A stretch of 64,000 nt of DNA, taken from assembly GCF_001434835.1 (NCBI RefSeq), contig NZ_AZDV01000007.1, forward strand, positions 1 through 64,000, written 5' to 3'. Every line of letters starts with the position of its first letter. Positions within the stretch are counted from its first letter, which is position 1. The notes under the pieces are model-generated. The model saw only the letters and a list, made by a program, of their open reading frames with translations. It was not told the origin of the DNA and did no database searches. This stretch comes from Levilactobacillus acidifarinae DSM 19394 = JCM 15949 (GTDB lineage Bacteria; Bacillota; Bacilli; Lactobacillales; Lactobacillaceae). Shown in pieces: positions 1 to 64,000 of this stretch. The position numbers were made by a program, and so were the translations under genes.

Positions 1-194
1 CGATTTCTAGGACCAATTTTTAATTACTGGAATTTAGGGACTTATGTCCCAAACTCCTTTTTGAGTACTGGTAATCGTTCGGCCAAAAATTCGAATTTGG
101 GGGTTTACGAAAATCATTTCTGTGATAGACTATATCTGGTTTGAAATATACAAATTAGCTTTAAACTATACATAGACTTGGCGGCGAATTCCTC

Positions 195-389
195 ATGAAA
201 CGTTGGTGTAACCTCAACTTAGTGCTGGTCGTGGTGTTAATGGGCCTCTGCTTCTTCTTAGAAGACAACCGCGATACCATGCCCCATTGGTTAGTCATTA
301 GTGGCACGTTAGCCCTAGTGGTCGTGATGGGGCGGTATGCGTACCGGTTATTAACCCAGCCGCAACCGCAGCACGATGTGAGTAAATGA
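195..389 (+). CDS. small two-helix membrane protein, unknown function
   Basis: The 64-residue product has two hydrophobic stretches (about residues 8-21 and 32-47) separated by a charged loop (EDNRD), then a polar Gln/His-rich tail, so it is probably a small integral membrane protein. I do not recognise the family. The ribosome binding site is weak (GGCGG about 10 bases upstream). A strong hairpin with a T run follows the stop at once, which supports a real transcribed unit. The first 194 bases of the window hold only a short GGGAC/GTCCC hairpin at 37-50 and no gene I can support. Confidence 0.55.
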   Translation: MKRWCNLNLVLVVVLMGLCFFLEDNRDTMPHWLVISGTLALVVVMGRYAYRLLTQPQPQHDVSK

Positions 390-436
390 AAACAGGCTTG
401 AGCAATCAATTACATGATTGCCCAAGCCTGTTTTTT
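390..436. terminator. bidirectional intrinsic terminator
   Basis: Near-perfect hairpin (AACAGGCTTG pairing CAAGCCTGTT, plus an inner GCAATCA/TGATTGC) followed by six T on the plus strand and preceded by an A run. It can end both the small membrane gene and the minus-strand HAD operon. Confidence 0.85.
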
Positions 437-447
437 AGTTGTCAGAA

Positions 448-1257
448 TTAGTTTAACGCGTATTTGCGAATTGCGGCGGCGACCCCGTCTTCGGCGTTGG
501 TCAACGTAACCGCGTTGGCAGCTTGTTTGACTTCGTCGATGGCGTTGCCCATGGCGACCCCTAAGCCGGCGTATTCGATCATGGTCAGATCGTTGCCTTG
601 ATCACCTAAGGTCATGATTTCAGCGGGCTCTAAGCCCAATTCTGCGGCTAATCCGCGCAAGGCGTTGCCCTTGCTGGCCTCTTTGTTCATGACTTCGATG
701 AAAAATGGCGTACTTTGGACCACGTAATACTTGTCGTGGAAGTCCTGCGGAATTAACGGCTTGATCCGGTCGATATTTTCCGGGGAGTCCACGAACATGG
801 CTTTGGAGACGGTCACGTCGCGGGGCATCTCACCCACTTCACGGTAACGAATCAACATCTTGACCAGGTTACTTTCGAAGATGGTGTAGGGGTTGATGTC
901 CTTATTGGCCGTGTAAATGTAGTCGGGCGTTTCGATCTGGAAGCTAACCTGTAATTTCCGTGACAGGGCCTCTAGGTCGATGTAGTCGTTAAAGCTCAAC
1001 GCGTGGTTGATCAGGACTTTGCCGGAAACGGTTTGAGCGACCGCCCCGTTGTAGGTCACGGCGTATTGGTCGTCCCCGCTAATGCCGAGCTTTTGGATGT
1101 ATGGGGCCACACCGGTCAGGGGCCGGCCGCTACACAAGACGACCTTGATGCCTTGCGCGGAAGCGGCCTTCACGGCGTCGATTGTGGCGGGGGCCAGTTC
1201 GTTCTTTTCGTTTAACAGGGTGCCGTCGATGTCGATGGCAATCAGTTTAATAGACAT
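448..1257 (-). CDS. Cof-type HAD-IIB phosphatase (YidA-like)
   Basis: This 269-residue protein is a HAD superfamily phosphatase with a type IIB cap, the Cof/YidA group that removes phosphate from sugar phosphates and related small molecules in the cytoplasm. Motif I is DIDGT with nucleophile Asp9 and Asp11. Motif II is the Ser in CSGRP (Ser43). Motif III is Lys196 in ASKGNAL, and motif IV is GDQGND (Asp219, Asp223). Length is normal for the family. It starts three bases after the stop of the HD protein with AAAGGAG upstream, so it is the last gene of a lipL-HD-HAD operon. The exact substrate cannot be read from sequence. Confidence 0.9.
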
Positions 1258-1260
1258 GAA

Positions 1261-2625
1261 TTAGTGCTCCTTTGGCTGAATAAGTTGGTTGTTTTGAATG
1301 TAGTGACTAAAGTCGTCATAAATCGGTTGGAACAGTTCGGGCGCGTCGTCGCCGGGGTTCAACATCTCCTTAGGGAAGAAGAACCGTTGATCGCCGGTGA
1401 ACTTGCCCCGCAAGGCGTTGACCAAGTCCGAGACCGTCGACAGTTCCAATAGGGAACCGTCGGGTTGTTGAATCTCGATTTGAGTCAATGGGTGAGACAT
1501 TTTGGGATCGTACGCGTCGTCGTAGGGCAGGTCGTAGCTGTTGTCCGTGGCGGTATAGTAGTCGGTGTTGAACCCGACCGAGGCGATCTTTTGCCGTAAT
1601 GGCGTCAATAGCGGTTGGGTTTCGGTGGTGTAAACGGCACTCTTTAGTGGTTTACGGTCCAGAAATCGGTGCGCCAGGTCGGCCAAAATATCGTCGGGCG
1701 ATTGGCGCCAGTGGGTGAAGTAGGTGGTCAAGACGCCGTCGTCGAGGTACAGGTAATCCTGTAAGTCGAACTCGTGGTTAAAGAACGGCAATAGTAGATG
1801 GGGAATGAAGCTCTCGTCGCTCTTGCCTTGCTGATAAAGGTAGTTAGCCCGTGCCAGTAAGTGATCTAAAATCACTTCCATGGCCCGGGAAACCGGGTGG
1901 AAGTAGATCTGCTGATACATCTGGAAACGACTCATCACGTAGTCTTCGACCGCGTGCATCCCGTTCATCGCAAAGGCAATTCCGTCTTTGTAGGGGCGCA
2001 TGACCCGCAAAATTCGGGTGAGGTCGAAGGTCCCGTACTGCGTACCGGTGTAGTAGGCGTCACGTAAGAGGTAGTCCATTCGATCGGCATCAATTTGGCT
2101 AGAAATCATTTGGACCACTTGAGGATTAGGGTAAGTCTTCTGAATCACACTGGCCACTTCGGCGGGGAAGGTCGGGCTGACCTTGCGTAAGACCTGATTG
2201 ACTTCCGTTTCCGGTGACGTCAGAATTTCGGCCGTGATGGCTTCGTGATCGGTATGAAAGATGTGTTCAAAGGTGTGCGAGTATGGGCCGTGGCCGATGT
2301 CGTGCAGCAGAGCGGCACACAGGGCGGTCAAGCGCTCGTGGTCGTCCCAACCGCCGTCGCCCGGCACCTTGGTCGGGTAATTGCGTTGGAAGTTGTCACA
2401 GATTTGACGGGTGATTTCGTAGACCCCCAAGCAGTGGGCAAACCGAGTATGTTCGGCGCCATGAAAGACCAGTGAAGCGGTCCCTAGCTGCTTGATCCGG
2501 CGTAAACGCTGGAATTCGCGGGTGTTAATGAGGTCTAAGATGACCTGATGACGGACATAGATATAGTTATGCACGGGATCGCGAAGCACTTTCTCGTGGG
2601 GTAAGCGTGCGGTTGCGTAGGACAA
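1261..2625 (-). CDS. HD-domain phosphohydrolase (YwfO-like)
   Basis: The 454-residue protein has an N-terminal HD domain with the conserved RFxHxxG segment (RFAHCLG, His64), the HD pair His108-Asp109 in LLHDIGH, and a later SQIDADRMDYL segment. This pattern is typical of the dGTPase-like YwfO/SAMHD1-related family, so a nucleotide triphosphohydrolase is likely but not shown. I chose the TTG at 2625 because AAAGGAGG lies at the right distance upstream and the protein then starts MSYATARLPHEKVLRDPVH, as in relatives. It sits 14 bases after lipL in one operon. Bacillus also keeps ywfL (lipL) and ywfO close together. Confidence 0.88.
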   Translation of the reverse strand: MSYATARLPHEKVLRDPVHNYIYVRHQVILDLINTREFQRLRRIKQLGTASLVFHGAEHTRFAHCLGVYEITRQICDNFQRNYPTKVPGDGGWDDHERLTALCAALLHDIGHGPYSHTFEHIFHTDHEAITAEILTSPETEVNQVLRKVSPTFPAEVASVIQKTYPNPQVVQMISSQIDADRMDYLLRDAYYTGTQYGTFDLTRILRVMRPYKDGIAFAMNGMHAVEDYVMSRFQMYQQIYFHPVSRAMEVILDHLLARANYLYQQGKSDESFIPHLLLPFFNHEFDLQDYLYLDDGVLTTYFTHWRQSPDDILADLAHRFLDRKPLKSAVYTTETQPLLTPLRQKIASVGFNTDYYTATDNSYDLPYDDAYDPKMSHPLTQIEIQQPDGSLLELSTVSDLVNALRGKFTGDQRFFFPKEMLNPGDDAPELFQPIYDDFSHYIQNNQLIQPKEH

Positions 2626-2639
2626 CGTGAAGACCTCCT

Positions 2640-3470
2640 TTAGAGATTAAGGTTGGGTTGCCGCCGGGCCATTTGGGCGGTGGCGTGCGTCAAAGCGGTG
2701 GTGAACCGCGGCTGCGTGATTAGACTGGCTAACTTGGCTTGACTGACCCGCACGCCAGTCGCTTCGCTAGCGGTAATGAAGCGCTGCCGGGCGTCGGCTA
2801 GGGTGACGGGATGTTGCAGTAAGGCGGCTGTGGTAGTCATGACGGCCGGATCAACGTCCGGGAACCCCCATTGGTTGGGGTGGCCGGCCAATCCGGCACG
2901 GTAAAAGTCCTGAACTAACCGGCCGCGGCTGGTTTGATCGCCATCAACGCTGAGGTAGAGCATGGTCACCATGGCGTGCGGATTCCGCCGCTGGGACAGC
3001 CCCGCGATCTTTTGACCGTTGACGCTGAGATCGTAATCGCCCGGACAATAGGAGCGGGTGACTTCGAAGTGATCGATGGTGAGTTCCGGCCAAGCTTGCC
3101 GGACCAGGGCCATCATTTGGGCGTAGGCCGCGTCGACACTAACGGGTGGCGAGGTCAGGGGACTAAACAGGGACACGTTTAAAACCCCCGCATCGGCCAC
3201 AACGGCGAGACCGCCAGAGTTACGTAAGACCCAGTTATAGCCGTGAGCCTGGACGGCGCGGATAGCCGCCGGTAAATCGGGAAGCCGTTTATCTTTCAAC
3301 CCCAAAATGACCGTGGGCGTCATCTCCCAGAAGTGGAGAATGGGTTGTCCCAGTTCCGCCACGAAATCCAAGAGCGCATTGGTATAGCCAAACGCCAGAT
3401 TTTTCTGATCGGCGGGGATGGGGGTAGTGAGTGTTTGCAGGGACTCGCTTGAAAACGTCAAGGGCAACAT
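2640..3470 (-). CDS. lipL: octanoyl-[GcvH]:protein N-octanoyltransferase
   Basis: A 276-residue member of the lipoate-ligase/octanoyltransferase fold. LipL moves octanoyl or lipoyl groups from GcvH to the E2 subunits of 2-oxoacid dehydrogenases. The RNSGG motif (83-87) and Lys154 in QKIAGLSQRR form the acyl-binding site. Cys142 in SYCPGDYDL matches the catalytic Cys that separates LipL from LplA ligases, which use Lys. It is the first gene of the minus-strand operon and has its own sigma-A-type promoter. A lipoate-protein ligase label would be the usual automatic annotation; the Cys favours LipL. Confidence 0.85.
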   Translation of the reverse strand: MLPLTFSSESLQTLTTPIPADQKNLAFGYTNALLDFVAELGQPILHFWEMTPTVILGLKDKRLPDLPAAIRAVQAHGYNWVLRNSGGLAVVADAGVLNVSLFSPLTSPPVSVDAAYAQMMALVRQAWPELTIDHFEVTRSYCPGDYDLSVNGQKIAGLSQRRNPHAMVTMLYLSVDGDQTSRGRLVQDFYRAGLAGHPNQWGFPDVDPAVMTTTAALLQHPVTLADARQRFITASEATGVRVSQAKLASLITQPRFTTALTHATAQMARRQPNLNL

Positions 3471-3509
3471 GCAAACCGGCCTTCTTTCCTGAAAAGTTCT
3501 TATCGTCCC

Positions 3510-3538
3510 ATTATACTAAATTTCAAGCCGAACGTCAG
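3510..3538 (-). promoter_or_regulatory. promoter of lipL operon
   Basis: On the minus strand, CTGACG (3538-3533), a 17-base spacer and a perfect TATAAT (3515-3510), about 40 bases before the lipL start. The divergent gene has a TATAAT at 3702-3707 but no convincing -35 box. The rest of 3471-3745 shows nothing else I can name. Confidence 0.7.
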
Positions 3539-3745
3539 GTCACGGAAATGTGTTGGCGGAAGATCCGGTAAATAAATGGTGACACGTCGTTTTAAGCGGT
3601 TTTAGGATCAGTTCGGCGGTGTTGGGGTGGCGAGTTTCAAATTTCGAAGTCGTTCCTCAAATTGAGAAATAGAATATGTAGGTTTTTACCCGTGAATGGA
3701 CTATAATTAGGCTTGATATGACTCATGGAAAGGAAGGACCGAGAG

Positions 3746-4186
3746 ATGGATCAACTTTCAGCGGGCGTTCCAGTCGCGATTCACTTGGAAACCCACATCA
3801 AACAAGACCAAGACGTGTCGGATTACAGTTTAGACGTGGATGGTCAACTGGTCCAGGTGGGGACCAACATGTATCTTCGTTACCTGGAACCGAACCAGGA
3901 AACGGGCGAACAGGTTCCCGTGACCATGAAGTTCACGCCGAACGGTGAGATTCACTTGACCCGTAACGCCGAAGCCGAATTACGCCTGCACTTTGTCAGT
4001 GGTAAGCGGGTGACGGCGCGTTACCAGACCCCGTATGGCGTGATGCCGATCGAGACGGTGACCCCGTATCTTGAGGCCGATTTCAAGGAACGGCCCTTCA
4101 GTGGGAACATCAAGATCGATTACCTCCTTTACGCGGGCGAACAATTAGTCGGGAACTACAAGATTCGATTGCATTTTACGGCGTAA
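3746..4186 (+). CDS. DUF1934 (YwiB-family) protein
   Basis: The 146-residue protein belongs to the DUF1934/YwiB family, small all-beta proteins that resemble a lipocalin-like barrel and often lie next to rpoE. The function is unknown. The alternating polar/hydrophobic strands and the closing IDYLLYAGEQLVGNYKI segment match the family. The start at 3746 (MDQLSAG) is preferred over the upstream ATG at 3725 because AAAGGAAGG ends eight bases before it. TATAAT at 3702-3707 probably drives it. It ends 44 bases before rpoE, so the two may be cotranscribed. Confidence 0.85.
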   Translation: MDQLSAGVPVAIHLETHIKQDQDVSDYSLDVDGQLVQVGTNMYLRYLEPNQETGEQVPVTMKFTPNGEIHLTRNAEAELRLHFVSGKRVTARYQTPYGVMPIETVTPYLEADFKERPFSGNIKIDYLLYAGEQLVGNYKIRLHFTA

Positions 4187-4230
4187 ACGAGTATTATATT
4201 TCGTAGACTGTGGAAAGGACGTGCACCAGT

Positions 4231-4893
4231 TTGGAATTAAAAGTCTTTGAGGGCCAGAACAAAAAGGAATTATCAATGATCGAGGTTGCCCACGCCATTT
4301 TGTCACAACATGGTGACGTGATGGCTTTTGCCGACTTGGCAAACGCCGTACAGACGTACTTGGGTGACAGCGACAAAGAAATTCGGGAACGGCTGTCCCA
4401 ATTCTATACGGATTTAAACGTTGATGGTAGTTTCATTTCTCTGGGTGATAACCTTTGGGGACTGCGAACTTGGTATCCGTTTGAATCCATCGATGAAGCA
4501 ACGGTCCACGCCGAAGAGGACGAGGACCAACCTAAGCGTAAGAAGCGCAAGAAGGTTAACGCCTTTCTGGCCGACACTACGGATGATGACGACGTGATCG
4601 ATTACGATGACGACGATCCGGAAGATGATACGGACACGACTTATGCCAACGACGATGACGATGATGATGACACCACGGGTGGCAGCACACCGGACTTAGG
4701 CAAGTTGCAAAACGGCTTAGGCTTGGATAACGAAGATGAAGAAGACGATACGGAAGACATTCCGGATGGTATTGAAGATCAGTTATCCCAGATGGACGCC
4801 CCAGACGACGATGAAGCCGATAACTTAGACTTCTCCGACGATGACGACGAAGCCGATGATGATGACGAAGAGGAAGACGACTCTCAAAAGTAA
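4231..4893 (+). CDS. rpoE: DNA-directed RNA polymerase delta subunit
   Basis: Delta is a Gram-positive accessory subunit of RNA polymerase that speeds recycling and promoter selectivity. The first ~90 residues hold the conserved winged-helix N-domain ([12 protein letters not shown], then WGLRTWYPF). After a short basic patch (KRKKRKK) the rest is an unstructured tail made almost entirely of Asp and Glu, as in all delta proteins. I chose the TTG at 4231 (giving [12 protein letters not shown], 220 residues) because GGAAAGGA is suitably placed. The GTG at 4210 would put the start inside that binding site. The tail is coded by imperfect GAT/GAC runs. Confidence 0.93.
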
Positions 4894-4906
4894 TTGAGAC
4901 TCGTGC

Positions 4907-4943
4907 TTGACTTAAGTCTTAAAACCAGGTACTATATTTTTTG
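4907..4943 (+). promoter_or_regulatory. pyrG promoter
   Basis: TTGACT (4907-4912), a 17-base spacer, TACTAT (4930-4935), seven bases, then a run that begins GGGCTCC at 4943. The initial transcribed GGGCU is the hallmark of pyrG promoters that allow CTP-sensitive reiterative G addition. Confidence 0.85.
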
Positions 4944-5013
4944 GGCTCCTTGCTACTTGTAGCGAGGACAACTGAACGGTTAGCTCCCTATTCCAACGAA
5001 TAGGGAGTTTTTT
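4943..5013 (+). promoter_or_regulatory. pyrG leader attenuator (CTP-sensing)
   Basis: The leader starts GGGCTCC and ends in an intrinsic terminator: stem CTCCCTATTC (4984-4993) with GAATAGGGAG (4998-5007), four-base loop, six T. In Bacillus subtilis, low CTP causes slippage that adds extra G residues at the 5' end. The G tract then pairs with the C/U-rich 5' arm of the terminator and lets RNA polymerase reach pyrG. All parts of that design are present here; operation is inferred from the family. Confidence 0.82.
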
Positions 5014-5055
5014 ATTGGTTTCAGAGCGACCCTAAATAATCTTACAAGGAGCTAG

Positions 5056-6666
<1,611 letters not shown>

Positions 6667-6689
6667 AACAGTTAATTTAAGTTAAGTGA

Positions 6690-6737
6690 GAGGGCTAGGC
6701 TATTGACAATTTTGTCAGTGACCTAGCCCTTTTTTTG
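6690..6737 (+). terminator. pyrG terminator
   Basis: AGGGCTAGG (6691-6699) pairs with CCTAGCCCT (6722-6730), followed by a T run. Confidence 0.8.
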
Positions 6738-7158
6738 CAATGATTGAAAACCGAACTTTTAAATGACTTTTTCAATGGATTCTGCTGGTTTCAAGGTAAG
6801 TTACCGGCCATACGGGAATCAAAACGAGCGTCGCTTAGGTTCCTTTAAAGGTCAACCGGGTATAGTAAAGGTAATAGGAGCTTTGATTTTCGAATCCTAA
6901 AAAAACTAATCGAGGAAACGTGACCGAAATTCGACCACCGGTTTATCATCAATTTCTCAGAATTAGAAGACCAGAAGAACCGTGTAACCGCTTTAACCCG
7001 ATTTTTAGCCGCTTCGGCTCGGTTTTTTGGCCCCCCAATATTACAATTTTGCTGAAATCTCGGGAAACGGTTGTCTTTTTGCCGCGCATTATTTATCATT
7101 ATAGCTGACTGTATGGAGTCATCTATGAGAGATAAGTTTAAGTGAGGATCGCATCACG
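6738..7158 (+). other. 420-bp intergenic region before murA
   Basis: No gene here that I can support. A short hairpin AGCCG/CGGCT at 7007-7019 followed by GG and six T (to 7028) could be a weak terminator or leader attenuator about 130 bases before murA. The rest is AT-richer than the flanks, and I could not place a confident promoter. Confidence 0.4.
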
Positions 7159-8448
7159 ATGAAAAAAATGATAATTCATGGCGGCCAACGCCTAACCGGA
7201 GAGGTTACCATTGGTGGCGCCAAAAACAGCACAGTCGCACTCATTCCGGCCGCAATTTTAGCGGACACGCCGGTTCGTTTTGATATGGTTCCGGATATCC
7301 TGGATGTGCACAACTTGATGCTGATTTTAAAATCCATGAACGTCCACTCGACGTTTGAAGACGGGGTCCTGACTATTGACCCAACGGAAATCGTGGAGGC
7401 CCCATTACCAAGTAAAGCAATTAAGAGTTTACGTGCATCATACTATTTCATGGGCTCATTATTGGGTCGGTTCCAACGCGCAACGTTAAGTTTTCCCGGT
7501 GGTGACAACATTGGGCCCCGCCCCATTGACCAGCACATCAAGGCCTTTAAGGCGTTGGGGGCTTCGGTCAGTGAACGGGACAATACCGTTCATATCACGA
7601 CCGGTCCCGCCGGATTGCACGGCGCTCGGATCTTTTTGGACGTGGTATCGGTCGGTGCGACCATTAATTCTATTTTGGCAGCGGTTAAAGCTGAGGGGAC
7701 CACGGTGATTGAAAATGCCGCGAAAGAACCCGAAATCATTGATATCGCCACGTTCTTGAATAACATGGGCGCCCACGTGCGGGGAGCCGGAACCGACGTG
7801 ATTCGGATTGAAGGGGTTAGTACGTTGCGGGCGATGAACACCCACACGATTATTCCCGACCGGATCGAAGCCGGGACCTACCTGTCCATGGCGGCGGCCA
7901 TTGGTGACGGAATCGTGATTAAAAACGTGATTCCGGAACACTTGGAGTCCTTTACGGCCAAAATGATTGAAATGGGCGTTCACCTGGAAATCGACGAGGA
8001 CAGTATTTTTGTGCCGCGTTCGGAAAACCTGAAACCAATTCAGGTTAAAACGATGCCGTTCCCGGGGTTTGCGACCGATTTACAGCAGCCTTTAACGCCA
8101 CTATTGATGTGTGCCAAGGGGAGTAGTGTCGTAATCGATACCATTTATCCCAAGCGGATCAAGCACATTGCGGAGTTACGAAAAATGGGCGCCAACATTC
8201 GCTCCGAAAACGACATGATTGTTGTCGATCCGTCGACGCACCTGGTTGGCAGTGAAGTCCAAGCCGGGGAAATCCGGGCCGGGGCTTCGTTGGTAATTGC
8301 CGGACTCATGGCGCAAGGCACGACGGTGATCGATAACGCCGACAATATTTTGCGGGGGTATGACCGCATCGTTCAAAAACTGACGGCGCTAAATGCCGAC
8401 GTGAGTATTCAAAGCGCAGCCACTTTAGTTGAGGACGGCCAAGATTAG
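7159..8448 (+). CDS. murA: UDP-N-acetylglucosamine 1-carboxyvinyltransferase
   Basis: MurA transfers enolpyruvate from PEP to UDP-GlcNAc, the first committed step of peptidoglycan synthesis. The 429-residue protein shows the two-domain EPSP-synthase-like fold, with Lys22-Asn23 in GGAKNS, RPID after the active loop (Arg121) and GFATDLQQP with the catalytic Asp. In the active-site loop the sequence is [12 protein letters not shown], so the residue aligned with E. coli Cys115 is Asp116 (codon GAC at 7504-7506). Cys-to-Asp at this site is known to block covalent inactivation by fosfomycin while keeping activity. Low-GC Gram-positives often have two murA copies, and this may be the second type. 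Confidence 0.95.
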
Positions 8449-8451
8449 GCA

Positions 8452-8480
8452 TTGCTGAGAACATCGTTTCATGCTATAAT
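8452..8480 (+). promoter_or_regulatory. rpmE2 promoter
   Basis: TTGCTG, 17-base spacer, TATAAT (8475-8480), leaving a leader of about 65 bases before the L31 start. Confidence 0.8.
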
Positions 8481-8550
8481 GTGACGGTTGACGATTAAAA
8501 TCAATCTCTGGTCCAGTCAATGGGCTAGGGCAAAAGGAGCGTATTACATT

Positions 8551-8802
8551 ATGAAAAAGGGTATTCATCCAGATTACCGGGAAGTTGTCTTCCAAGACTC
8601 TTCTACTGGTTACAAGTTCTTGTCCGGTTCGACGGCAACGTCTGACGAAACGGTTGAATGGGAAGACGGCAACACTTACCCATTGATCCGGGTTGAAATC
8701 ACTTCTGATTCCCACCCATTCTACACGGGTAAGCAAAAGTTTACTCAAGCCGATGGTGCGGTCGACCGTTTCAACAAGAAGTACGGTCTTACCAACAACT
8801 AA
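8551..8802 (+). CDS. rpmE2: 50S ribosomal protein L31 type B
   Basis: The 83-residue protein is the longer, Cys-free (zinc-independent) L31 paralogue. It starts [16 protein letters not shown] and ends with the typical [12 protein letters not shown] segment. No CxxC is present. The ATG at 8551 follows AAAAGGAG. The gene has its own promoter and terminator and so is monocistronic. In many bacteria type B L31 substitutes for the zinc form when zinc is scarce, but no Zur site is obvious here. Confidence 0.96.
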
Positions 8803-8813
8803 AGCAAGTTCTG

Positions 8814-8847
8814 AAGTCCTTCTGCCATTGGCAGGGGGCTTTTTTTG
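8814..8847 (+). terminator. rpmE2 terminator
   Basis: CTGCC-att-GGCAG apical stem extended by AAG.CC/GGCTT, followed by seven T. Confidence 0.85.
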
Positions 8848-9020
8848 TGACCAAAATGAGTGATCAGGGCGCACCACGTTCCGTGGGGTGCCCTTAATTT
8901 AAAAGTTAACGACTCGTTTTTGCGTTTTTCCTCTGTTGTCGCGAGTTTTTCGTATACTTTTGCCCAAAGACCGTTACCTTTGCGCAAGTCATTCGTTGTT
9001 CGGGTAGGGGAGGGGGAATC

Positions 9021-9252
9021 ATGAACTTAAGACAATACGAGCAGCTGCTCGACCGGCTAGCAGTCGATTTGCGGCATTATCTTTGACACCGGGGGCTGGA
9101 CTCGGAAACGGCCGCGGACGTGGTTTAGAATGGCTTTGTGAAGGTTCTCGAGGCCGATCTGTTTTTACTTGGCGATCAACTGCGACCATATCTGTACCGA
9201 GCGGCCAGTTAGTTGGGAATCGTGGCGCTTCAAGGGGCTACCAAAATAAATT
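9021..9252 (+). pseudogene. decayed ECF-like sigma factor gene
   Basis: An ATG at 9021 behind GGGGAGGGGG opens a frame that reads MNLRQYEQLLDRLAVDLRHYL, stops at TGA 9084, and continues in the same frame as HRGLDSETAADVV (TAG 9126) then NGFVKVLEADLFLLGDQL, RPYLYRAAS (TAG 9210). Reading through the stops gives a protein that resembles sigma-70 region 2 of small (ECF-type) sigma factors, with an AxDVVxxxFVKVLE helix and an LRPYLYRxA helix. Region 4 is not recognisable downstream. Three in-frame stops and the loss of the 3' half mark it as a pseudogene. The family is assigned by pattern only. Confidence 0.55.
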
Positions 9253-9345
9253 TAAAATTTATTGAAATAACGATAAATACCCTCAGACTGCGGTTAGGGC
9301 TAGGTAATCACTCGATTAGTTAACAGCTAATTTTAGCGAACGGGC

Positions 9346-9374
9346 TTGACAGCTTGGCCGATAAGTTTTAAATT
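9346..9374 (+). promoter_or_regulatory. promoter of the first T-box leader
   Basis: Perfect TTGACA (9346-9351), 17-base spacer and TAAATT (9369-9374), placing the start about 30 bases before the T-box stem I. Confidence 0.65.
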
Positions 9375-9409
9375 AATGTCATTCAGATGAGATAGCAATG
9401 AAAATTAAA

Positions 9410-9686
9410 TGAGATTTCGCGGTGAAAAGATGAGTAACGCCGCCGACCGTGCCAAGAGAACCCCTGGGTGATGTGAAGGGGTGACGGTCCAAGCGTGAAG
9501 AATGGTCTTTGAGCGATATACCGGTGAGCCTTAAGGTTAAGCGGTATTGGTCTGGTTCCCATTATCGAACCCGAGTATAGCTATGGCTGTACTTAGTGAG
9601 TTATCTGGCGTGAGCTGGGTAAAAATTAAGGTGGTACCGCGAGATTATTCGCCCTTGACTAAGAGATTAGTCGAGGGCGATTTTTT
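9410..9686 (+). promoter_or_regulatory. T-box leader (probably tRNA-Met)
   Basis: A tRNA-sensing T-box. Stem I contains the GACCGT/ACGGTC helix and an apical GGGTGATGTGAA loop. The specifier side reads GTGAAGAATGG, where ATG followed by a purine would make it methionine-specific; other frames (GAA, TGG) are less likely given the neighbours. The T-box proper AAGGTGGTACCGCG lies at 9628-9641. The terminator stem TCGCCCT/AGGGCGA with GACTAA/TTAGTC runs 9649-9680, then six T. The next gene starts almost 600 bases further on, beyond the repeat array. Confidence 0.85.
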
Positions 9687-9700
9687 GTATCAGAGTGCGT

Positions 9701-10174
9701 CCAGGGGCGGTCAGCGGGCGAGCATTAAGGCCAATAGTGGATTTATCCCCGGGCTTAGGGGATGAATTCACTATTGGGATTAAGCGGAGCCCGTTGCCCC
9801 TGGTAAGCACGTTTCGACGGCCGCAGATGACGCTAGTATCAGGGCAAGACACTATCACTTACAAGTAATCGCTGGAGAAAGGCTAATTGCTCAATCGGGG
9901 TTAAGCGGAGCCAGTTGCCCGTCAGGAGCACGTTTCAGCGGCCGCGGATAACGCCAGTCTAGAGGAAAGGACGAGCAGTCAATGACCAGTGTTCTATTGG
10001 GATTAAGCGGAGCCCGTTGCCCCTGGTAAGCACGTTTCAGTGGCCGCAGATGGCGCTAGTCTAGGGCCGAGAAACCAACACTTGCTAGCAATGATCAGTG
10101 TTCTAGTGGGGTTAAGCGGAGCCGGTTGCCCGTCAGGAGCACGTTTCAGCGGCCGCAAATGACGCCCCTCTCAG
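9701..10174 (+). repeat. tandem array of a structured repeat, four units
   Basis: Four units share the core TTAAGCGGAGCC (9780-9791, 9901-9912, 10003-10014, 10112-10123), then GTTGCCC and GCACGTTTC. Units 1 and 3 match each other (GCCCGTTGCCCCTGGTAAGCACG-type tail) and units 2 and 4 match each other (GTTGCCCGTCAGGAGCACG-type tail), so a dimer of about 210-220 bases was duplicated. Unit 1 has an extra 5' module with GAGCATTAAGGCC (9720-9732) and an 18-bp hairpin (9733-9775, loop GGGCTTA), enclosed by CCAGGGGC (9701-9708) pairing GCCCCTGG (9796-9803). Later units also carry small hairpins before the core (for example AACACT/AGTGTT). The family is not one I recognise. The related array lies at 22887-23106. 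Confidence 0.8.
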
Positions 10175-10279
10175 GCGATAAGCTAGCCCGTCCTAATCAG
10201 TGATGCGTAAACACGGCTAATTAGTGAACCAGCGAAACTACCTAAACTTTCAGCAGTCAATTTTAAGGAGGACGTTTTT

Positions 10280-11398
10280 ATGCCAGTACAAACACAAGTG
10301 AAGTATCCAAACCGTTTCGATATTGTCGGGAGTTTCTTACGTCCCGCCCGGCTCAAGCGGGCCCGGGCCGATTTCGCCGCGGGAAAGCTCGACCAAGCGG
10401 GCTTAACCGAAGTAGAGGACGATGAGATTAAACGGTTGGTGGCCAAGGAAGTCGAGTTAGGCTTGACGGACGTGACCGACGGCGAGTTTCGGCGGAGCTG
10501 GTGGCACCTCGATTTTCTGGCTGGCCTGACCGGCGCCGACTTCTTTACCCCGGATCACGGGTTCATCTTTAACGGTCAGGAAACACGCAAGGGTGGCATC
10601 CGCATTACCGGAAAGGTTGGGTATAATCCGAACCATCCGTTCTTTAAGGGGTTCGAGTTCCTAAACAACCTGGTGCCAGCCAACGTAACCGCTAAGCAAA
10701 CCATTCCCAGTCCGTCGGTCCTATTCCCCAACGAAGATGCCGAGATTTACGATGAGTATTACCATCACGATTTCAACGCGTTCTTAGCCGATGAGATTCA
10801 GGCTTACCAGGCCACCATTCAGCACTTTTACGACCTGGGCTGTCGGTACCTCCAACTCGACGATACGTCCTGGGGGATGTGGGCTAGCTTTTCCGACAAG
10901 GTGATCAACCCCGATTTAAAACCGTTATGCGAAGCCGCCGTAACCGCCATCAACGCGATTGCCGACAACAAACCGGCCGACCTGACGTTGACCATGCACG
11001 TTTGTCGGGGAAACTACGATTCCAATTGGGCCGGGGCGGGGTCCTACGATCCCGTAGCCGACTACTTAGCCCAGCTACACATCGACGGGTACTTCTTGGA
11101 ATACGACGATGAACGCTCCGGGGGCTTTGAGCCGTTAGCTAAATTGGCGGCGAACGGCCGGGACCAACGCGTGGTCCTCGGATTGGTCACTACCAAGCAA
11201 CCGGCGTTAGAACCCGTGACCACGTTGAAGCAGCGCTTAACCGCGGCCAGCCAGTATTATCCGCTGGATCGGTTGTGTTTATCCCCGCAGTGCGGGTTTG
11301 CCTCGACCGAGGAGGGGAACCATCTGAGCGAAGACGATCAGTGGCAAAAATTGAATTTAGTGGTTCAAACGGCGAAGGCCGTTTGGCCGGAAGCATAG
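10280..11398 (+). CDS. MetE-like (YxjG/YxjH family) cobalamin-independent methionine synthase-type protein
   Basis: The 372-residue protein matches the C-terminal catalytic half of MetE, the YxjG/YxjH group, which transfers methyl groups to homocysteine or a related thiol. Likely zinc ligands are His240 and Cys242 (MHVCRGN), Glu274 and Cys338 (SPQCGF). The N-terminal VGSFLRP and DGEFRR motifs are also kept. The start follows AAGGAGG. It lies between two T-boxes and just before a transsulfuration gene, so a methionine-cycle role fits. The long MetE N-domain is absent, as in the whole subfamily, so the methyl donor is uncertain. Confidence 0.85.
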   Translation: MPVQTQVKYPNRFDIVGSFLRPARLKRARADFAAGKLDQAGLTEVEDDEIKRLVAKEVELGLTDVTDGEFRRSWWHLDFLAGLTGADFFTPDHGFIFNGQETRKGGIRITGKVGYNPNHPFFKGFEFLNNLVPANVTAKQTIPSPSVLFPNEDAEIYDEYYHHDFNAFLADEIQAYQATIQHFYDLGCRYLQLDDTSWGMWASFSDKVINPDLKPLCEAAVTAINAIADNKPADLTLTMHVCRGNYDSNWAGAGSYDPVADYLAQLHIDGYFLEYDDERSGGFEPLAKLAANGRDQRVVLGLVTTKQPALEPVTTLKQRLTAASQYYPLDRLCLSPQCGFASTEEGNHLSEDDQWQKLNLVVQTAKAVWPEA

Positions 11399-11408
11399 AC
11401 GTTCAGGA

Positions 11409-11608
11409 AGAGAGACGCGGCGAACCGTACAGAGAACCTAGGAATTGCTGAGACTAGGTCGGTTAGCCCGTTGAAAATGAGCCTGAGAACACGCGTCACG
11501 GGAGCACTCGTTAACAGCAAATGAGGTTCCGGGAGACCGGAATAAACCTTGGGTGGTACCACGAGCAGTCGTCCCGAGACAACGTCACGTTGTCCGGGGC
11601 GATTTTTT
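11409..11608 (+). promoter_or_regulatory. T-box leader, methionine-specific
   Basis: Stem I is closed by ACGCG/CGCGT (about 11415-11500). The specifier loop reads GAAAATGAG with ATG followed by A, the usual methionine arrangement. The T-box GGGTGGTACCACG is at 11551-11563. The terminator pairs GACAACG with CGTTGTC plus the outer CG(T)CCC/GGGGCG, then six T (11603-11608). It controls the transsulfuration gene and ABC transporter. Confidence 0.9.
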
Positions 11609-11630
11609 AAATCAGAGAGGAAGAGTTCTA

Positions 11631-12782
11631 ATGACCAAATTCAATACTAAATTAATTCACAGCCAATCACAAAACGACAACCAAACGGGGGCCGTCAACG
11701 TGCCGATCTACACTTCCACGACCTACGCCTTTCCTAGCGTCGCCGACAAGCCAACTTGGGACTATTCGCGTTCTGGTAACCCAACGCGCGACTACCTGGA
11801 AAATCAGGTGGCGGCCTTAGAGAACGGCGCCCATGGGTTTGCCTTTTCCTCGGGAATGGCCGCCATCCACGCGGTCCTCGCCATCTTCAAACCCGGTGAT
11901 CATATCCTGGTTAGTGACACCATTTACGGCGGGACCTTCCGGCTGATCAACGACTTCTTCAAACGCTGGCAACTGGAGTTTACCGAGGTCGACACGCAGG
12001 ATTTAAAGGCGGTTCAAGCCGCCATTCGGCCCAACACCAAGGCCATCTATTTTGAAACGTTCTCCAACCCCCTCCTGAAGGTCACCAGCGTCAAAGCGAT
12101 TGCCAAGATTGCCCACGACCACGGTTTATTGACCATCGTGGACAACACCTTCTTAACGCCCTACCTCCAACGGCCGTTAGACCTGGGGGCCGACCTGGTG
12201 ATTCACTCCGCGACCAAGTACCTGGGTGGGCACTCCGACGTGATCGCCGGCATCGTGGTCACCAAGACCGACGAACTCGCCGAACAAGTTTACTTTAATC
12301 AAAACGGAATTGGTGGGGTGCTGTCACCGGAAGACGCCAATCTGGTGCGCCGGGGAATTCAAACGTTGGGCGTGCGGTTAGACCGGCATTTAAGCAACGC
12401 CAGCAAGATTGTTGAATTTTTGGAATCCCGTGACGAAATCGCCAAGGTCTACTACCCGGGCATCGTCGGTACACCCGATCACGAGATTGCCAAGGCCGAA
12501 ACGGATGGGTACGGCGGTATCGTGTCGTTTGACCTGCGGCCGGGACTGGATTCAACTAAGTTCGTTGAAAGTTTGCACCTGATTTTGTTGGCCGAAAGTC
12601 TGGGGGCTGTGGAAAGCCTGATTGAATTACCGTACAAGATGACTCACGCCGAATTATCCGAAGAAGAACAGTTAAAGGCGGGCATTACTCACCAATTAGT
12701 ACGGTTGTCAGTGGGCTTAGAAGATGCGGACGACCTGATTGCCGACCTGAAGCAGGGCCTCGACCAAGTCGCCCAAGCGTAA
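11631..12782 (+). CDS. transsulfuration PLP enzyme (cystathionine beta-lyase / gamma-synthase family)
   Basis: A 383-residue Cys/Met-metabolism PLP enzyme. The Schiff-base Lys is Lys196 in HSATKYLGGHSD. YSRSGNPTR and SSGMAAI bind substrate and phosphate, and DNTF holds the pyridine nitrogen. Members interconvert cystathionine, homocysteine and cysteine; MetB, MetC and MccB cannot be told apart safely by eye. The ATG at 11631 follows AGAGAGGAAG directly after the Met T-box terminator. The following ABC genes are close behind, so the operon links sulfur amino-acid conversion to uptake. Confidence 0.85.
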   Translation: MTKFNTKLIHSQSQNDNQTGAVNVPIYTSTTYAFPSVADKPTWDYSRSGNPTRDYLENQVAALENGAHGFAFSSGMAAIHAVLAIFKPGDHILVSDTIYGGTFRLINDFFKRWQLEFTEVDTQDLKAVQAAIRPNTKAIYFETFSNPLLKVTSVKAIAKIAHDHGLLTIVDNTFLTPYLQRPLDLGADLVIHSATKYLGGHSDVIAGIVVTKTDELAEQVYFNQNGIGGVLSPEDANLVRRGIQTLGVRLDRHLSNASKIVEFLESRDEIAKVYYPGIVGTPDHEIAKAETDGYGGIVSFDLRPGLDSTKFVESLHLILLAESLGAVESLIELPYKMTHAELSEEEQLKAGITHQLVRLSVGLEDADDLIADLKQGLDQVAQA

Positions 12783-12796
12783 GGGGGGCGTAGCCT

Positions 12797-13492
12797 GTGT
12801 GGCAGATTATTCAAACCGCTAGTCCGCAGTTGATTAAGGCGGGGCTGAAGTACACGATTCCCATTGCGTTGATTGCGTTTGCGATTGGACTAGCGATTGC
12901 GCTGGTGACCGCGTTGATCCGGTTATCGTCAAAACGGGGTGGGTTTCTGGCCATCAAAGTGCTTTTTCGCTTCTACGTCTGGGTCTTTCGGAGTACCCCA
13001 TTGTTGGTGCAACTATTCATCGTGTATTTTGGTCTGCCGTACCTTAAGATTCGGGGCCTGTCCCCCCACGGGATTCAACTCGATCCGGTGGTTGCCGGAA
13101 TTTTGACGTTTTCGTTAAACACCGGGGCTTACTGTTCTGAAACCATCCGTGCGTCGATCCTGTCGATCGACCAGGGTCAATGGGAGGCCGCCTACTCCAT
13201 CGGGATGACCCGCACCATGGCGTTGTTTCGGATCATCCTGCCGCAAGCGATTCGCATCTCGTTGCCGCCGCTGGCCAACAGCTTTATCAGCCTAGTTAAG
13301 GACACTTCGTTGGCAGCATCGATCACCATCGTGGAAATGTTTGAGGTCAGCCAGCAGATTGCGGCGCAGAATTACCAGCCGCTGGTGATGTACATGTTAG
13401 TCGCCGTGTATTATGCCGTTTTCTGTACGGTACTGACCTGGTTGCAGGGCTACTTAGAAAAAGTCACGTCACGCTATATCGTGGCGAAGTAG
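12797..13492 (+). CDS. amino-acid ABC transporter permease (polar amino acid family)
   Basis: The 231-residue integral membrane protein has the HisM/TcyB-type inner-membrane domain with the EAA loop (EAAYSIGMTRTMALFRIILPQAIR) that docks the ATPase, and about five transmembrane helices. The start is GTG at 12797 behind AAGGGGGGCG. It lies 14 bases after the transsulfuration gene and 9 before the ATPase. Under Met T-box control the substrate is likely cystine, methionine or a related sulfur compound, which is inference. Confidence 0.88.
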   Translation: MWQIIQTASPQLIKAGLKYTIPIALIAFAIGLAIALVTALIRLSSKRGGFLAIKVLFRFYVWVFRSTPLLVQLFIVYFGLPYLKIRGLSPHGIQLDPVVAGILTFSLNTGAYCSETIRASILSIDQGQWEAAYSIGMTRTMALFRIILPQAIRISLPPLANSFISLVKDTSLAASITIVEMFEVSQQIAAQNYQPLVMYMLVAVYYAVFCTVLTWLQGYLEKVTSRYIVAK

Positions 13493-13501
13493 GAGGTCGC
13501 G

Positions 13502-14254
13502 ATGTTAAAAGTCAGTCAGTTAACTAAAAGTTTTGGCGACCAAGAGGTCCTCCACGGCCTGACCACCAGTTTTCCTGACCACCAGACGACGGTGATCTTA
13601 GGCCCGTCCGGCTCGGGAAAATCGACGCTGTTGCGGTCGTTGAACTTCCTCGAGCGGCCGGAAAGTGGGCATTACGACTTCGACGGCGAGAATCTCGATT
13701 GGTCGCAGCCCATCGGTAACGCGACGATTTTACAGATTCGTCGTCACACGGAAATGGTGTTTCAGGGCTATAATCTGTTTCCCCATTTATCGGTGTTAAA
13801 GAATATCACGGAGGGGCCGATTCACGTTCTGCACCACGAGAAGGCGGCCGCTCAGACCGAAGCCCGGCAATTATTGGCTAAGGTGGGGTTAGCGGATAAA
13901 GCTAACGAGTACCCAAGCCAGCTCTCCGGGGGCCAGTCACAACGGGTTGCCATTGCGCGATCGCTAGCGATGCACCCGGAATATATCTTCCTAGACGAGC
14001 CGACCAGCGCGCTGGATCCGGAGCTCGAACTGGGGGTCCTCAAGGTGTTGTTGCAGATTGCTAAGGAGAAACAATCGATGATTATTGTGACCCACAACTT
14101 AGCGTTTGCCCGGCAGGTCGCCGATAAGATCCTGTTTGTGGAAAACGGGCACATCCTGTTCGACGGGCCTAACCAGGACTTCTTCGGCACGCAGAATCAA
14201 CGTATTTTAGACTTTATCTCGGCGATGACCTTTTCGGACCTTGCCGAGAATTAG
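13502..14254 (+). CDS. amino-acid ABC transporter ATP-binding protein
   Basis: A 250-residue ATPase with Walker A GPSGSGKST (about residues 34-42), Q-loop MVFQGYNLF, signature LSGGQSQRVAIARSL, Walker B IFLDEPTSALDPE and the H-loop VTHN. It belongs to the GlnQ/TcyC polar amino-acid group and energises the permease encoded just before it. GGAGGTCGCG precedes the ATG. Confidence 0.93.
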   Translation: MLKVSQLTKSFGDQEVLHGLTTSFPDHQTTVILGPSGSGKSTLLRSLNFLERPESGHYDFDGENLDWSQPIGNATILQIRRHTEMVFQGYNLFPHLSVLKNITEGPIHVLHHEKAAAQTEARQLLAKVGLADKANEYPSQLSGGQSQRVAIARSLAMHPEYIFLDEPTSALDPELELGVLKVLLQIAKEKQSMIIVTHNLAFARQVADKILFVENGHILFDGPNQDFFGTQNQRILDFISAMTFSDLAEN

Positions 14255-14278
14255 ACCCAGAGAAATGAGGCATTGAGG

Positions 14279-15094
14279 ATGAAGATTAAACGATTACGAC
14301 TTTTGACGTTAGGGTTAGCGGTCCTGACCACGGGGGCGTTGCTAACGGCCTGCGGGGCCAAACAAAGTTCTGCCAACAACGGGGGATATCAATCGGAATT
14401 AAAGCAGAGCAAGACCCTAACGATTGGCCTGGAAGGAACCTACCCGCCATATTCCTACCGTAAGAACGGCAAGTTGACCGGGTTTGAAGTTGATTTGGGC
14501 AAGACTGTTGCCAAACGGCTGGGCTTGAAGGCGCAGTTTGTGCCGACCAAGTGGGACAGTCTGGTCGCCGGCCTGGGCAGTGGTAAGTTTGATACGGTCT
14601 TAAACAACATCACCCAAACGCCGGAGCGGAAGAAACAGTATCTGTTTTCGACGCCGTACGTCTACTCGAAGTACGTGTTGATTACGGCCAAGAAAAATAC
14701 GAGTATCCAAAAGTTGAGTGACGTGAAGGGCAAAAAGTTAGCCGAGGGGACCGGGACGGATAACGCCATCGTGGCCAAGAAGTTAGGCGCCACGATTTCT
14801 CCGTCCGGTGAATTTGCGACCACCCTGGATCTGGTCAGAGAGGGGCGAGCCGATGCCACCATTAATGCCGAGTCGGCGCTATTGACCTACAAAAAGAGCA
14901 ACGATATTCAAGGGCTGAAATATCGGGTTTTGACCAACCAGGAACAGGCGCCAGCCAAGATTTCGGCGTTGTTCAACCAGAAAGACCAGAAGCTACAAGC
15001 CAAGTTCAATCAGGAGTTAAAGCAGTTGCGTCAGGATGGTACGTTGAAGAAGTTGTCGGTGAAGTACTTCGGGAGCGACATTACGACCGAGTAG
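14279..15094 (+). CDS. amino-acid ABC transporter substrate-binding lipoprotein
   Basis: The 271-residue protein has a lipoprotein signal peptide with lipobox LTAC near residue 25, then a family 3 solute-binding domain (LTIGLEGTYPPYSYRKNGKLTGFEVDL). It is anchored outside the membrane and delivers substrate to the permease. The ATG at 14279 is preferred over a TTG six bases upstream because GAGG is spaced eight bases from it. The specific ligand is unknown; operon position suggests a sulfur amino acid. No clear terminator follows. Confidence 0.9.
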   Translation: MKIKRLRLLTLGLAVLTTGALLTACGAKQSSANNGGYQSELKQSKTLTIGLEGTYPPYSYRKNGKLTGFEVDLGKTVAKRLGLKAQFVPTKWDSLVAGLGSGKFDTVLNNITQTPERKKQYLFSTPYVYSKYVLITAKKNTSIQKLSDVKGKKLAEGTGTDNAIVAKKLGATISPSGEFATTLDLVREGRADATINAESALLTYKKSNDIQGLKYRVLTNQEQAPAKISALFNQKDQKLQAKFNQELKQLRQDGTLKKLSVKYFGSDITTE

Positions 15095-15299
15095 GAGACA
15101 GTTGGCGGTCGGAAAGTGAAGGTATTGCGTCAGGTACTTTTAATGGGGGATGGTGGTAGACTAAATGGTAAATCCAGTTTTGCGAGATAGCTGCTTGTCG
15201 GTAATTGACTAATACAATTACTAGGGTTATATTTTCCAATTGATTAAGCGATCATCGTTAAATCATACTAAGTTGCTATCAAGACCAGTGTGAGCTGGA

Positions 15300-15443
15300 G
15301 AGCAAGGCAGAAAATGAGCTCAGGGGTGAAATTTATCTTGGTCGACGTTTCTTGTCGGCCTAGACAAAGGTCGGACTTCAAGACCCAGTCTATGGGGCTT
15401 GAAGCCGTGCCCACCCCGTTCCAGCTCGTTTTCTGCCTTGCTC
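15300..15443. repeat. 144-bp imperfect palindrome, MITE-like
   Basis: The arm at 15300-15320 (GAGCAAGGCAGAAAA, T, GAGCT) is the inverse of 15423-15443 with one mismatch. Inside it, GGGGTG pairs with CACCCC, and CTTCAAG (15377-15383) pairs with CTTGAAG. A small TTGTC/GACAA hairpin lies near 15352-15366. The whole piece would fold as one long branched hairpin. It has no gene and sits upstream of the pyr promoter. A non-autonomous mobile repeat or a structured intergenic element are both possible. The remainder of 15095-15493 shows nothing else I can name. Confidence 0.7.
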
Positions 15444-15493
15444 GGAAGCGCCTGACTCACAACCAATTTCATGTATTCTTGCCCCAACCTCTA

Positions 15494-15522
15494 TTGACAT
15501 CCCCGGGAAAGTTGCGTACACT
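15494..15522 (+). promoter_or_regulatory. pyr operon promoter
   Basis: Perfect TTGACA (15494-15499), 17-base spacer, TACACT (15517-15522). The leader that follows carries the PyrR site. Confidence 0.85.
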
Positions 15523-15527
15523 TAGTC

Positions 15528-16228
<701 letters not shown>

Positions 16229-16244
16229 AAGTGAATAATTAGCC

Positions 16245-16359
16245 ATTTAATTGTTTCCAGAGAGGAACGAAACGGCCGGGACCTAACCTAACTGGGCCCT
16301 TTTTGAAGCAGCCGTCGTCTAGCCTTTCTGTAAGCAATTACAGGGAGGCTAGACTTTTT
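16245..16359 (+). promoter_or_regulatory. second PyrR-binding attenuator, pyrR-pyrB gap
   Basis: The PyrR consensus TTTCCAGAGAGGAACGAAA is near 16253-16272. The terminator GTCTAGCCT (16317-16325) pairs with AGGCTAGAC (16346-16354), with inner CTGTA/TACAG and five T. The arrangement repeats that before pyrR. Confidence 0.88.
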
Positions 16360-16391
16360 CTTTGGGCCAAAACGAAAGGGAGACGGAAACG

Positions 16392-17327
16392 ATGGAACAA
16401 ACAAACGACTTAGTTAGTGTGGACCAATTCAATAATCAAGATGTGATGGCAATTTTACATCAGGCGCAGGCCTTTCAGGCGGGCGCAACCGTTCAGCTAA
16501 AGCGACCGACGTTTGCGATGAACTTATTTTTTGAGAATAGCACGCGGACACACACCAGTTTTGAGATGGCCGAACGCCGGTTAGGCCTGCAAGTCCTGGC
16601 GTTTGACCCCAAGACTAGTTCGATGACCAAGGGCGAAAGCTTACTAGATACGCTAAAAACCATTCAGGCCATCGGGGTGGACTTAGCGGTGGTCCGGCAC
16701 CCCCAAAACGCCTACTACCGGCCCCTGGTTCAGGCCGGCTTGGGCCTTAGCTTGATCAACGCGGGGGATGGCAGCGGCCAGCACCCGTCCCAGTCGTTAC
16801 TGGACATGTTGACGATTTATCAGGAATTTGGCCACTTCGACGGGTTAAAAATTGCCATCGTTGGTGATATCAGCCATTCCAGAGTGGCACGGTCCAACAT
16901 GGAATTGCTCACGCAACTGGGCGCTACGGTCTACTTCAGTGGGCCCAAACATTGGATCACCAACGACTTTACGGCTTACGGGACCTACCAACCGCTGGAC
17001 GACCTAGTCAAGGAGATGGACGTCTTGATGTTCCTGCGGGTGCAACACGAACGTTTAGCTGCGGACAGTAACGCCGCCTTTGATGCCGCCGACTATCACC
17101 AGCGCTACGGGTTGACGTTAGCTCGGGCCGCTAAGATGCCGGCGCACGCCATCATCATGCACCCGGCCCCGGTCAACCGGGGCGTCGAACTGGCTAGCGA
17201 ACTGGTCGATGCACCGCAATCCCGAATCTTTCAACAGATGACTAACGGTGTGTACGTTCGGATGGCCATGATTGCCCAGTTACTAGCTCACCGCGGGTTA
17301 GTAAACGTTGACCAATTGGAGGTGTAA
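16392..17327 (+). CDS. pyrB: aspartate carbamoyltransferase catalytic subunit
   Basis: The 311-residue ATCase condenses carbamoyl phosphate and aspartate. The carbamoyl-phosphate motif FFENSTRTHTSFE lies near residues 44-56, with the HPSQSLLD and HPAPVNRG motifs later. No PyrI gene is nearby, as is usual in Gram-positives. The ATG at 16392 follows AAAGGGAGA. It is separated from pyrC by two bases. Confidence 0.96.
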   Translation: MEQTNDLVSVDQFNNQDVMAILHQAQAFQAGATVQLKRPTFAMNLFFENSTRTHTSFEMAERRLGLQVLAFDPKTSSMTKGESLLDTLKTIQAIGVDLAVVRHPQNAYYRPLVQAGLGLSLINAGDGSGQHPSQSLLDMLTIYQEFGHFDGLKIAIVGDISHSRVARSNMELLTQLGATVYFSGPKHWITNDFTAYGTYQPLDDLVKEMDVLMFLRVQHERLAADSNAAFDAADYHQRYGLTLARAAKMPAHAIIMHPAPVNRGVELASELVDAPQSRIFQQMTNGVYVRMAMIAQLLAHRGLVNVDQLEV

Positions 17328-17329
17328 CC

Positions 17330-18616
17330 ATGACGACCACGTTGATTCGCAACGCCCAAATTCTGCAACACGATCAACTGCAAGTAACCGACGTCCGCAT
17401 CCAAGACGGGCGGATTCAGACTATCGGGCCCGATCTAGCCGTGCAATCCGGTTCGGCCACCCAGGTGATCGACGCCCACCGGCACTTTCTCAGTCCCGGG
17501 TTGGTCGACGTCCACGTGCATTTACGCGACCCCGGACTGACCGCCAAGGAAACCATTGAAACCGGAACGTTGGCCGCGGCGCACGGCGGGTTTACCACCA
17601 TCGGGGCGATGCCCAACGTTGACCCGGTCCCGGACACGCCGGCCAAGGTGACCGCAATGATGACTCGCAATCAAGAAAAAGCCCACGTTCACGTCGCCCA
17701 GTACGCCAGTATCACCACCGGTCGGGCGGGGAACCAACTCGTCGACTTTGCCGGGGTCAAGGCCGCCGGGGCCTTTGCCGTCAGTAACGACGGGTCCGGC
17801 GTTCAGACCGCCGAGACCATGTATCGAGCCATGTGTGGTGCCGCCAAAGCCGGTTTACCGTTAGCCGCCCACGTGGAGGACGACTCGCTGACCCACCACG
17901 GCGTCATGAACGCCGGACCGGTGGCCAAACGGCTAGGACTGCCGGGAATTCCCAACGTGGCCGAGTCCGCGCAACTGGCTCGCGACCTGATGCTGGCCGA
18001 GGCCAGCGGGGTGCACTACCACGTCTGCCACGTGTCGACCGCCCAAAGCGTTCGGGTGATTCGCGAGGCTAAACGGGCGGGGATTCATGTAACCTGTGAG
18101 GTGTCGCCACACCATTTATTACTGACCGATGCGGACATTACCGAGGACAATCCCATGTTAAAGATGAACCCACCGTTGCGGTCACCGGCCGACCGTGCCG
18201 CCTTATTAGCCGGATTGTTGGACGGGACCATCGACATGATTGCCACCGATCACGCGCCGCACACCGCCGCACAAAAGCAAGGGTCGATGACCACTGCCGC
18301 CTTTGGGATTACCGGGTTGGAGACGGCCTTTGCCACGTTGTACACCCATCTGGTCAAGCCGCGACTCTTAACGCTGGGGCAATTGGTGAACCTGATGAGT
18401 ACCCGGCCAGCGCGGTTATTTGGCCTGAACGCCGGGGAACTCAAGGTCGGGGCGCCGGCCGACCTTGCACTGTTTGATCTCAATCGGGCCTACACCATTG
18501 ACACCCAAAAGATGTGTTCCAAGGGTCGCAATTCGCCGTTTATTGGTTGGCACGTGGTGGGGGCCACGTTGTTAACACTAGTGGCCGGTAAAGTCGCCTA
18601 CAGAAAGGAAAATTAG
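17330..18616 (+). CDS. pyrC: dihydroorotase
   Basis: The 428-residue class I dihydroorotase closes carbamoyl aspartate to dihydroorotate. Metal ligands are seen in [10 protein letters not shown] and in ATDHAPHT, and in the two inner His segments ([18 protein letters not shown]). Length is normal for PyrC of this group. GGAGGTGTAACC precedes the ATG, and carA starts one base after the stop region. Confidence 0.96.
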
Positions 18617-18617
18617 C

Positions 18618-19703
18618 ATGCAACGATACTTAGTTTTAGCGGACGGGACCGTTTATCCCGGCACCGGTTTTGGGGCGCCCGCCACGACGATGGGAGAGCT
18701 GGTCTTTAATACGGGGATGAGTGGGTATCAGGAATCCATCACCGACCAGTCCTATAACGGGGAAATCCTGATGTTTACCTACCCGTTGATCGGCAACTAC
18801 GGCATTAACCGCGACGATCACGAGTCGATTCACCCGACATGCCGGGGTGTGGTGGCCCACGAGGTTGCCCGGCGCCCCAGTAACTGGCGCTGTGACGAAA
18901 CGCTGGATGCCTACCTGAAGACTAACGGCATTCCGGGAATTACCGGCATCGATACCCGTGCCGTTACCAAACATATTCGCACGCAGGGCGCCATGCGCGC
19001 GGCCATCGTCGATTCGGTCACGGACGCCGTGCACCAACAACTCCAACGACCGGTTGATCAAACCCATGAAGTCGCCGAGAGTTCGACGGCCAACGCTTAT
19101 CCCAACCCGGCGACCGGGTTGAACGTGGTGGTGGTCGACTTCGGTCTCAAACATTCCATCTTACGCGAACTGGCTAAGCGCCATTGCAACTTGACCGTTT
19201 TACCGTACAACACCACGGCCAGTGAAATTATGGCCCTGAATCCCGATGGTGTGATGTTGACTAACGGGCCCGGCGATCCTAAGGACGTCCCAGGGGCCTT
19301 ACCGATGATTCGCGAGATTGAACAACACGTGCCACTCTTTGGCATCTGTCTGGGCCACCAACTCTTTGCGTTAGCCAACGGCGCCGACACCTTCAAGATG
19401 AAGTTCGGGCACCGCGGGTTCAACCATCCGGTTCGTGACTTACGGACCGGGCGGATCGATTTCACCTCACAGAACCACGGTTACGCGGTCGCCCGCGAGT
19501 CGTTGGCTCAGACCGAGTTGACCGTGACCCACGAGGAGATTAACGATGGGACCGTTGAAGGCTTGCGGCACAATCGCTACCCCGCCTTTTCCGTCCAGTA
19601 TCACCCGGACGCGGCCCCGGGCCCGCACGATGCCGCCCACATTTTTGATGACTTTATTGACTTGATGCACGCCCACCAGACGACGAAAAAGGAGCACAAG
19701 TAA
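18618..19703 (+). CDS. carA: carbamoyl-phosphate synthase small subunit
   Basis: The 361-residue glutaminase subunit supplies ammonia to CarB. The N-terminal domain has the STGMSGYQE-like segment ([16 protein letters not shown]). The class I amidotransferase domain shows TNGPGDP, the nucleophile in FGICLGHQ and the YHPDA His. Its stop overlaps the carB ATG by one base (TAATG), so translation is coupled. Confidence 0.96.
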
Positions 19704-22700
19704 TGCCAAAACGCACGGATATTCATAAGATTATGGTGATTGGGTCCGGGCCGATTATCATCGGTCAGGCCGCGGAATTTGACTACTCGGGGACCCAAGC
19801 GTGCTTGGCGCTAAAGGAACTGGGTTACCAGGTGGTACTGGTCAACTCGAACCCGGCGACGATTATGACCGATAAAGAAATTGCCGATCGAGTTTACCTG
19901 GAACCCATCACGTTGGAATTTGTGTCACAGATTTTACGCAAGGAACACCCCGACGCCATCTTACCCACGTTGGGCGGCCAGCAGGGGTTGAACATGGCCA
20001 TGGAACTTTCTAAGTCGGGCATCTTAGACGAGCTGAAGATTGAGCTATTGGGGACCAAGCTTAGTGCCATCAACCAGGCCGAGGACCGTGAGCAGTTCAA
20101 GGAACTGATGGAACAACTGGGCGAACCGGTCCCGGCGTCGAGTAGCGCAACGACGGTGGCCGAAGCCGTGGCCTTTGCCCAACGGGAAGGGTACCCGGTC
20201 ATCGTCCGGCCGGCCTTCACCATGGGCGGCACCGGTGGTGGCATCGCCAACAATGAAGCGGAATTACGCACCATTGCCGAAAATGGTCTGTCGTTATCGC
20301 CGGTCACCCAGGTCTTAATCGAGCAAAGTATTGCCGGCTATAAGGAAATTGAGTTTGAAGTCATGCGCGACGCCGCGGATCACGCGTTGGTGGTTTGTGG
20401 CATGGAGAATTTCGACCCCGTGGGGATTCACACCGGGGACTCCATCGTTTACGCGCCGATTCAAACGTTAGCGGACCGCGAAGTTCAGATGCTGCGGGAT
20501 GCGGCCCTGCGGATTATTCGGGCGTTAAAGATCGAAGGGGGCTGTAACGTCCAACTGGCCCTTGACCCACAGAGTTTTCGGTATGACGTGATTGAGGTGA
20601 ACCCGCGGGTCAGCCGCTCGTCGGCGTTGGCCTCCAAGGCGACGGGTTACCCGATTGCCAAGATGGCGGCCAAGATTGCCGTGGGCTTACACCTCGACGA
20701 ACTGAAAAATCCGGTCACCGGGACCACCTACGCGCAATTCGAGCCGGCCTTAGACTACGTAGTCTGCAAGATTCCGCGCTGGCCGTTTGATAAATTCACC
20801 CAGGCCGATCGGCGGCTAGGGACTCAAATGAAGGCCACCGGGGAGGTCATGGCGATTGGCCGGAACATCGAAGAGGCGACGCTTAAGGCCGTGCGGTCAC
20901 TGGAAATTGGCGTGCACCACATCATTGAACCGGCCTTGAAGTCGGTCGACCAGGCAACCCTCGAAGATAAATTAGTCCACGCCCAAGACGACCGGTTGTT
21001 TTATTTGGCCGAAGCCTTACGCCGCGGTTACTCGCTGGAACGGCTCCATGTCTTGACTCAGATCAACGTTTTTTTCCTGGATAAGCTCTTACACATCGTC
21101 GAACTGGAACGGGACCTCAGCGCCCACGTCAACGATCTAGCGGTCCTGACCATCGCTAAGCGCAACGGGTTCGCCGACGCGACGGTGGCTGACCTTTGGC
21201 ACGAGACACCGGACCAGGTCCGAACCTTCAGAGAAACCCATCACCTGACGCCAGTTTACAAGATGGTCGACACCTGTGCCGGGGAATTTGCCTCCAGTAC
21301 CCCGTACTTCTATGGCACCTATGAACTGGAAAACGAAAGCGTCGTTAGCAACAAGCCGTCCGTATTGGTATTAGGATCGGGTCCGATTCGCATCGGCCAA
21401 GGGGTGGAGTTCGATTACGCCACGGTGCACTCGGTTAAGGCGATTCAAAAGGCCGGTTACGAGGCCATCATCATGAACAGCAATCCCGAGACCGTATCGA
21501 CCGACTTTTCCATCTCCGATAAGCTGTACTTCGAACCGCTAACGCTCGAAGACGTGTTGAACGTGGTCGAATTGGAACGTCCCCTGGGGGTCATCGTTCA
21601 GTTTGGCGGCCAGACCGCAATTAACCTGGCGGCCCCGTTAGAACGCCACGGGGTTAAGATTCTGGGAACTAGCGTGGCCGACGTTAACCGGGCCGAAGAC
21701 CGTGACGCCTTTAATCGGGTCATCGAAGACCTGCAGATTCCCCAACCGGCGGGGGATACGGCCAGCGACGAGGCCACGGCCTTAGCGATTGCCGACCGGT
21801 TGGGGTACCCCGTGTTGGTGCGGCCCAGCTACGTGTTAGGGGGACGGGCCATGGAAATCGTGACCCAACGCGCCGACCTCGACCATTACATGCATAACGC
21901 GGTCCAGGTCTCCCACGACCACCCGGTTTTGATCGACCGGTATTTGGTGGGTAAGGAATGTGAAGTCGATGCAATCTGTGACGGGGAAACGGTGCTGATT
22001 CCGGGCATCATGGAACACATCGAACGGGCCGGGGTCCACTCCGGTGATTCGATGGCGGTCTACCCGCCGCAATCGTTGTCGGTGGCGGTCCAGAAACAAA
22101 TCGTCCGGTACACGGAACAACTGGCTAAGGCGTTGAATTGCATTGGGATGATGAACATTCAATTCGTGATTCACGACGAGCAGGTTTACGTGATCGAGGT
22201 GAACCCCCGGGCCAGTCGAACGGTGCCCTTCTTGAGTAAGGTCACCGATATCTCGATGGCCCAGGTCGCCACCCGGGTCATTTTAGGGCAGTCCTTACGC
22301 GACCAGGGTTACCATAACGGGTTGGTGCAACCGGGAGCGCTGGTACACGTCAAGGCACCGGTCTTCTCGTTTTCTAAGCTCAACCGGGTGGATAGCCTGC
22401 TGGGACCGGAAATGAAGTCGACCGGTGAGGTCATGGGTAGCGATCGCACGTTGGCCAAGGCCCTCTACAAAGCCTTCGAAGCCGCCAAGTTGCACGTGCC
22501 AAGTCACGGTAACGTCTTGATTACCGTCCGCGATGCGGATAAACCGGAAGCTGTTAAATTAGCGCGCCGGTTCCATAACTTGGGGTACCAGCTGTTAGCC
22601 ACGCCAGGAACGGCGGCCTGTTTGACAAACAACCAGTTACCCGTACGGATTGTGGACAAGATTGCGACCGGTGAGCACGACTTGTTGCAACAAATGGAAG

Positions 22701-22879
22701 CCGGTCAGATTCAGGTGGTCATCAACACGATTTCGGACGAGGGCCATGCGGCCGACGACGGCGCGGTGATCCGCAACACGTCGATTGCGCACGGGGTGCC
22801 GTTGTTTACGGCGTTGGATACCGTGGCCGCGATCTTGCAAGTGTTGGAATCCAGGTCGTTTGTCACACAGGCCTTGTAA
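19703..22879 (+). CDS. carB: carbamoyl-phosphate synthase large subunit
   Basis: The 1058-residue subunit makes carbamoyl phosphate from bicarbonate, ammonia and two ATP. The two homologous ATP-grasp halves are seen as repeated motifs: [20 protein letters not shown] near the N-terminus and [20 protein letters not shown] near residue 555, each followed by NSNP. A C-terminal MGS-like allosteric domain follows (about 930 on). Length is normal. Operon location and PyrR control mark it as the pyrimidine-linked enzyme. Confidence 0.97.
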
Positions 22880-22886
22880 AAGAGTG

Positions 22887-23106
22887 GGCCCCAAGGCGGT
22901 TAGTCGGTGAGCATTAAGGCCGCTAATCAGATTATCCTGGGCTTGGATAATTTGATTAGCGGATTTAAGCGGAATTGACTGCCTTGGGGGCCACGTTTCG
23001 ACACCAGAGTGGGTGCCTACCGGGGATTAAGCGGAACCGGCTGCCCCGGCTGGCACGTCTCGACACCGGAGTGGGGGCCTAACAGGGATTAAGTGGAATC
23101 GGCTAA
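22887..23106 (+). repeat. second array of the structured repeat, three units
   Basis: Unit 1 carries the full form. An outer stem CCCCAAGGC (22889-22897) pairs with GCCTTGGGG (22981-22989). Inside are GGTGAGCATTAAGGCC (22906-22921), a 16-bp hairpin (22922-22960, loop TGGGCTT) and the core TTAAGCGGA (22965-22973). Units 2 and 3 follow with cores at 23027-23035 and 23089-23097 (the last TTAAGTGGA), a period of 62 bases, each with a CACGT(T/C)TCGACACC tail whose CAC-NNNN-GTG forms a mini hairpin. The array fills the carB-pyrD gap and ends shortly before the pyrD ribosome binding site. Confidence 0.8.
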
Positions 23107-23150
23107 CCTATTTCGGTGAGCGAACGGTCACATATATATAGGAGGAAACC

Positions 23151-24068
23151 ATGGAACGATTAAGCGTCAATTTAGCGGGGGTTACCTTGAAGAACCCGGT
23201 GATGCCGGCAAGTGGGACGGCCGCCTACGGCCAGGAGTTGGCCCAGCAACTGGATTTGAACGAATTGGGTGGTTTGGTGATCAAGTCGACCACGGCCCAA
23301 CCGAAAGCGGGGAACCCCCGTCCCACCACGGCGGAGACGACCGCGGGGTGGTTGAACGCTATCGGGTTGAAGAACCCTGGCGTGGCCAACGTGGTGCAAG
23401 AAAAGCTACCGTGGCTGGCGGCTCGTTATCCGGATTTACCCATCGTGGGCAGTGTGGCCGGGGCGAGTTTTGCCGAATACGTGAGCGTCGCCCGGCAACT
23501 GGACGCGGTGCCTAACGTGAAACTCTTGGAAATTAATATTTCGTGCCCCAACGTCGACCATGGGGGCTTGGCCTTCGGGACGGACCCCCACACGGTAGAG
23601 ACCCTGACGCGCGAGATTACCGCAGCGGTGACTAAGCCGGTGTTCATGAAGCTGACGCCGAACGTGACGGACATCGTGCCGATTGCGTTAGCCGCCGAAG
23701 CGGGGGGCGCATCCGGGTTGACCATGATCAACACTTTAACGGGGATGGGCATCGATTTGACCACCCGCAAGCCGATTCTGGCCCACGGGACCGGCGGGTT
23801 GTCGGGCAAAGCGATTCATCCCTTGGCGGTCCGGATGATTCACCAGGTTCGCCAACACACTAAGTTGCCCATCATTGGGGTGGGTGGGGTCTTTACACCC
23901 GAAGATGTCTTGGAATTTTATCTGGCCGGCGCCAACGCGGTGGAAGTTGGAGCGGCGACTTATGGTCGGCCCACGGCTTGTGCCGACATCGTGCGGGAAC
24001 TTCCCGCCGCGATGGACCGGTACGGCATTGATTGTTTACAAACGTTGATCGCCCAGGTTCAGGGTTAA
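23151..24068 (+). CDS. pyrD: dihydroorotate dehydrogenase, class 1B-like
   Basis: The 305-residue flavoenzyme oxidises dihydroorotate to orotate. The catalytic Cys lies in NISCPNV, FMN contacts are in NAIGLKNPG and GVGGVFTPEDVLEF, and no membrane anchor is present, so it is cytosolic class 1. The Cys and overall pattern match class 1B, which normally works with the iron-sulfur/FAD subunit PyrK, but no pyrK adjoins it here. AGGAGG precedes the ATG. It is the last pyr gene at this locus; pyrF and pyrE do not follow. Confidence 0.92.
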   Translation: MERLSVNLAGVTLKNPVMPASGTAAYGQELAQQLDLNELGGLVIKSTTAQPKAGNPRPTTAETTAGWLNAIGLKNPGVANVVQEKLPWLAARYPDLPIVGSVAGASFAEYVSVARQLDAVPNVKLLEINISCPNVDHGGLAFGTDPHTVETLTREITAAVTKPVFMKLTPNVTDIVPIALAAEAGGASGLTMINTLTGMGIDLTTRKPILAHGTGGLSGKAIHPLAVRMIHQVRQHTKLPIIGVGGVFTPEDVLEFYLAGANAVEVGAATYGRPTACADIVRELPAAMDRYGIDCLQTLIAQVQG

Positions 24069-24072
24069 CCAG

Positions 24073-24113
24073 ACTGCCGCGCCCCATTGTTGTACAATGG
24101 GGCGCGGCAGTTT
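24073..24113 (+). terminator. pyr operon end hairpin
   Basis: Perfect 18-bp stem (24073-24090 with 24094-24111) and a three-base loop. Only three T follow, so it may end transcription weakly or protect the 3' end. Confidence 0.6.
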
Positions 24114-24194
24114 ACCTATGAGAAGTATTGCTTGTGGACTTTTTTTACGATTATGCGGTAGAATCAAGGAGACTTGGGGAAGGAGCTTGGGAAT

Positions 24195-24893
24195 ATGCCA
24201 AGAAAAAAGACCCGTCGCCGGTGGTGGGGAACGTTACTGTTCCTAATCTTGATTCTAGTATCGCTAGGTTTGATTTTTAACGAGCAAATCAAGACCTGGA
24301 TGGTGTCGTCCTATCAACCGAAGGTAACGGCCGGTTCGGTCCGGAAAAATCAAAAGAAAAAAGCCTCGTACGATTTTAAAAAAGTTAAGTCGTTGGACTT
24401 CTCGACGGTGGCTAAGGCCCGTTTGAATTCCAAAGACATTCACGTCGTTGGTCAGATCTACATGCCCCAATCGGATATTCATTTGCCAATTGCCAAGGGC
24501 GTCAGTAACGAGGTGCTGGCGTTGACCGCGGGTACCATGCGTGCGGACCAGAAAATGGGTCAGGGCAACTATCCGTTAGCCGGACACCACATGGTTTCAC
24601 ATACGATTCTGTTCAGTCCGTTGTACTTCAAGACGCAAGTGGGCCAGAAGATTTATCTGACGAATTCGACGAAGGTTTACGAATACCGCGTCACGGTCCG
24701 AAAGTTCATTCCGGCGACCGCCGTTCAGGTGGTGGCTCAGACCAAGCAGAAACTGGTCACGTTGATTACCTGTGATGCAACGGGGGCTAACCGCTTGATG
24801 ATTCGGGGAAAGTACGTCAAGCAGATGCCGTATAAGCAAGCACCGTTGAGCGTTCGTAAGGGCTTTGCGGGTAGCTTTAATAACCGTTACTAA
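24195..24893 (+). CDS. srtA: class A-type sortase
   Basis: The 232-residue membrane transpeptidase attaches LPxTG-type proteins to peptidoglycan. A basic N-terminus (PRKKTRRRWW) and one transmembrane helix (about 11-28) give a type II topology. The catalytic set is His131 or 132 (LAGHHM), Cys193 (TLITCD) and Arg204 (LMIRGK). The ATG at 24195 follows AAGGAG. A cell-surface cluster with an LPQLS-anchored protein starts 0.5 kb downstream, a likely substrate. Confidence 0.93.
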   Translation: MPRKKTRRRWWGTLLFLILILVSLGLIFNEQIKTWMVSSYQPKVTAGSVRKNQKKKASYDFKKVKSLDFSTVAKARLNSKDIHVVGQIYMPQSDIHLPIAKGVSNEVLALTAGTMRADQKMGQGNYPLAGHHMVSHTILFSPLYFKTQVGQKIYLTNSTKVYEYRVTVRKFIPATAVQVVAQTKQKLVTLITCDATGANRLMIRGKYVKQMPYKQAPLSVRKGFAGSFNNRY

Positions 24894-24911
24894 GTTAACC
24901 ACCAATGATTA

Positions 24912-24945
24912 AGGGACCCAGGACAATCAGTTCTGGGTCCCTTTT
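24912..24945 (+). terminator. sortase terminator
   Basis: AGGGACCCAG pairs with CTGGGTCCCT, followed by a short T run. Confidence 0.8.
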
Positions 24946-25431
24946 GAGTCCCGTGAATGGCATCCGGGATGCTTATGGGGCTGAATCTCGTGGTCAGCGG
25001 GTATCCGCGAACGACGGAAAAAAACTTATTGTTATAGTGAAACTGTTTTACATTGTAATTAAAAATATCGGTTTTAAAATTGTTTGACTTATCTGGTATA
25101 TAAAAATAAAAATATTAGGTTATTTAAGTTGATAATCGAGTTCTATCGTTGATATATTAGGGATTATATTGATTTAAAAATTACCAAACGATGCAGCTTT
25201 TAAAATTTTGGGTATCAAATTATAAGTGTCTTTGTTGCACACATGGTAAATTGTGGACAAAAAAATACGAGCATGTTATTATACTTGTGAATCATCGATG
25301 ACTTCAAAGAACAATAGCCAAAAGCCTAGCTGGCATGACCTTTTACACATTAAAGTGGTCGGCCTATTAAAGAGAATTGATAAGACGAAGAGCTTGTTTT
25401 TAGGTCTATGGGCTTAAGGATGGGGAGCACA
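24946..25431 (+). other. AT-rich intergenic region before the WxL cluster
   Basis: About 490 bases without a gene. From 25020 to 25290 it is clearly AT-richer than anything nearby. TTGACT at 25084-25089 and TATACT at 25280-25285 are possible promoter parts, but neither has a good partner. A hairpin GGC..GACC/GGTC.GCC lies near 25332-25369. Confidence 0.5.
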
Positions 25432-25845
25432 ATGCGAATTCGATATGGTTGTCTATTGTTACTCAGTCTCGTCACGTTTGCCTGGGGCGGAATTGTCCCG
25501 GTAAAGGGGGCGTCAGACGTTCAACAATCGCAGTACGAAGTGCAGTTAACTCCCGAAAATCAGATTGGCACCGGCAATGGTGGGTCACAAGTCGGCGGTA
25601 GCACGGGGGACTCTAGTCACCCCGTGACCAATAATACTAACGGCCAAGGCGCAACGGTCACGGGAAGTTCAACACCCGCTCAAACGACGGCACCGCAGTA
25701 TGCGGCTGCGGCCCCAACGTCGTTGAGCGGTCGATTACCGCAATTGTCGGAACAGCAATGGACCGGATTTGGATTGCTCGGTGTCATCATTTTGGGATTG
25801 ATGTTTTGGGTATGGAAGCTGAGCCGGAAAAACCGGCGTTCATAA
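25432..25845 (+). CDS. small cell-wall-anchored protein of WxL cluster (LPxTG-like)
   Basis: The 137-residue product has a signal peptide (hydrophobic about 6-20, cleavage likely after VKGA), a low-complexity Gly/Ser/Thr/Asn/Gln body, and a C-terminal sorting signal: LPQLSE, a hydrophobic stretch (FGLLGVIILGLMFWVW) and a basic end (RKNRR). LPQLS departs from LPxTG at the Thr position. Short proteins of this kind accompany WxL clusters (csc type). In-frame ATGs at 25408 and 25420 are alternatives; I chose 25432 because AAGGATGGGGAG lies just upstream and the signal peptide then begins MRIRYG. Confidence 0.75.
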   Translation: MRIRYGCLLLLSLVTFAWGGIVPVKGASDVQQSQYEVQLTPENQIGTGNGGSQVGGSTGDSSHPVTNNTNGQGATVTGSSTPAQTTAPQYAAAAPTSLSGRLPQLSEQQWTGFGLLGVIILGLMFWVWKLSRKNRRS

Positions 25846-25865
25846 AAATGAGGAGTGTATGAATT

Positions 25866-26489
25866 ATGACTAAGAAAACCTTACAATTATTAGCGACCGT
25901 TGCTGCGGTGACGGGCTTAGGATTAGCAACGACCGCTACGGCCCACGCGGAAACGGGGACTAAGAGTACGTCCGCCACCGTGACGTTAAACGCGGGTCCC
26001 GTTGACCCGACTGATCCAGGTAACGCCGGGGGAATTAAGTTAGTTTCCGCACCAACGTTGAACTTTAATGCCCTGGAGTTAGACGGGGCGTCCGCCCAGA
26101 CGTCGACTCTGGATAAAGTCGATCCCGTGGTCATTACCAACCCCGGGGTTGCTACTGGGTGGAACGTGACGGTAGCTAACACCGCTTTTGCAACTGAGGC
26201 TAACGGTGCCGGCGATATAATCAAGGCCGGAAGTATGGTCTTAACGAGTTCGACGCCAACGACGTCAAACACTGACAACACGGACGCAACGAACGTCCCA
26301 ACCCCAAGTAACGTTAGCTTGAACACCCAAGGGACTGAGGCTGTGCCGGTAGCCACGGCGGCAGCTAAGTCCGGTCTAGGAACTTGGAACGTGAACTACT
26401 CCAAAGCGGACTTGACGGTTCCCGCGAACAACGTTGCCGGAACGTACACGTCTGACTTAACTTGGACGTTAACGAACGCGCCAGCTTAA
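25866..26489 (+). CDS. WxL-domain surface protein
   Basis: The 207-residue secreted protein has a signal peptide ending near TAHA (residue 28) and a body of Thr/Ser/Asn-rich beta strands. The distal WxL motif (LTWTLTNAPA) lies at the C-terminus, with a proximal variant GWNVTV. WxL domains bind peptidoglycan non-covalently. The gene starts behind GAGGAG and sits in a row with a second WxL gene and a DUF916 gene, the standard cluster layout. Confidence 0.88.
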   Translation: MTKKTLQLLATVAAVTGLGLATTATAHAETGTKSTSATVTLNAGPVDPTDPGNAGGIKLVSAPTLNFNALELDGASAQTSTLDKVDPVVITNPGVATGWNVTVANTAFATEANGAGDIIKAGSMVLTSSTPTTSNTDNTDATNVPTPSNVSLNTQGTEAVPVATAAAKSGLGTWNVNYSKADLTVPANNVAGTYTSDLTWTLTNAPA

Positions 26490-26514
26490 CGTTAAGGAAT
26501 AAGGAGGCACCACA

Positions 26515-27210
26515 ATGAAGCACTTATTGCTAATATTTGTGGCCTCGTTAGCACTCGGAGCGAGTTGGCCGGCAATTGCTTCAGCGAGTGCCGATAAAAC
26601 GACATCCGCGAGAGTTACGGTCAACTCGGACTTGGGGACGGATCCGGTCCCCCCGGTGGATCCGGATGGCTCGGGAAATCCGTTCCCGGGAGATCCAAAT
26701 GATCCGAATAATCCGGGAACTGGATCGCGCGGACATCTCACGTTGGACTATATTTCAAATTTGAAATTTCAGCAACGGGGGGTTACGGGTAATTTCATTA
26801 CGGCTACCGCCACTAATCAGCGGGCGTTCGTCCAAATTAGTGACCGACGGGGAACTGGGACCGGCTGGAGTTTGCTGCTGAAGCCGGAGCCGTTAGTGGG
26901 TCAAAAGGATGCGACGTCGATTGAGGCGGCGACCCTGTCTTTGGGCTCGGCGTACTTCCTCGCTAGCGGTGCGAATATTACCAAGGCGCCCGCGTTCGTC
27001 GCTAAGTCGGCCTTACCGATGAATAGTTACTCGTTAGTTGCCCGCGCTCAGAGCGTTCCTGGCGATCGACAGGGGATGGGGACGTGGTTGTTGCGGCTAA
27101 ACACGAAATCAACGGACCCAACAACCCTCAACGTGGCATCGTCGGCGGTGACGACACAACAGAACTATCAGGGGACGCTCTCGTGGTTACTAACGGATGC
27201 GCCACAATGA
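26515..27210 (+). CDS. WxL-domain surface protein, second copy
   Basis: The 231-residue secreted protein has a signal peptide (cleavage likely near ASASA), then a Pro/Asp/Gly/Asn-rich linker (PPVDPDGSGNPFPGDP) typical of WxL proteins, then strands with the WxL motifs GWSLLL and LSWLLTDAP. AAGGAGG precedes the ATG. It is only distantly similar to the upstream WxL protein. A terminator follows, so the DUF916 gene has its own promoter. Confidence 0.88.
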   Translation: MKHLLLIFVASLALGASWPAIASASADKTTSARVTVNSDLGTDPVPPVDPDGSGNPFPGDPNDPNNPGTGSRGHLTLDYISNLKFQQRGVTGNFITATATNQRAFVQISDRRGTGTGWSLLLKPEPLVGQKDATSIEAATLSLGSAYFLASGANITKAPAFVAKSALPMNSYSLVARAQSVPGDRQGMGTWLLRLNTKSTDPTTLNVASSAVTTQQNYQGTLSWLLTDAPQ

Positions 27211-27225
27211 GTCATAATAGAAATC

Positions 27226-27263
27226 AAGCGATGGGGGTGTGCTGCACAACCATCGCTTTTTTT
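27226..27263 (+). terminator. terminator after WxL genes
   Basis: AAGCGATGG (27226-27234) pairs with CCATCGCTT (27250-27258), followed by seven T. Confidence 0.85.
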
Positions 27264-27327
27264 AATCACCGACAGTGAATGCGGTGACTTTGCCGGATTC
27301 AAAATCAAGAATAACTCCTAGCAGGTT

Positions 27328-27336
27328 TGCTATAAT
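27328..27336 (+). promoter_or_regulatory. extended -10 promoter of DUF916 gene
   Basis: TGC followed by TATAAT (27331-27336). No good -35 box, consistent with an extended -10 type. Confidence 0.6.
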
Positions 27337-27388
27337 GAAGGCAAATAAGGAAGATGGAAGTAAATAAAGAAGTTGGAGGTCATTAAGC

Positions 27389-28420
27389 ATGAAAAAACGT
27401 CTTTTGCAGTGGTTGTTAGTTTTGGGGACCATGCTGTTGACATTGGGGGGGTACCACCAGCTCGCGCATGCTGAATCGGTTGGTTATACCGTTAACGCGA
27501 TTCTTCCTAAAAACCAAGATGATGCCGCGGCAACGTATTTTGCGTTACGGATGAAACCTAACCAACAACAAAAATTGGCGGTCGTGATCACGAACCAAAC
27601 GAAGCAGACTCAGCGGTTTCAGGTGCGGGTCAATCAAGCCATTACGAATGAAAACGGGGTCATTGACTATAGTCAAAGCAACCCAACGCTTGATCAATCG
27701 CTGAAGACGGGGATTAAAGACATTTTTGCCAAGCCCAGTTTACCAACAGTAACCATCCCCGGGAAAAAGTCTAAGACGGTTTCATTAAAGGTTAAGATGC
27801 CCGCCACTCAGCTGAACGGGATGATTCTGGGCGGCATCAACGTGCAGAAACTCAATGCGGATGAGAAAAAGGCCAAGAAGGGTGTCATGATCAATAACCG
27901 GTTTGCCTACGTGATTGGCGTCCGGCTACGTGAATCCGGCGTGAACGTTGCACCAAATCTGAAGTTACTCGCCGTAGAGGCCGGTCAAACGAATTCGTTG
28001 AACCAGGTCAAGGCGCAGCTACAGAACCCGGAACCCGGGATCATGAACAACTTGAAGGTGAAGGCCCAGGTCACGAAGCAGGGTGATAGTCAGGTCATCT
28101 TAAAGAATGAAAAGGCTAACATGTCGATGGCGCCAAACAGTAACTTCAAGTACGCCATTCCGTGGGGGAACACCCAACTAAAGGCTGGCACCTATACGCT
28201 GACCTTGGACGCAACGGCTAAGGGTGGTTACAAGTGGCACTTCGTCAAGAACTTCACGGTAACCCAAAAGCAATTAAGCAAATTGAGCAACAAGTTCAAC
28301 CAACCCCAACAGAAGAGTTATTTCTGGTGGTTCGTGGGTGGTGGCGTGATTATCGTGGCGTTGTTAGCGGTTATTCTCTACCTGCTTTTGAAGAACCGGC
28401 GCCGTCAAGATAAGGACTAA
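27389..28420 (+). CDS. DUF916/DUF3324 WxL-interacting protein
   Basis: The 343-residue membrane-anchored surface protein has a signal peptide (about 1-28), the DUF916 domain (about 35-155, starting YTVNAILPKNQ), DUF3324 (about 165-300), and one C-terminal transmembrane helix (about 312-335) with a basic cytoplasmic end. DUF916 binds peptidoglycan, and DUF3324 has been linked to host-protein binding in related bacteria. It completes the WxL cluster as the membrane partner of the two WxL proteins. GGAGG precedes the ATG. Confidence 0.9.
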   Translation: MKKRLLQWLLVLGTMLLTLGGYHQLAHAESVGYTVNAILPKNQDDAAATYFALRMKPNQQQKLAVVITNQTKQTQRFQVRVNQAITNENGVIDYSQSNPTLDQSLKTGIKDIFAKPSLPTVTIPGKKSKTVSLKVKMPATQLNGMILGGINVQKLNADEKKAKKGVMINNRFAYVIGVRLRESGVNVAPNLKLLAVEAGQTNSLNQVKAQLQNPEPGIMNNLKVKAQVTKQGDSQVILKNEKANMSMAPNSNFKYAIPWGNTQLKAGTYTLTLDATAKGGYKWHFVKNFTVTQKQLSKLSNKFNQPQQKSYFWWFVGGGVIIVALLAVILYLLLKNRRRQDKD

Positions 28421-28492
28421 GTCGGATCACTAATCTTAAAACTGGACACTCGTGGCGACCACTTAATTGAACGGTGCGTAACCTGGGTGCTA

Positions 28493-28535
28493 AAAAGCGC
28501 CAATTATTCCTGGATTTGGAATAGTTGGCGCTTTT
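28493..28535. terminator. bidirectional terminator
   Basis: AAAAGCGCCAA pairs with TTGGCGCTTTT, with an inner ATTCC/GGAAT. It serves the DUF916 gene and the convergent exporter gene. Confidence 0.85.
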
Positions 28536-28542
28536 ACGTTTA

Positions 28543-29154
28543 TTAAAAGGTGAGTTGGATAAACGTCGCGAACAGTTTAGCCCCGTATAGGAGAATGATC
28601 ACGCCACAGACCAGGTTGATCACACGTAAGATGCGGGCGTTAAAGACGGTTTTGAACCGCGTGATGAGTAAGGTGATGCTCAAGAACCAAACGACGGAAG
28701 CTAGCGCAACACCGGTAATGAACGGCGTCGCACTGCTGGCCGGCATCGAGACGTGGAAGGCGCCCAGCAACATGGTCCCGTCAATGATGGCCTGGGGGTT
28801 GCACCAGGTCACGACAAAGGCGGTCACGATGGTCTTGCCGAGGGCGGTGACAACTTCCTGGGGGGCTTGGGTCGTGGGGTGTGTCCGGAGTAGCCCCACC
28901 CCAATGTAAATGACAATTAAACTCCCCACGAGCAAAATCGCGGCTTGCAACCAATGGTAACGTTGCATTAACGCGCCGATGCCAAAAAAGCAACTGAGCG
29001 AAAGGGCAATGTCGAAGAAAATCACGATCAAAGCGGTCAGCAACGCCCGGTGTTTTGGTTGGCCCAGAGCGGAGTTGATGACGAATAAGTTTTGTAGGCC
29101 GATGGGGGCCACGTAGGCCAGCCCCATTGTGAGTCCTTGGAACAGAAAAGTCAT
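28543..29154 (-). CDS. LysE/ArgO-family amino-acid exporter
   Basis: The 203-residue protein has about six transmembrane helices and the LysE signature near the N-terminus (GLAYVAPIGLQNLFV, with APIGLQN), close to ArgO/YisU. Such proteins export basic amino acids such as lysine or arginine. The ATG follows GTGAGGT on the minus strand. It stands alone. A lysine synthesis block lies about 8 kb away, which suggests but does not show lysine efflux. Confidence 0.87.
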   Translation of the reverse strand: MTFLFQGLTMGLAYVAPIGLQNLFVINSALGQPKHRALLTALIVIFFDIALSLSCFFGIGALMQRYHWLQAAILLVGSLIVIYIGVGLLRTHPTTQAPQEVVTALGKTIVTAFVVTWCNPQAIIDGTMLLGAFHVSMPASSATPFITGVALASVVWFLSITLLITRFKTVFNARILRVINLVCGVIILLYGAKLFATFIQLTF

Positions 29155-29284
29155 GGTTGAATTACCTCACTTGATTGAATGGATAGGTTCAGTATAGGGA
29201 CCCAGAGCAACGGCGTCCCCAACCAAATCAGAATTGGGCACCCAACCAAGTAAAAAATGAGTGAGCGATTTTTAAAGCCAACTG

Positions 29285-29331
29285 AAAATAGACCCGTTCG
29301 GGAATAGTAAAATCCGGAACGGGTCTATTTT
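29285..29331. terminator. bidirectional terminator
   Basis: AAAATAGACCCGTTC (29285-29299) pairs perfectly with GAACGGGTCTATTTT (29317-29331). It lies upstream of the minus-strand exporter and downstream of the minus-strand phosphatase, so its main role is to end the phosphatase transcript. Confidence 0.75.
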
Positions 29332-29425
29332 GAGAGCCACACTGGGCCAGTTTTCGGGACTAGAGACCTAACGGAGAACCGGTAGCGGCTAAAGGCATTT
29401 AAACGACTATAATAGAAGAAAAAGG

Positions 29426-29884
29426 CTATTGTAAGGCCGTTAACCAGGCCGGAACTGCGGCGGCTAGTTCTTGGTAGGTCAACTCGAATTTGTGCGTATA
29501 CCAGGGATCGTCGATGGCTTGACCCTGTCGCCCAGGCAAGATGTCTAAACAGAGCTTGACCTTAGCGGCGTCGGCTGCCGAGGGGGCCAGCCGTTGGAGA
29601 TTGGCGACGTTGGCGTGATCCATGGTGATGATGGTGTCGGCCCAGTCGAAGTCTGCCGCGGTGATGGGCCGGGAGCGGTGGGCGCTGGCGTCGAGACCGT
29701 GTTGGCGCATGACCCGTAACGCCCCGGGATGGGGATGATTCCCTTCTTCTTCGGGACTAGTTGCGACGGACTCGACGGTAAAGTGATTTTGCCAGCCGTG
29801 ATCGTCAATGACCTGCTGGGCGATGGCTTCGGCCATGGGGGAGCGGCAGATGTTGCCGAGACAAACGAATAAGATATGGTGCAT
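29426..29884 (-). CDS. low-molecular-weight protein-tyrosine phosphatase
   Basis: The 152-residue cytoplasmic phosphatase has the P-loop CLGNICRS at residues 8-15 (nucleophile Cys8, Arg14) and the general-acid Asp in DDPWY near residue 127. Length is normal for the family. AGGAGG precedes the ATG. It is transcribed away from lemA. Likely substrates are phosphotyrosine proteins; none is indicated by the neighbours. Confidence 0.93.
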   Translation of the reverse strand: MHHILFVCLGNICRSPMAEAIAQQVIDDHGWQNHFTVESVATSPEEEGNHPHPGALRVMRQHGLDASAHRSRPITAADFDWADTIITMDHANVANLQRLAPSAADAAKVKLCLDILPGRQGQAIDDPWYTHKFELTYQELAAAVPAWLTALQ

Positions 29885-29991
29885 ATGGTGAACCTCCTAA
29901 AGGATTGGTAAAATTGCTGGGTAGATGCTGGTGTCGCCCTACCGCGTTTGTTATGATAAGTCTAACAAATTTAATTGGAGGAGTGGTCACG

Positions 29992-30570
29992 ATGGCTTGG
30001 ATTATTGCCATTATTGTGGTGGTTTTATTGGTGATCTGGTATGTGATGCTGTACAACGGCTTCATCCAGATCCGCACGCACGTGCAAGAGTCATGGAGTC
30101 AAATCGACGTGCAACTCAAACGACGTAACGATTTGATTCCGAACTTGGTCTCCACGACTAAGGGATACGCGAACTATGAACAATCAACTTTAAAGAAGGT
30201 TGTGGAATTACGGAACCAGTTAACGGCGGTTCCTGCCGGTGATCGGCAACAAACCATGGAAGTGTCCAACGCCTTATCCGGAACATTACGTTCCCTGTTT
30301 GCGGTCGCGGAAAACTACCCAGATTTGAAAGCCAACACGCAGTTTTCTAAGTTAATGGAAGAATTAACGAACACGGAAAACAAGATTGCGTACTCACGGC
30401 AGTTGTATAACAGTACCGTGGCTAGCTTGAACATGAAGGTTCAATCCTTCCCTAGCAATATTGTGGCGAACATTCACCACTTCAAGCAAGAAGCGTACTT
30501 ACAGGTTCCAGAAGAAGAAAAAACGGCGCCAAACGTGAACTTTGACGACTTTGGCAACGATAATAAGTAG
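29992..30570 (+). CDS. lemA: LemA family membrane protein
   Basis: The 192-residue protein has one N-terminal transmembrane helix (about 2-20), then a long helical domain with the family pattern [25 protein letters not shown] and [10 protein letters not shown]. The function of LemA is unclear; in lactic acid bacteria and others it is paired with the protease HtpX, as here (8-base gap). The ATG at 29992 follows GGAGGAG. Confidence 0.93.
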
Positions 30571-30578
30571 GCGATTGT

Positions 30579-31472
30579 ATGCTGTATGAACAAATTGCCA
30601 TGAACAAACGACGAACCGGCTACGTGATGGCCGGTTTTACGCTATTAGTGGTCGCGTTGGGGGCGGCCCTCGGTGACGTCTTTGCGGGCAGCTGGGTGGC
30701 CGGCTGTCTGTGGGCGGTAGTCGTGACGGCCGTGTATATGGTCATCATGATCAGTAACTCGACCGACGTGGTCATGAGCTTGAACAACGCGCAAGAGATC
30801 AAAAATGAAGACCAGGCGCCGCAACTTTGGCACCTGATCGAAGACATGGCCATGGTCGGTCAGGTCCCGATGCCCCGGGTGTTCATCATTAACGATGCCA
30901 GCCCGAACGCGTTTGCCACGGGGAATAATCCCGAACACTCGGCCGTGGCCGTGACCACCGGGTTATTGACGCGGTTGAACCGTGAAGAGCTTGAGGGCGT
31001 GATCGGTCACGAAATCTCTCACGTTCGGAACTACGACATTCGGTTGCAAACCATTGCCCTGGCGTTGTCGGCCGCCATTAGTTTTTTGGTCAACCTGGCT
31101 AGTAACCTGATGTGGTTCGGGGCCGGCCGGCGCAACGATGACGATCGGGATTCGGCCGGTGGCGCCATTGCGATGGTGGTTTCCATCTTATTGATTTTCT
31201 TAGCACCGTTGGCGGCCAGTATCGCGCAGATGGCATTATCGCGTAACCGTGAATACCTGGCCGACGCGTCTAGCGTGGAGCTGACGCGAAATCCCCAGGG
31301 GTTGATCTCGGCGCTAGAAAAGATTGACGATAGCGAACCGATGCAGGAGGCCGACCCCAGTAGCGCGGCCATGTACATCGGCGATCCGTTTAAAAATAAG
31401 CGGAAAATGACGGACCTTTTTGCGACGCATCCGCCAATCGCCGATCGGATTGCCCGGCTGGAAAAAATGTAA
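30579..31472 (+). CDS. htpX: membrane zinc metalloprotease HtpX
   Basis: The 297-residue M48 protease is involved in membrane protein quality control. It has two N-terminal transmembrane helices (about 16-34, 38-56), the HEISH zinc site (His144, Glu145, His148), further helices around 160-215 and the third ligand Glu225 in NREYLAD. It follows lemA by eight bases in the same operon. After the stop, CACCGAAAC/GTTTCGGTG forms a hairpin without a T run. Confidence 0.95.
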
Positions 31473-31547
31473 CGAAAAAACTCACCGAAACGGCGGTGTT
31501 TCGGTGTACAATGGGAAAGGAATTTTAGTAGAAAGAGTGTAAAGCGC

Positions 31548-32333
31548 ATGCGTGGAAATTTTGTCTATCTCAGTTTAGAACCCGTTACCAACATGGTTTA
31601 CTCGCTCGGGGTGTCCCCCGCCGATTTTTTAAACGGGGTCCCCGAGGTCCCCAATCAGCTTCTTTTGCTTAATGCGGAGGCTGGGACCGACGTCACGTTG
31701 AATCCGCACACGCGTTTTCAAACCATCGCGGGCCAGGCCCAAGTGCGGCGCTACTTACTGGCGAAGCACACGGCCGCGGTCAAATGGCTCGATTACGTTC
31801 ACGCGGATGATTTAGACTTTTTACTCCCGTCAGAAATTGCGGAACTATTGTACCTGGGGCACATGGAGACCCATCTTCGGACCCCGTTTTACGCGAAGTT
31901 ACAAAATGAGTACGCCTTTTTGACGCTACGCGACGGGTTTTATAAGATTTACTACCGGCAACTTGGCAACTTCAACCACGTGTTGGATGTCAGTATCAAG
32001 CGGCACTTGCGCTCGATGCACAACAACCGGTGGGTCTTTGCCCGGCCGTTAGCCATCAGCGACGTGCCCCACGAAATCTTGCTGCAACTCACGGAGGGGT
32101 TAATGGATGGCGCGGTGATTGCGTTCGATCAATTGGTCGAACGGCACCGGGTCTACATGATCCCGGTCCGGGCCGTCCACCATCCCGAACACCAGGCGAC
32201 CTGGCACACCCAAGAAGAGGTGTACGCCGATTCCAAGGAAGTGGCCAGTCTGCGCTACGACCTGACCACCCGCGAATGGGCACTAACGATTCACGACAAC
32301 CAGGAATTCAGCGAGGTGGCGGATTTAATTTAA
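31548..32333 (+). CDS. uncharacterised protein, 261 residues
   Basis: I do not recognise this protein. It has no signal peptide, no membrane helix and no known catalytic motif. Composition and codon use look like the neighbours, so it is a real native gene. The first half contains FVYLSLEPVTNMVYSLGV, and the middle is rich in His, Tyr and Leu (LGHMETHLRTPFYAKLQNEYAFL). AGAAAGAG precedes the ATG. It lies alone between htpX and murF with its own terminator. Confidence 0.75.
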   Translation: MRGNFVYLSLEPVTNMVYSLGVSPADFLNGVPEVPNQLLLLNAEAGTDVTLNPHTRFQTIAGQAQVRRYLLAKHTAAVKWLDYVHADDLDFLLPSEIAELLYLGHMETHLRTPFYAKLQNEYAFLTLRDGFYKIYYRQLGNFNHVLDVSIKRHLRSMHNNRWVFARPLAISDVPHEILLQLTEGLMDGAVIAFDQLVERHRVYMIPVRAVHHPEHQATWHTQEEVYADSKEVASLRYDLTTREWALTIHDNQEFSEVADLI

Positions 32334-32341
32334 CGCGAAGG

Positions 32342-32375
32342 CTCCCGGACGATTTAATCGTGACAGGGGTTTTTA
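32342..32375 (+). terminator. probable terminator
   Basis: CTCCCGGACGAT pairs with ATCGTGACAGGGG with a small mismatch, followed by six T. A second 9-bp hairpin (TTTAAGGCC/GGCCTTAAA, 32418-32450) lies downstream without T run. Confidence 0.6.
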
Positions 32376-32507
32376 TTTTGGCCATTGACGGGTTTTACCG
32401 GGGACTACCGGAACCGGTTTAAGGCCGAATGGTGGGCGTTTGGCCTTAAAAGACGGTGACCGGTGGGGGCGTCCATCCGGCTTTTTAAATTTTCTGTCGG
32501 GGATTCA

Positions 32508-32516
32508 TGGTATAAT
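32508..32516 (+). promoter_or_regulatory. extended -10 promoter of murF
   Basis: TGG followed by TATAAT (32511-32516), about 90 bases before murF. The -35 region is weak. Confidence 0.6.
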
Positions 32517-32606
32517 GAGAATCAGAATTTTATCCCGGACCGGCTTGGCCCGAGAAAGCTAATGACGGGTGGCGGCAGTGCCACGCGAAAATGGGAGTTA
32601 GACAAA

Positions 32607-33992
32607 ATGAAGATGCAACTTGCGGAAATTGCCCATGCAGTCGGGGCAATCAATGATTACGAACAGTGGGCGGGCGTCAACGTGACCAGCGTGGCGTTTG
32701 ATAGTCGGCACCTCCAACCAGGGGGCCTCTTTATCCCATTGACCGGGGAACAAGACGGTCACCAGTTTATCCAATCGGCGATTGATCACGGTGCGGCGGC
32801 GACCCTGTGGGCCCAAGATTTAGCCAAGGCCCCGGCCGATTTCCCCGTAATTCAAGTCGAAAACTCGCTGACCGCCTTACAAACGTTAGCCCGTTATTAT
32901 TTGACCAAGATCAATCCCCGGGTGGTTGCCATTACCGGGAGCAACGGGAAGACCACGACCAAGGACATGATTGCGGCGCTGTTGAGCACGCAATTCAATG
33001 TGACTAAGACCTACGCCAATTTCAACAACGAGATTGGGGTCCCGATGACGGTGTTGTCGATGGAGCCCAATACCGAAATGCTAGTGGTGGAAATGGGGAT
33101 GGACCGGCCCGGCCAGCTGGACTTCTTGAGTAAGCTGGTTACGCCGGACGTCGCTGTGATCACCATGATTGGGGAAGCCCATATCGAATTCTTCGGCACT
33201 CGGGATAAGATTGCGGACGCTAAGTTTGAGATCACCCACGGGTTGAGTGACGACGGCTTCTTCGTCTACGATGGCGACGAACCGCTGTTACGCCAACGGG
33301 TGACCGACCTCGACCAACAACAAGCTACCTTTGGGCGGCACGAGACGGACGATCTCTACGCGACCGATGTGACCGACACGCCAACCAGTACCAGTTTCAC
33401 CACCAATAAGTGGCCTAAGGTGCGGTTTACGGTACCGATGATTGGGGACTATAACGTCAACAACGCGTTGGCGGCCCTAACCGTGGCTGACCTGTACCGG
33501 ATTCGGCCTGAAAATGCGCAAAAGGCGCTGCAGACGGTCCCGTTGACCAAGAACCGGGCCGAATGGTTGACTGGTGCGCAGGGTGAAAACCTGCTGAGCG
33601 ACGTGTACAACTCTAACCCCACGGCGGTTCGTGAGGTCTTACACGCCTTCGGGCAAACGCCGGTTAAGGGGCGGCGTTTAGTGGTCCTAGGCGACATGTT
33701 GGAACTGGGTGACCAGTCCGCTGAACTGCACGCCGGGTTAGCTAGCGCCCTAGATCCTGCCAAGTTTGCGCACGTTTACTTGGTGGGCCCGCAGATGAAA
33801 GCCTTGCAGGCGGCGTTAGCGGCGCAAGCTCCGGAATTACCCGTGACGCACTTTGATAGTGCGGATTTAGCGGGGGTCACGGCGGCGTTACAAGCGACGG
33901 TGACGGCCGACGACCAAATATTATTAAAGGGGTCGCATGGCATTCACCTTGAAAACGTGCTGGCACAACTCCTACCGACTGAAAAAAAATGA
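32607..33992 (+). CDS. murF: UDP-MurNAc-tripeptide--D-alanyl-D-alanine ligase
   Basis: The 461-residue Mur ligase adds D-Ala-D-Ala (or D-Ala-D-Lac) to the UDP-MurNAc tripeptide, the last cytoplasmic step of precursor synthesis. The N-domain has DSRHLQPGGLFIPL, the ATP loop is GSNGKTTTKD (Lys115), and the C-domain shows NPTAVREVL and LGDMLELG. The ATG at 32607 follows GGGAG; an upstream in-frame ATG at 32463 precedes the promoter and is not credible. Confidence 0.95.
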   Translation: MKMQLAEIAHAVGAINDYEQWAGVNVTSVAFDSRHLQPGGLFIPLTGEQDGHQFIQSAIDHGAAATLWAQDLAKAPADFPVIQVENSLTALQTLARYYLTKINPRVVAITGSNGKTTTKDMIAALLSTQFNVTKTYANFNNEIGVPMTVLSMEPNTEMLVVEMGMDRPGQLDFLSKLVTPDVAVITMIGEAHIEFFGTRDKIADAKFEITHGLSDDGFFVYDGDEPLLRQRVTDLDQQQATFGRHETDDLYATDVTDTPTSTSFTTNKWPKVRFTVPMIGDYNVNNALAALTVADLYRIRPENAQKALQTVPLTKNRAEWLTGAQGENLLSDVYNSNPTAVREVLHAFGQTPVKGRRLVVLGDMLELGDQSAELHAGLASALDPAKFAHVYLVGPQMKALQAALAAQAPELPVTHFDSADLAGVTAALQATVTADDQILLKGSHGIHLENVLAQLLPTEKK

Positions 33993-34007
33993 AAATAGTT
34001 TAAATGT

Positions 34008-34044
34008 AAGCAATTTCCAGGAGTCTTGGAAGTTGCTTATTTTA
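34008..34044 (+). terminator. murF terminator
   Basis: AAGCAATTTCCA pairs with TGGAAGTTGCTT (one wobble), followed by ATTTT. Confidence 0.75.
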
Positions 34045-34194
34045 ATCCGGCGTTGTATGATGGTTGAGTTGTAAAATTTAAGAATCGAACTTACTCCGCT
34101 CTAGCCAATTGTTAGCCGCACCACGGGAAACGGATTTTTTCCAAGACGAACAAGGCACTAGGGTGACGTACTCACTATTAGGAGGAAATTATAC

Positions 34195-35757
34195 TTGAAG
34201 TTTAAAGAACTGGGTCTTTCCGAGGACCTACTGAAAGCTGTTACTGAAGCAGGTTACGAAGAAGCGACCCCAATTCAAGCCGAAACCATCCCCATGGTCT
34301 TGGCTGGCCAAGATGTGATTGGCCAAGCCCAAACTGGGACTGGTAAGACGGCGGCCTTTGCACTTCCTATTCTGGAAAAGATTGATAAAAGCAATCCTAA
34401 CGTGCAGGCCTTAGTGGTCTCCCCAACCCGGGAACTGGCCATCCAAACCCAAGAAGAAATCTATAAGCTCGGCCGTAACGAACGGGCTAACGTCCAAGTC
34501 GTTTATGGTGGGGCCGACATCCGGCGTCAAATCAAGAGCTTAAAGAACCACCCTCAAGTGGTGGTTGGGACGCCCGGTCGATTATTAGACCACATCCGGC
34601 GTCGGACCTTGAAGCTGGATCACGTTCAAATGTTGGTGTTAGATGAAGCCGACGAAATGTTGAACATGGGCTTCTTGGACGACATTGAAGACATTATCAA
34701 GCAATTACCAGAGGAACGGCAAACCATGCTGTTCTCCGCAACCATGCCACCCGAAATCAAGCGGGTTGGTGTGCAATTCATGCAAGACCCGAAGCACGTG
34801 AAGATCAAGGCCAAGGAATTGACCACGGACTTGATCGACCAATACTACGTGCGGTCCCGGGACTTTGAAAAGTTTGACGTCATGACGCGCTTCTTCGACG
34901 TCCAAGACCCAGACTTGACCATCGTCTTCACGCGGACGAAGCGTCGGGTTGACGAAATCTCCAACGGCTTACAAGCCCGCGGCTACAACGCTGCCGGAAT
35001 TCACGGGGACTTGACGCAAAAGCGGCGGACCCAGATCATGAACGAATTCCGTCATGGGAAGTTAGATATCCTGGTGGCAACCGACGTGGCTGCCCGGGGG
35101 ATCGATATCAACGACGTGACCCACGTGTACAACTACGATATTCCGCAAGATCCAGACAGTTACGTTCACCGGGTCGGCCGGACGGGCCGTGCCGGGAAGC
35201 ACGGGGTTTCCATGACCTTCGTGACGCCGAACGAAATGGGGTACTTACGTGAAATCGAGAAGTTGACTAAAGTGCGGATGCTGCCTTTGAAGCCACCTTC
35301 GGCTGAAGAAGCCTTTGTCGGCCAATTGGGTGTGGCAAAGGAAGCTGTTTCCGACTTAATCAACAAGACGGATACGGAAAAGTACGCGGACGCGGCGAAG
35401 AGCTTACTGGACGAGTACGATGCTGAAGACTTAGCTGCGGCGTTATTAAACGCGGTAACCAAGGACGACAACAGCCAAGTACCCGTTAAGATTACGCCAG
35501 AACGGCCATTGCCTAAGCGCGGTGGCAAACGTCATGGTAGCGGCGGTGGGTATCACCGCGGCGGCGGTTACCACCGTGGTGGTGGTAACGGCGGCAGTCA
35601 CCATGGTGGTGGCGAACACCGGCACTACGACCGGAACCGGCGGAGCGGTAACGACCGCAATGACCGGAACCGGGGCGGCAATCGTGACCGGCGCAGCAAC
35701 GGTGGTCGGCGTTCCGAAGGGGCCAAGCATGGCTTCACGATTCGGAAAAAAGACTAG
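34195..35757 (+). CDS. cshA: DEAD-box RNA helicase CshA
   Basis: The 520-residue ATP-dependent RNA helicase acts in ribosome assembly, cold adaptation and mRNA decay. Motifs in order: Q motif TPIQ, Walker A AQTGTGKT (Lys51), PTRELA, DEAD (150-153), SAT (181-183), and HRVGRTGRAG. The last ~80 residues are a Gly/His/Arg-rich tail with GGYHRGGG repeats and an RRS-rich end, likely an RNA-binding extension. Start is TTG at 34195 with AGGAGGAAAT at good distance. A leader of about 150 bases precedes it. Confidence 0.95.
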   Translation: MKFKELGLSEDLLKAVTEAGYEEATPIQAETIPMVLAGQDVIGQAQTGTGKTAAFALPILEKIDKSNPNVQALVVSPTRELAIQTQEEIYKLGRNERANVQVVYGGADIRRQIKSLKNHPQVVVGTPGRLLDHIRRRTLKLDHVQMLVLDEADEMLNMGFLDDIEDIIKQLPEERQTMLFSATMPPEIKRVGVQFMQDPKHVKIKAKELTTDLIDQYYVRSRDFEKFDVMTRFFDVQDPDLTIVFTRTKRRVDEISNGLQARGYNAAGIHGDLTQKRRTQIMNEFRHGKLDILVATDVAARGIDINDVTHVYNYDIPQDPDSYVHRVGRTGRAGKHGVSMTFVTPNEMGYLREIEKLTKVRMLPLKPPSAEEAFVGQLGVAKEAVSDLINKTDTEKYADAAKSLLDEYDAEDLAAALLNAVTKDDNSQVPVKITPERPLPKRGGKRHGSGGGYHRGGGYHRGGGNGGSHHGGGEHRHYDRNRRSGNDRNDRNRGGNRDRRSNGGRRSEGAKHGFTIRKKD

Positions 35758-35783
35758 TTTCAGCTAAAAGAGAATGATTAGGG

Positions 35784-35822
35784 AATCCCGCATTGGCGTA
35801 TGGCTGATGCGGGATTTTTTTT
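35784..35822 (+). terminator. cshA terminator
   Basis: AATCCCGCAT pairs with ATGCGGGATT, followed by eight T. Confidence 0.88.
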
Positions 35823-36021
35823 GCAGTAGTTGAATGTTAGCATCTGCCCGGAACGGCTAAGGGCATGGAATCAGTGATTCTGAACCAGCCACCCATGGTG
35901 AAGATGACCCGCAAAAACATTTATATTTGAAAAAAATATCTTCTTTAGCAAACAACGCCATAATGTGTCGTGGGGCTATGCTACACTTAGCGCATTACTT
36001 GCAAAAAGGAGAATTATCAGA

Positions 36022-36594
36022 ATGAAGAACAGCTTGATTAAGAAAATTGTCGTAAGCGGTGCCGTAGTCGTTGGCATGTTCGCCTTTGGCGGCGTCATGC
36101 CGGCCAGTGCCAGTACGGTTACGCCCAATAACGGCCATTTTGCTTCGCGCACAGTCACTTATCATATTAATTCGTCATCCAAACACTGGCAAAAGGTTTG
36201 GAAAAAGGCAATCCATAAGTTCGGCCACAACGGCACCATCAAATTAAAGGCCACTACGAAGAAAAAGGCCCAACTGACGCTGACCACCGTCGCGAAGTTT
36301 AAGAATCATGGGACTTGGGATGCTTCATGGAGTGACGATGATGCGACGGGAGTACGGACGTCTGCACGTTTACGGTTGAGTCGAAAAGATTGCAACGAAA
36401 AATTGTACATAGCTAAAATTAATACTATAGTTTACGGTGAGTCAAGATATCCAGTAGAAGCTATTGCGGCCGGAGTAGGTCTTGACCACTCCACTAAGAA
36501 TAAGGGGAGTTTGATGAACGATAATGAGTGGCATAGTAATTTAACGAAAGGCGATAAATTGGGTTTGGCGGAGGCCTACGCTAACGTGAAGTAA
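36022..36594 (+). CDS. secreted matrixin-like protein with degenerate zinc site
   Basis: The 190-residue protein has a signal peptide (cleavage likely after PASA, residue 30), then RTVTYHINSSSKHWQKVWKKAI, which looks like the first strand and helix of matrixin-type metalloproteases. Near the end, EAIAAGVGLDHS followed by SLMND aligns with the matrixin HELGHALGLDHS plus Met-turn. Here the first His is Glu146, the catalytic Glu is Ala147, the second His is Ala150, and only His156 remains. The protein is therefore probably non-proteolytic. The 3' half of the gene uses more AT-rich codons than its neighbours. AAAAAGGAG precedes the ATG. It stands alone with its own terminator. Confidence 0.6.
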   Translation: MKNSLIKKIVVSGAVVVGMFAFGGVMPASASTVTPNNGHFASRTVTYHINSSSKHWQKVWKKAIHKFGHNGTIKLKATTKKKAQLTLTTVAKFKNHGTWDASWSDDDATGVRTSARLRLSRKDCNEKLYIAKINTIVYGESRYPVEAIAAGVGLDHSTKNKGSLMNDNEWHSNLTKGDKLGLAEAYANVK

Positions 36595-36617
36595 TCAAGT
36601 ATCAAATATAGCAGATC

Positions 36618-36649
36618 AAGAGGGTTGCCGAATTGGGCAACCCTCTTTT
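36618..36649 (+). terminator. terminator of the secreted protein gene
   Basis: AAGAGGGTTGCC pairs with GGCAACCCTCTT, followed by T run. Confidence 0.85.
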
Positions 36650-36674
36650 GCAACGGTCAACGTGCTGCGCCCAA

Positions 36675-36708
36675 GCAAAAAACTCACCCAACGTTAAGTT
36701 GGGTGAGT
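36675..36708 (-). terminator. aspartokinase-dapF terminator
   Basis: ACTCACCCAAC (36682-36692) pairs with GTTGGGTGAGT (36698-36708). On the minus strand the hairpin is followed by TTTTTT. Confidence 0.85.
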
Positions 36709-36722
36709 CGAAGGTTATGACT

Positions 36723-37724
36723 TTAATTTTCAGACGACGCAGCGTGGTCGTTGGCCGCTTGGACGAAGGCCTGGTAGGCCACTTCCTCGTCGGTCGGCCG
36801 TACGGTAATCTGGTTTAAAACGGCGTGGTGCAAGTCGGCTTCCGGTAAATCCAATTTGGCGTTAAACGTGGCGTTACCAATCAAGTGCAACTGGCTAGTC
36901 GCCGCCGTAGCGCCTAACACCACGCGGACCTGAACTAAGCCACCCGGATTCCGGACCGTAATGGGGTGGGCCGGGTCGAACTGGTCGGCAAATTGTCGGG
37001 CGAAGGCCAGGCTGGTGGCCGACATGCCCGTCCCACAGGCATTGGTGAAGCCCACGCCGCGTTCGTAGGTTTGCACGAAGAGTTGGTTGGGACCTTCGAT
37101 GACCGCAAAGCTTACGTTGACGCCCTCCGTAAAGTAGGGGTTAGCCGCGTTTAACCCCTGGCCGAGTTGACCGAGATCGGCCTGATCGATCTGGTCGACG
37201 AAGCTGATCAGGTGCGGATTGGGCACGGCGATGGCCGTAAACCGTTGTTGCGGAAGAAACTCGGGCACTAATTGGTTGTCGAGCACGGGTTGGTCGTGGT
37301 AGTGCAGCGGCAGGTCGGTGGCGGCCATGGAAATCGGCGCGATTTGCACGCTGTAGGCCGGGACTTTGGGTGCCAAGGCCGGGGCTTGTTCGACGGCCAA
37401 ATCCATGAACGGCGTGGCGACTTTGAATTTAGTTTGTTGAAACTTCTCGGCTAAATACCGCGTCACGGTCCGGAGTCCGTTGCCGCACATCTTGGCTTCG
37501 CTCCCGTCGGCGTTGATGATGCGCATCTCGCCCAAACAGCCGGGATGGGTGGTGTGGTTGACCACCAGTACGCCGTCCGCGCCGCCTAAGACGTGGTGGG
37601 CGGGATTACAGAGTTGAATGGCCAGTTGGCTTAATTCGCCGTCGGTTAGTGGTAGGTCGAGTTGGGTCTGGTCGAGGATGAAGAATTGATTTTCGGAGCC
37701 GTGGGCTTTGGTTAGGGTACTCAT
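36723..37724 (-). CDS. dapF: diaminopimelate epimerase
   Basis: The 333-residue PLP-independent racemase converts LL- to meso-diaminopimelate. The two catalytic Cys are Cys80 (MCGNGLR) and Cys230 (NACGTGM), each in its conserved motif. ENQF near the N-terminus fits. The protein is longer than typical DapF (about 275), mainly through a C-terminal extension after residue 280. Its ATG overlaps the aspartokinase stop by four bases, so the two are translationally coupled. Confidence 0.94.
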   Translation of the reverse strand: MSTLTKAHGSENQFFILDQTQLDLPLTDGELSQLAIQLCNPAHHVLGGADGVLVVNHTTHPGCLGEMRIINADGSEAKMCGNGLRTVTRYLAEKFQQTKFKVATPFMDLAVEQAPALAPKVPAYSVQIAPISMAATDLPLHYHDQPVLDNQLVPEFLPQQRFTAIAVPNPHLISFVDQIDQADLGQLGQGLNAANPYFTEGVNVSFAVIEGPNQLFVQTYERGVGFTNACGTGMSATSLAFARQFADQFDPAHPITVRNPGGLVQVRVVLGATAATSQLHLIGNATFNAKLDLPEADLHHAVLNQITVRPTDEEVAYQAFVQAANDHAASSEN

Positions 37725-39097
37725 TGATTAGTCACCTCGCTAGGTTGAAAGAAGGTCTGGTAGATGCGGCGGACGGCGTTATCGGCGTCCTTGGATTGGA
37801 CGCCGAGCATGATGGAGATCCGCGAGGCCCCCTGGTTGATCATGTGGATGGCGATGTTGTGTTCGGTCAACGAATCGATGACCTTGCCAATGGTGCCGAT
37901 GTTGTGGGCAATGCCTTCGCCGACTACCATAATGATGGCGTAATCGTCGATCCATTCCAGGTAATCGGGAGCCAACGTTTGGCGGACGTCGTTGCACAGG
38001 GCCTTGATGGTGGCGCTGTCGAGTTTGGACCGATCGAAAATGATGGTCAGGTCGTCGATTCCGGAAGGCATGTGTTCGTACGAAATGTTATAACGCCGGA
38101 AGATTTCCAGCAGTTTCAGGGTGAAGCCGACTTCCTTGTTCAGCAGGTAGCGGTGCAGGTACAGGGCCGAGAAGCGGTTCGAACTGGCAATCCCCGTGAT
38201 GGGCGAAGCCGGGTTGAACACGAACTGGGACGGGACGATTAGGGTTCCGGGTGCGCTCGGATTATTGGTGTTTTTGACGTTAACGGGCACTTGACCCTGC
38301 ACGGCGGGGATGATGGCTTCATCTTGGAAGACGGAGAAGCCGGCGTACGAAAGTTCGCGCATTTCCCGGTACGACATCTTCTGGATGACGGCGGGGTGGT
38401 CGACCACGTGGTTGTTCGCCGCGTAGATGGCGTCGACGTCGGTGAAGTTTTCGTAGAGGTCGGCGTTGAGGCCCCGACTCAGGATGGCCCCAGTGATGTC
38501 GGAACCCCCGCGGGCAAACGTATAGATCTCGCCAGCCGGCGTATAGCCGAAGAAGCCCGGAAAGACCAACCGGGTGTCTTGTGGGTGCAGTTGGGCGAGA
38601 TTGGCGTAGGTGGCGGGTAGAACGTCGGCGTCGTTGGGGTGGCCGGTGACCAGGATGCCGGCGGTACGGGGATCTATGAACTTGGCCGGAATCCCCTGTT
38701 GATTTAAGACGGCCGCCAGCAAAATGGCGTTTAACAACTCACCGTGGGCCTTGAAGGCCGCCATTAAGTGGTCGTCGTCGCTAAATGACGTGGTGGCCAG
38801 GGCGGTCAACTTTTGTTGGATCAACGTCAATGTGGCGGCGGGAAGTTCGAAGTAGTCACTGATTTCCTGGTACCGGTCACTGATGGCGGTGACGGTCGGT
38901 TGAAAATCGGTTCCTTGTTGAACCTGGGTCGCGTATTGAATCAAGAGATCGGTGACCTTGATGTCGCCGGCAAACCGTTTGCCGGGGGCGGAGGTCACGA
39001 CGACCCGCCGATCCGGGTCGGCCTTGATGATATTAATAACCTTATTAACCTGTTGGCCGGTGGCTAATGAACTCCCACCAAACTTAACGACTTTCAC
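37721..39097 (-). CDS. lysC: aspartate kinase
   Basis: The 458-residue monofunctional aspartokinase makes aspartyl phosphate, the entry to lysine, threonine and methionine synthesis. KFGGSS opens the kinase domain, RGGSDITGA lies in the middle, and two ACT regions follow (about 310-450, with VGEGIAHNIGTIGK). I start at GTG 39097 (MKVVKFGGSS) because GAGG is eight bases away; ATG 39103 and GTG 39106 in frame are closer to it and less likely. Length fits the LysC/ThrD class. Pairing with dapF suggests a lysine/diaminopimelate role. Confidence 0.92.
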   Translation of the reverse strand: MKVVKFGGSSLATGQQVNKVINIIKADPDRRVVVTSAPGKRFAGDIKVTDLLIQYATQVQQGTDFQPTVTAISDRYQEISDYFELPAATLTLIQQKLTALATTSFSDDDHLMAAFKAHGELLNAILLAAVLNQQGIPAKFIDPRTAGILVTGHPNDADVLPATYANLAQLHPQDTRLVFPGFFGYTPAGEIYTFARGGSDITGAILSRGLNADLYENFTDVDAIYAANNHVVDHPAVIQKMSYREMRELSYAGFSVFQDEAIIPAVQGQVPVNVKNTNNPSAPGTLIVPSQFVFNPASPITGIASSNRFSALYLHRYLLNKEVGFTLKLLEIFRRYNISYEHMPSGIDDLTIIFDRSKLDSATIKALCNDVRQTLAPDYLEWIDDYAIIMVVGEGIAHNIGTIGKVIDSLTEHNIAIHMINQGASRISIMLGVQSKDADNAVRRIYQTFFQPSEVTNQ

Positions 39098-39145
39098 ATT
39101 CATCACCTCAAAGAATTAAAAAAGACTCATCTATTTTTAATGACG

Positions 39146-39173
39146 ACTTTATCAGTTTTTGGGATTAAATCAA
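39146..39173 (-). promoter_or_regulatory. probable promoter of aspartokinase-dapF
   Basis: On the minus strand TTGATT (39173-39168), 16-base spacer, TAAAGT (39151-39146). No riboswitch is evident in the short leader. Confidence 0.45.
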
Positions 39174-39234
39174 GCGGTGAATTTTAAATTTGATTTGTAA
39201 AGTTAGAAAACATTTGGAAAAACGATGAGACCCC

Positions 39235-39261
39235 TTGACGAATTATGAGAACTGTTATAAT
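39235..39261 (+). promoter_or_regulatory. promoter of the lysine riboswitch operon
   Basis: TTGACG (39235-39240) and TATAAT (39256-39261) with a short 15-base spacer; reading the -10 as TAATCT two bases later gives 17. Confidence 0.65.
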
Positions 39262-39279
39262 CTAAAACACAATTGAATG

Positions 39280-39527
39280 ATAGAGGTTGCAACCAACATG
39301 AGTATCTCCGTGAGTTCCTGTATGAACGCTGACCGGGGAGAAAGGGACGGTTGCCGAAGCGCTAGGGGATACAGAACCTAGTGAGCTGGGACGGGTCACC
39401 AAGAGGACCCGAACTGTCGTAGCAAAAAATAGTCGGCTACGGGGCGCTTACGACGATAAAAGATACAGACTCTGATCAGATCTGGGATCTCTTTGTTTAC
39501 GTGAGCAAACAAAGAGATCCCTTTTTT
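39280..39527 (+). promoter_or_regulatory. lysine riboswitch (L box) with terminator
   Basis: The aptamer starts with the conserved ATAGAGGTTGCAACCAACATGAGTA-type segment (from 39280). GGGGAGAAAGGGACGGTTGCCGAAG and later helices follow to about 39470. A 15-bp terminator (39484-39498 with 39507-39521) is followed by six T. Lysine binding should favour termination before lysA. The class is well known and the core segments are clear by eye. Confidence 0.93.
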
Positions 39528-39563
39528 CGTTCCCGGGCTAAGGTGAAAGGTAGGAACAAGCAA

Positions 39564-40865
39564 ATGAAGAATCCAGACTTAACCGCGAGTGCCGCGGGAC
39601 ATTTAATGATTGGTGGGGTGGACACCGTTGAACTGGCCCAGCAATTCGGAACACCGTTGGTCGTCTACGACGTGGCGGCGATTCGCCACCAGATTCAAGC
39701 CTTTCGGGATAGTTTAGTGGCTAACGGACTACGGTACCAAATCAGTTACGCCAGCAAAGCGTTTGCCACGGTGGCCATGTACCAACTGGTCAACCAAACG
39801 GGAATCCACACGGACGTGGTGTCCGGCGGCGAACTCTACACGGCCTTACAGGCGGGGTTACCGGCCGAGCGCATCAGCTTTCATGGGAACAACAAATCCC
39901 GGGCCGAATTAGAGATGGCGGTCGATCACCACATTGGGGTCATCATCCTCGATAACTTTTACGAGATTCAACTCCTACACGAAATTTTGCTGGAAAAGAA
40001 TACGAACGTCGACGTGATGCTCCGGTTGACGCCGGGAATTTCGGCGCACACTCACAAGTATATCCAGACCGGCCAGGTCGATAGTAAATTCGGGTTTGAC
40101 GTGGATTCCGGTCAGGCCGATCAAGCGGTCCAGGCCGTGTTGAACATCGAGCAGATGCATTTGATCGGGATTCACGCCCACATCGGGTCCCAAATCTTTG
40201 GCCCCGAAGGATTTGAATTACTGGTCAACAAGTTGGTGGATATTGCCGCCGATTGGCGCGCGAAGTTTCATTACGTGCCACAGATCTTAAACCTCGGTGG
40301 GGGCTTTGGAATTCGGTACACGCAAGCCGACCATCCCCTAGGACCCGAAACGTTTATCGACGACATTGCGGCGGCCTTGAAGAAGCGAGTCGCGCAGCGG
40401 CAACTGGAACTTCCAGAGATCTGGATCGAACCGGGCCGCTCAATCGTGGGACCGGCCGGCTACAACCTCTACACCGTGGGCGCACGCAAGGATATTCCGG
40501 AACTAACCTCGTACGTGGCAGTCGACGGGGGGATGGGCGATAACATTCGGCCAGCACTCTACCAGGCCAAGTACGAAGCGGTTTGCGCCAATCACCTAAA
40601 CGCCCCCACCGTAGAACCCGTGCATTTAGCGGGGAAGTACTGTGAATCCGGCGACATTCTGATCGACCAGGCCGCACTGCCGGCCGTGGTGCCCGGTGAT
40701 TTGGTGGCGGTCCTTGCGACCGGTGCCTACGGGTACTCGATGGCGTCAAACTATAACCGTAATCCGCGACCTGCCGTGGTTTTTGTCGAAAACGGCCAAG
40801 CCAAGTGTGTGGTCCAACGTGAAAGTTATGCCGATTTAACCCGGTTGGATCAACCGTACCTATAG
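39564..40865 (+). CDS. lysA: diaminopimelate decarboxylase
   Basis: The 433-residue fold III PLP enzyme removes CO2 from meso-diaminopimelate to give L-lysine. PLP Lys is Lys65 in SYASKAF. The phosphate-binding GGGFGIRY, EPGRSIVGPAG and the CESGDIL motif with the catalytic Cys from the partner subunit are all present. The ATG at 39564 follows AGGTAGGA after the riboswitch terminator. It is the first gene of the dap operon. Confidence 0.96.
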   Translation: MKNPDLTASAAGHLMIGGVDTVELAQQFGTPLVVYDVAAIRHQIQAFRDSLVANGLRYQISYASKAFATVAMYQLVNQTGIHTDVVSGGELYTALQAGLPAERISFHGNNKSRAELEMAVDHHIGVIILDNFYEIQLLHEILLEKNTNVDVMLRLTPGISAHTHKYIQTGQVDSKFGFDVDSGQADQAVQAVLNIEQMHLIGIHAHIGSQIFGPEGFELLVNKLVDIAADWRAKFHYVPQILNLGGGFGIRYTQADHPLGPETFIDDIAAALKKRVAQRQLELPEIWIEPGRSIVGPAGYNLYTVGARKDIPELTSYVAVDGGMGDNIRPALYQAKYEAVCANHLNAPTVEPVHLAGKYCESGDILIDQAALPAVVPGDLVAVLATGAYGYSMASNYNRNPRPAVVFVENGQAKCVVQRESYADLTRLDQPYL

Positions 40866-40880
40866 ATAGGAGAGAATGAG

Positions 40881-41585
40881 ATGCAAAAATTAAGTGCTGA
40901 AGAAATCATTGCCTACATCGGCAACGCCCAGAAGGTCACCCCGGTCAAGGTCACCCTGAAAGGTCACTTCACGGCCGCCGACATTCCGGCAGACGTCCAG
41001 AGTTTTCTGACGGCGGACTTCGCCATTCTCTACGGCGATTACCGGGCCATCGCCCCGTTACTCGCCGACCGGGATGCGGCCGACTATCATTTAGAAGTGA
41101 CTGCCCAGAACTCGGCGGTCCCGTTACTCCCGATCGAACACGTCAACGCGCGGATCGAACCGGGCGCCATTATCCGCGACCAGGTTACGATTGGCGATAA
41201 CGCCGTGGTCATGATGGGCGCCGTGATTAATATCGGCGCTGAGATTGGGGCGGGGACCATGATCGACATGGGGGCCGTCTTGGGCGGCCGCGCCACGGTT
41301 GGTCAAAATTCCCATATCGGCGCCAACGCCGTTTTGGCTGGTGTGGTCGAACCTGCGTCCGCTAAGCCGGTCACCATCGGCAACAACGTCACGGTGGGCG
41401 CCAACGCGGTGGTCCTCGAAGGCATTGAAGTCGGGGATAACGCCGTGGTCGGCGCGGGGGCCGTGGTCACTAAGGACGTGGCCCCAAACGCCGTGGTCGC
41501 CGGGGTTCCCGCACGGATCTTGAAGGTCAAAGACCAGCAGACCGTTGATAAGACCCACATCGAACAGGACCTCCGCCGCCTATGA
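40881..41585 (+). CDS. dapD: tetrahydrodipicolinate N-acetyltransferase
   Basis: The 234-residue left-handed beta-helix acetyltransferase (also called DapH) acetylates tetrahydrodipicolinate. Hexapeptide repeats run from about 90 to 200 ([35 protein letters not shown]), after an N-terminal alpha/beta domain. It marks the acetyl branch of the pathway. AGGAGAG precedes the ATG, and its stop overlaps the next start by four bases. Confidence 0.94.
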
Positions 41586-42730
41586 CCTTAACTGAAGATC
41601 AACTCATCCAGATTCGCCGCCACCTCCACCAGATTCCGGAGCTGGCGCTACACGAAACGCAAACACACGCCTATTTAAAGGAAGTTATCGCAAGTTTTTC
41701 GCAGGTCTACCTGACCGTCCACGAGGATTCCCGGTTACCCACGGCGTTGCTAGTTCGGGTGGCCGGTAGTCGGCCCCAACGGACCATCGGCTACCGGACC
41801 GACATCGACGCTTTACCGGTCAGTGAGCCGGCCGACCACGCGGTGCGTTCACAGCATCCCGGCGTGATGCACGCCTGCGGACATGACATTCACATGAGTG
41901 TCGCCTTGGGAATCCTGAGTTACTTTGCGACCCACCAGCCGCTCGATAACCTGGTCTTCTTCTTTCAACCCGCCGAGGAAAGCGAAAGCGGGGGCAAACG
42001 GGCCTATGACTTGGGCCTCTTTACCGGCGATTACCGGGTCGACGAGTTCTACGGGCTACACGATAATCCCGATTTACCGACCGGGACGATCGGGTGTCGC
42101 AACGGGACATTATTCGCCGGCACCACGGAGGTCAACCTGACCGTTCACGGTAAGAGTGGTCACGCGGCCTTTCCCCACGAAGCGACCGATGCCGTGGTGA
42201 TCGCCGCGGCTTTGATCCTGCAACTGCAGACCATTATCTCGCGGGACATTGACCCCACGCGCTGTGGCGTGATCACATTTGGGAAGGTCACGGCCGGGAC
42301 AATTCGCAACGTGATTGCCGGGGAGGCCCGGTTAGAAGGGACGATTCGGGGGCTGACTCAGGAGATGCTCTTACGGATCCGCCAACGGGTCCAGGAGGTC
42401 GCTAACGGCGTGGCGGCAACCTACAACGCGACCATTGACGTTGACTTTAATCAGGGCGGGTACTATCCCGTTGAAAATAATCCCAAACTCACCCAACGAT
42501 TCATCACGTACATGCAACGGGCGCCGCAAGTGGCCTTTCAGGAGACCCGACCGGCCATGACGGGTGAGGACTTTGGCTACCTACTCGCGCAGATTCCGGG
42601 GACCATGTTCTGGTTGGGCGTGGATAGTCCCGGTGCGCTGCACGCCGCGACCTTTGTGCCGCACGAGGCAGCCATCATAGCGGGCGTGACGGCCATGACC
42701 GGATTTTTAGAACAACGCATGCAAGCTTAA
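41582..42730 (+). CDS. dapL: N-acetyldiaminopimelate deacetylase
   Basis: The 382-residue M20 family amidohydrolase removes the acetyl group from N-acetyl-LL-diaminopimelate. Metal-binding features include HACGHDIH, the PAEE segment and the GHAAFPHE region of the dimer domain. It looks like a general aminoacylase, but its place between dapD and dapA and four-base overlap with dapD fix the role. Start is ATG 41582. Confidence 0.92.
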
Positions 42731-42743
42731 AAAAGGAGTGGAC

Positions 42744-43634
42744 ATGGTGAAAACAGCAGATTTAATCACGGCAATCATCACACCGTTTAACGCTGACGCA
42801 ACGGCCATCAATTACGAGGCCCTAGAACACCTGACCAACCGGTTGCTGGCCACGGGGACCAACGGATTCGTCATCGGCGGGACCACGGGGGAGACCCCGA
42901 CGTTGACCACGGCCGAAAAATTAGAACTTTACACCCGGTTCGCTAAAATTGTGGCCGGCCGGGCGATGATCATTGCTGGCTGTGGGAGCAACAATACCCA
43001 AGCGACCATTGACTTTACCCGGCAGGTCGCCCAGATTCCGGGGATCGACTACGCCTTAGAAGTGGTACCGTACTACAATAAACCTAATCAACGGGGGATG
43101 GTTGCCCACTTTAAGGCCATCGCGGCCACGGCGGGTTTGCCAATCATCATCTATAACATTCCCGGCCGGACCGGGGTCACCATGACCAAGGAAACTGTCG
43201 TGGAATTGGCGCAGGTCGCTAACGTGGCGGGCATCAAGCAGTGTGGGTCGCTGAGTGACCTGGAATACATTGTGGAACACGCGCCGCAGGACTTTCTGGT
43301 TTACACCGGTGAAGACGCCCAAGCCTTGTTCGCCAAGGTGATCGGGGCGACCGGCGTGGTCTCCGTGGCCTCACACCTTTACGGCGATCAGATGGCGGCG
43401 ATGTATCACAGTCTAGAAACCGGCCACGTGCAACACGCCGGGGCACTGCAACGCCAATTGACGCCCAAGATGGCGGCACTGTTTATGTACCCGTCACCGG
43501 CGCCGGTCAAGGCCGTGTTGAACGACCGGGGTTATCAAGTTGGCGGCTGTCGGTTGCCGATTCAGACCCTAACGGCCGACGAAAAGGCTCGGCTTTACCA
43601 GGCGTTAGGTGACAAAGAGGAGGTCCAGGAATGA
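42744..43634 (+). CDS. dapA: 4-hydroxy-tetrahydrodipicolinate synthase
   Basis: The 296-residue (beta/alpha)8 class I aldolase condenses pyruvate with aspartate semialdehyde. [10 protein letters not shown] binds substrate carboxylate, YNIPGRTG holds the catalytic Tyr, and the Schiff-base Lys is in AGIKQCGS (more often GIKEAS). Start ATG 42744 follows AAAAGGAG; a GTG at 42738 lies inside that site. The end overlaps dapB by four bases. Confidence 0.94.
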
Positions 43635-44407
43635 TTTCAGCGATTGTGTCCGGGTTTACCGGCGCCATGGGGCAAAAGGTCCTTGCCATGCTTCAAGCGG
43701 ACGCGCAACTCCAACTAGTTGGCGTCTACAATCCGTCCGTGACGGACTTGACGCCCACGACGTACGGGCTAGAACCGACCGTTTTGGTCTTTAACCAGCT
43801 CGAGCAGATTACGATTGGCGCCGACGTGTGGATCGATTTCAGTACGCCGGGTGGGGCGTTTGCCAACACCCAGTTCGCCATTGAACACGGAATCCGACCC
43901 GTTATCGGGACCAGCGGGATGAGTGAGGCCCAGATTGCGGACCTGAAACGCTTGGCCGACCAACGGCACGTGGGCGGGATCATTGCCGCCAACTTCGGGG
44001 TTTCGGCCGTACTAATGATGAAGTTCGCCCAATTGGCGGCTAAGTACTTCGCTCACGCCGAGGTGGTGGAATACCACCATGACGATAAGCTAGACGCACC
44101 GTCCGGCACCGCCCTGAACACGGCCAAGTTGATTTACGACGCTCAGGGCCACGACGAGTCCGGAAATCCCCGGGAACAAGATCCCCTGGGGGCACGCGGT
44201 GGGGACTATCACGGCATCAAGATCCACGCGATTCGTTTACCCGGCTTTGTGGCCGACGAGGAAGCCATTTTCGGTGGGCCCGGTGAAACGTTGACCATCA
44301 AGCAAAGCACCACCGACCGGACGTCATTTATGACCGGTGTGCGGCTGGCGCTGGATGCGGTGATGACGCGCGATGAATTAATCGTGGGGTTGGAGCAATT
44401 GATTTAG
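43631..44407 (+). CDS. dapB: 4-hydroxy-tetrahydrodipicolinate reductase
   Basis: The 258-residue NAD(P)H-dependent reductase has the nucleotide loop GFTGAMGQ near the N-terminus and the catalytic motif [20 protein letters not shown]-type loop appears as GTSGMSE. It completes the path to tetrahydrodipicolinate. Its ATG overlaps the dapA stop (ATGA). Confidence 0.95.
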
Positions 44408-44548
44408 GGCGCCGATAAGTGCTTCGGACGAAAGAATGAACAATTTGTGAAAACGCAGACAAGTGAATGGTTTCAGGGTATGCTAGTAGCAGGCTGGCTG
44501 ATTAGACGACCAGCACCAGCGAAAATTTAACGAATGAGGTGAGGGCGC

Positions 44549-45745
44549 ATGCCCCAATTAGATGCAAACGTCAAGGATATCGTGAACCAAACCGTAGCTC
44601 CCATCGGGATTTCCCCGATTCGATACTTCGCCCAGAAGTTCGCAAAGATTCCCGATTTAATCAAGTTAACGTTAGGCGAACCCGACTTTAACGTGCCCGA
44701 ACACGTCAAGCAGGCCGCCATCGACAGTATCAAGGCCAACAAGTCCCACTACGCCCCGCAAAAGGGAATTTTACCCTTGCGGCAGGCCATTAGTGACTAC
44801 CTAGACGACCGGTTTGGGGTGCATTACGATCCCGCAACGGAAGTGGTGGTCACGGTCGGCGCGACGGAGGCCATCTTCGCGGCGTTCGGGGCCATCTTAA
44901 ACCCCGGTGACAAGGTTTTAATTCCCACGCCAACATTTTCGTTGTACATGGCGGTGGTGAAGCTGTTCGGGGCCATTCCGGTGGAAATCGATACCACGGC
45001 CGACGGGTTTCAACTGACCGGTAAGCATTTACAAGCGGTGATCGATCGCGAAGGTGCTGAGAACGTGAAGGCGTTGGTCCTGAACTTCCCGGGCAACCCC
45101 ACGGGATTTGAATACACCCGGGCGCAACTGGAAGAGATCGCCAACGTGGTACGTGATCAATCCATGTACGTGATGACCGACGAAATTTACGCCGAATTAA
45201 CGTACGACCAACCCCACGTGTCGATGGCCGAACTGCTGCCCGGTAAAAGCATTTTAGTTAACGGGCTATCCAAATCGCACGCGATGACCGGCTACCGGGT
45301 GGGCTACTTTGTGGGTCCGGCCGACTTTATCGCCAACGCCACGAAGGTCCACGGGTTTGCCGTGACCAGCGTGTCGAACCCGGCCCAGTACGCGGCGCTA
45401 GCGGCGTTGACCACCGGCCGCGACGATGCTAAGCCCATGTGCGAAGCCTACCGTCAACGGCGCGACTTCGTGGTGGCAAAGTTAAACGCTTTAGGGTACC
45501 AGACCTTAAAACCTGCCGGGGCCTTCTATACCTTCTCGAAGATTCCCGCCGAATTTCAGTTGAGTTCGGTTGAATTTGCCGAGAAGCTAGCCGAAGAAGG
45601 CAAGGTGGGGGTGACGCCGGGGAACTGTTTCGGGGAGAGCGGTGAAGGCTACTTCCGGATTTCCTATGCGGCGTCCATGGCCGATATTCAAACGGCGATG
45701 GCTCGGTTGGCCGTCTTTACGGAGAAATTAACGCAACACGCTTAG
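44549..45745 (+). CDS. patA: N-acetyl-LL-diaminopimelate aminotransferase
   Basis: The 398-residue fold type I aminotransferase (class I/II) has LGEPDFNVPEH at the N-terminus, NFPGNPTG, TDEIYAEL and the PLP Lys in NGLSKSHAMTGYR. General aminotransferases look alike; location after dapB and before asd points to the N-acetyl-diaminopimelate step (PatA). It starts behind GAGGTGAGG, 141 bases after dapB. A local promoter is possible but I could not place one with confidence. Confidence 0.88.
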   Translation: MPQLDANVKDIVNQTVAPIGISPIRYFAQKFAKIPDLIKLTLGEPDFNVPEHVKQAAIDSIKANKSHYAPQKGILPLRQAISDYLDDRFGVHYDPATEVVVTVGATEAIFAAFGAILNPGDKVLIPTPTFSLYMAVVKLFGAIPVEIDTTADGFQLTGKHLQAVIDREGAENVKALVLNFPGNPTGFEYTRAQLEEIANVVRDQSMYVMTDEIYAELTYDQPHVSMAELLPGKSILVNGLSKSHAMTGYRVGYFVGPADFIANATKVHGFAVTSVSNPAQYAALAALTTGRDDAKPMCEAYRQRRDFVVAKLNALGYQTLKPAGAFYTFSKIPAEFQLSSVEFAEKLAEEGKVGVTPGNCFGESGEGYFRISYAASMADIQTAMARLAVFTEKLTQHA

Positions 45746-45778
45746 ATTTAGTGGCATATGAGAAAGGGTGACAGGTTT

Positions 45779-46831
45779 ATGAGTGAAGGGTATATAGTGG
45801 CAATTTTAGGGGCGACGGGTGCCGTGGGAACGCGGATGATTCAACAGTTAGCCGCTTCGACGATTCCGGTCGCCAAGTTGAAGTTATTAGCCTCCCAACG
45901 TTCGGCGGGCAAGGTGCTCACGTTTAAGGACCAGCAGGTGACGGTGGAAGAAGCCAAGCCGGAATCGTTTACCGGCGTCGACATCGTGTTAGCTTCGGCG
46001 GGCGGGAGCGTGTCTAAGAAATTCCTGCCGGAAGCCGTTAAGCGCGGGGCGGTCTGTGTCGACAACACCAGTGCCTTTCGGATGGAGCCAGACGTGCCGT
46101 TGGTGGTTCCCGAGGTCAACGAGAACGTGTTGCCGCGGCATCACGGTATTATCGCCAACCCAAACTGTTCGACCATCATGATGATGGTGGCCTTGGAACC
46201 GATTCGTCAGGCCGTGGGACTCAAGCAGATCATCGTGTCGACCTATCAGGCCGCTTCTGGTGCGGGCCAGTCCGCACTAAACGAACTGTACAGTGAAGCC
46301 CAGGATTACCTGGATCACAAAGACATGCAAGCGACGATCTTCCCGACCAAGGGGGAACCCAAGCACTACCCGTTAGCCTTTAACTTATTGCCGCAAATTG
46401 ATGTGTTGGAAGATAACTATTACTCCCACGAAGAGTGGAAAATGATTCACGAAACCAAGAAAATCATGTTGAACGACATGGACGCGCCCGACATTAAGGT
46501 CACGGCGACCTGTGTGCGGGTGCCCGTCCCGATTAGTCACGGGGAATCCGTCTGGATCGATACCGGCGATCCGGACGCCACGGTCGACGAACTCAGAGCG
46601 GCGATCGACGCGGCGCCCGGCGTGGTCTTACAGGACGACCCGGCCCATCAGGTCTACCCGCAACCCATCAACGCGACCGGCAAGCGCGAGACTTTCGTGG
46701 GGCGGATTCGTGCCGATTTGGAAAATCCGGGGGCGTTCAATCTCTGGATTGTGTCCGATAACCTGTTAAAGGGTGCGGCGTGGAACACGGTTCAAATCGC
46801 GGAACGCTTAGTTGCCCAAAAGCTGGTCTAA
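45779..46831 (+). CDS. asd: aspartate-semialdehyde dehydrogenase
   Basis: The 350-residue enzyme reduces aspartyl phosphate to aspartate semialdehyde. NADP loop GATGAVG (11-17), catalytic Cys130 in NPNCSTI, and the HGESVWI segment with the active His are present. ATG 45779 follows AAAGGGTGA; the ATG at 45758 has no binding site. It lies 33 bases after patA, closing the lysine block. Confidence 0.95.
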
Positions 46832-46981
46832 GTATTGTCTTAAAGTGAAGAAACGTTTGACCGGTGCGTGTGGGCAAAACGGGTACCGGTGAGCCAAACG
46901 ACACGTTAGAAAAGGGGATATCCGGCTGGTGTTTCATGACCGGGTTTGGGCATTCCCAATCAACTGAATTCAGACCAGACT

Positions 46982-47019
46982 AATAGGGGACCTTCGCAAG
47001 TTGCGAAGGTCCCCTATTA
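46982..47019. terminator. bidirectional hairpin between convergent genes
   Basis: AATAGGGGACCTTCGCAA is followed by its exact inverse after a single base. The stem serves asd and the convergent amidotransferase gene. T runs are short on both sides. Confidence 0.65.
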
Positions 47020-47042
47020 ACGTTTCCGGTTAGTTTTGCAGG

Positions 47043-47759
47043 CTAGTTCAAACGATCCACGAAGGCCTGAAACAGGGCCCGTTGCCGCGGGTCTTCCGCC
47101 CACATGTTTTCGGGGTGCCACTGAACGCCCTGAACGTTGACGTTGGGCGTTTCGATGCCTTCGATCACCCCGTCGTTGGCCCGGGCAACCACCCGCACAC
47201 CGGGCGCCGGGGTCTTGATGGCCTGATGATGGCGCGAGTTAACGAAGGGGTGGGGACCCACCGCCCGTTGGAGTGCCGAAGGACCGACCGTGACGTGGTG
47301 GGTCGGCAGATTTCCGGGCGCCTGTTGGTGGTGTTGAATCCGATAGTCGCTAGGGTATTGGGAGGCCAGATCCTGATAGAGGGTGCCCCCCAGGGCGACG
47401 TTAATGATTTGCATTCCCCGACAGATGCCTAGAATGGGGATGTGCTGGGCCACCGCGTGCTGAGCCAGAGCGACTTCGAACAGGTCGCGGGGGCGGTAGG
47501 TGAGGCCTAACGCCGGAACGGGGTCCTCCCCGAAGAGGGTGGGGTCGATGTCCGGCCCGCCGGTAAAGATGATGCCGTCCAGTCGACTGAGCAGGCCGTC
47601 TACCTGGTCTGCCGGTAAGTGGGGCAGACTGACGGGAATGCCACCGGTCGCCAGTACCGCGTTGACCGCGTCACGGGGGACGAAGTCGGCGTGTTTTTCG
47701 TTGATGACGGGTGTCGTTTCGAAGAGGACATCCGCCGTGATCCCAATAAGTTTACGCAT
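47043..47759 (-). CDS. class I glutamine amidotransferase-like hydrolase (PuuD family)
   Basis: The 238-residue protein of the gamma-glutamyl-gamma-aminobutyrate hydrolase type hydrolyses gamma-glutamyl bonds. The nucleophile Cys is in GICRGMQ, the His/Glu pair in QWHPEN, and TGGPDIDP forms the oxyanion strand. The ATG at 47759 follows AAGGGAG; a TTG nine bases earlier abuts that site. No polyamine genes are nearby, so the substrate is open. Confidence 0.9.
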   Translation of the reverse strand: MRKLIGITADVLFETTPVINEKHADFVPRDAVNAVLATGGIPVSLPHLPADQVDGLLSRLDGIIFTGGPDIDPTLFGEDPVPALGLTYRPRDLFEVALAQHAVAQHIPILGICRGMQIINVALGGTLYQDLASQYPSDYRIQHHQQAPGNLPTHHVTVGPSALQRAVGPHPFVNSRHHQAIKTPAPGVRVVARANDGVIEGIETPNVNVQGVQWHPENMWAEDPRQRALFQAFVDRLN

Positions 47760-48046
47760 TAAAGCCAACTCCCTTATGCTGTTGTCATAGAGCTAATTCT
47801 AGCTGAAGGGCCCTGATTGTCAACTGGTGTTCTTCTCTGACGACGGTTGTGGTGGTCAGGTCCGTAACCGTTACGAGAAAAGTCCTAGGGAAACGTGAAA
47901 ATTCATCACGTTAGGGTGGCCACTCAGCACCTTAACCGCGGGATTTCTAGTGATTTGGTAACATTTTAGGCTAACCAGTTAAACGGTGCACCCATCAATC
48001 CGCTGCTGTGTTAAAATATGGCTTAGACGTTTTAGGGGGCGAGACC

Positions 48047-48409
48047 ATGATTTACGGCACCGGTATTGATATTACGGATTTAGCCCGGGTCAAAGAAGTG
48101 GTGACGAAGTATCCCAACTTTTTGACGCGGGTATTAACGCCCGGCGAACTTGCCGATTATCAACAATTAAGTGGTCAGCGGGCCATCGAGTATCTGGGTG
48201 GGCGTTGGTCGGTTAAGGAGTCCTATGGGAAGGCTCTGGGCACCGGTATCGGGCACGACTTTGGGTTTCAAGACCTCGAGGTGCGCGACAATACCGCGGG
48301 ACGTCCCGTCGTTAAGTTTCAACCATTTGGGGGCATGGCTCACGTGTCGATTTCCCACACCGCGAGCGTGGTCATGACACAGGTTATTCTAGAAAGAGGG
48401 CAGGCATAA
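48047..48409 (+). CDS. acpS: holo-[acyl-carrier-protein] synthase
   Basis: The 120-residue phosphopantetheinyl transferase activates acyl carrier protein. [12 protein letters not shown] with Asp8 and [16 protein letters not shown] with the conserved Glu bind magnesium and CoA, and HVSISHT is near the end. ATG 48047 follows AGGGGGC. The stop overlaps the alr ATG by one base, an arrangement common in Bacillales and lactobacilli. The 47769-48046 gap shows nothing else. Confidence 0.95.
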
Positions 48410-49536
48410 TGGCAGTAGGGAAACATCGGCCAACGCGCTTGGTGATTGATCGCCAAGCCTTACGGCACAACATTCAGACAGAGGTTAAACGCTTAAAGTC
48501 GGACTGTGAACTCTTCATGGTCGTCAAGGCTAACGGGTACGGTCACGGGGCCGCGCAGGTCGCCCAAGCGGCTAAGGACGCGGGGGCCACGGGTTTTTGC
48601 GTGGCGATTTTAGACGAAGCATTAGAATTACGGGCTGCCGGCTTTAACGAACCGATTCTGGTTTTGGGCGTGACGCGACCAGAGGATGCCGTGTTAATGG
48701 CCCAAGCCCAGGTATCGACCGTGGTGGCGGACCTGAAGTGGTTGCAAGAGGCCAGTCGTTATCTGGAACTTACACACCATAACCGACCGCTTAACGTCCA
48801 CTTAGGCTTAGATACCGGGATGGGCCGAATTGGGTTTCGGACTACCGATGACCTGAAGGCCGCCCTGAACTTTCTGAGCGTTAAGGTCGACGACTTTAAC
48901 TTTGAAGGGATCTTTACCCACTTCTCCACGGCCGACGATCCGGACGACACGTACTTTAAACAACAGGTCGCGAAGTGGCAAGCCTTAACGGCAGTCTTGC
49001 CGTTCCGGCCACGTTACGTGCACGTCTCGAATTCCGCCACGAGCCTGTGGCACGACGCTTGCAACGACAACATGGTCCGGTTTGGGGTCGCCGGTTACGG
49101 GCTAAACCCGTCTGGGACGGCCATTACCACCACGCCTTATCCGTTACAGCCCGCTATGCAATTGGTCAGCGAACTGGTCTACACGAAACGGTTACACGCG
49201 GGCGAATCCGTGAGTTACGGCGCGACCTATACGGCGCAAGCCGACGAATGGATCGGCACGGTACCAATTGGGTACGCGGACGGTTACGAACGTCGTCTTC
49301 AGGGTTTCCACGTGCTCGTCGGGGGCCAGTTCTGCGAAATCGTCGGCCGGGTTTGCATGGACCAACTGATGGTGCGCTTACCGCAGAATTACGTGCGGGG
49401 GACCCGGGTAACGTTGGTCGGTCAAAATGGTGGCCAGACGATCACGTTACAAGATGTGGCGGACTACTGTGGGACGATCCATTACGAGATTGCGTGCGGC
49501 TTCACCAGTCGTTTGCCGCGACACTATCTCAATTAA
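48409..49536 (+). CDS. alr: alanine racemase
   Basis: The 375-residue fold III PLP enzyme makes D-alanine for peptidoglycan and teichoic acids. PLP Lys40 lies in [10 protein letters not shown], and the catalytic Tyr is in [20 protein letters not shown] is conserved near the C-terminus. It is coupled to acpS (TAATG) and followed by the mazF pair, the usual Gram-positive order. Confidence 0.96.
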
Positions 49537-49618
49537 TTTATATGGATTGTCGTTTCAAGGGTAATTGATTCGTGGTAAACTGTATGAGAAGAGTTGATTA
49601 ACCACTAGGAGGGTTATC

Positions 49619-49846
49619 ATGATCCGTTCTCAGCAAGCAGTTCACCCTAAGTTTCGGGTGCAGATCTCTCGGAATGTTCGGCGACAGGCGTTAGTGCCCC
49701 TACCGGCGGCGGATGCGCAGCAGTTGGCCTTGATTATTGGTTACCAGGCAATGGCGTTGATCAATCGCGATTTAACGCGGGCCTTTACGCCCTGTGAGGA
49801 AGAAGCAGAGCGCCGGTTGACTCAATTTCGCATGACACAACATTAA
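49619..49846 (+). CDS. small protein in antitoxin position before mazF
   Basis: The 75-residue basic protein is encoded behind a strong site (AGGAGGGTTATC) between alr and mazF, the place where mazE lies in Bacillus. Its sequence (FRVQISRNVRRQALVPLPAADAQ, then an acidic EEEAERR near the end) does not show the ribbon-helix-helix pattern of Bacillus MazE nor the E. coli MazE barrel. It ends with QFRMTQH. By position it could be the antitoxin; this is inference. Confidence 0.65.
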   Translation: MIRSQQAVHPKFRVQISRNVRRQALVPLPAADAQQLALIIGYQAMALINRDLTRAFTPCEEEAERRLTQFRMTQH

Positions 49847-49876
49847 TAATATAATAGAGATAGGGGATGGCGGCCC

Positions 49877-50293
49877 ATGGCCCGTGTTGAAGTTAAACGC
49901 GGTGACGTATTCTTCGCCGATCTATCACCGGTCGTTGGTTCGGAACAGGGTGGCATGCGCCCCGTGTTGGTGATTCAAAACAACGTGGGGAACCACTACA
50001 GTCCGACCGTAATCGTGGCGGCAATCACCGCCCGGATTGAGAAGCCCAAAATGCCGACGCACGTCGGTATTTCGGCGGACAATACCGGCATTGAGCGGGA
50101 TTCCGTCATTTTGCTTGAACAAATCCGGACGATTGATAAGCAACGGTTAAAAGACCAGGTGACACATTTAGATGTTAAGACCATGGCCGCGGTTGACGCG
50201 GCGTTGGCCACTAGCATCGGTCTGGCGGATCGGTCCCGGAAGAAACGACCAACTAAAAAAGTACATAGTAATCGACAGACGCGCGTGCAGTGA
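49877..50293 (+). CDS. mazF: MazF/PemK-type endoribonuclease toxin
   Basis: The 138-residue protein has the MazF fold signature: [32 protein letters not shown], with catalytic Arg28 and the later Thr in [10 protein letters not shown]. It cleaves mRNA at short motifs. A basic C-terminal tail after residue 115 ([10 protein letters not shown]) extends beyond Bacillus NdoA. Its site GGGGATGGCGG precedes the ATG. It is probably in operon with acpS, alr and the small ORF. Confidence 0.93.
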
Positions 50294-50306
50294 TGCTGCG
50301 CGTTTT
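50279..50306 (+). terminator. mazF terminator
   Basis: CGCG.GCAG pairs with CTGCGCG across the mazF stop codon, followed by five T. The stem overlaps the last codons. Confidence 0.7.
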
Positions 50307-50315
50307 TGGTCAAAC

Positions 50316-50351
50316 AAAAACGGACGGTCCTTTTGGGAACCGCCCGTTTTT
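50316..50351 (-). terminator. terminator of CBS-domain gene
   Basis: AAAAACGGaCGGT pairs with ACCGcCCGTTTTT around a Pu/Py mismatch. On the minus strand a T run follows. Confidence 0.8.
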
Positions 50352-50361
50352 ACGTAATAGC

Positions 50362-51003
50362 TTAGTTTTCGTGACGTAAATCTTCAATTTCGGGCACGTG
50401 GAATTCTTTGCGTTCCAGGGCGTGCACAATCCGGTCGAGCTTATCTTCGTCGACTTCGGCGGGGAGGGTGAACATGGTCCGGTGAACCAGTTCGCCTTCT
50501 TGTGCATCCAGACTGATGACGCTGGCAATCGAGGTGTACTTGGTGATGACCTTGGCCATGCCAGCTAGGTCACCGCGTTCACCGGCTGAAACGACGGTTA
50601 AGACGTAACTACCGATGTTGACGTTCCAGGATTGGGACAGCATGTCCATCAACCGGGTGTGGGTCAGAATCCCGTAAAAGGCGTTCTTGTCGTCTAACAC
50701 CGCGATGTAAGGTAAGTCCTTAATCGAGAAGAAGACGTTGAAGAAAGCGGCGTTTACGGAAATGAATTTCGTGGCATTTTTTAACAGGGACGTCACTGGT
50801 AACTGCATATCGCCGCCCCGTGATTTATGGCGGTAAATGTGCATCTTGTAGATGTTCCCCCGGAAAATTTGCCCCGTTTCATCTAGAATCGGCACACAAC
50901 GGTACCCGGAATCTTCAAGGACTTTTAAGGCCTGTTCCAGGGTAACATCCTCGCGAACCGTCACTAAGCGTTCCTTCGGTTTCACTAGGGATTTAAGCAA
51001 CAT
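50362..51003 (-). CDS. CBS-pair and ACT-like domain protein (AcuB/CbpA-like)
   Basis: The 213-residue cytoplasmic protein has two CBS motifs (about 1-60 and 70-130: VTLEQALKVLEDSGYRCVPIL; DLPYIAVLDDKNAFYGILT) and a C-terminal ACT-like segment from about 140 (SYVLTVVSAGERGDLAGMAKV). CBS pairs bind adenosine ligands. In relatives of this layout the ligand can be c-di-AMP (CbpA of Listeria), while AcuB of Bacillus has the same size. I cannot decide between them. ATG 51003 is fixed by AGGAGG upstream. Confidence 0.85.
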   Translation of the reverse strand: MLLKSLVKPKERLVTVREDVTLEQALKVLEDSGYRCVPILDETGQIFRGNIYKMHIYRHKSRGGDMQLPVTSLLKNATKFISVNAAFFNVFFSIKDLPYIAVLDDKNAFYGILTHTRLMDMLSQSWNVNIGSYVLTVVSAGERGDLAGMAKVITKYTSIASVISLDAQEGELVHRTMFTLPAEVDEDKLDRIVHALERKEFHVPEIEDLRHEN

Positions 51004-51168
51004 AGCAGATGACCTCCTAAAATTAGAAAACTTCTCATAATCTTTTCTAATGATACCATATTCGGCGATTATTAGGTAGTTTATTTTTAATAAAGGTGGT
51101 AAACGACGGGTTAAGATTGACGAAGACGGTCCCGATAAATCAACCGTACCGTACGAACCTCCCCCAGT

Positions 51169-51207
51169 AAAAAAACGGCAGTCGCCTGAAAACGACTGCC
51201 GTTTTTT
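51169..51207 (-). terminator. L,D-transpeptidase terminator
   Basis: Perfect stem AACGGCAGTCG/CGACTGCCGTT. On the minus strand it follows the transpeptidase stop and ends in TTTTTT. Confidence 0.88.
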
Positions 51208-51224
51208 GAGAATATGATTAAATT

Positions 51225-52640
51225 TTAGAAAATGATGACGGGGGTCCCGACCTTCACGTTTGCGTAAACTGACGCAATCTGAGAAGGTGGTGTGTTGACA
51301 CACCCGTGGGAACCGTGTTGCTTGTACCACGTGCCCCCGTATTGCGGTTGCCACGACGAATCGTGAATCCCGACACCGGTATCGTCAACGGGCATCCAGT
51401 ACTTCACCTTGGAAGCGTAACTGGAACCGTTGTCGTTTTGTCCGCGTAACGTCGTATTTCGTTGCTTGCTCCAGATGACCCAGACACCGGTCGGGGTGTG
51501 ATGAGCCGTCGTCGGTAAGCCGGTGACCACGTCGGTTGACACGACGACCTTACCGTTCTTGTAGACCCACATGTGTTGGTTGGTCTTATCGACTTCCACG
51601 TAGGAGTTACCAATATCCGTTCCGTTACTGTGGTAGCCGGAGCCTTGGATAACGGGGGTCCGGGTCATGCCCTTACCCGCGAGGATCAACTTGCTGAGGG
51701 CTGGCGTTTCCTTTTTGACGTTGATGCTCCAGCCGTACAGCCCAGCCTTAACCTTGACCGTGCCTCGTTTCGTGGACTTGAACGTCCGGGTCTTGTTGAT
51801 GGTGCCGTACTGATGACTCAGCTTGGTCAGGTATTGTTTGATGGCCGTTTGGTTGGTCGTGAGTTGGCCATTCTTCAAGGTCAACCAGTTGCCCAAAGTG
51901 TTAGCGGACAAAGTAATTTTATGGTTGCTTAATTTATAAACGTAGGTTTGCTTGGTGATGGCTTGGGCTTTAGCCTTGGCCGTCTTGAAACTGGCACTAG
52001 TCGTGGTGACCTGGGGTTTGATGTAATCCCGGTCGACGTTGACTGTGGTGTGGCCCTGTTCGATGGCTGCGGTAATTGAGCTGGCAACCTTGGCGGTGTC
52101 CAGTTGGTTCCCGTTAACTTCCTTAGTTACCTGGAGTTGGTCGTTCTGGTAAGTGAACGAGGCGTCCTTCGAAGCCGTCCGCGTCTGGTTAGCTTTGGTC
52201 GTAATCTGCTTAGCCAGGGTTAAAATGCTTTGATGATTCTCATTGCTGGCGTTGAGCTTGATGCTATCCGCCGTGGCCGTGGTCACGTGGCTGGGCCAAC
52301 TCCAAGCGTTTTGCTTATTGATGAGTTGTTGTAAGGCCTTGGTCGACGTCACCTTTAGGTCGGCCTGCTGAGTGTTGAACGCCGCGACCGTTTTCTGACC
52401 GTCCTTTAAGGTTAATTTCTGATCCTGCATGGCGGCCTTTAACTTAGTTGCGGCTTGTTTGGCCGTACTCCCACCGACGTTGACGCCGGCAATTTGGGTA
52501 TCCTTAAAGAAGACGTTGGCTGACGAGTAGTGGAGTGCTTGGCCAACGTAAATGGCACCGACCGCCACGCAGGCGGTGACGATGCCGATAACGACTGCTT
52601 TTCGCTTTTTCATTAAGTTCGGATCGGCTGCTCCGGTCAC
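51225..52640 (-). CDS. L,D-transpeptidase (YkuD) with N-terminal binding domain
   Basis: The 471-residue secreted enzyme has an N-terminal membrane anchor (AVVIGIVTACVAVGAIYVG), a repeated peptidoglycan-binding (PG_binding_4-like) region from about 45 to 320, and a C-terminal YkuD domain with HGSHGCVNTP (nucleophile Cys446). It makes or edits 3-3 cross-links or attaches proteins to the wall. The start is uncertain: GTG 52640 has GAAGG close by, while ATG 52613 (MKKRKAVV) gives a cleaner anchor but no site. A structured leader lies upstream. Confidence 0.9.
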   Translation of the reverse strand: MTGAADPNLMKKRKAVVIGIVTACVAVGAIYVGQALHYSSANVFFKDTQIAGVNVGGSTAKQAATKLKAAMQDQKLTLKDGQKTVAAFNTQQADLKVTSTKALQQLINKQNAWSWPSHVTTATADSIKLNASNENHQSILTLAKQITTKANQTRTASKDASFTYQNDQLQVTKEVNGNQLDTAKVASSITAAIEQGHTTVNVDRDYIKPQVTTTSASFKTAKAKAQAITKQTYVYKLSNHKITLSANTLGNWLTLKNGQLTTNQTAIKQYLTKLSHQYGTINKTRTFKSTKRGTVKVKAGLYGWSINVKKETPALSKLILAGKGMTRTPVIQGSGYHSNGTDIGNSYVEVDKTNQHMWVYKNGKVVVSTDVVTGLPTTAHHTPTGVWVIWSKQRNTTLRGQNDNGSSYASKVKYWMPVDDTGVGIHDSSWQPQYGGTWYKQHGSHGCVNTPPSQIASVYANVKVGTPVIIF

Positions 52641-52726
52641 TTAACCTTCGCAGAGAGATCCGGTTCACCTCCTGGATTAAATAGTGTGAAGCCCCTTTTT
52701 GAACGTGAGTTCGTTTCCGATGACAG

Positions 52727-52847
52727 AATTAATGAGCTCGGTGCGTCCCAGAGCAACAATAGGTAAGTTAACGAGCTGACAACGCCAATCCAAACCCCTC
52801 ATTAATTGGCGCCAGCGACCAACTAAGGTCCTAGCTGGCAACTCGTT
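52727..52847 (-). promoter_or_regulatory. structured leader upstream of the L,D-transpeptidase
   Basis: Read on the minus strand, this segment can fold as a three-way junction. P1 is AACGAG/CTCGTT (52842-52847 with 52770-52775). P2 is CCAGC/GCTGG with inner GACC/GGTC (52812-52838). P3 is CGCCAAT/ATTGGCG (52783-52789 with 52805-52811). An alternative 10-bp helix AATTAATGAG/CTCATTAATT (52727-52736 with 52798-52807) would break P3. The class is not one I know. The rest of 52641-53077 shows no gene. Confidence 0.5.
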
Positions 52848-53077
52848 CAATCACCGATATCATATCATCAGGTTACTTCAAATAGCCTTAAAAGACAATG
52901 GAAAAGCAATTTTTGAGAGGGGTTTCATCGTTGACGTTACAGGGAAGTGACCGGTTTTGAAAAACTTTAACAGCCTGAAGTATTAGGGAGCTTTTTCCGC
53001 CCGGGAAGGTCTTCGTAAATAAGCCGGGAGTGACCACCAGAACGGCTAAAAATTGGAAGCAAGACACATGGTGACAC

Positions 53078-53107
53078 AAAAAAGGTCATCCCGCGGGATG
53101 ACCTTTT
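53078..53107 (-). terminator. ldh terminator
   Basis: AAAAGGTCATCCCG is followed by its inverse; on the minus strand six T follow. Confidence 0.85.
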
Positions 53108-53124
53108 GCCGTAATCTAGGTAGA

Positions 53125-54093
<969 letters not shown>

Positions 54094-54138
54094 CTAAATA
54101 AATTTTGACATCCAGGTACGCTAAAATACCCAAATGTA

Positions 54139-54147
54139 AGTATAACA
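54139..54147 (-). promoter_or_regulatory. ldh promoter, extended -10
   Basis: On the minus strand TGT followed by TATACT (54144-54139), about 50 bases before ldh. The -35 match is poor. On the plus strand of the same gap, TGC-TATACT near 54256-54265 probably drives pth, followed by a leader hairpin (54298-54336). Confidence 0.55.
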
Positions 54148-54381
54148 TGTAACTTAACCAGCGGCCACGACCCAAAGGCGTAAATTTCACAAATTGAATT
54201 GTTTTGGCGCCCAACGGCTAAGCCTAGTCGCCAGGAGTGAAGTTGCTAGGGGACTATGCTATACTAATGACGGTTGACTAAGAACGAAAAAGTAAACAGC
54301 CAGCTGAACGGCCACGCGGTCGTCCGGCTATTTTGTTTCTGATTTTAAATTCAATAGTAATAAGGGAGAACTTACTTAAAA

Positions 54382-54939
54382 ATGAAAATGATTGTTGGTT
54401 TGGGAAACATTGGTCCCCAATACGATAATACCCGGCACAACACCGGCTTCATGGTGGTCGACGCTTTGGCACAGGCCCACCAGATCGACCTAACCACCCG
54501 CAAGATGGATGCCCGGTACGGTATGGGCGTGATTAACGGGGAAAAGGTCATGATTGTGAAACCGACCACGTTTATGAACGAGTCGGGACGGGCAGTCCAC
54601 CCGTTGATGCAGTACTACAAGGTACCCGTGGAAGATCTGATCGTCGTGCAAGACGACATGGACCTGCCGTTGGGCCGCATTCGCTTACGAGATCACGGGT
54701 CCGCGGGGGGCCACAACGGAATCAAGAGCTTGATTGCGCATGTCGGCACCCAAGACTTTGCCCGGATTAAGGTCGGCATCGCCCATCCCCAACAACACAC
54801 GGTCGTAGACTACGTGCTGGGTCGCTTCACGGCGGACCAGCAACCGGTCTTTAACCAGGCTAGTGATCACGCGGTCGCTGCGCTGGAAGACTGGGTGGCC
54901 GGGATGGACTTTGCCCAATTGATGAACCGGTACAATTAA
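54382..54939 (+). CDS. pth: peptidyl-tRNA hydrolase
   Basis: The 185-residue enzyme recycles tRNA from aborted peptidyl-tRNA. VGLGNIGPQYDNTRHNTGFMVVD carries the catalytic His20 and Asn10-type residues. GSAGGHNGIKS and QDFARIKVGI are conserved. The ATG follows AAGGGAGAAC. It is 17 bases before mfd, the same order as in Bacillus. Confidence 0.96.
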   Translation: MKMIVGLGNIGPQYDNTRHNTGFMVVDALAQAHQIDLTTRKMDARYGMGVINGEKVMIVKPTTFMNESGRAVHPLMQYYKVPVEDLIVVQDDMDLPLGRIRLRDHGSAGGHNGIKSLIAHVGTQDFARIKVGIAHPQQHTVVDYVLGRFTADQQPVFNQASDHAVAALEDWVAGMDFAQLMNRYN

Positions 54940-54956
54940 GATAGGAAGTTATTCTA

Positions 54957-57900
54957 GTGAATTTAGAAGGATTTTTGACCCAAACGGCACCTTATATGGC
55001 CATTCACCAGGCCATCGCCCCGGGCCAGCGGCAACTGGTGACCGGGCTGAACGGCTCGGCCGAAACGCTCCTCATTGCCAGTCTCCTTCATGATCAACAC
55101 CGCTCACTGATCTACGTGACGGATACCCTGTATCACGCAGGGCAGTTGGTCGATGATTTGGCAAACCTACTGGGCGAGAATGAACTTTATGAATTTCCGG
55201 TCGAGGAACTCTTAGCGGCGGAAGTGGCGACCAGTTCACCGGAATATCGAGCGGATCGGATTGACGCCTTACGGGCGCTTCAAAGCGACCGGCCCGTGGT
55301 GGTGGTCACCGCGTTGTCCGGCCTGCGGCGGTTTTTACCGGCGCCCCAGAACTTTGCGGCGGCACGATTTGCCGTCAAGGTGGGCGATGAATTTGATTTA
55401 GAGGCGTTGCAAAAGCAACTCTTCGCCATGGGCTACACCCATCAAAAATTAGTGGCAGCACCCGGGGACTTTGCGGTCCGCGGGTCAATTGTCGATATTT
55501 ATCCGTTGGCCGCGGACTATCCGGTCAGAGTTGACTTTTTCGATACCGAGGTCGATTCCCTGCGGTATTTCGATCCGGCGACCCAGCGAAGTGTGGAAAA
55601 CGTCGATCAGGTCGAAGTCTTACCGGCGACCGACTTTATTTTAACGGCGGCTGAACGCCAGACGGGGGCGGACAAACTAACGCAGGAGTTGGCGGCCCAG
55701 ACGGCCACGTTATCGGCCGAAGACGCTGAAACGCTGACCAACCAAGTCCAACCATTGATTGACGGCCTGAAGAAGGGGTCGGTCGATCCCCAACTCCTGG
55801 AATTTGCCGACTACCTGTTTCCGGCCCATCACCAGATCTTAGACTACTTAGATGCGGCTGGAACGGTGTTGTTTGGCGACTACGCCCGGTTACAGGACGG
55901 CGAGCGCCAACTCCTAGAAGACGAGGCCAATTGGGCGACCGATAAGTTGGCTCACCACCAGATTTTTGCGCAGCAGACCTTCGGCGGCGAACTCCGGCCC
56001 ATCGTGCGTGACGATAAGCACGCGCAGATTATGCTCTCGCTGTTTCAAAAGGGCATGGGGAGCTTACGGTTTACCGCGATCACCAACGTGACGACCCGGG
56101 CGATGCAACAGTTCTTCAGTCAATTACCGGTGATGAAGACCGAAATTGACCGGTGGCACAAGCAGGGACAAACGGTGGTGCTGCTGGTCCAGGACGAAGA
56201 GCGGCTGGCGAAGATCGAAAAAACGCTCGACGATTTTGAGATTCAGGTCGTGTTGACCAAACGGGAGAACCTGCAACCAGGCTTGACCCAGTTAGTGCCG
56301 GAACGCTTACAGACGGGGTTTGAACTCCCCGAGGCCAAATTGGTGGTTATCACCGAAGCCGAGATGTTCCAGAAAATTACCAAGAAACGCCCGCGGCGCC
56401 AGAGTATGGCCAATGCCGAACGGTTGAAGAGTTACACCGACCTGAAGCCCGGGGATTACGTGGTACACGTCAATCACGGGATCGGGAAGTTTATCGGGAT
56501 GCAGACGTTAACGGTCGATGGTGTCCACCAGGACTACATGACCATCGACTATCAGGACAACGCGCAGTTGTTCATTCCGGTGACCCAGTTAAACCTGATC
56601 CAAAAGTATGTCTCATCCGAAGATAAAAAGCCGCGAATTAACAAATTGGGCGGGTCCGAATGGGCTAAGACCAAGAGCAAAGTGGCGGCCAAGATTGAAG
56701 ACATCGCCGACGAGCTGGTCGATTTGTACGCCAAACGAGCGGCCGAGAAGGGGTACGCCTTTCCCGCCGATGATAGCTTACAAACCGACTTCGATAACAG
56801 CTTCCCCTACGCCGAAACGCCGGACCAGTTGCGTTCCATCAACGAAGTGAAGCACGACATGGAAAAACCGCGGCCGATGGACCGCTTGTTGGTCGGCGAC
56901 GTGGGCTACGGCAAGACCGAAGTTGCCTTACGGGCGGCCTTTAAGGCGGTCGAAGCCGGCAAACAAGTGGCTTTTCTGGTGCCAACGACGATTCTAGCGC
57001 AACAACACTACGACACCATGGTCAACCGGTTTGAAGGTTACCCGATCACCGTGGAAATGTTCTCGCGGTTCCGGACCACGAAGCAAATTCACCAGTCGAT
57101 CAAGGACTTAGAAACCGGTCAATTGGATATCGTGGTGGGGACCCACCGGCTCCTGTCCAAGGATGTAAAATTTAAGAACTTAGGGCTGGTCTTAGTCGAT
57201 GAGGAACAACGGTTTGGCGTGAAGCATAAGGAACGCTTGAAGCAATTGAAAGCTAACGTTGACGTCTTGACGCTGACGGCGACACCGATTCCCCGGACGT
57301 TGCACATGTCGATGCTCGGGGTCCGCGACCTGTCGGTGATTGAGACGCCACCGGCTAACCGGTTCCCGATTCAGACCTACGTGATGGAGCAAAACGCGGG
57401 GGCCATTCAGGACGGGATTCGTCGGGAAATGCAGCGCGGGGGCCAAGTCTTCTACCTGCACAACCGGGTGGACGATATTGAAAAAACGGTAAGCCAGTTG
57501 CAGGCCTTAGTGCCCGAAGCCCAGATTGGGTACATTCACGGGCAGATGACCGAGGCTCAACTCGAAGGGGTCTTATTTGACTTTCTACGCGGGGAATACG
57601 ACGTCCTGGTCACCACGACCATCATCGAAACGGGGATCGACATCCCCAACGCCAACACCCTGTTCGTGGAAAATGCCGACCGGATGGGCCTGTCGCAGTT
57701 GTATCAATTGCGGGGCCGGATCGGGCGAAGCAACCGGGTGGCTTACGCCTACTTCACCTATCAGCCCAACAAGGTGCTGACCGAAGTGAGCGAGAAACGG
57801 TTGGAAGCCATCAAGGACTTCACCGAGCTGGGGTCCGGATTTAAAATTGCGATGCGCGATCTCTCGATTCGTGGCGCCGGTAACCTGTTAGGGAAGCAGC

Positions 57901-58514
57901 AACACGGATTTATCAATTCCGTGGGGTACGACCTCTACACGCAGATGTTGAGTGACGCCGTCGCTAAGAAGCGCGGACGGCACACCCAACCCAAAACCGA
58001 TACGACCGTGGAATTGGGTGTGGAAGCTTACCTGCCAAGCGATTATATTGAAGACGAACAGCAGAAGATTGAAATGTACAAACGAATTCGGCAACTGGAA
58101 AGTGACGATGAGGTAGCGGAAATTCAGGCGGACCTGATCGACCGCTTTGGCGAATATCCGGCCGCGGTCGGCCAACTCCTGACGATTGGGCAGTTAAAGT
58201 TGGCCGCGGACTTGGCGTTGATCGACAAGATTCGCCGGGTCAACGGGGACATCTTTGTGACCATCTCTAAGCAGGGAACCGATATTCTCGGTGGTGAGGA
58301 CGTTTTCAAGGCGTTAGCCGCCACCAAACTGAAGGCTACGGTCACCATTAACGAGGACCGATTACACGTTAAATTAGTGATTCAACCGAAAATGACGGTC
58401 GACGACTGGTTGCCGCAACTACGCCAGTTCATTGCCGCGTTACGCGATATTGTGGTGCCGGTGACGGCTCCCCAAGCAGAACAGACAACTGATACGGACC
58501 AGACGAGTCACTAA
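54957..58514 (+). CDS. mfd: transcription-repair coupling factor
   Basis: The 1185-residue ATPase removes stalled RNA polymerase and recruits UvrA. The UvrB-like N-terminal part runs to about 350, and the RNA-polymerase-interacting domain begins near 490 (LKPGDYVVHVNHGIGKF). The RecG-like motor has Walker A GDVGYGKTE near residue 646 and DEEQRFG, and the TRCF C-domain closes the protein. Start is GTG 54957 behind AGGAAGT. Length is normal. Confidence 0.96.
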   Translation: MNLEGFLTQTAPYMAIHQAIAPGQRQLVTGLNGSAETLLIASLLHDQHRSLIYVTDTLYHAGQLVDDLANLLGENELYEFPVEELLAAEVATSSPEYRADRIDALRALQSDRPVVVVTALSGLRRFLPAPQNFAAARFAVKVGDEFDLEALQKQLFAMGYTHQKLVAAPGDFAVRGSIVDIYPLAADYPVRVDFFDTEVDSLRYFDPATQRSVENVDQVEVLPATDFILTAAERQTGADKLTQELAAQTATLSAEDAETLTNQVQPLIDGLKKGSVDPQLLEFADYLFPAHHQILDYLDAAGTVLFGDYARLQDGERQLLEDEANWATDKLAHHQIFAQQTFGGELRPIVRDDKHAQIMLSLFQKGMGSLRFTAITNVTTRAMQQFFSQLPVMKTEIDRWHKQGQTVVLLVQDEERLAKIEKTLDDFEIQVVLTKRENLQPGLTQLVPERLQTGFELPEAKLVVITEAEMFQKITKKRPRRQSMANAERLKSYTDLKPGDYVVHVNHGIGKFIGMQTLTVDGVHQDYMTIDYQDNAQLFIPVTQLNLIQKYVSSEDKKPRINKLGGSEWAKTKSKVAAKIEDIADELVDLYAKRAAEKGYAFPADDSLQTDFDNSFPYAETPDQLRSINEVKHDMEKPRPMDRLLVGDVGYGKTEVALRAAFKAVEAGKQVAFLVPTTILAQQHYDTMVNRFEGYPITVEMFSRFRTTKQIHQSIKDLETGQLDIVVGTHRLLSKDVKFKNLGLVLVDEEQRFGVKHKERLKQLKANVDVLTLTATPIPRTLHMSMLGVRDLSVIETPPANRFPIQTYVMEQNAGAIQDGIRREMQRGGQVFYLHNRVDDIEKTVSQLQALVPEAQIGYIHGQMTEAQLEGVLFDFLRGEYDVLVTTTIIETGIDIPNANTLFVENADRMGLSQLYQLRGRIGRSNRVAYAYFTYQPNKVLTEVSEKRLEAIKDFTELGSGFKIAMRDLSIRGAGNLLGKQQHGFINSVGYDLYTQMLSDAVAKKRGRHTQPKTDTTVELGVEAYLPSDYIEDEQQKIEMYKRIRQLESDDEVAEIQADLIDRFGEYPAAVGQLLTIGQLKLAADLALIDKIRRVNGDIFVTISKQGTDILGGEDVFKALAATKLKATVTINEDRLHVKLVIQPKMTVDDWLPQLRQFIAALRDIVVPVTAPQAEQTTDTDQTSH

Positions 58515-58529
58515 TTAGTCAACGGTCAG

Positions 58530-58558
58530 TTGGCAACGGCTCATGGGTGCGGTACAAT
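58530..58558 (+). promoter_or_regulatory. promoter of the flippase gene
   Basis: TTGGCA (58530-58535), 17-base spacer, TACAAT (58553-58558). Confidence 0.75.
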
Positions 58559-58633
58559 GGGGGCTTGAATTTCGGTGGCGAGTCGTTCTAAGACCGCTAC
58601 GCAAGTCCCTAACGGGGAAGAAGGAGGCGGCCT

Positions 58634-60214
58634 ATGGGTCACCATAACGTAAATACGACCCTGCGTGGTGCCTTAGTCTTGTCGATCGCGGCGTTTATCG
58701 CCAAGGTTTTGAGTGCCGTTTACCGCGTACCCTTTCAGAACTTGGTCGGTAATACGGGGTTCTACGTGTACCAACAAGTCTATCCGCTCTATGGTATCGG
58801 GATGACCTTCGCGTTAAGCGGGTTGCCCGTGTTTATCTCTAAGCTCATCGCGGATGCCCCCGATCGTTCCAGCCAACAGTGGGTTGCGCGGCAAATCTAT
58901 CGGTGGACCTGGGGGTTGGCCCTGGTGATCTTTGTTGGGCTTCAGCTGGGGGCTCCCTGGCTAGCGCGGGGGATGGGCGATCCCCAATTGACGCCGCTGA
59001 TTCGGATGGTGGCGTGGATGTTTCTACTGATGCCCGACTTATCCGTGAACCGGGGCGTCCATCAGGGGCAATTTCAAATGCTCCCCACGGCGCGTTCCCA
59101 GGTGGTCGAGCAGACCGTCCGGGTGATCGTCATCCTAACGGTCGCGGTACTCGCGACCCAGCACGGGTGGTCCGATTACCGGATGGGGGCCTGGGCCATG
59201 AGCAGTGGGGCCATTGCGGCCGTGGCAGCTTGGTTGGTTTTGCCACGTTGGCGCGAACCACTGGCGGGGCCCGTGACGCCGGTACCGCACGTCGGTCGGC
59301 GGTTGCTGATCGAAGGGGGTACCTTGTGCCTGTTAACGGCCATGATGGTGTTACTTCAGTTGGTTGACTCATTTACCGTGAAGAATGGTCTGGTGGCCGG
59401 TGGGCTTTCCGATTTAGCGGCTAAGAACCTCAAAGGGGTCTACGACAGAGCGCAGCCGTTGGTCCAGTTGGGCCTGGTCGTGGCGGTGGCCTTTGCCACG
59501 TCGCTCTTACCGGCGTTAACGGCGGCACTGAACCGCGGCCGGTTGCGCGAATTCAAACGCCTAACGACCACCATGATGCGGATTGCCTTGGTGATCGCGG
59601 CGGCCGCGACCGCGGGACTGATCAGTCTGATGCCCTGGGTTGACCGGTTATTATTTGGCAACGCCCAGGGAGCTTGGATGCTGGCGGTCTACATGCTCAG
59701 TATCATCTTAGCAACGTTGATTCAAACTTATAACAGTGTGCTCCAGAGTCGTGACCAATACCGGTTGACCGTGGTGGCGTTACTCAGTGGGTTGGCCGTC
59801 AAAGCGGCGGCCAACCATTGGGCGGTCGCCAACTTCGGGGGGCTGGGGGCCAGCGCATTGACCGTTCTCAGTCTAGGCGTGACGGCGCTGATCATTTGGT
59901 TCGGTTCGGCGGCCACGTTACGATCGGGAATTTGGACCTGGCCGTTTGTGGGGAAACTACTCGGTTGTCTGGTCGTGATGACGGTCGGGGTGCGTGGGTT
60001 AGTTCGCTGGTTTCAGTGGGCTTGGCCGGCAGTGTACACCAGTCGCCTAGCCATTGGGGCCGCTTTGATCGTGGTGATTGGCATCGGCGGCTGCCTTTTT
60101 CTGGTAATGGCCCTGAGCTGTCGGTTACTGACCGTCCGGGAATGGTTGACGCTGCCCCACGCGGCTCCAGTATTACGGTTCTGGCAAAAAATTAGCCAAC
60201 ATGGAGGGAAATAA
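58634..60214 (+). CDS. polysaccharide/lipid flippase (SpoVB/MurJ-like, YabM)
   Basis: The 526-residue membrane protein has about 14 transmembrane helices and the N-terminal pattern of the MOP superfamily ([27 protein letters not shown], then [18 protein letters not shown]). Members flip lipid-linked wall precursors or polysaccharide units. Gene order after mfd matches Bacillus yabM. GGAGGCGGCC precedes the ATG. Whether it works in lipid II or another polymer is not shown. Confidence 0.9.
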
Positions 60215-60215
60215 T

Positions 60216-60488
60216 ATGCGTTTAGATAAATTTTTAAAGGTTTCGCGGATCATCAAGCGGCGTTCGGTCGCTAAGGAAATTGCGGACAAGGGCCGGATCT
60301 TGGTGAACGGTAAAGTTGCCAAGTCGTCGAGTAACGTGGCGACTAATGATGAGTTAGTTATTAAGTTCGGTAACAAAACGTTGACGGTCAAGGTCGACGC
60401 CTTACTAGAAACGACCAAGAAGGAAGACGCCGAACGGATGTACACCATCGTCAAGGAAGACTACGCTCAGGATTTTCGCGAAGATTAG
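60216..60488 (+). CDS. rqcP: S4-domain RNA-binding protein RqcP
   Basis: The 90-residue S4-like protein (YabO, Hsp15 family) binds 50S-peptidyl-tRNA complexes and helps RqcH add Ala tails in ribosome rescue. [33 protein letters not shown] is the S4 core. The ATG at 60216 follows GGAGGG, one base after the flippase stop, so translation is coupled. Confidence 0.94.
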
Positions 60489-60531
60489 CCGGTTGAATAT
60501 GACGAATGTTTTACATTATACGTAACCCGCT

Positions 60532-60559
60532 AGACGGTTAATTTGAAAGTTGCTATACT
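60532..60559 (+). promoter_or_regulatory. divIC promoter
   Basis: TAGACG (60532-60537), 16-base spacer, extended TGC-TATACT (60554-60559). Confidence 0.65.
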
Positions 60560-60599
60560 CAAGTTAACTAATTTGGTAAAGTTCAGTGGGGTGAACGAG

Positions 60600-61016
60600 A
60601 TGGCGGATGGCAAACAACCGCAAACGGCGAAGGTGCAACGCTTAGAAAACGAGTATACACGACGCTTGGCCCGACAGCAGGTTGCGGCCAAACAACCACA
60701 TCACGGGCTGAAACGCCGCCGAGTACGACGGATGGCGCGCATCCTAGCCATTTTTGCGGTCTTTGCGTTGATTTTGGGCATCCAACTGGTACGCACCAAC
60801 GCCAGTCTGCACCACGTGAATCAGCAGGTCACGACCAGTAAACAAAAGCTGGCGCAGACCAAGCAAACCAATGCGGAGTTAAAGTTAGAAGTCAAACAGT
60901 TAAATAACAAAGATTACTTAGGTCAGTTAATTCGCTCAAAGTATTATTACTCGAAATCGGGTGAGACCATCTACAGTCTTCCCGGCGACCACGCGAGTGA
61001 TGTGACGGCTAAGTAA
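60600..61016 (+). CDS. divIC: septum formation initiator DivIC
   Basis: The 138-residue single-pass division protein (FtsB/DivIC family) has a basic cytoplasmic N-terminus (KRRRVRR), one transmembrane helix (about 45-62), then a coiled coil (VNQQVTTSKQKLAQTKQTNAEL) and a conserved LIRSKYYYSKSGE end. It works with DivIB and FtsL at the septum. ATG 60600 follows GGGGTGA; a GTG at 60591 is a weaker choice. Confidence 0.92.
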   Translation: MADGKQPQTAKVQRLENEYTRRLARQQVAAKQPHHGLKRRRVRRMARILAIFAVFALILGIQLVRTNASLHHVNQQVTTSKQKLAQTKQTNAELKLEVKQLNNKDYLGQLIRSKYYYSKSGETIYSLPGDHASDVTAK

Positions 61017-61022
61017 GGATGA

Positions 61023-61067
61023 ATTCGTAAGCCCCCAGCAAGTAACCGGGGCTTGCGAATTTTTTTA
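61023..61067 (+). terminator. divIC terminator
   Basis: ATTCGTAAGCCCC pairs with GGGGCTTGCGAAT (one wobble), followed by seven T. The rest of the gap to 61357 holds only the next promoter. Confidence 0.85.
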
Positions 61068-61295
61068 ACCAATGAGGATTAGTTGCCCCGCCGGGATAAC
61101 CGGCGAGAAGTCGATTCTCTCTGGAGGAATGTTGCCGAAACATGGTAGACTAGATAGTGGTCAGGTCAAGTGATTTCCAGGTGAAAATAATCGTGAATCA
61201 AGCGCAGATCAGTGGGGCATGACCGACTGATTTTCTGAAAAACCGAAGGGGAATGAACCCCGGCCAATTCGCGTAAAATTCAAGATTTTGGCAGT

Positions 61296-61323
61296 TTGGG
61301 ATTGGCTTGAGTTGTGGTATACT
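61296..61323 (+). promoter_or_regulatory. promoter of the S1-domain gene
   Basis: TTGGGA (61296-61301), 16-base spacer, TGG-TATACT (61318-61323). Confidence 0.7.
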
Positions 61324-61357
61324 GAAAGCACTTATTTTAAGGAGGAACTTCTTGTTT

Positions 61358-61915
61358 ATGGCAATCGAGGTTGGAGCTAAGGTTTCCGGAAAGGTCTCTG
61401 GAATTACGAACTTTGGCGCATTTGTTGATTTGGGTGACCACAAGACCGGGTTAGTCCACATTAGTGAAATTTCTGACGGATACGTGAAGGACATCCACGA
61501 CGTTTTATCCGTAGGTGATGAGGTCACGGTTAAGGTCTTAACCGTGGGCAATGATGGGAAGATTGGGTTATCGATCCGTAAAGCGCAGGATCATCCCGCA
61601 TCCGAACACGCTCATCGACCACACAATAACGACCATCGCGATGAGCATCGTGGTGGGAATGAACACCGGGGGAACTTCCATAACAATGGGGGCGACCACG
61701 GTGACCATGGCCACGGCGGTCGGCGATTTGAGAACAACGGACCACGGGCCCACCATGGTTCAGCTAACGGTCGCTTTGCCGGTCATCACTCGAACCATAA
61801 AGAGAATTTTGACGACATGATGTCCGGGTTCTTGAAACAAAGTGAGGACCGTTTAGCAACGATCAAGCGCAATACCGAAGGGAAGCGTGGCGGTCGTGGC
61901 GGTCGGCGGAGTTAA
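61358..61915 (+). CDS. S1 RNA-binding domain protein (YabR-like) with His-rich tail
   Basis: The 185-residue protein has an N-terminal S1 domain (about 1-72: EVGAKVSGKVSGITNFGAFVDL, VHISEISDGYVKD, GKIGLSIRKA). A long tail follows (about 75-150), very rich in His, Gly, Asn and Asp, then a KENFDDMMSGFLKQSEDRLATIK helix and a GGRGGRR end, as in YabR. The tail is longer and more His-rich than the Bacillus protein. ATG 61358 gives the usual MAIEVG start. A TTG at 61352 is better spaced from AAGGAGG and is possible. Confidence 0.9.
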   Translation: MAIEVGAKVSGKVSGITNFGAFVDLGDHKTGLVHISEISDGYVKDIHDVLSVGDEVTVKVLTVGNDGKIGLSIRKAQDHPASEHAHRPHNNDHRDEHRGGNEHRGNFHNNGGDHGDHGHGGRRFENNGPRAHHGSANGRFAGHHSNHKENFDDMMSGFLKQSEDRLATIKRNTEGKRGGRGGRRS

Positions 61916-61942
61916 CGTCGGCCTTAACGCTTAGTAATGAAG

Positions 61943-61970
61943 AAAGGACCGCACGCGTTGCGGCCCTTTT
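61943..61970 (+). terminator. terminator before tilS
   Basis: AAAGG.CCGCA pairs with TTGCGG.CCTTT, followed by T residues. Confidence 0.8.
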
Positions 61971-62003
61971 GTTTATCTAGATTTAAAGAAGGGAACGACG
62001 AGC

Positions 62004-63389
62004 ATGACGTTGGCAGCGGACTTTCGACAGCATTGGCACGACCAGGCGTGGGGGGGACCACAACGCCTGGGATTAGTCGCCGTGTCAACGGGCGTCGATT
62101 CGATGGTCCTATTGGCCTTGCTATTAGGCCTACCACGCGCCGAGCGCCCACAGCTGACGGTGGTGCACGTCAATCACGAATTGCGCGCGCAGAGTCGTGA
62201 AGAAGAGGCCTTCTTGATGCGGTGGTGCGCCCAAGCAGGGGTTCCCTTGGTGGTCAAGCATTGGCCGTTAGTCGACCACCCCGCTCACGGTATGGAAGCG
62301 GCGGCGCGGCAATTCCGTTATGCCTTTTTTGCCGCCCAGCTGCAAGCCCAAACGGCCGACTGGGTGGCCACGGCGCACCAGGCCGATGAACAGGCCGAAA
62401 CCATGCTCTTAAAGCTACTACGGGGCGGCCAACTCGACCAACTCACGGGGATGGCGCCTAGTCGCCCCTTACCCCCGGGGCGAGTGATCCACCCGTTACT
62501 GCCCTTTACCAAGGCACAACTCCTGGAGTACGCTCAGCAGCACCAGATTCCCTGGTACGAGGATGCGACCAATCAAACTATGGTGGCCAGTCGCAACCGG
62601 GTTCGTCACCAGATTTTACCCGCCTTAAAACGGGAGAACCCCCGGGTGATCGACCATCTAGGCGATTACGGTCAGCAATTGGCGGCGGTTTTAGCGGTGG
62701 CGGACCGGACCTTAGACGCGGAGTTGGCAACGTTAATGACTAGCCGGCACCCGGCGACCGGTCAGATTGCCCCACTGTTAGCCCGCTCACCGGGGGAGCA
62801 ACGGTTATTATTGGCCCGGCTCATTAAGCGGGTGGCCCCAGCAATCAGTGCCCGGCCGGCCCACCTGACCCAAGCGTTGCAGCTGTTGGGAAATCCCCAA
62901 CGGGCGACCGGTACGGTGGCGTTAGGGGCTGGTTGGCAGATCAGCAAAGAGTACCGGACATTTTACGTAAAAAAAGCCGAAAAATTCGGAAAAAAATCCG
63001 TGAGTGATTTTAGTTTTATGGTAGACTTGAACCAATGGCAATCGGTTGGGGACAACTGGTTGTTGGGCGTTTTTTCAGCACCCGTTGCGGCAGAGCGGAC
63101 CCATCAAATTGGCTTAACAATCAGTGATTGGCCGTTGACCGTTCGTCCTTGGCGGTCGGGGGATCGACTGCAGTTAGCCGGGGGTCACCATCAGGCGGTT
63201 CGACGGGCGCTGATCAACGCAAAAGTCCCGCAGCAACAACGGTCGCAAGTGGCCGTTTTAGTTACCGCTCAGGGAACCGTGTTGGCGGCTCTGGGCGTTA
63301 AGTGGTCGGTCTTACCACCACGGCAACACACCACAACCTATTATATTGGCATACAGTCTGTATTGGCGAAAGGGGAACAGCATGAATAA
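62004..63389 (+). CDS. tilS: tRNA(Ile)-lysidine synthetase
   Basis: The 461-residue ATP-dependent enzyme changes C34 of tRNA-Ile(CAU) to lysidine so that it reads AUA. The PP-loop reads VSTGVDSM (28-33 STGVDS), where the second Gly of the common SGGxDS is Thr. [13 protein letters not shown], and the [12 protein letters not shown] helix follow, then two C-terminal domains. It overlaps hpt by eight bases, the conserved tilS-hpt order. AGAAGGGAACG precedes the ATG. Confidence 0.95.
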
Positions 63390-63924
63390 CGATATTGAAA
63401 AGGTCCTATATAGTGAGGAAGACATTGCCGCAGCCTGCAAACGGCTCGGTACTCAGCTGGCAGAAGATTACCAGGGGAAGACCCCATTAATCATCTGTGT
63501 TTTAAAAGGGGCCATCCTGTTTATGACGGACGTCATTCGGGACATGGACATTTACGCTGAAATTGATTTTATTGACGTGTCGAGTTACCACGGTGGGACG
63601 GCGTCAACCGGAACCATTACCTTATTGAAGGATTTGGATACGGATGTGAGTGGCCGCGATATTTTGTTAGTTGAAGACATTATCGATACGGGCCGGACGT
63701 TAAAGTACTTAGAGGACCTGTTGAAGGACCGGAATGCCAAGTCCATTAAGGTCTGCACGTTGATGGATAAACCCAGTGGCCGAGTGGTTGAAGCTAAGGC
63801 GGACTACGTTGGTTTTAACGTCCCAAGTGAGTTTGTGGTCGGCTATGGGTTGGACTACGAAGAAAAATATCGGAACCTCCCATACGTCGGTGTTTTAAAG
63901 CCAGCCGTTTACTCAGATAAATAA
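63382..63924 (+). CDS. hpt: hypoxanthine phosphoribosyltransferase
   Basis: The 180-residue purine salvage enzyme makes IMP and GMP from hypoxanthine and guanine with PRPP. The PRPP motif [10 protein letters not shown] spans 97-106, with the flexible loop [11 protein letters not shown] before it and [21 protein letters not shown] after. ATG 63382 follows AAAGGGGAACAG within the tilS 3' end. The 76 bases after it hold no gene; ftsH is the usual next gene but is not in the window. Confidence 0.96.
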
Positions 63925-64000
63925 TTAGTCAACGATAGTCAATTGTGATAACATCTTATTTAGTTAAAGGGCATAAGCTCTAAATTTCGTTCCTGTCTGT

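Follow-up and report, generated by a model that had tools for sequence, protein, structure and literature searches.

A dispersed, structure-conserved repeat at gene 3' ends in Levilactobacillus acidifarinae and its relatives that may act as RNA in mRNA

Two places in a 64,000-nucleotide stretch of the Levilactobacillus acidifarinae genome (all of which we analysed, and which we call the window) carry arrays of repeats, each headed by a longer unit that can fold back on itself. A first-pass annotation took these lead units for a structured RNA or, alternatively, a family of selected DNA hairpins. Here we ask what the unit is: whether it belongs to a wider family, which nucleic acid strand folds, and how it is placed relative to genes.

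We find every named part of the lead units where the first-pass annotation put it, and unit 2 pairs in the same way. The features of the two leads are as follows (helices are numbered P1, P2, P3 and P5; R1 is a covariance model described below).

9692-9817, + strand: lead element 1, complete unit AGAGTG...CACGTTTCGA (R1 match 111.3 bits, E 4.5e-28, filters off; fold z -9.2)
9695-9698, + strand: P1 5' strand GTGC, paired with GCAC at 9807-9810 (from the sequence; helix 1, the first three pairs, of the covariation test)
9701-9708, + strand: P2 5' strand CCAGGGGC, paired with 3' strand GCCCCTGG at 9796-9803 (sequence, fold)
9709-9712, + strand: 5' bulge of four nt between P2 and P3, GGTC, usual form G-N-T-Y (family alignment)
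9713-9719, + strand: P3 5' strand AGCGGGC, paired with GCCCGTT at 9789-9795 (sequence, family alignment, covariation)
9720-9732, + strand: conserved internal strand GAGCATTAAGGCC (sequence, family alignment)
9731-9777, + strand: P5 hairpin with loop GGGCTTA at 9751-9757; its stem pairs are the most variable (fold, pair counts)
9777-9788, + strand: conserved internal strand GGATTAAGCGGA (motif count, family alignment)
9808-9815, + strand: conserved 3' end CACGTTTC (family alignment)
22881-23001, + strand: lead element 2 (R1 match 118.5 bits, E 4.6e-30), starting one A past the carB stop codon TAA at 22877-22879

Both units begin earlier than first drawn, and the outermost helix, P1 (GTGG/CCAC in lead 2), had been missed. 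The inner hairpin keeps its proposed loop and position, with 20 paired positions in the fold (arms 9731-9750 and 9758-9777) rather than the 18 bp claimed. Folding energies are -69 kcal/mol for lead 1 and -70.4 kcal/mol for lead 2 (z = -10.5), and for neither did any of 200 shuffles reach the same value. When lead 1 is folded alone, RNAfold shifts the bulge one nucleotide later (9710-9713) and pairs the 5' side of P3 over 9714-9719. The full repeat unit, AGAGTG...CACGTTTC, is about 121 nt long. Across 24 copies from the same genome the termini are AGAGTG and CACGTTTC, one copy having CATGTTTC, and the alignment of these copies contains the short GTG/CAC ends.

The leads stand among partial copies, genes and other structured RNAs in the window.

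9413-9659, + strand: T-box leader just 5' of lead 1, not part of the element (RF00230, 81.6 bits, E 1.6e-17, under the 93-bit gathering score)
9898-9936, + strand: tail unit 2 of array 1, a copy of the 3' half, GGGTTAAGCGGA...CACGTTTC (sequence, motif count)
10000-10038, + strand: tail unit 3 of array 1, a 3' half matching that of lead 1 (sequence, motif count, duplex energy)
10109-10147, + strand: tail unit 4 of array 1, 3' half (sequence, motif count)
10280: MetE-like gene (PF01717)
11631: Cys/Met PLP enzyme gene (Pfam)
19703-22879: carB, pyrimidine operon (Pfam)
23024-23061, + strand: tail unit of array 2, 3' half (sequence, motif count)
23086-23108, + strand: second tail of array 2, truncated (sequence, motif count)
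23151: dihydroorotate dehydrogenase (pyrD) gene (Pfam)

Allowing at most one mismatch, we count 8 occurrences of the motif GGDTTAAGYGGA in the window where 1.8 are expected, and seven of the eight are repeat units. Computed duplexes suggest that it is possible for one tail to replace the lead's own 3' half in pairing with the 5' half: the tail at 10000 would pair with the 5' half of lead 1 at -40.8 kcal/mol, the same value as the lead's own 3' half (shuffled means are about -28), while the remaining tails of array 1 pair less well, at -31.8 and -33.7 kcal/mol. In array 2 the own 3' half gives -41.4 kcal/mol and the tails -30.4 and -20.8 (shuffled means -26.6 and -14.6). The description of the element as the head of a repeat array holds for both leads in the window and is a special case, as many copies elsewhere have no tails. 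Elsewhere we also see runs of three or four complete units, arranged head to tail and repeating about every 121 bp (locus L158, Liquorilactobacillus satsumensis, at 15861-16225 and 1495-1860; L449 at 1258-1621; L450 at 1501-1980).

The first-pass annotation had staked its claim on there being further copies, and covariance-model searches find many of them in the genome and in relatives. In the 2.9-Mb genome to which the window belongs (30 contigs; the own genome, G000), the pattern GGNTTAAGYGGA is found 37 times and its reversed form 3 times. We built R1 from 24 distinct own-genome copies aligned with MAFFT and a second model, R2, from copies of other families. With E allowed up to 0.01, R1 returns 61 own-genome rows; 21 of these are opposite-strand echoes of the same palindromic copies, and their removal leaves 40 distinct places, 34 with at least 68 bits. 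Match counts for genomes of the genus, family and order, which still include echoes, are as follows. All 35 genus genomes match, G003 and G024 by a single weak row each. Within the family, where at most 11 candidates were scored per genome under stricter filters, 139 of 301 genomes match, in 22 of 40 genera; because the other 162 gave no match under these filters, we take the element to be dispensable. Order-wide, 58 of 395 genomes have a match with E no higher than 1e-5: 28 belong to the window's family and 30 to others. A finer search of 18 of those 30, chosen because they had already matched, found 1-29 rows in each of the 18.

Among 80 named carB loci, each only about 12-23 kb, R1 gives 15 rows in 4 loci (Pediococcus acidilactici, Companilactobacillus hulinensis, Paucilactobacillus kaifaensis and Liquorilactobacillus satsumensis) and R2 gives 21 rows in 5 loci, adding Periweissella ghanensis; neither model matches a Streptococcus locus or any locus from outside the order in this set. 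A blastn search of plasmids and phages with one copy found no match, while a 175-nt composite query found 10 plasmid records at E up to 1 (best E 4e-8). Copies lie on a Pediococcus damnosus plasmid (R1 77.9 bits) and on a large Aerococcus tenax plasmid (30.7 bits), and an exact two-motif pattern found none in viral contigs.

The element has no counterpart in Rfam 15 when the window is scanned at gathering scores; the sole match is a lysine riboswitch elsewhere (RF00168, 39273-39457, 83.6 bits), which precedes a reading frame starting at 39501. Relaxing the threshold to E up to 5 gives nothing for the element near array 1, where two T-boxes and a CRISPR repeat appear, and near array 2 gives only two miRNA precursors and a lncRNA, all far under gathering scores. 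The second of these T-box leaders lies at 11395-11579 (76.2 bits, again under 93), and the default scan misses both T-boxes. We found no description of the element in the open-access literature searched. In the excerpted text of PMC2267715, stem-loop families of Lactobacillus johnsonii and Enterococcus faecalis are counted without being named, and the excerpted part of PMC2229807 makes no mention of those families.

The annotation also stood or fell with covariation among such copies, and this lies well above shuffled and slid controls. In the MAFFT alignment of the 24 own-genome copies, which is blind to structure, 22 of 36 pairs have changed on both sides and 97.8% of cells are paired, for a structure that had been predicted from the same alignment. 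None of 500 shuffles reaches any of five covariation measures, and sliding the partner by 1-3 columns lowers pairing to 29-42%. With 101 distinct copies, in an alignment fitted to the structure, both-side change extends to 30 of the 36 pairs; these counts are of sequences rather than independent events and are inflated by related copies. In this covariation beyond controls on a structure-blind alignment, the element behaves as a structured RNA motif would.

Which strand folds can be read from the mismatches that the helices tolerate. Among 3622 cells, G.T and T.G together number 270 and A.C and C.A together 17 (about 16-fold); one conserved wobble pair supplies 72 of the 270, and excluding it leaves about 198 against 17 (12-fold). 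Because G.T so far exceeds A.C, we conclude that one strand folds, the one that reads GAGCATTAA. The core is retained at greater distance: copies in other families (37 rows) mostly keep the ends AGAG-YG and CRCGTTT together with a covarying P1, as well as P2, the G-N-T-Y bulge and P3. At one P1 position they show T-A 16 times, C-G 8, G-C once and no pair 3 times (7 of 35 distinct rows, which have no recognisable 3' end, are omitted). Their interiors, read by eye, often differ, for example CCACTGGAnCGAA / TTCGTGAAGTGG.

We now consider where the copies lie. Our placement set holds 99 copies from 23 genomes (30 from the own genome, 19 from G033, 18 from G034 and 32 from 20 others), obtained from the 118 best-scoring rows by dropping the 17 lowest (opposite-strand echoes, below 58 bits) and 2 that overlapping loci had duplicated. 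These numbers should be read with the composition of the set in mind: three related genomes contribute 67 of the 99 copies, neither orthologous copies nor units of an array count as independent, and gene calling relied on a crude ORF rule. The gene upstream lies on the same strand in 83 of 99 cases, at a median of 9 nt past its stop codon, and 58 copies start between -7 and 25 nt from the upstream stop. By type of gene pair, 48 copies are tandem sense, 35 convergent, 14 tandem antisense and 2 divergent, against 28%, 12%, 28% and 33%, respectively, expected from element-free intergenic length in the same loci. Keeping one copy per similar-flank group (n = 70) leaves a same-strand upstream gene in 57, again with a median of 9 nt, and pair types of 31 tandem sense, 26 convergent, 12 antisense and 1 divergent (sense versus antisense p = 0.005). 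The ratio of tandem sense to antisense is 40 to 6 in G000, G033 and G034, and the remaining 20 genomes, with 32 copies, split evenly at 8 to 8. We regard placement at 3' ends as firm; the sense bias, which comes from these three genomes, may not be general.

The first AG of the element completes a TAG stop codon in seven copies, of which three share an orthologous site. Rows from other families have a same-strand upstream gene in 30 of 37 cases, some being units of one array, and on the annotated P. damnosus plasmid the element starts on the final base of the coding sequence for an ABC transporter. At L437, from another family, the upstream ORF seems to enter the element, stopping at the TAA of GAGCATTAA. 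Lead 1 itself lies between the T-box leader and the MetE-like gene, not behind a stop codon. Within 110 nt downstream, 33 of 99 copies have a terminator-like hairpin; the same holds for 30 of 396 control positions and for 7% of shuffles. By the same strict rule 66 of 99 have no clear terminator there. Complements of at least 11 nt between the element's 5' end and the terminator arm occur in 21 of 99 copies. We do not claim a switch in which the 5' end pairs with a downstream terminator arm, the mean complement being 7.6 against 6.9 for the regions of other copies.

Comparison of orthologous sites shows how the element comes and goes. Between carB and pyrD the matching flanks are 46 bp apart in G034 and 9 bp in G024, against 248 and 265 in the window, and the element is absent; G033 has an unrelated 368-bp stretch there. 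The metE site measures 17 bp in G024 against 578 in the window, and G033 holds the lead without the tails. This G033 ortholog (L269) is nearly identical to lead 1 in its outer parts and differs from it at about five P5 pairs, on both arms, which looks like replacement or conversion of just the hairpin; a special mechanism is not needed, as exchange between copies can account for P5 differences. A weak copy at C5:270178 corresponds to 35 bp in G033 and 72 bp in G034, and at C28:483102 the element is missing from G024 and present in G033 and G034. At C5:274419, nothing but a different terminator is present in G034, other sequence occupies the site in G033, and G024 has a stretch ending in an apparent reverse complement of the element's 3' end, seemingly an antisense remnant. 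At this convergent gene pair (with orthologs L411, L416 and L412) the terminator-like hairpin is unrelated in sequence in each of the four related genomes. The empty sites in relatives identify a dispersed, mobile family, and identical copies are found at different places (L210, L211). One convergent gene pair (L211 in the own genome, L355 and L356 in G010 and G009) seems to hold the element in opposite orientations in different species, which suggests independent insertions. Among the 15 largest clusters of neighbouring proteins, most link orthologous loci or the units of a single locus; two three-member clusters link different loci (L234/L305/L335 and L237/L317/L342). No trans-acting partner emerged from these neighbours or from the search for Y1 transposases described below.

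Taken together, we put slightly better than even confidence in the following reading: a dispersed, structure-conserved repeat of about 121 nt sits at gene 3' ends, folds from one strand and probably acts as RNA in mRNA. Folding of one strand and location at gene 3' ends favour RNA in mRNA 3' ends, without proving it. The element most often sits 0-25 nt past the stop codon of a same-strand gene, with about a third of examined copies directly before a terminator-like hairpin, and is built of a core (P1, P2, the 5' bulge GNTY and P3), a lineage-specific interior and a fast-changing P5. Beyond the sequence, copy number, covariation, strand, placement and empty sites, which we observe directly, the proposal is that the element would be transcribed, that its RNA fold would be what selection or a trans-acting partner sees, and that it might cap the 3' end of the message, for stability or termination, as is thought for REP hairpins. 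A mobilising enzyme would spread it. The first-pass choice between a structured RNA and a selected DNA hairpin family is thereby supported as a whole and narrowed to a dispersed mobile family with a single folding strand, at gene 3' ends.

The strongest competing explanation, which we consider rather unlikely, is that of a purely selfish DNA palindrome akin to MITEs or REPs, whose transposase would recognise a hairpin of single-stranded DNA; mobility alone would then maintain the structure, and 3'-end placement would reflect safe sites or targeting of terminator hairpins. The multi-copy dispersal, identical copies and empty sites described above all suit it. A one-strand DNA hairpin would also yield the G.T bias, and the 8-to-8 split of tandem pairs in the 20 less related genomes is as expected. 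Movement of the IS200/IS605 type is not known to leave a target-site duplication, and we found none: over the 99 copies, left-flank k-mers of k = 4-8 turn up again within 120 nt on the right slightly more often than the permuted mean (20 versus 13.2 of 99 at k = 5), but they never exceed the permuted maximum and share no fixed offset. The 40-to-6 sense bias in G000, G033 and G034, however, speaks against this explanation, as does the distribution of the candidate enzyme. We reject the Y1 transposase as a partner: Y1_Tnp (PF01797) occurs in 23 of 35 genus genomes without tracking the element, and G001, G008, G020 and G033 have none despite 83, 71, 70 and 51 element rows, although these are mostly draft assemblies that may miss insertion sequences.

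A bolder form of the RNA reading, which we judge improbable, is a Lactobacillales-wide mobile RNA module, whose conserved core (P1, a GA/GA-type loop, P2, the GNTY bulge and P3) would be read as RNA by a conserved protein and delivered right behind stop codons by a transcription-linked or RNA-templated process, its interior being exchangeable between lineages and its P5 fast-changing.

Could the covariation arise from mutation alone, through template switching in a quasi-palindrome that copies one arm onto the other? The P5 pairs do differ more than the outer pairs (a mean of 18.5% differ across 350 copy pairs with identical outer pairs), and at metE most differences between the G000 and G033 copies fall in P5, on both arms. 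Yet the GNTY bulge, the GA/GGA loop and the end loop persist instead of being perfected, G.T exceeds A.C even without the conserved wobble, and the outer helices covary across families, all of which makes arm copying a decidedly poor candidate.

A cis-regulatory leader RNA of the downstream gene (riboswitch or attenuator) comes to mind from the window, where both arrays precede biosynthetic genes (MetE-like and pyrD) and one follows a T-box. The downstream gene, however, is on the same strand in 50 copies and on the opposite in 49, a lack of preference that speaks against a leader; position tracks the upstream stop codon instead, and relatives carry the same genes without the element, so that we find this explanation very hard to credit. 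The least credible is a recombination site like attC of integron cassettes: the element is a palindrome of variable sequence and conserved structure lying just behind stop codons, a placement that attC sites share, but its copies are dispersed rather than clustered as cassettes, and the GTTRRRY/RYYYAAC boxes that attC sites carry were not seen by eye at either end in the copies read.

If the repeat does act as RNA in mRNA, the same folded structure, present in some species and absent from others through gain and loss, forms the 3' end of many unrelated genes of lactic acid bacteria, and a single factor could handle many messages. Such a result would name a recurrent, unannotated intergenic sequence and provide a testable link between small mobile repeats and the biology of mRNA 3' ends.

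Among known repeats, the closest kinds are EFAR, BOX and REP. Like MITEs, the element is short (about 121 nt), non-coding and dispersed, at 40 places in the own genome. It resembles REP or BOX in placement or modularity, and the defining features of these that can be tested were not found in it. REP sequences are 20-40 bp long, and the termini of GTAG REPs often supply a TAG stop codon, according to PMC3733652. The element, like the REP/BIME palindromes associated with RAYT transposases, is extragenic, and in seven copies it too supplies a TAG stop, but it is far longer than a REP and shows no dependence on Y1 transposases; the GTAG or CGTC tag was not seen at the ends of the 24 own copies, nor in the related forms that other families carry. 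According to PMC3049150, BOX elements of Streptococcus pneumoniae are modular and palindromic with a variable number of internal units and a predicted RNA fold, are reported with terminal inverted repeats and target-site duplications, and in one case form a composite with T-box leaders. By description, the element is modular too, a lead followed by repeated 3' halves; BOX differs in its target-site duplications, and in the element the repeated modules are 3' halves. EFAR repeats of Enterococcus faecalis are reportedly about 170 bp long and modular, with two stem-loops in an L shape, and inserted at stem-loop sites. Set against these by description rather than by sequence, our element was studied mainly in Lactobacillaceae and is defined by a covarying core and a position behind the stop codon. 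Going by that description and by the one-sentence mention of EFAR among bacterial MITEs in PMC3733652, EFAR may be an enterococcal relative of the element.
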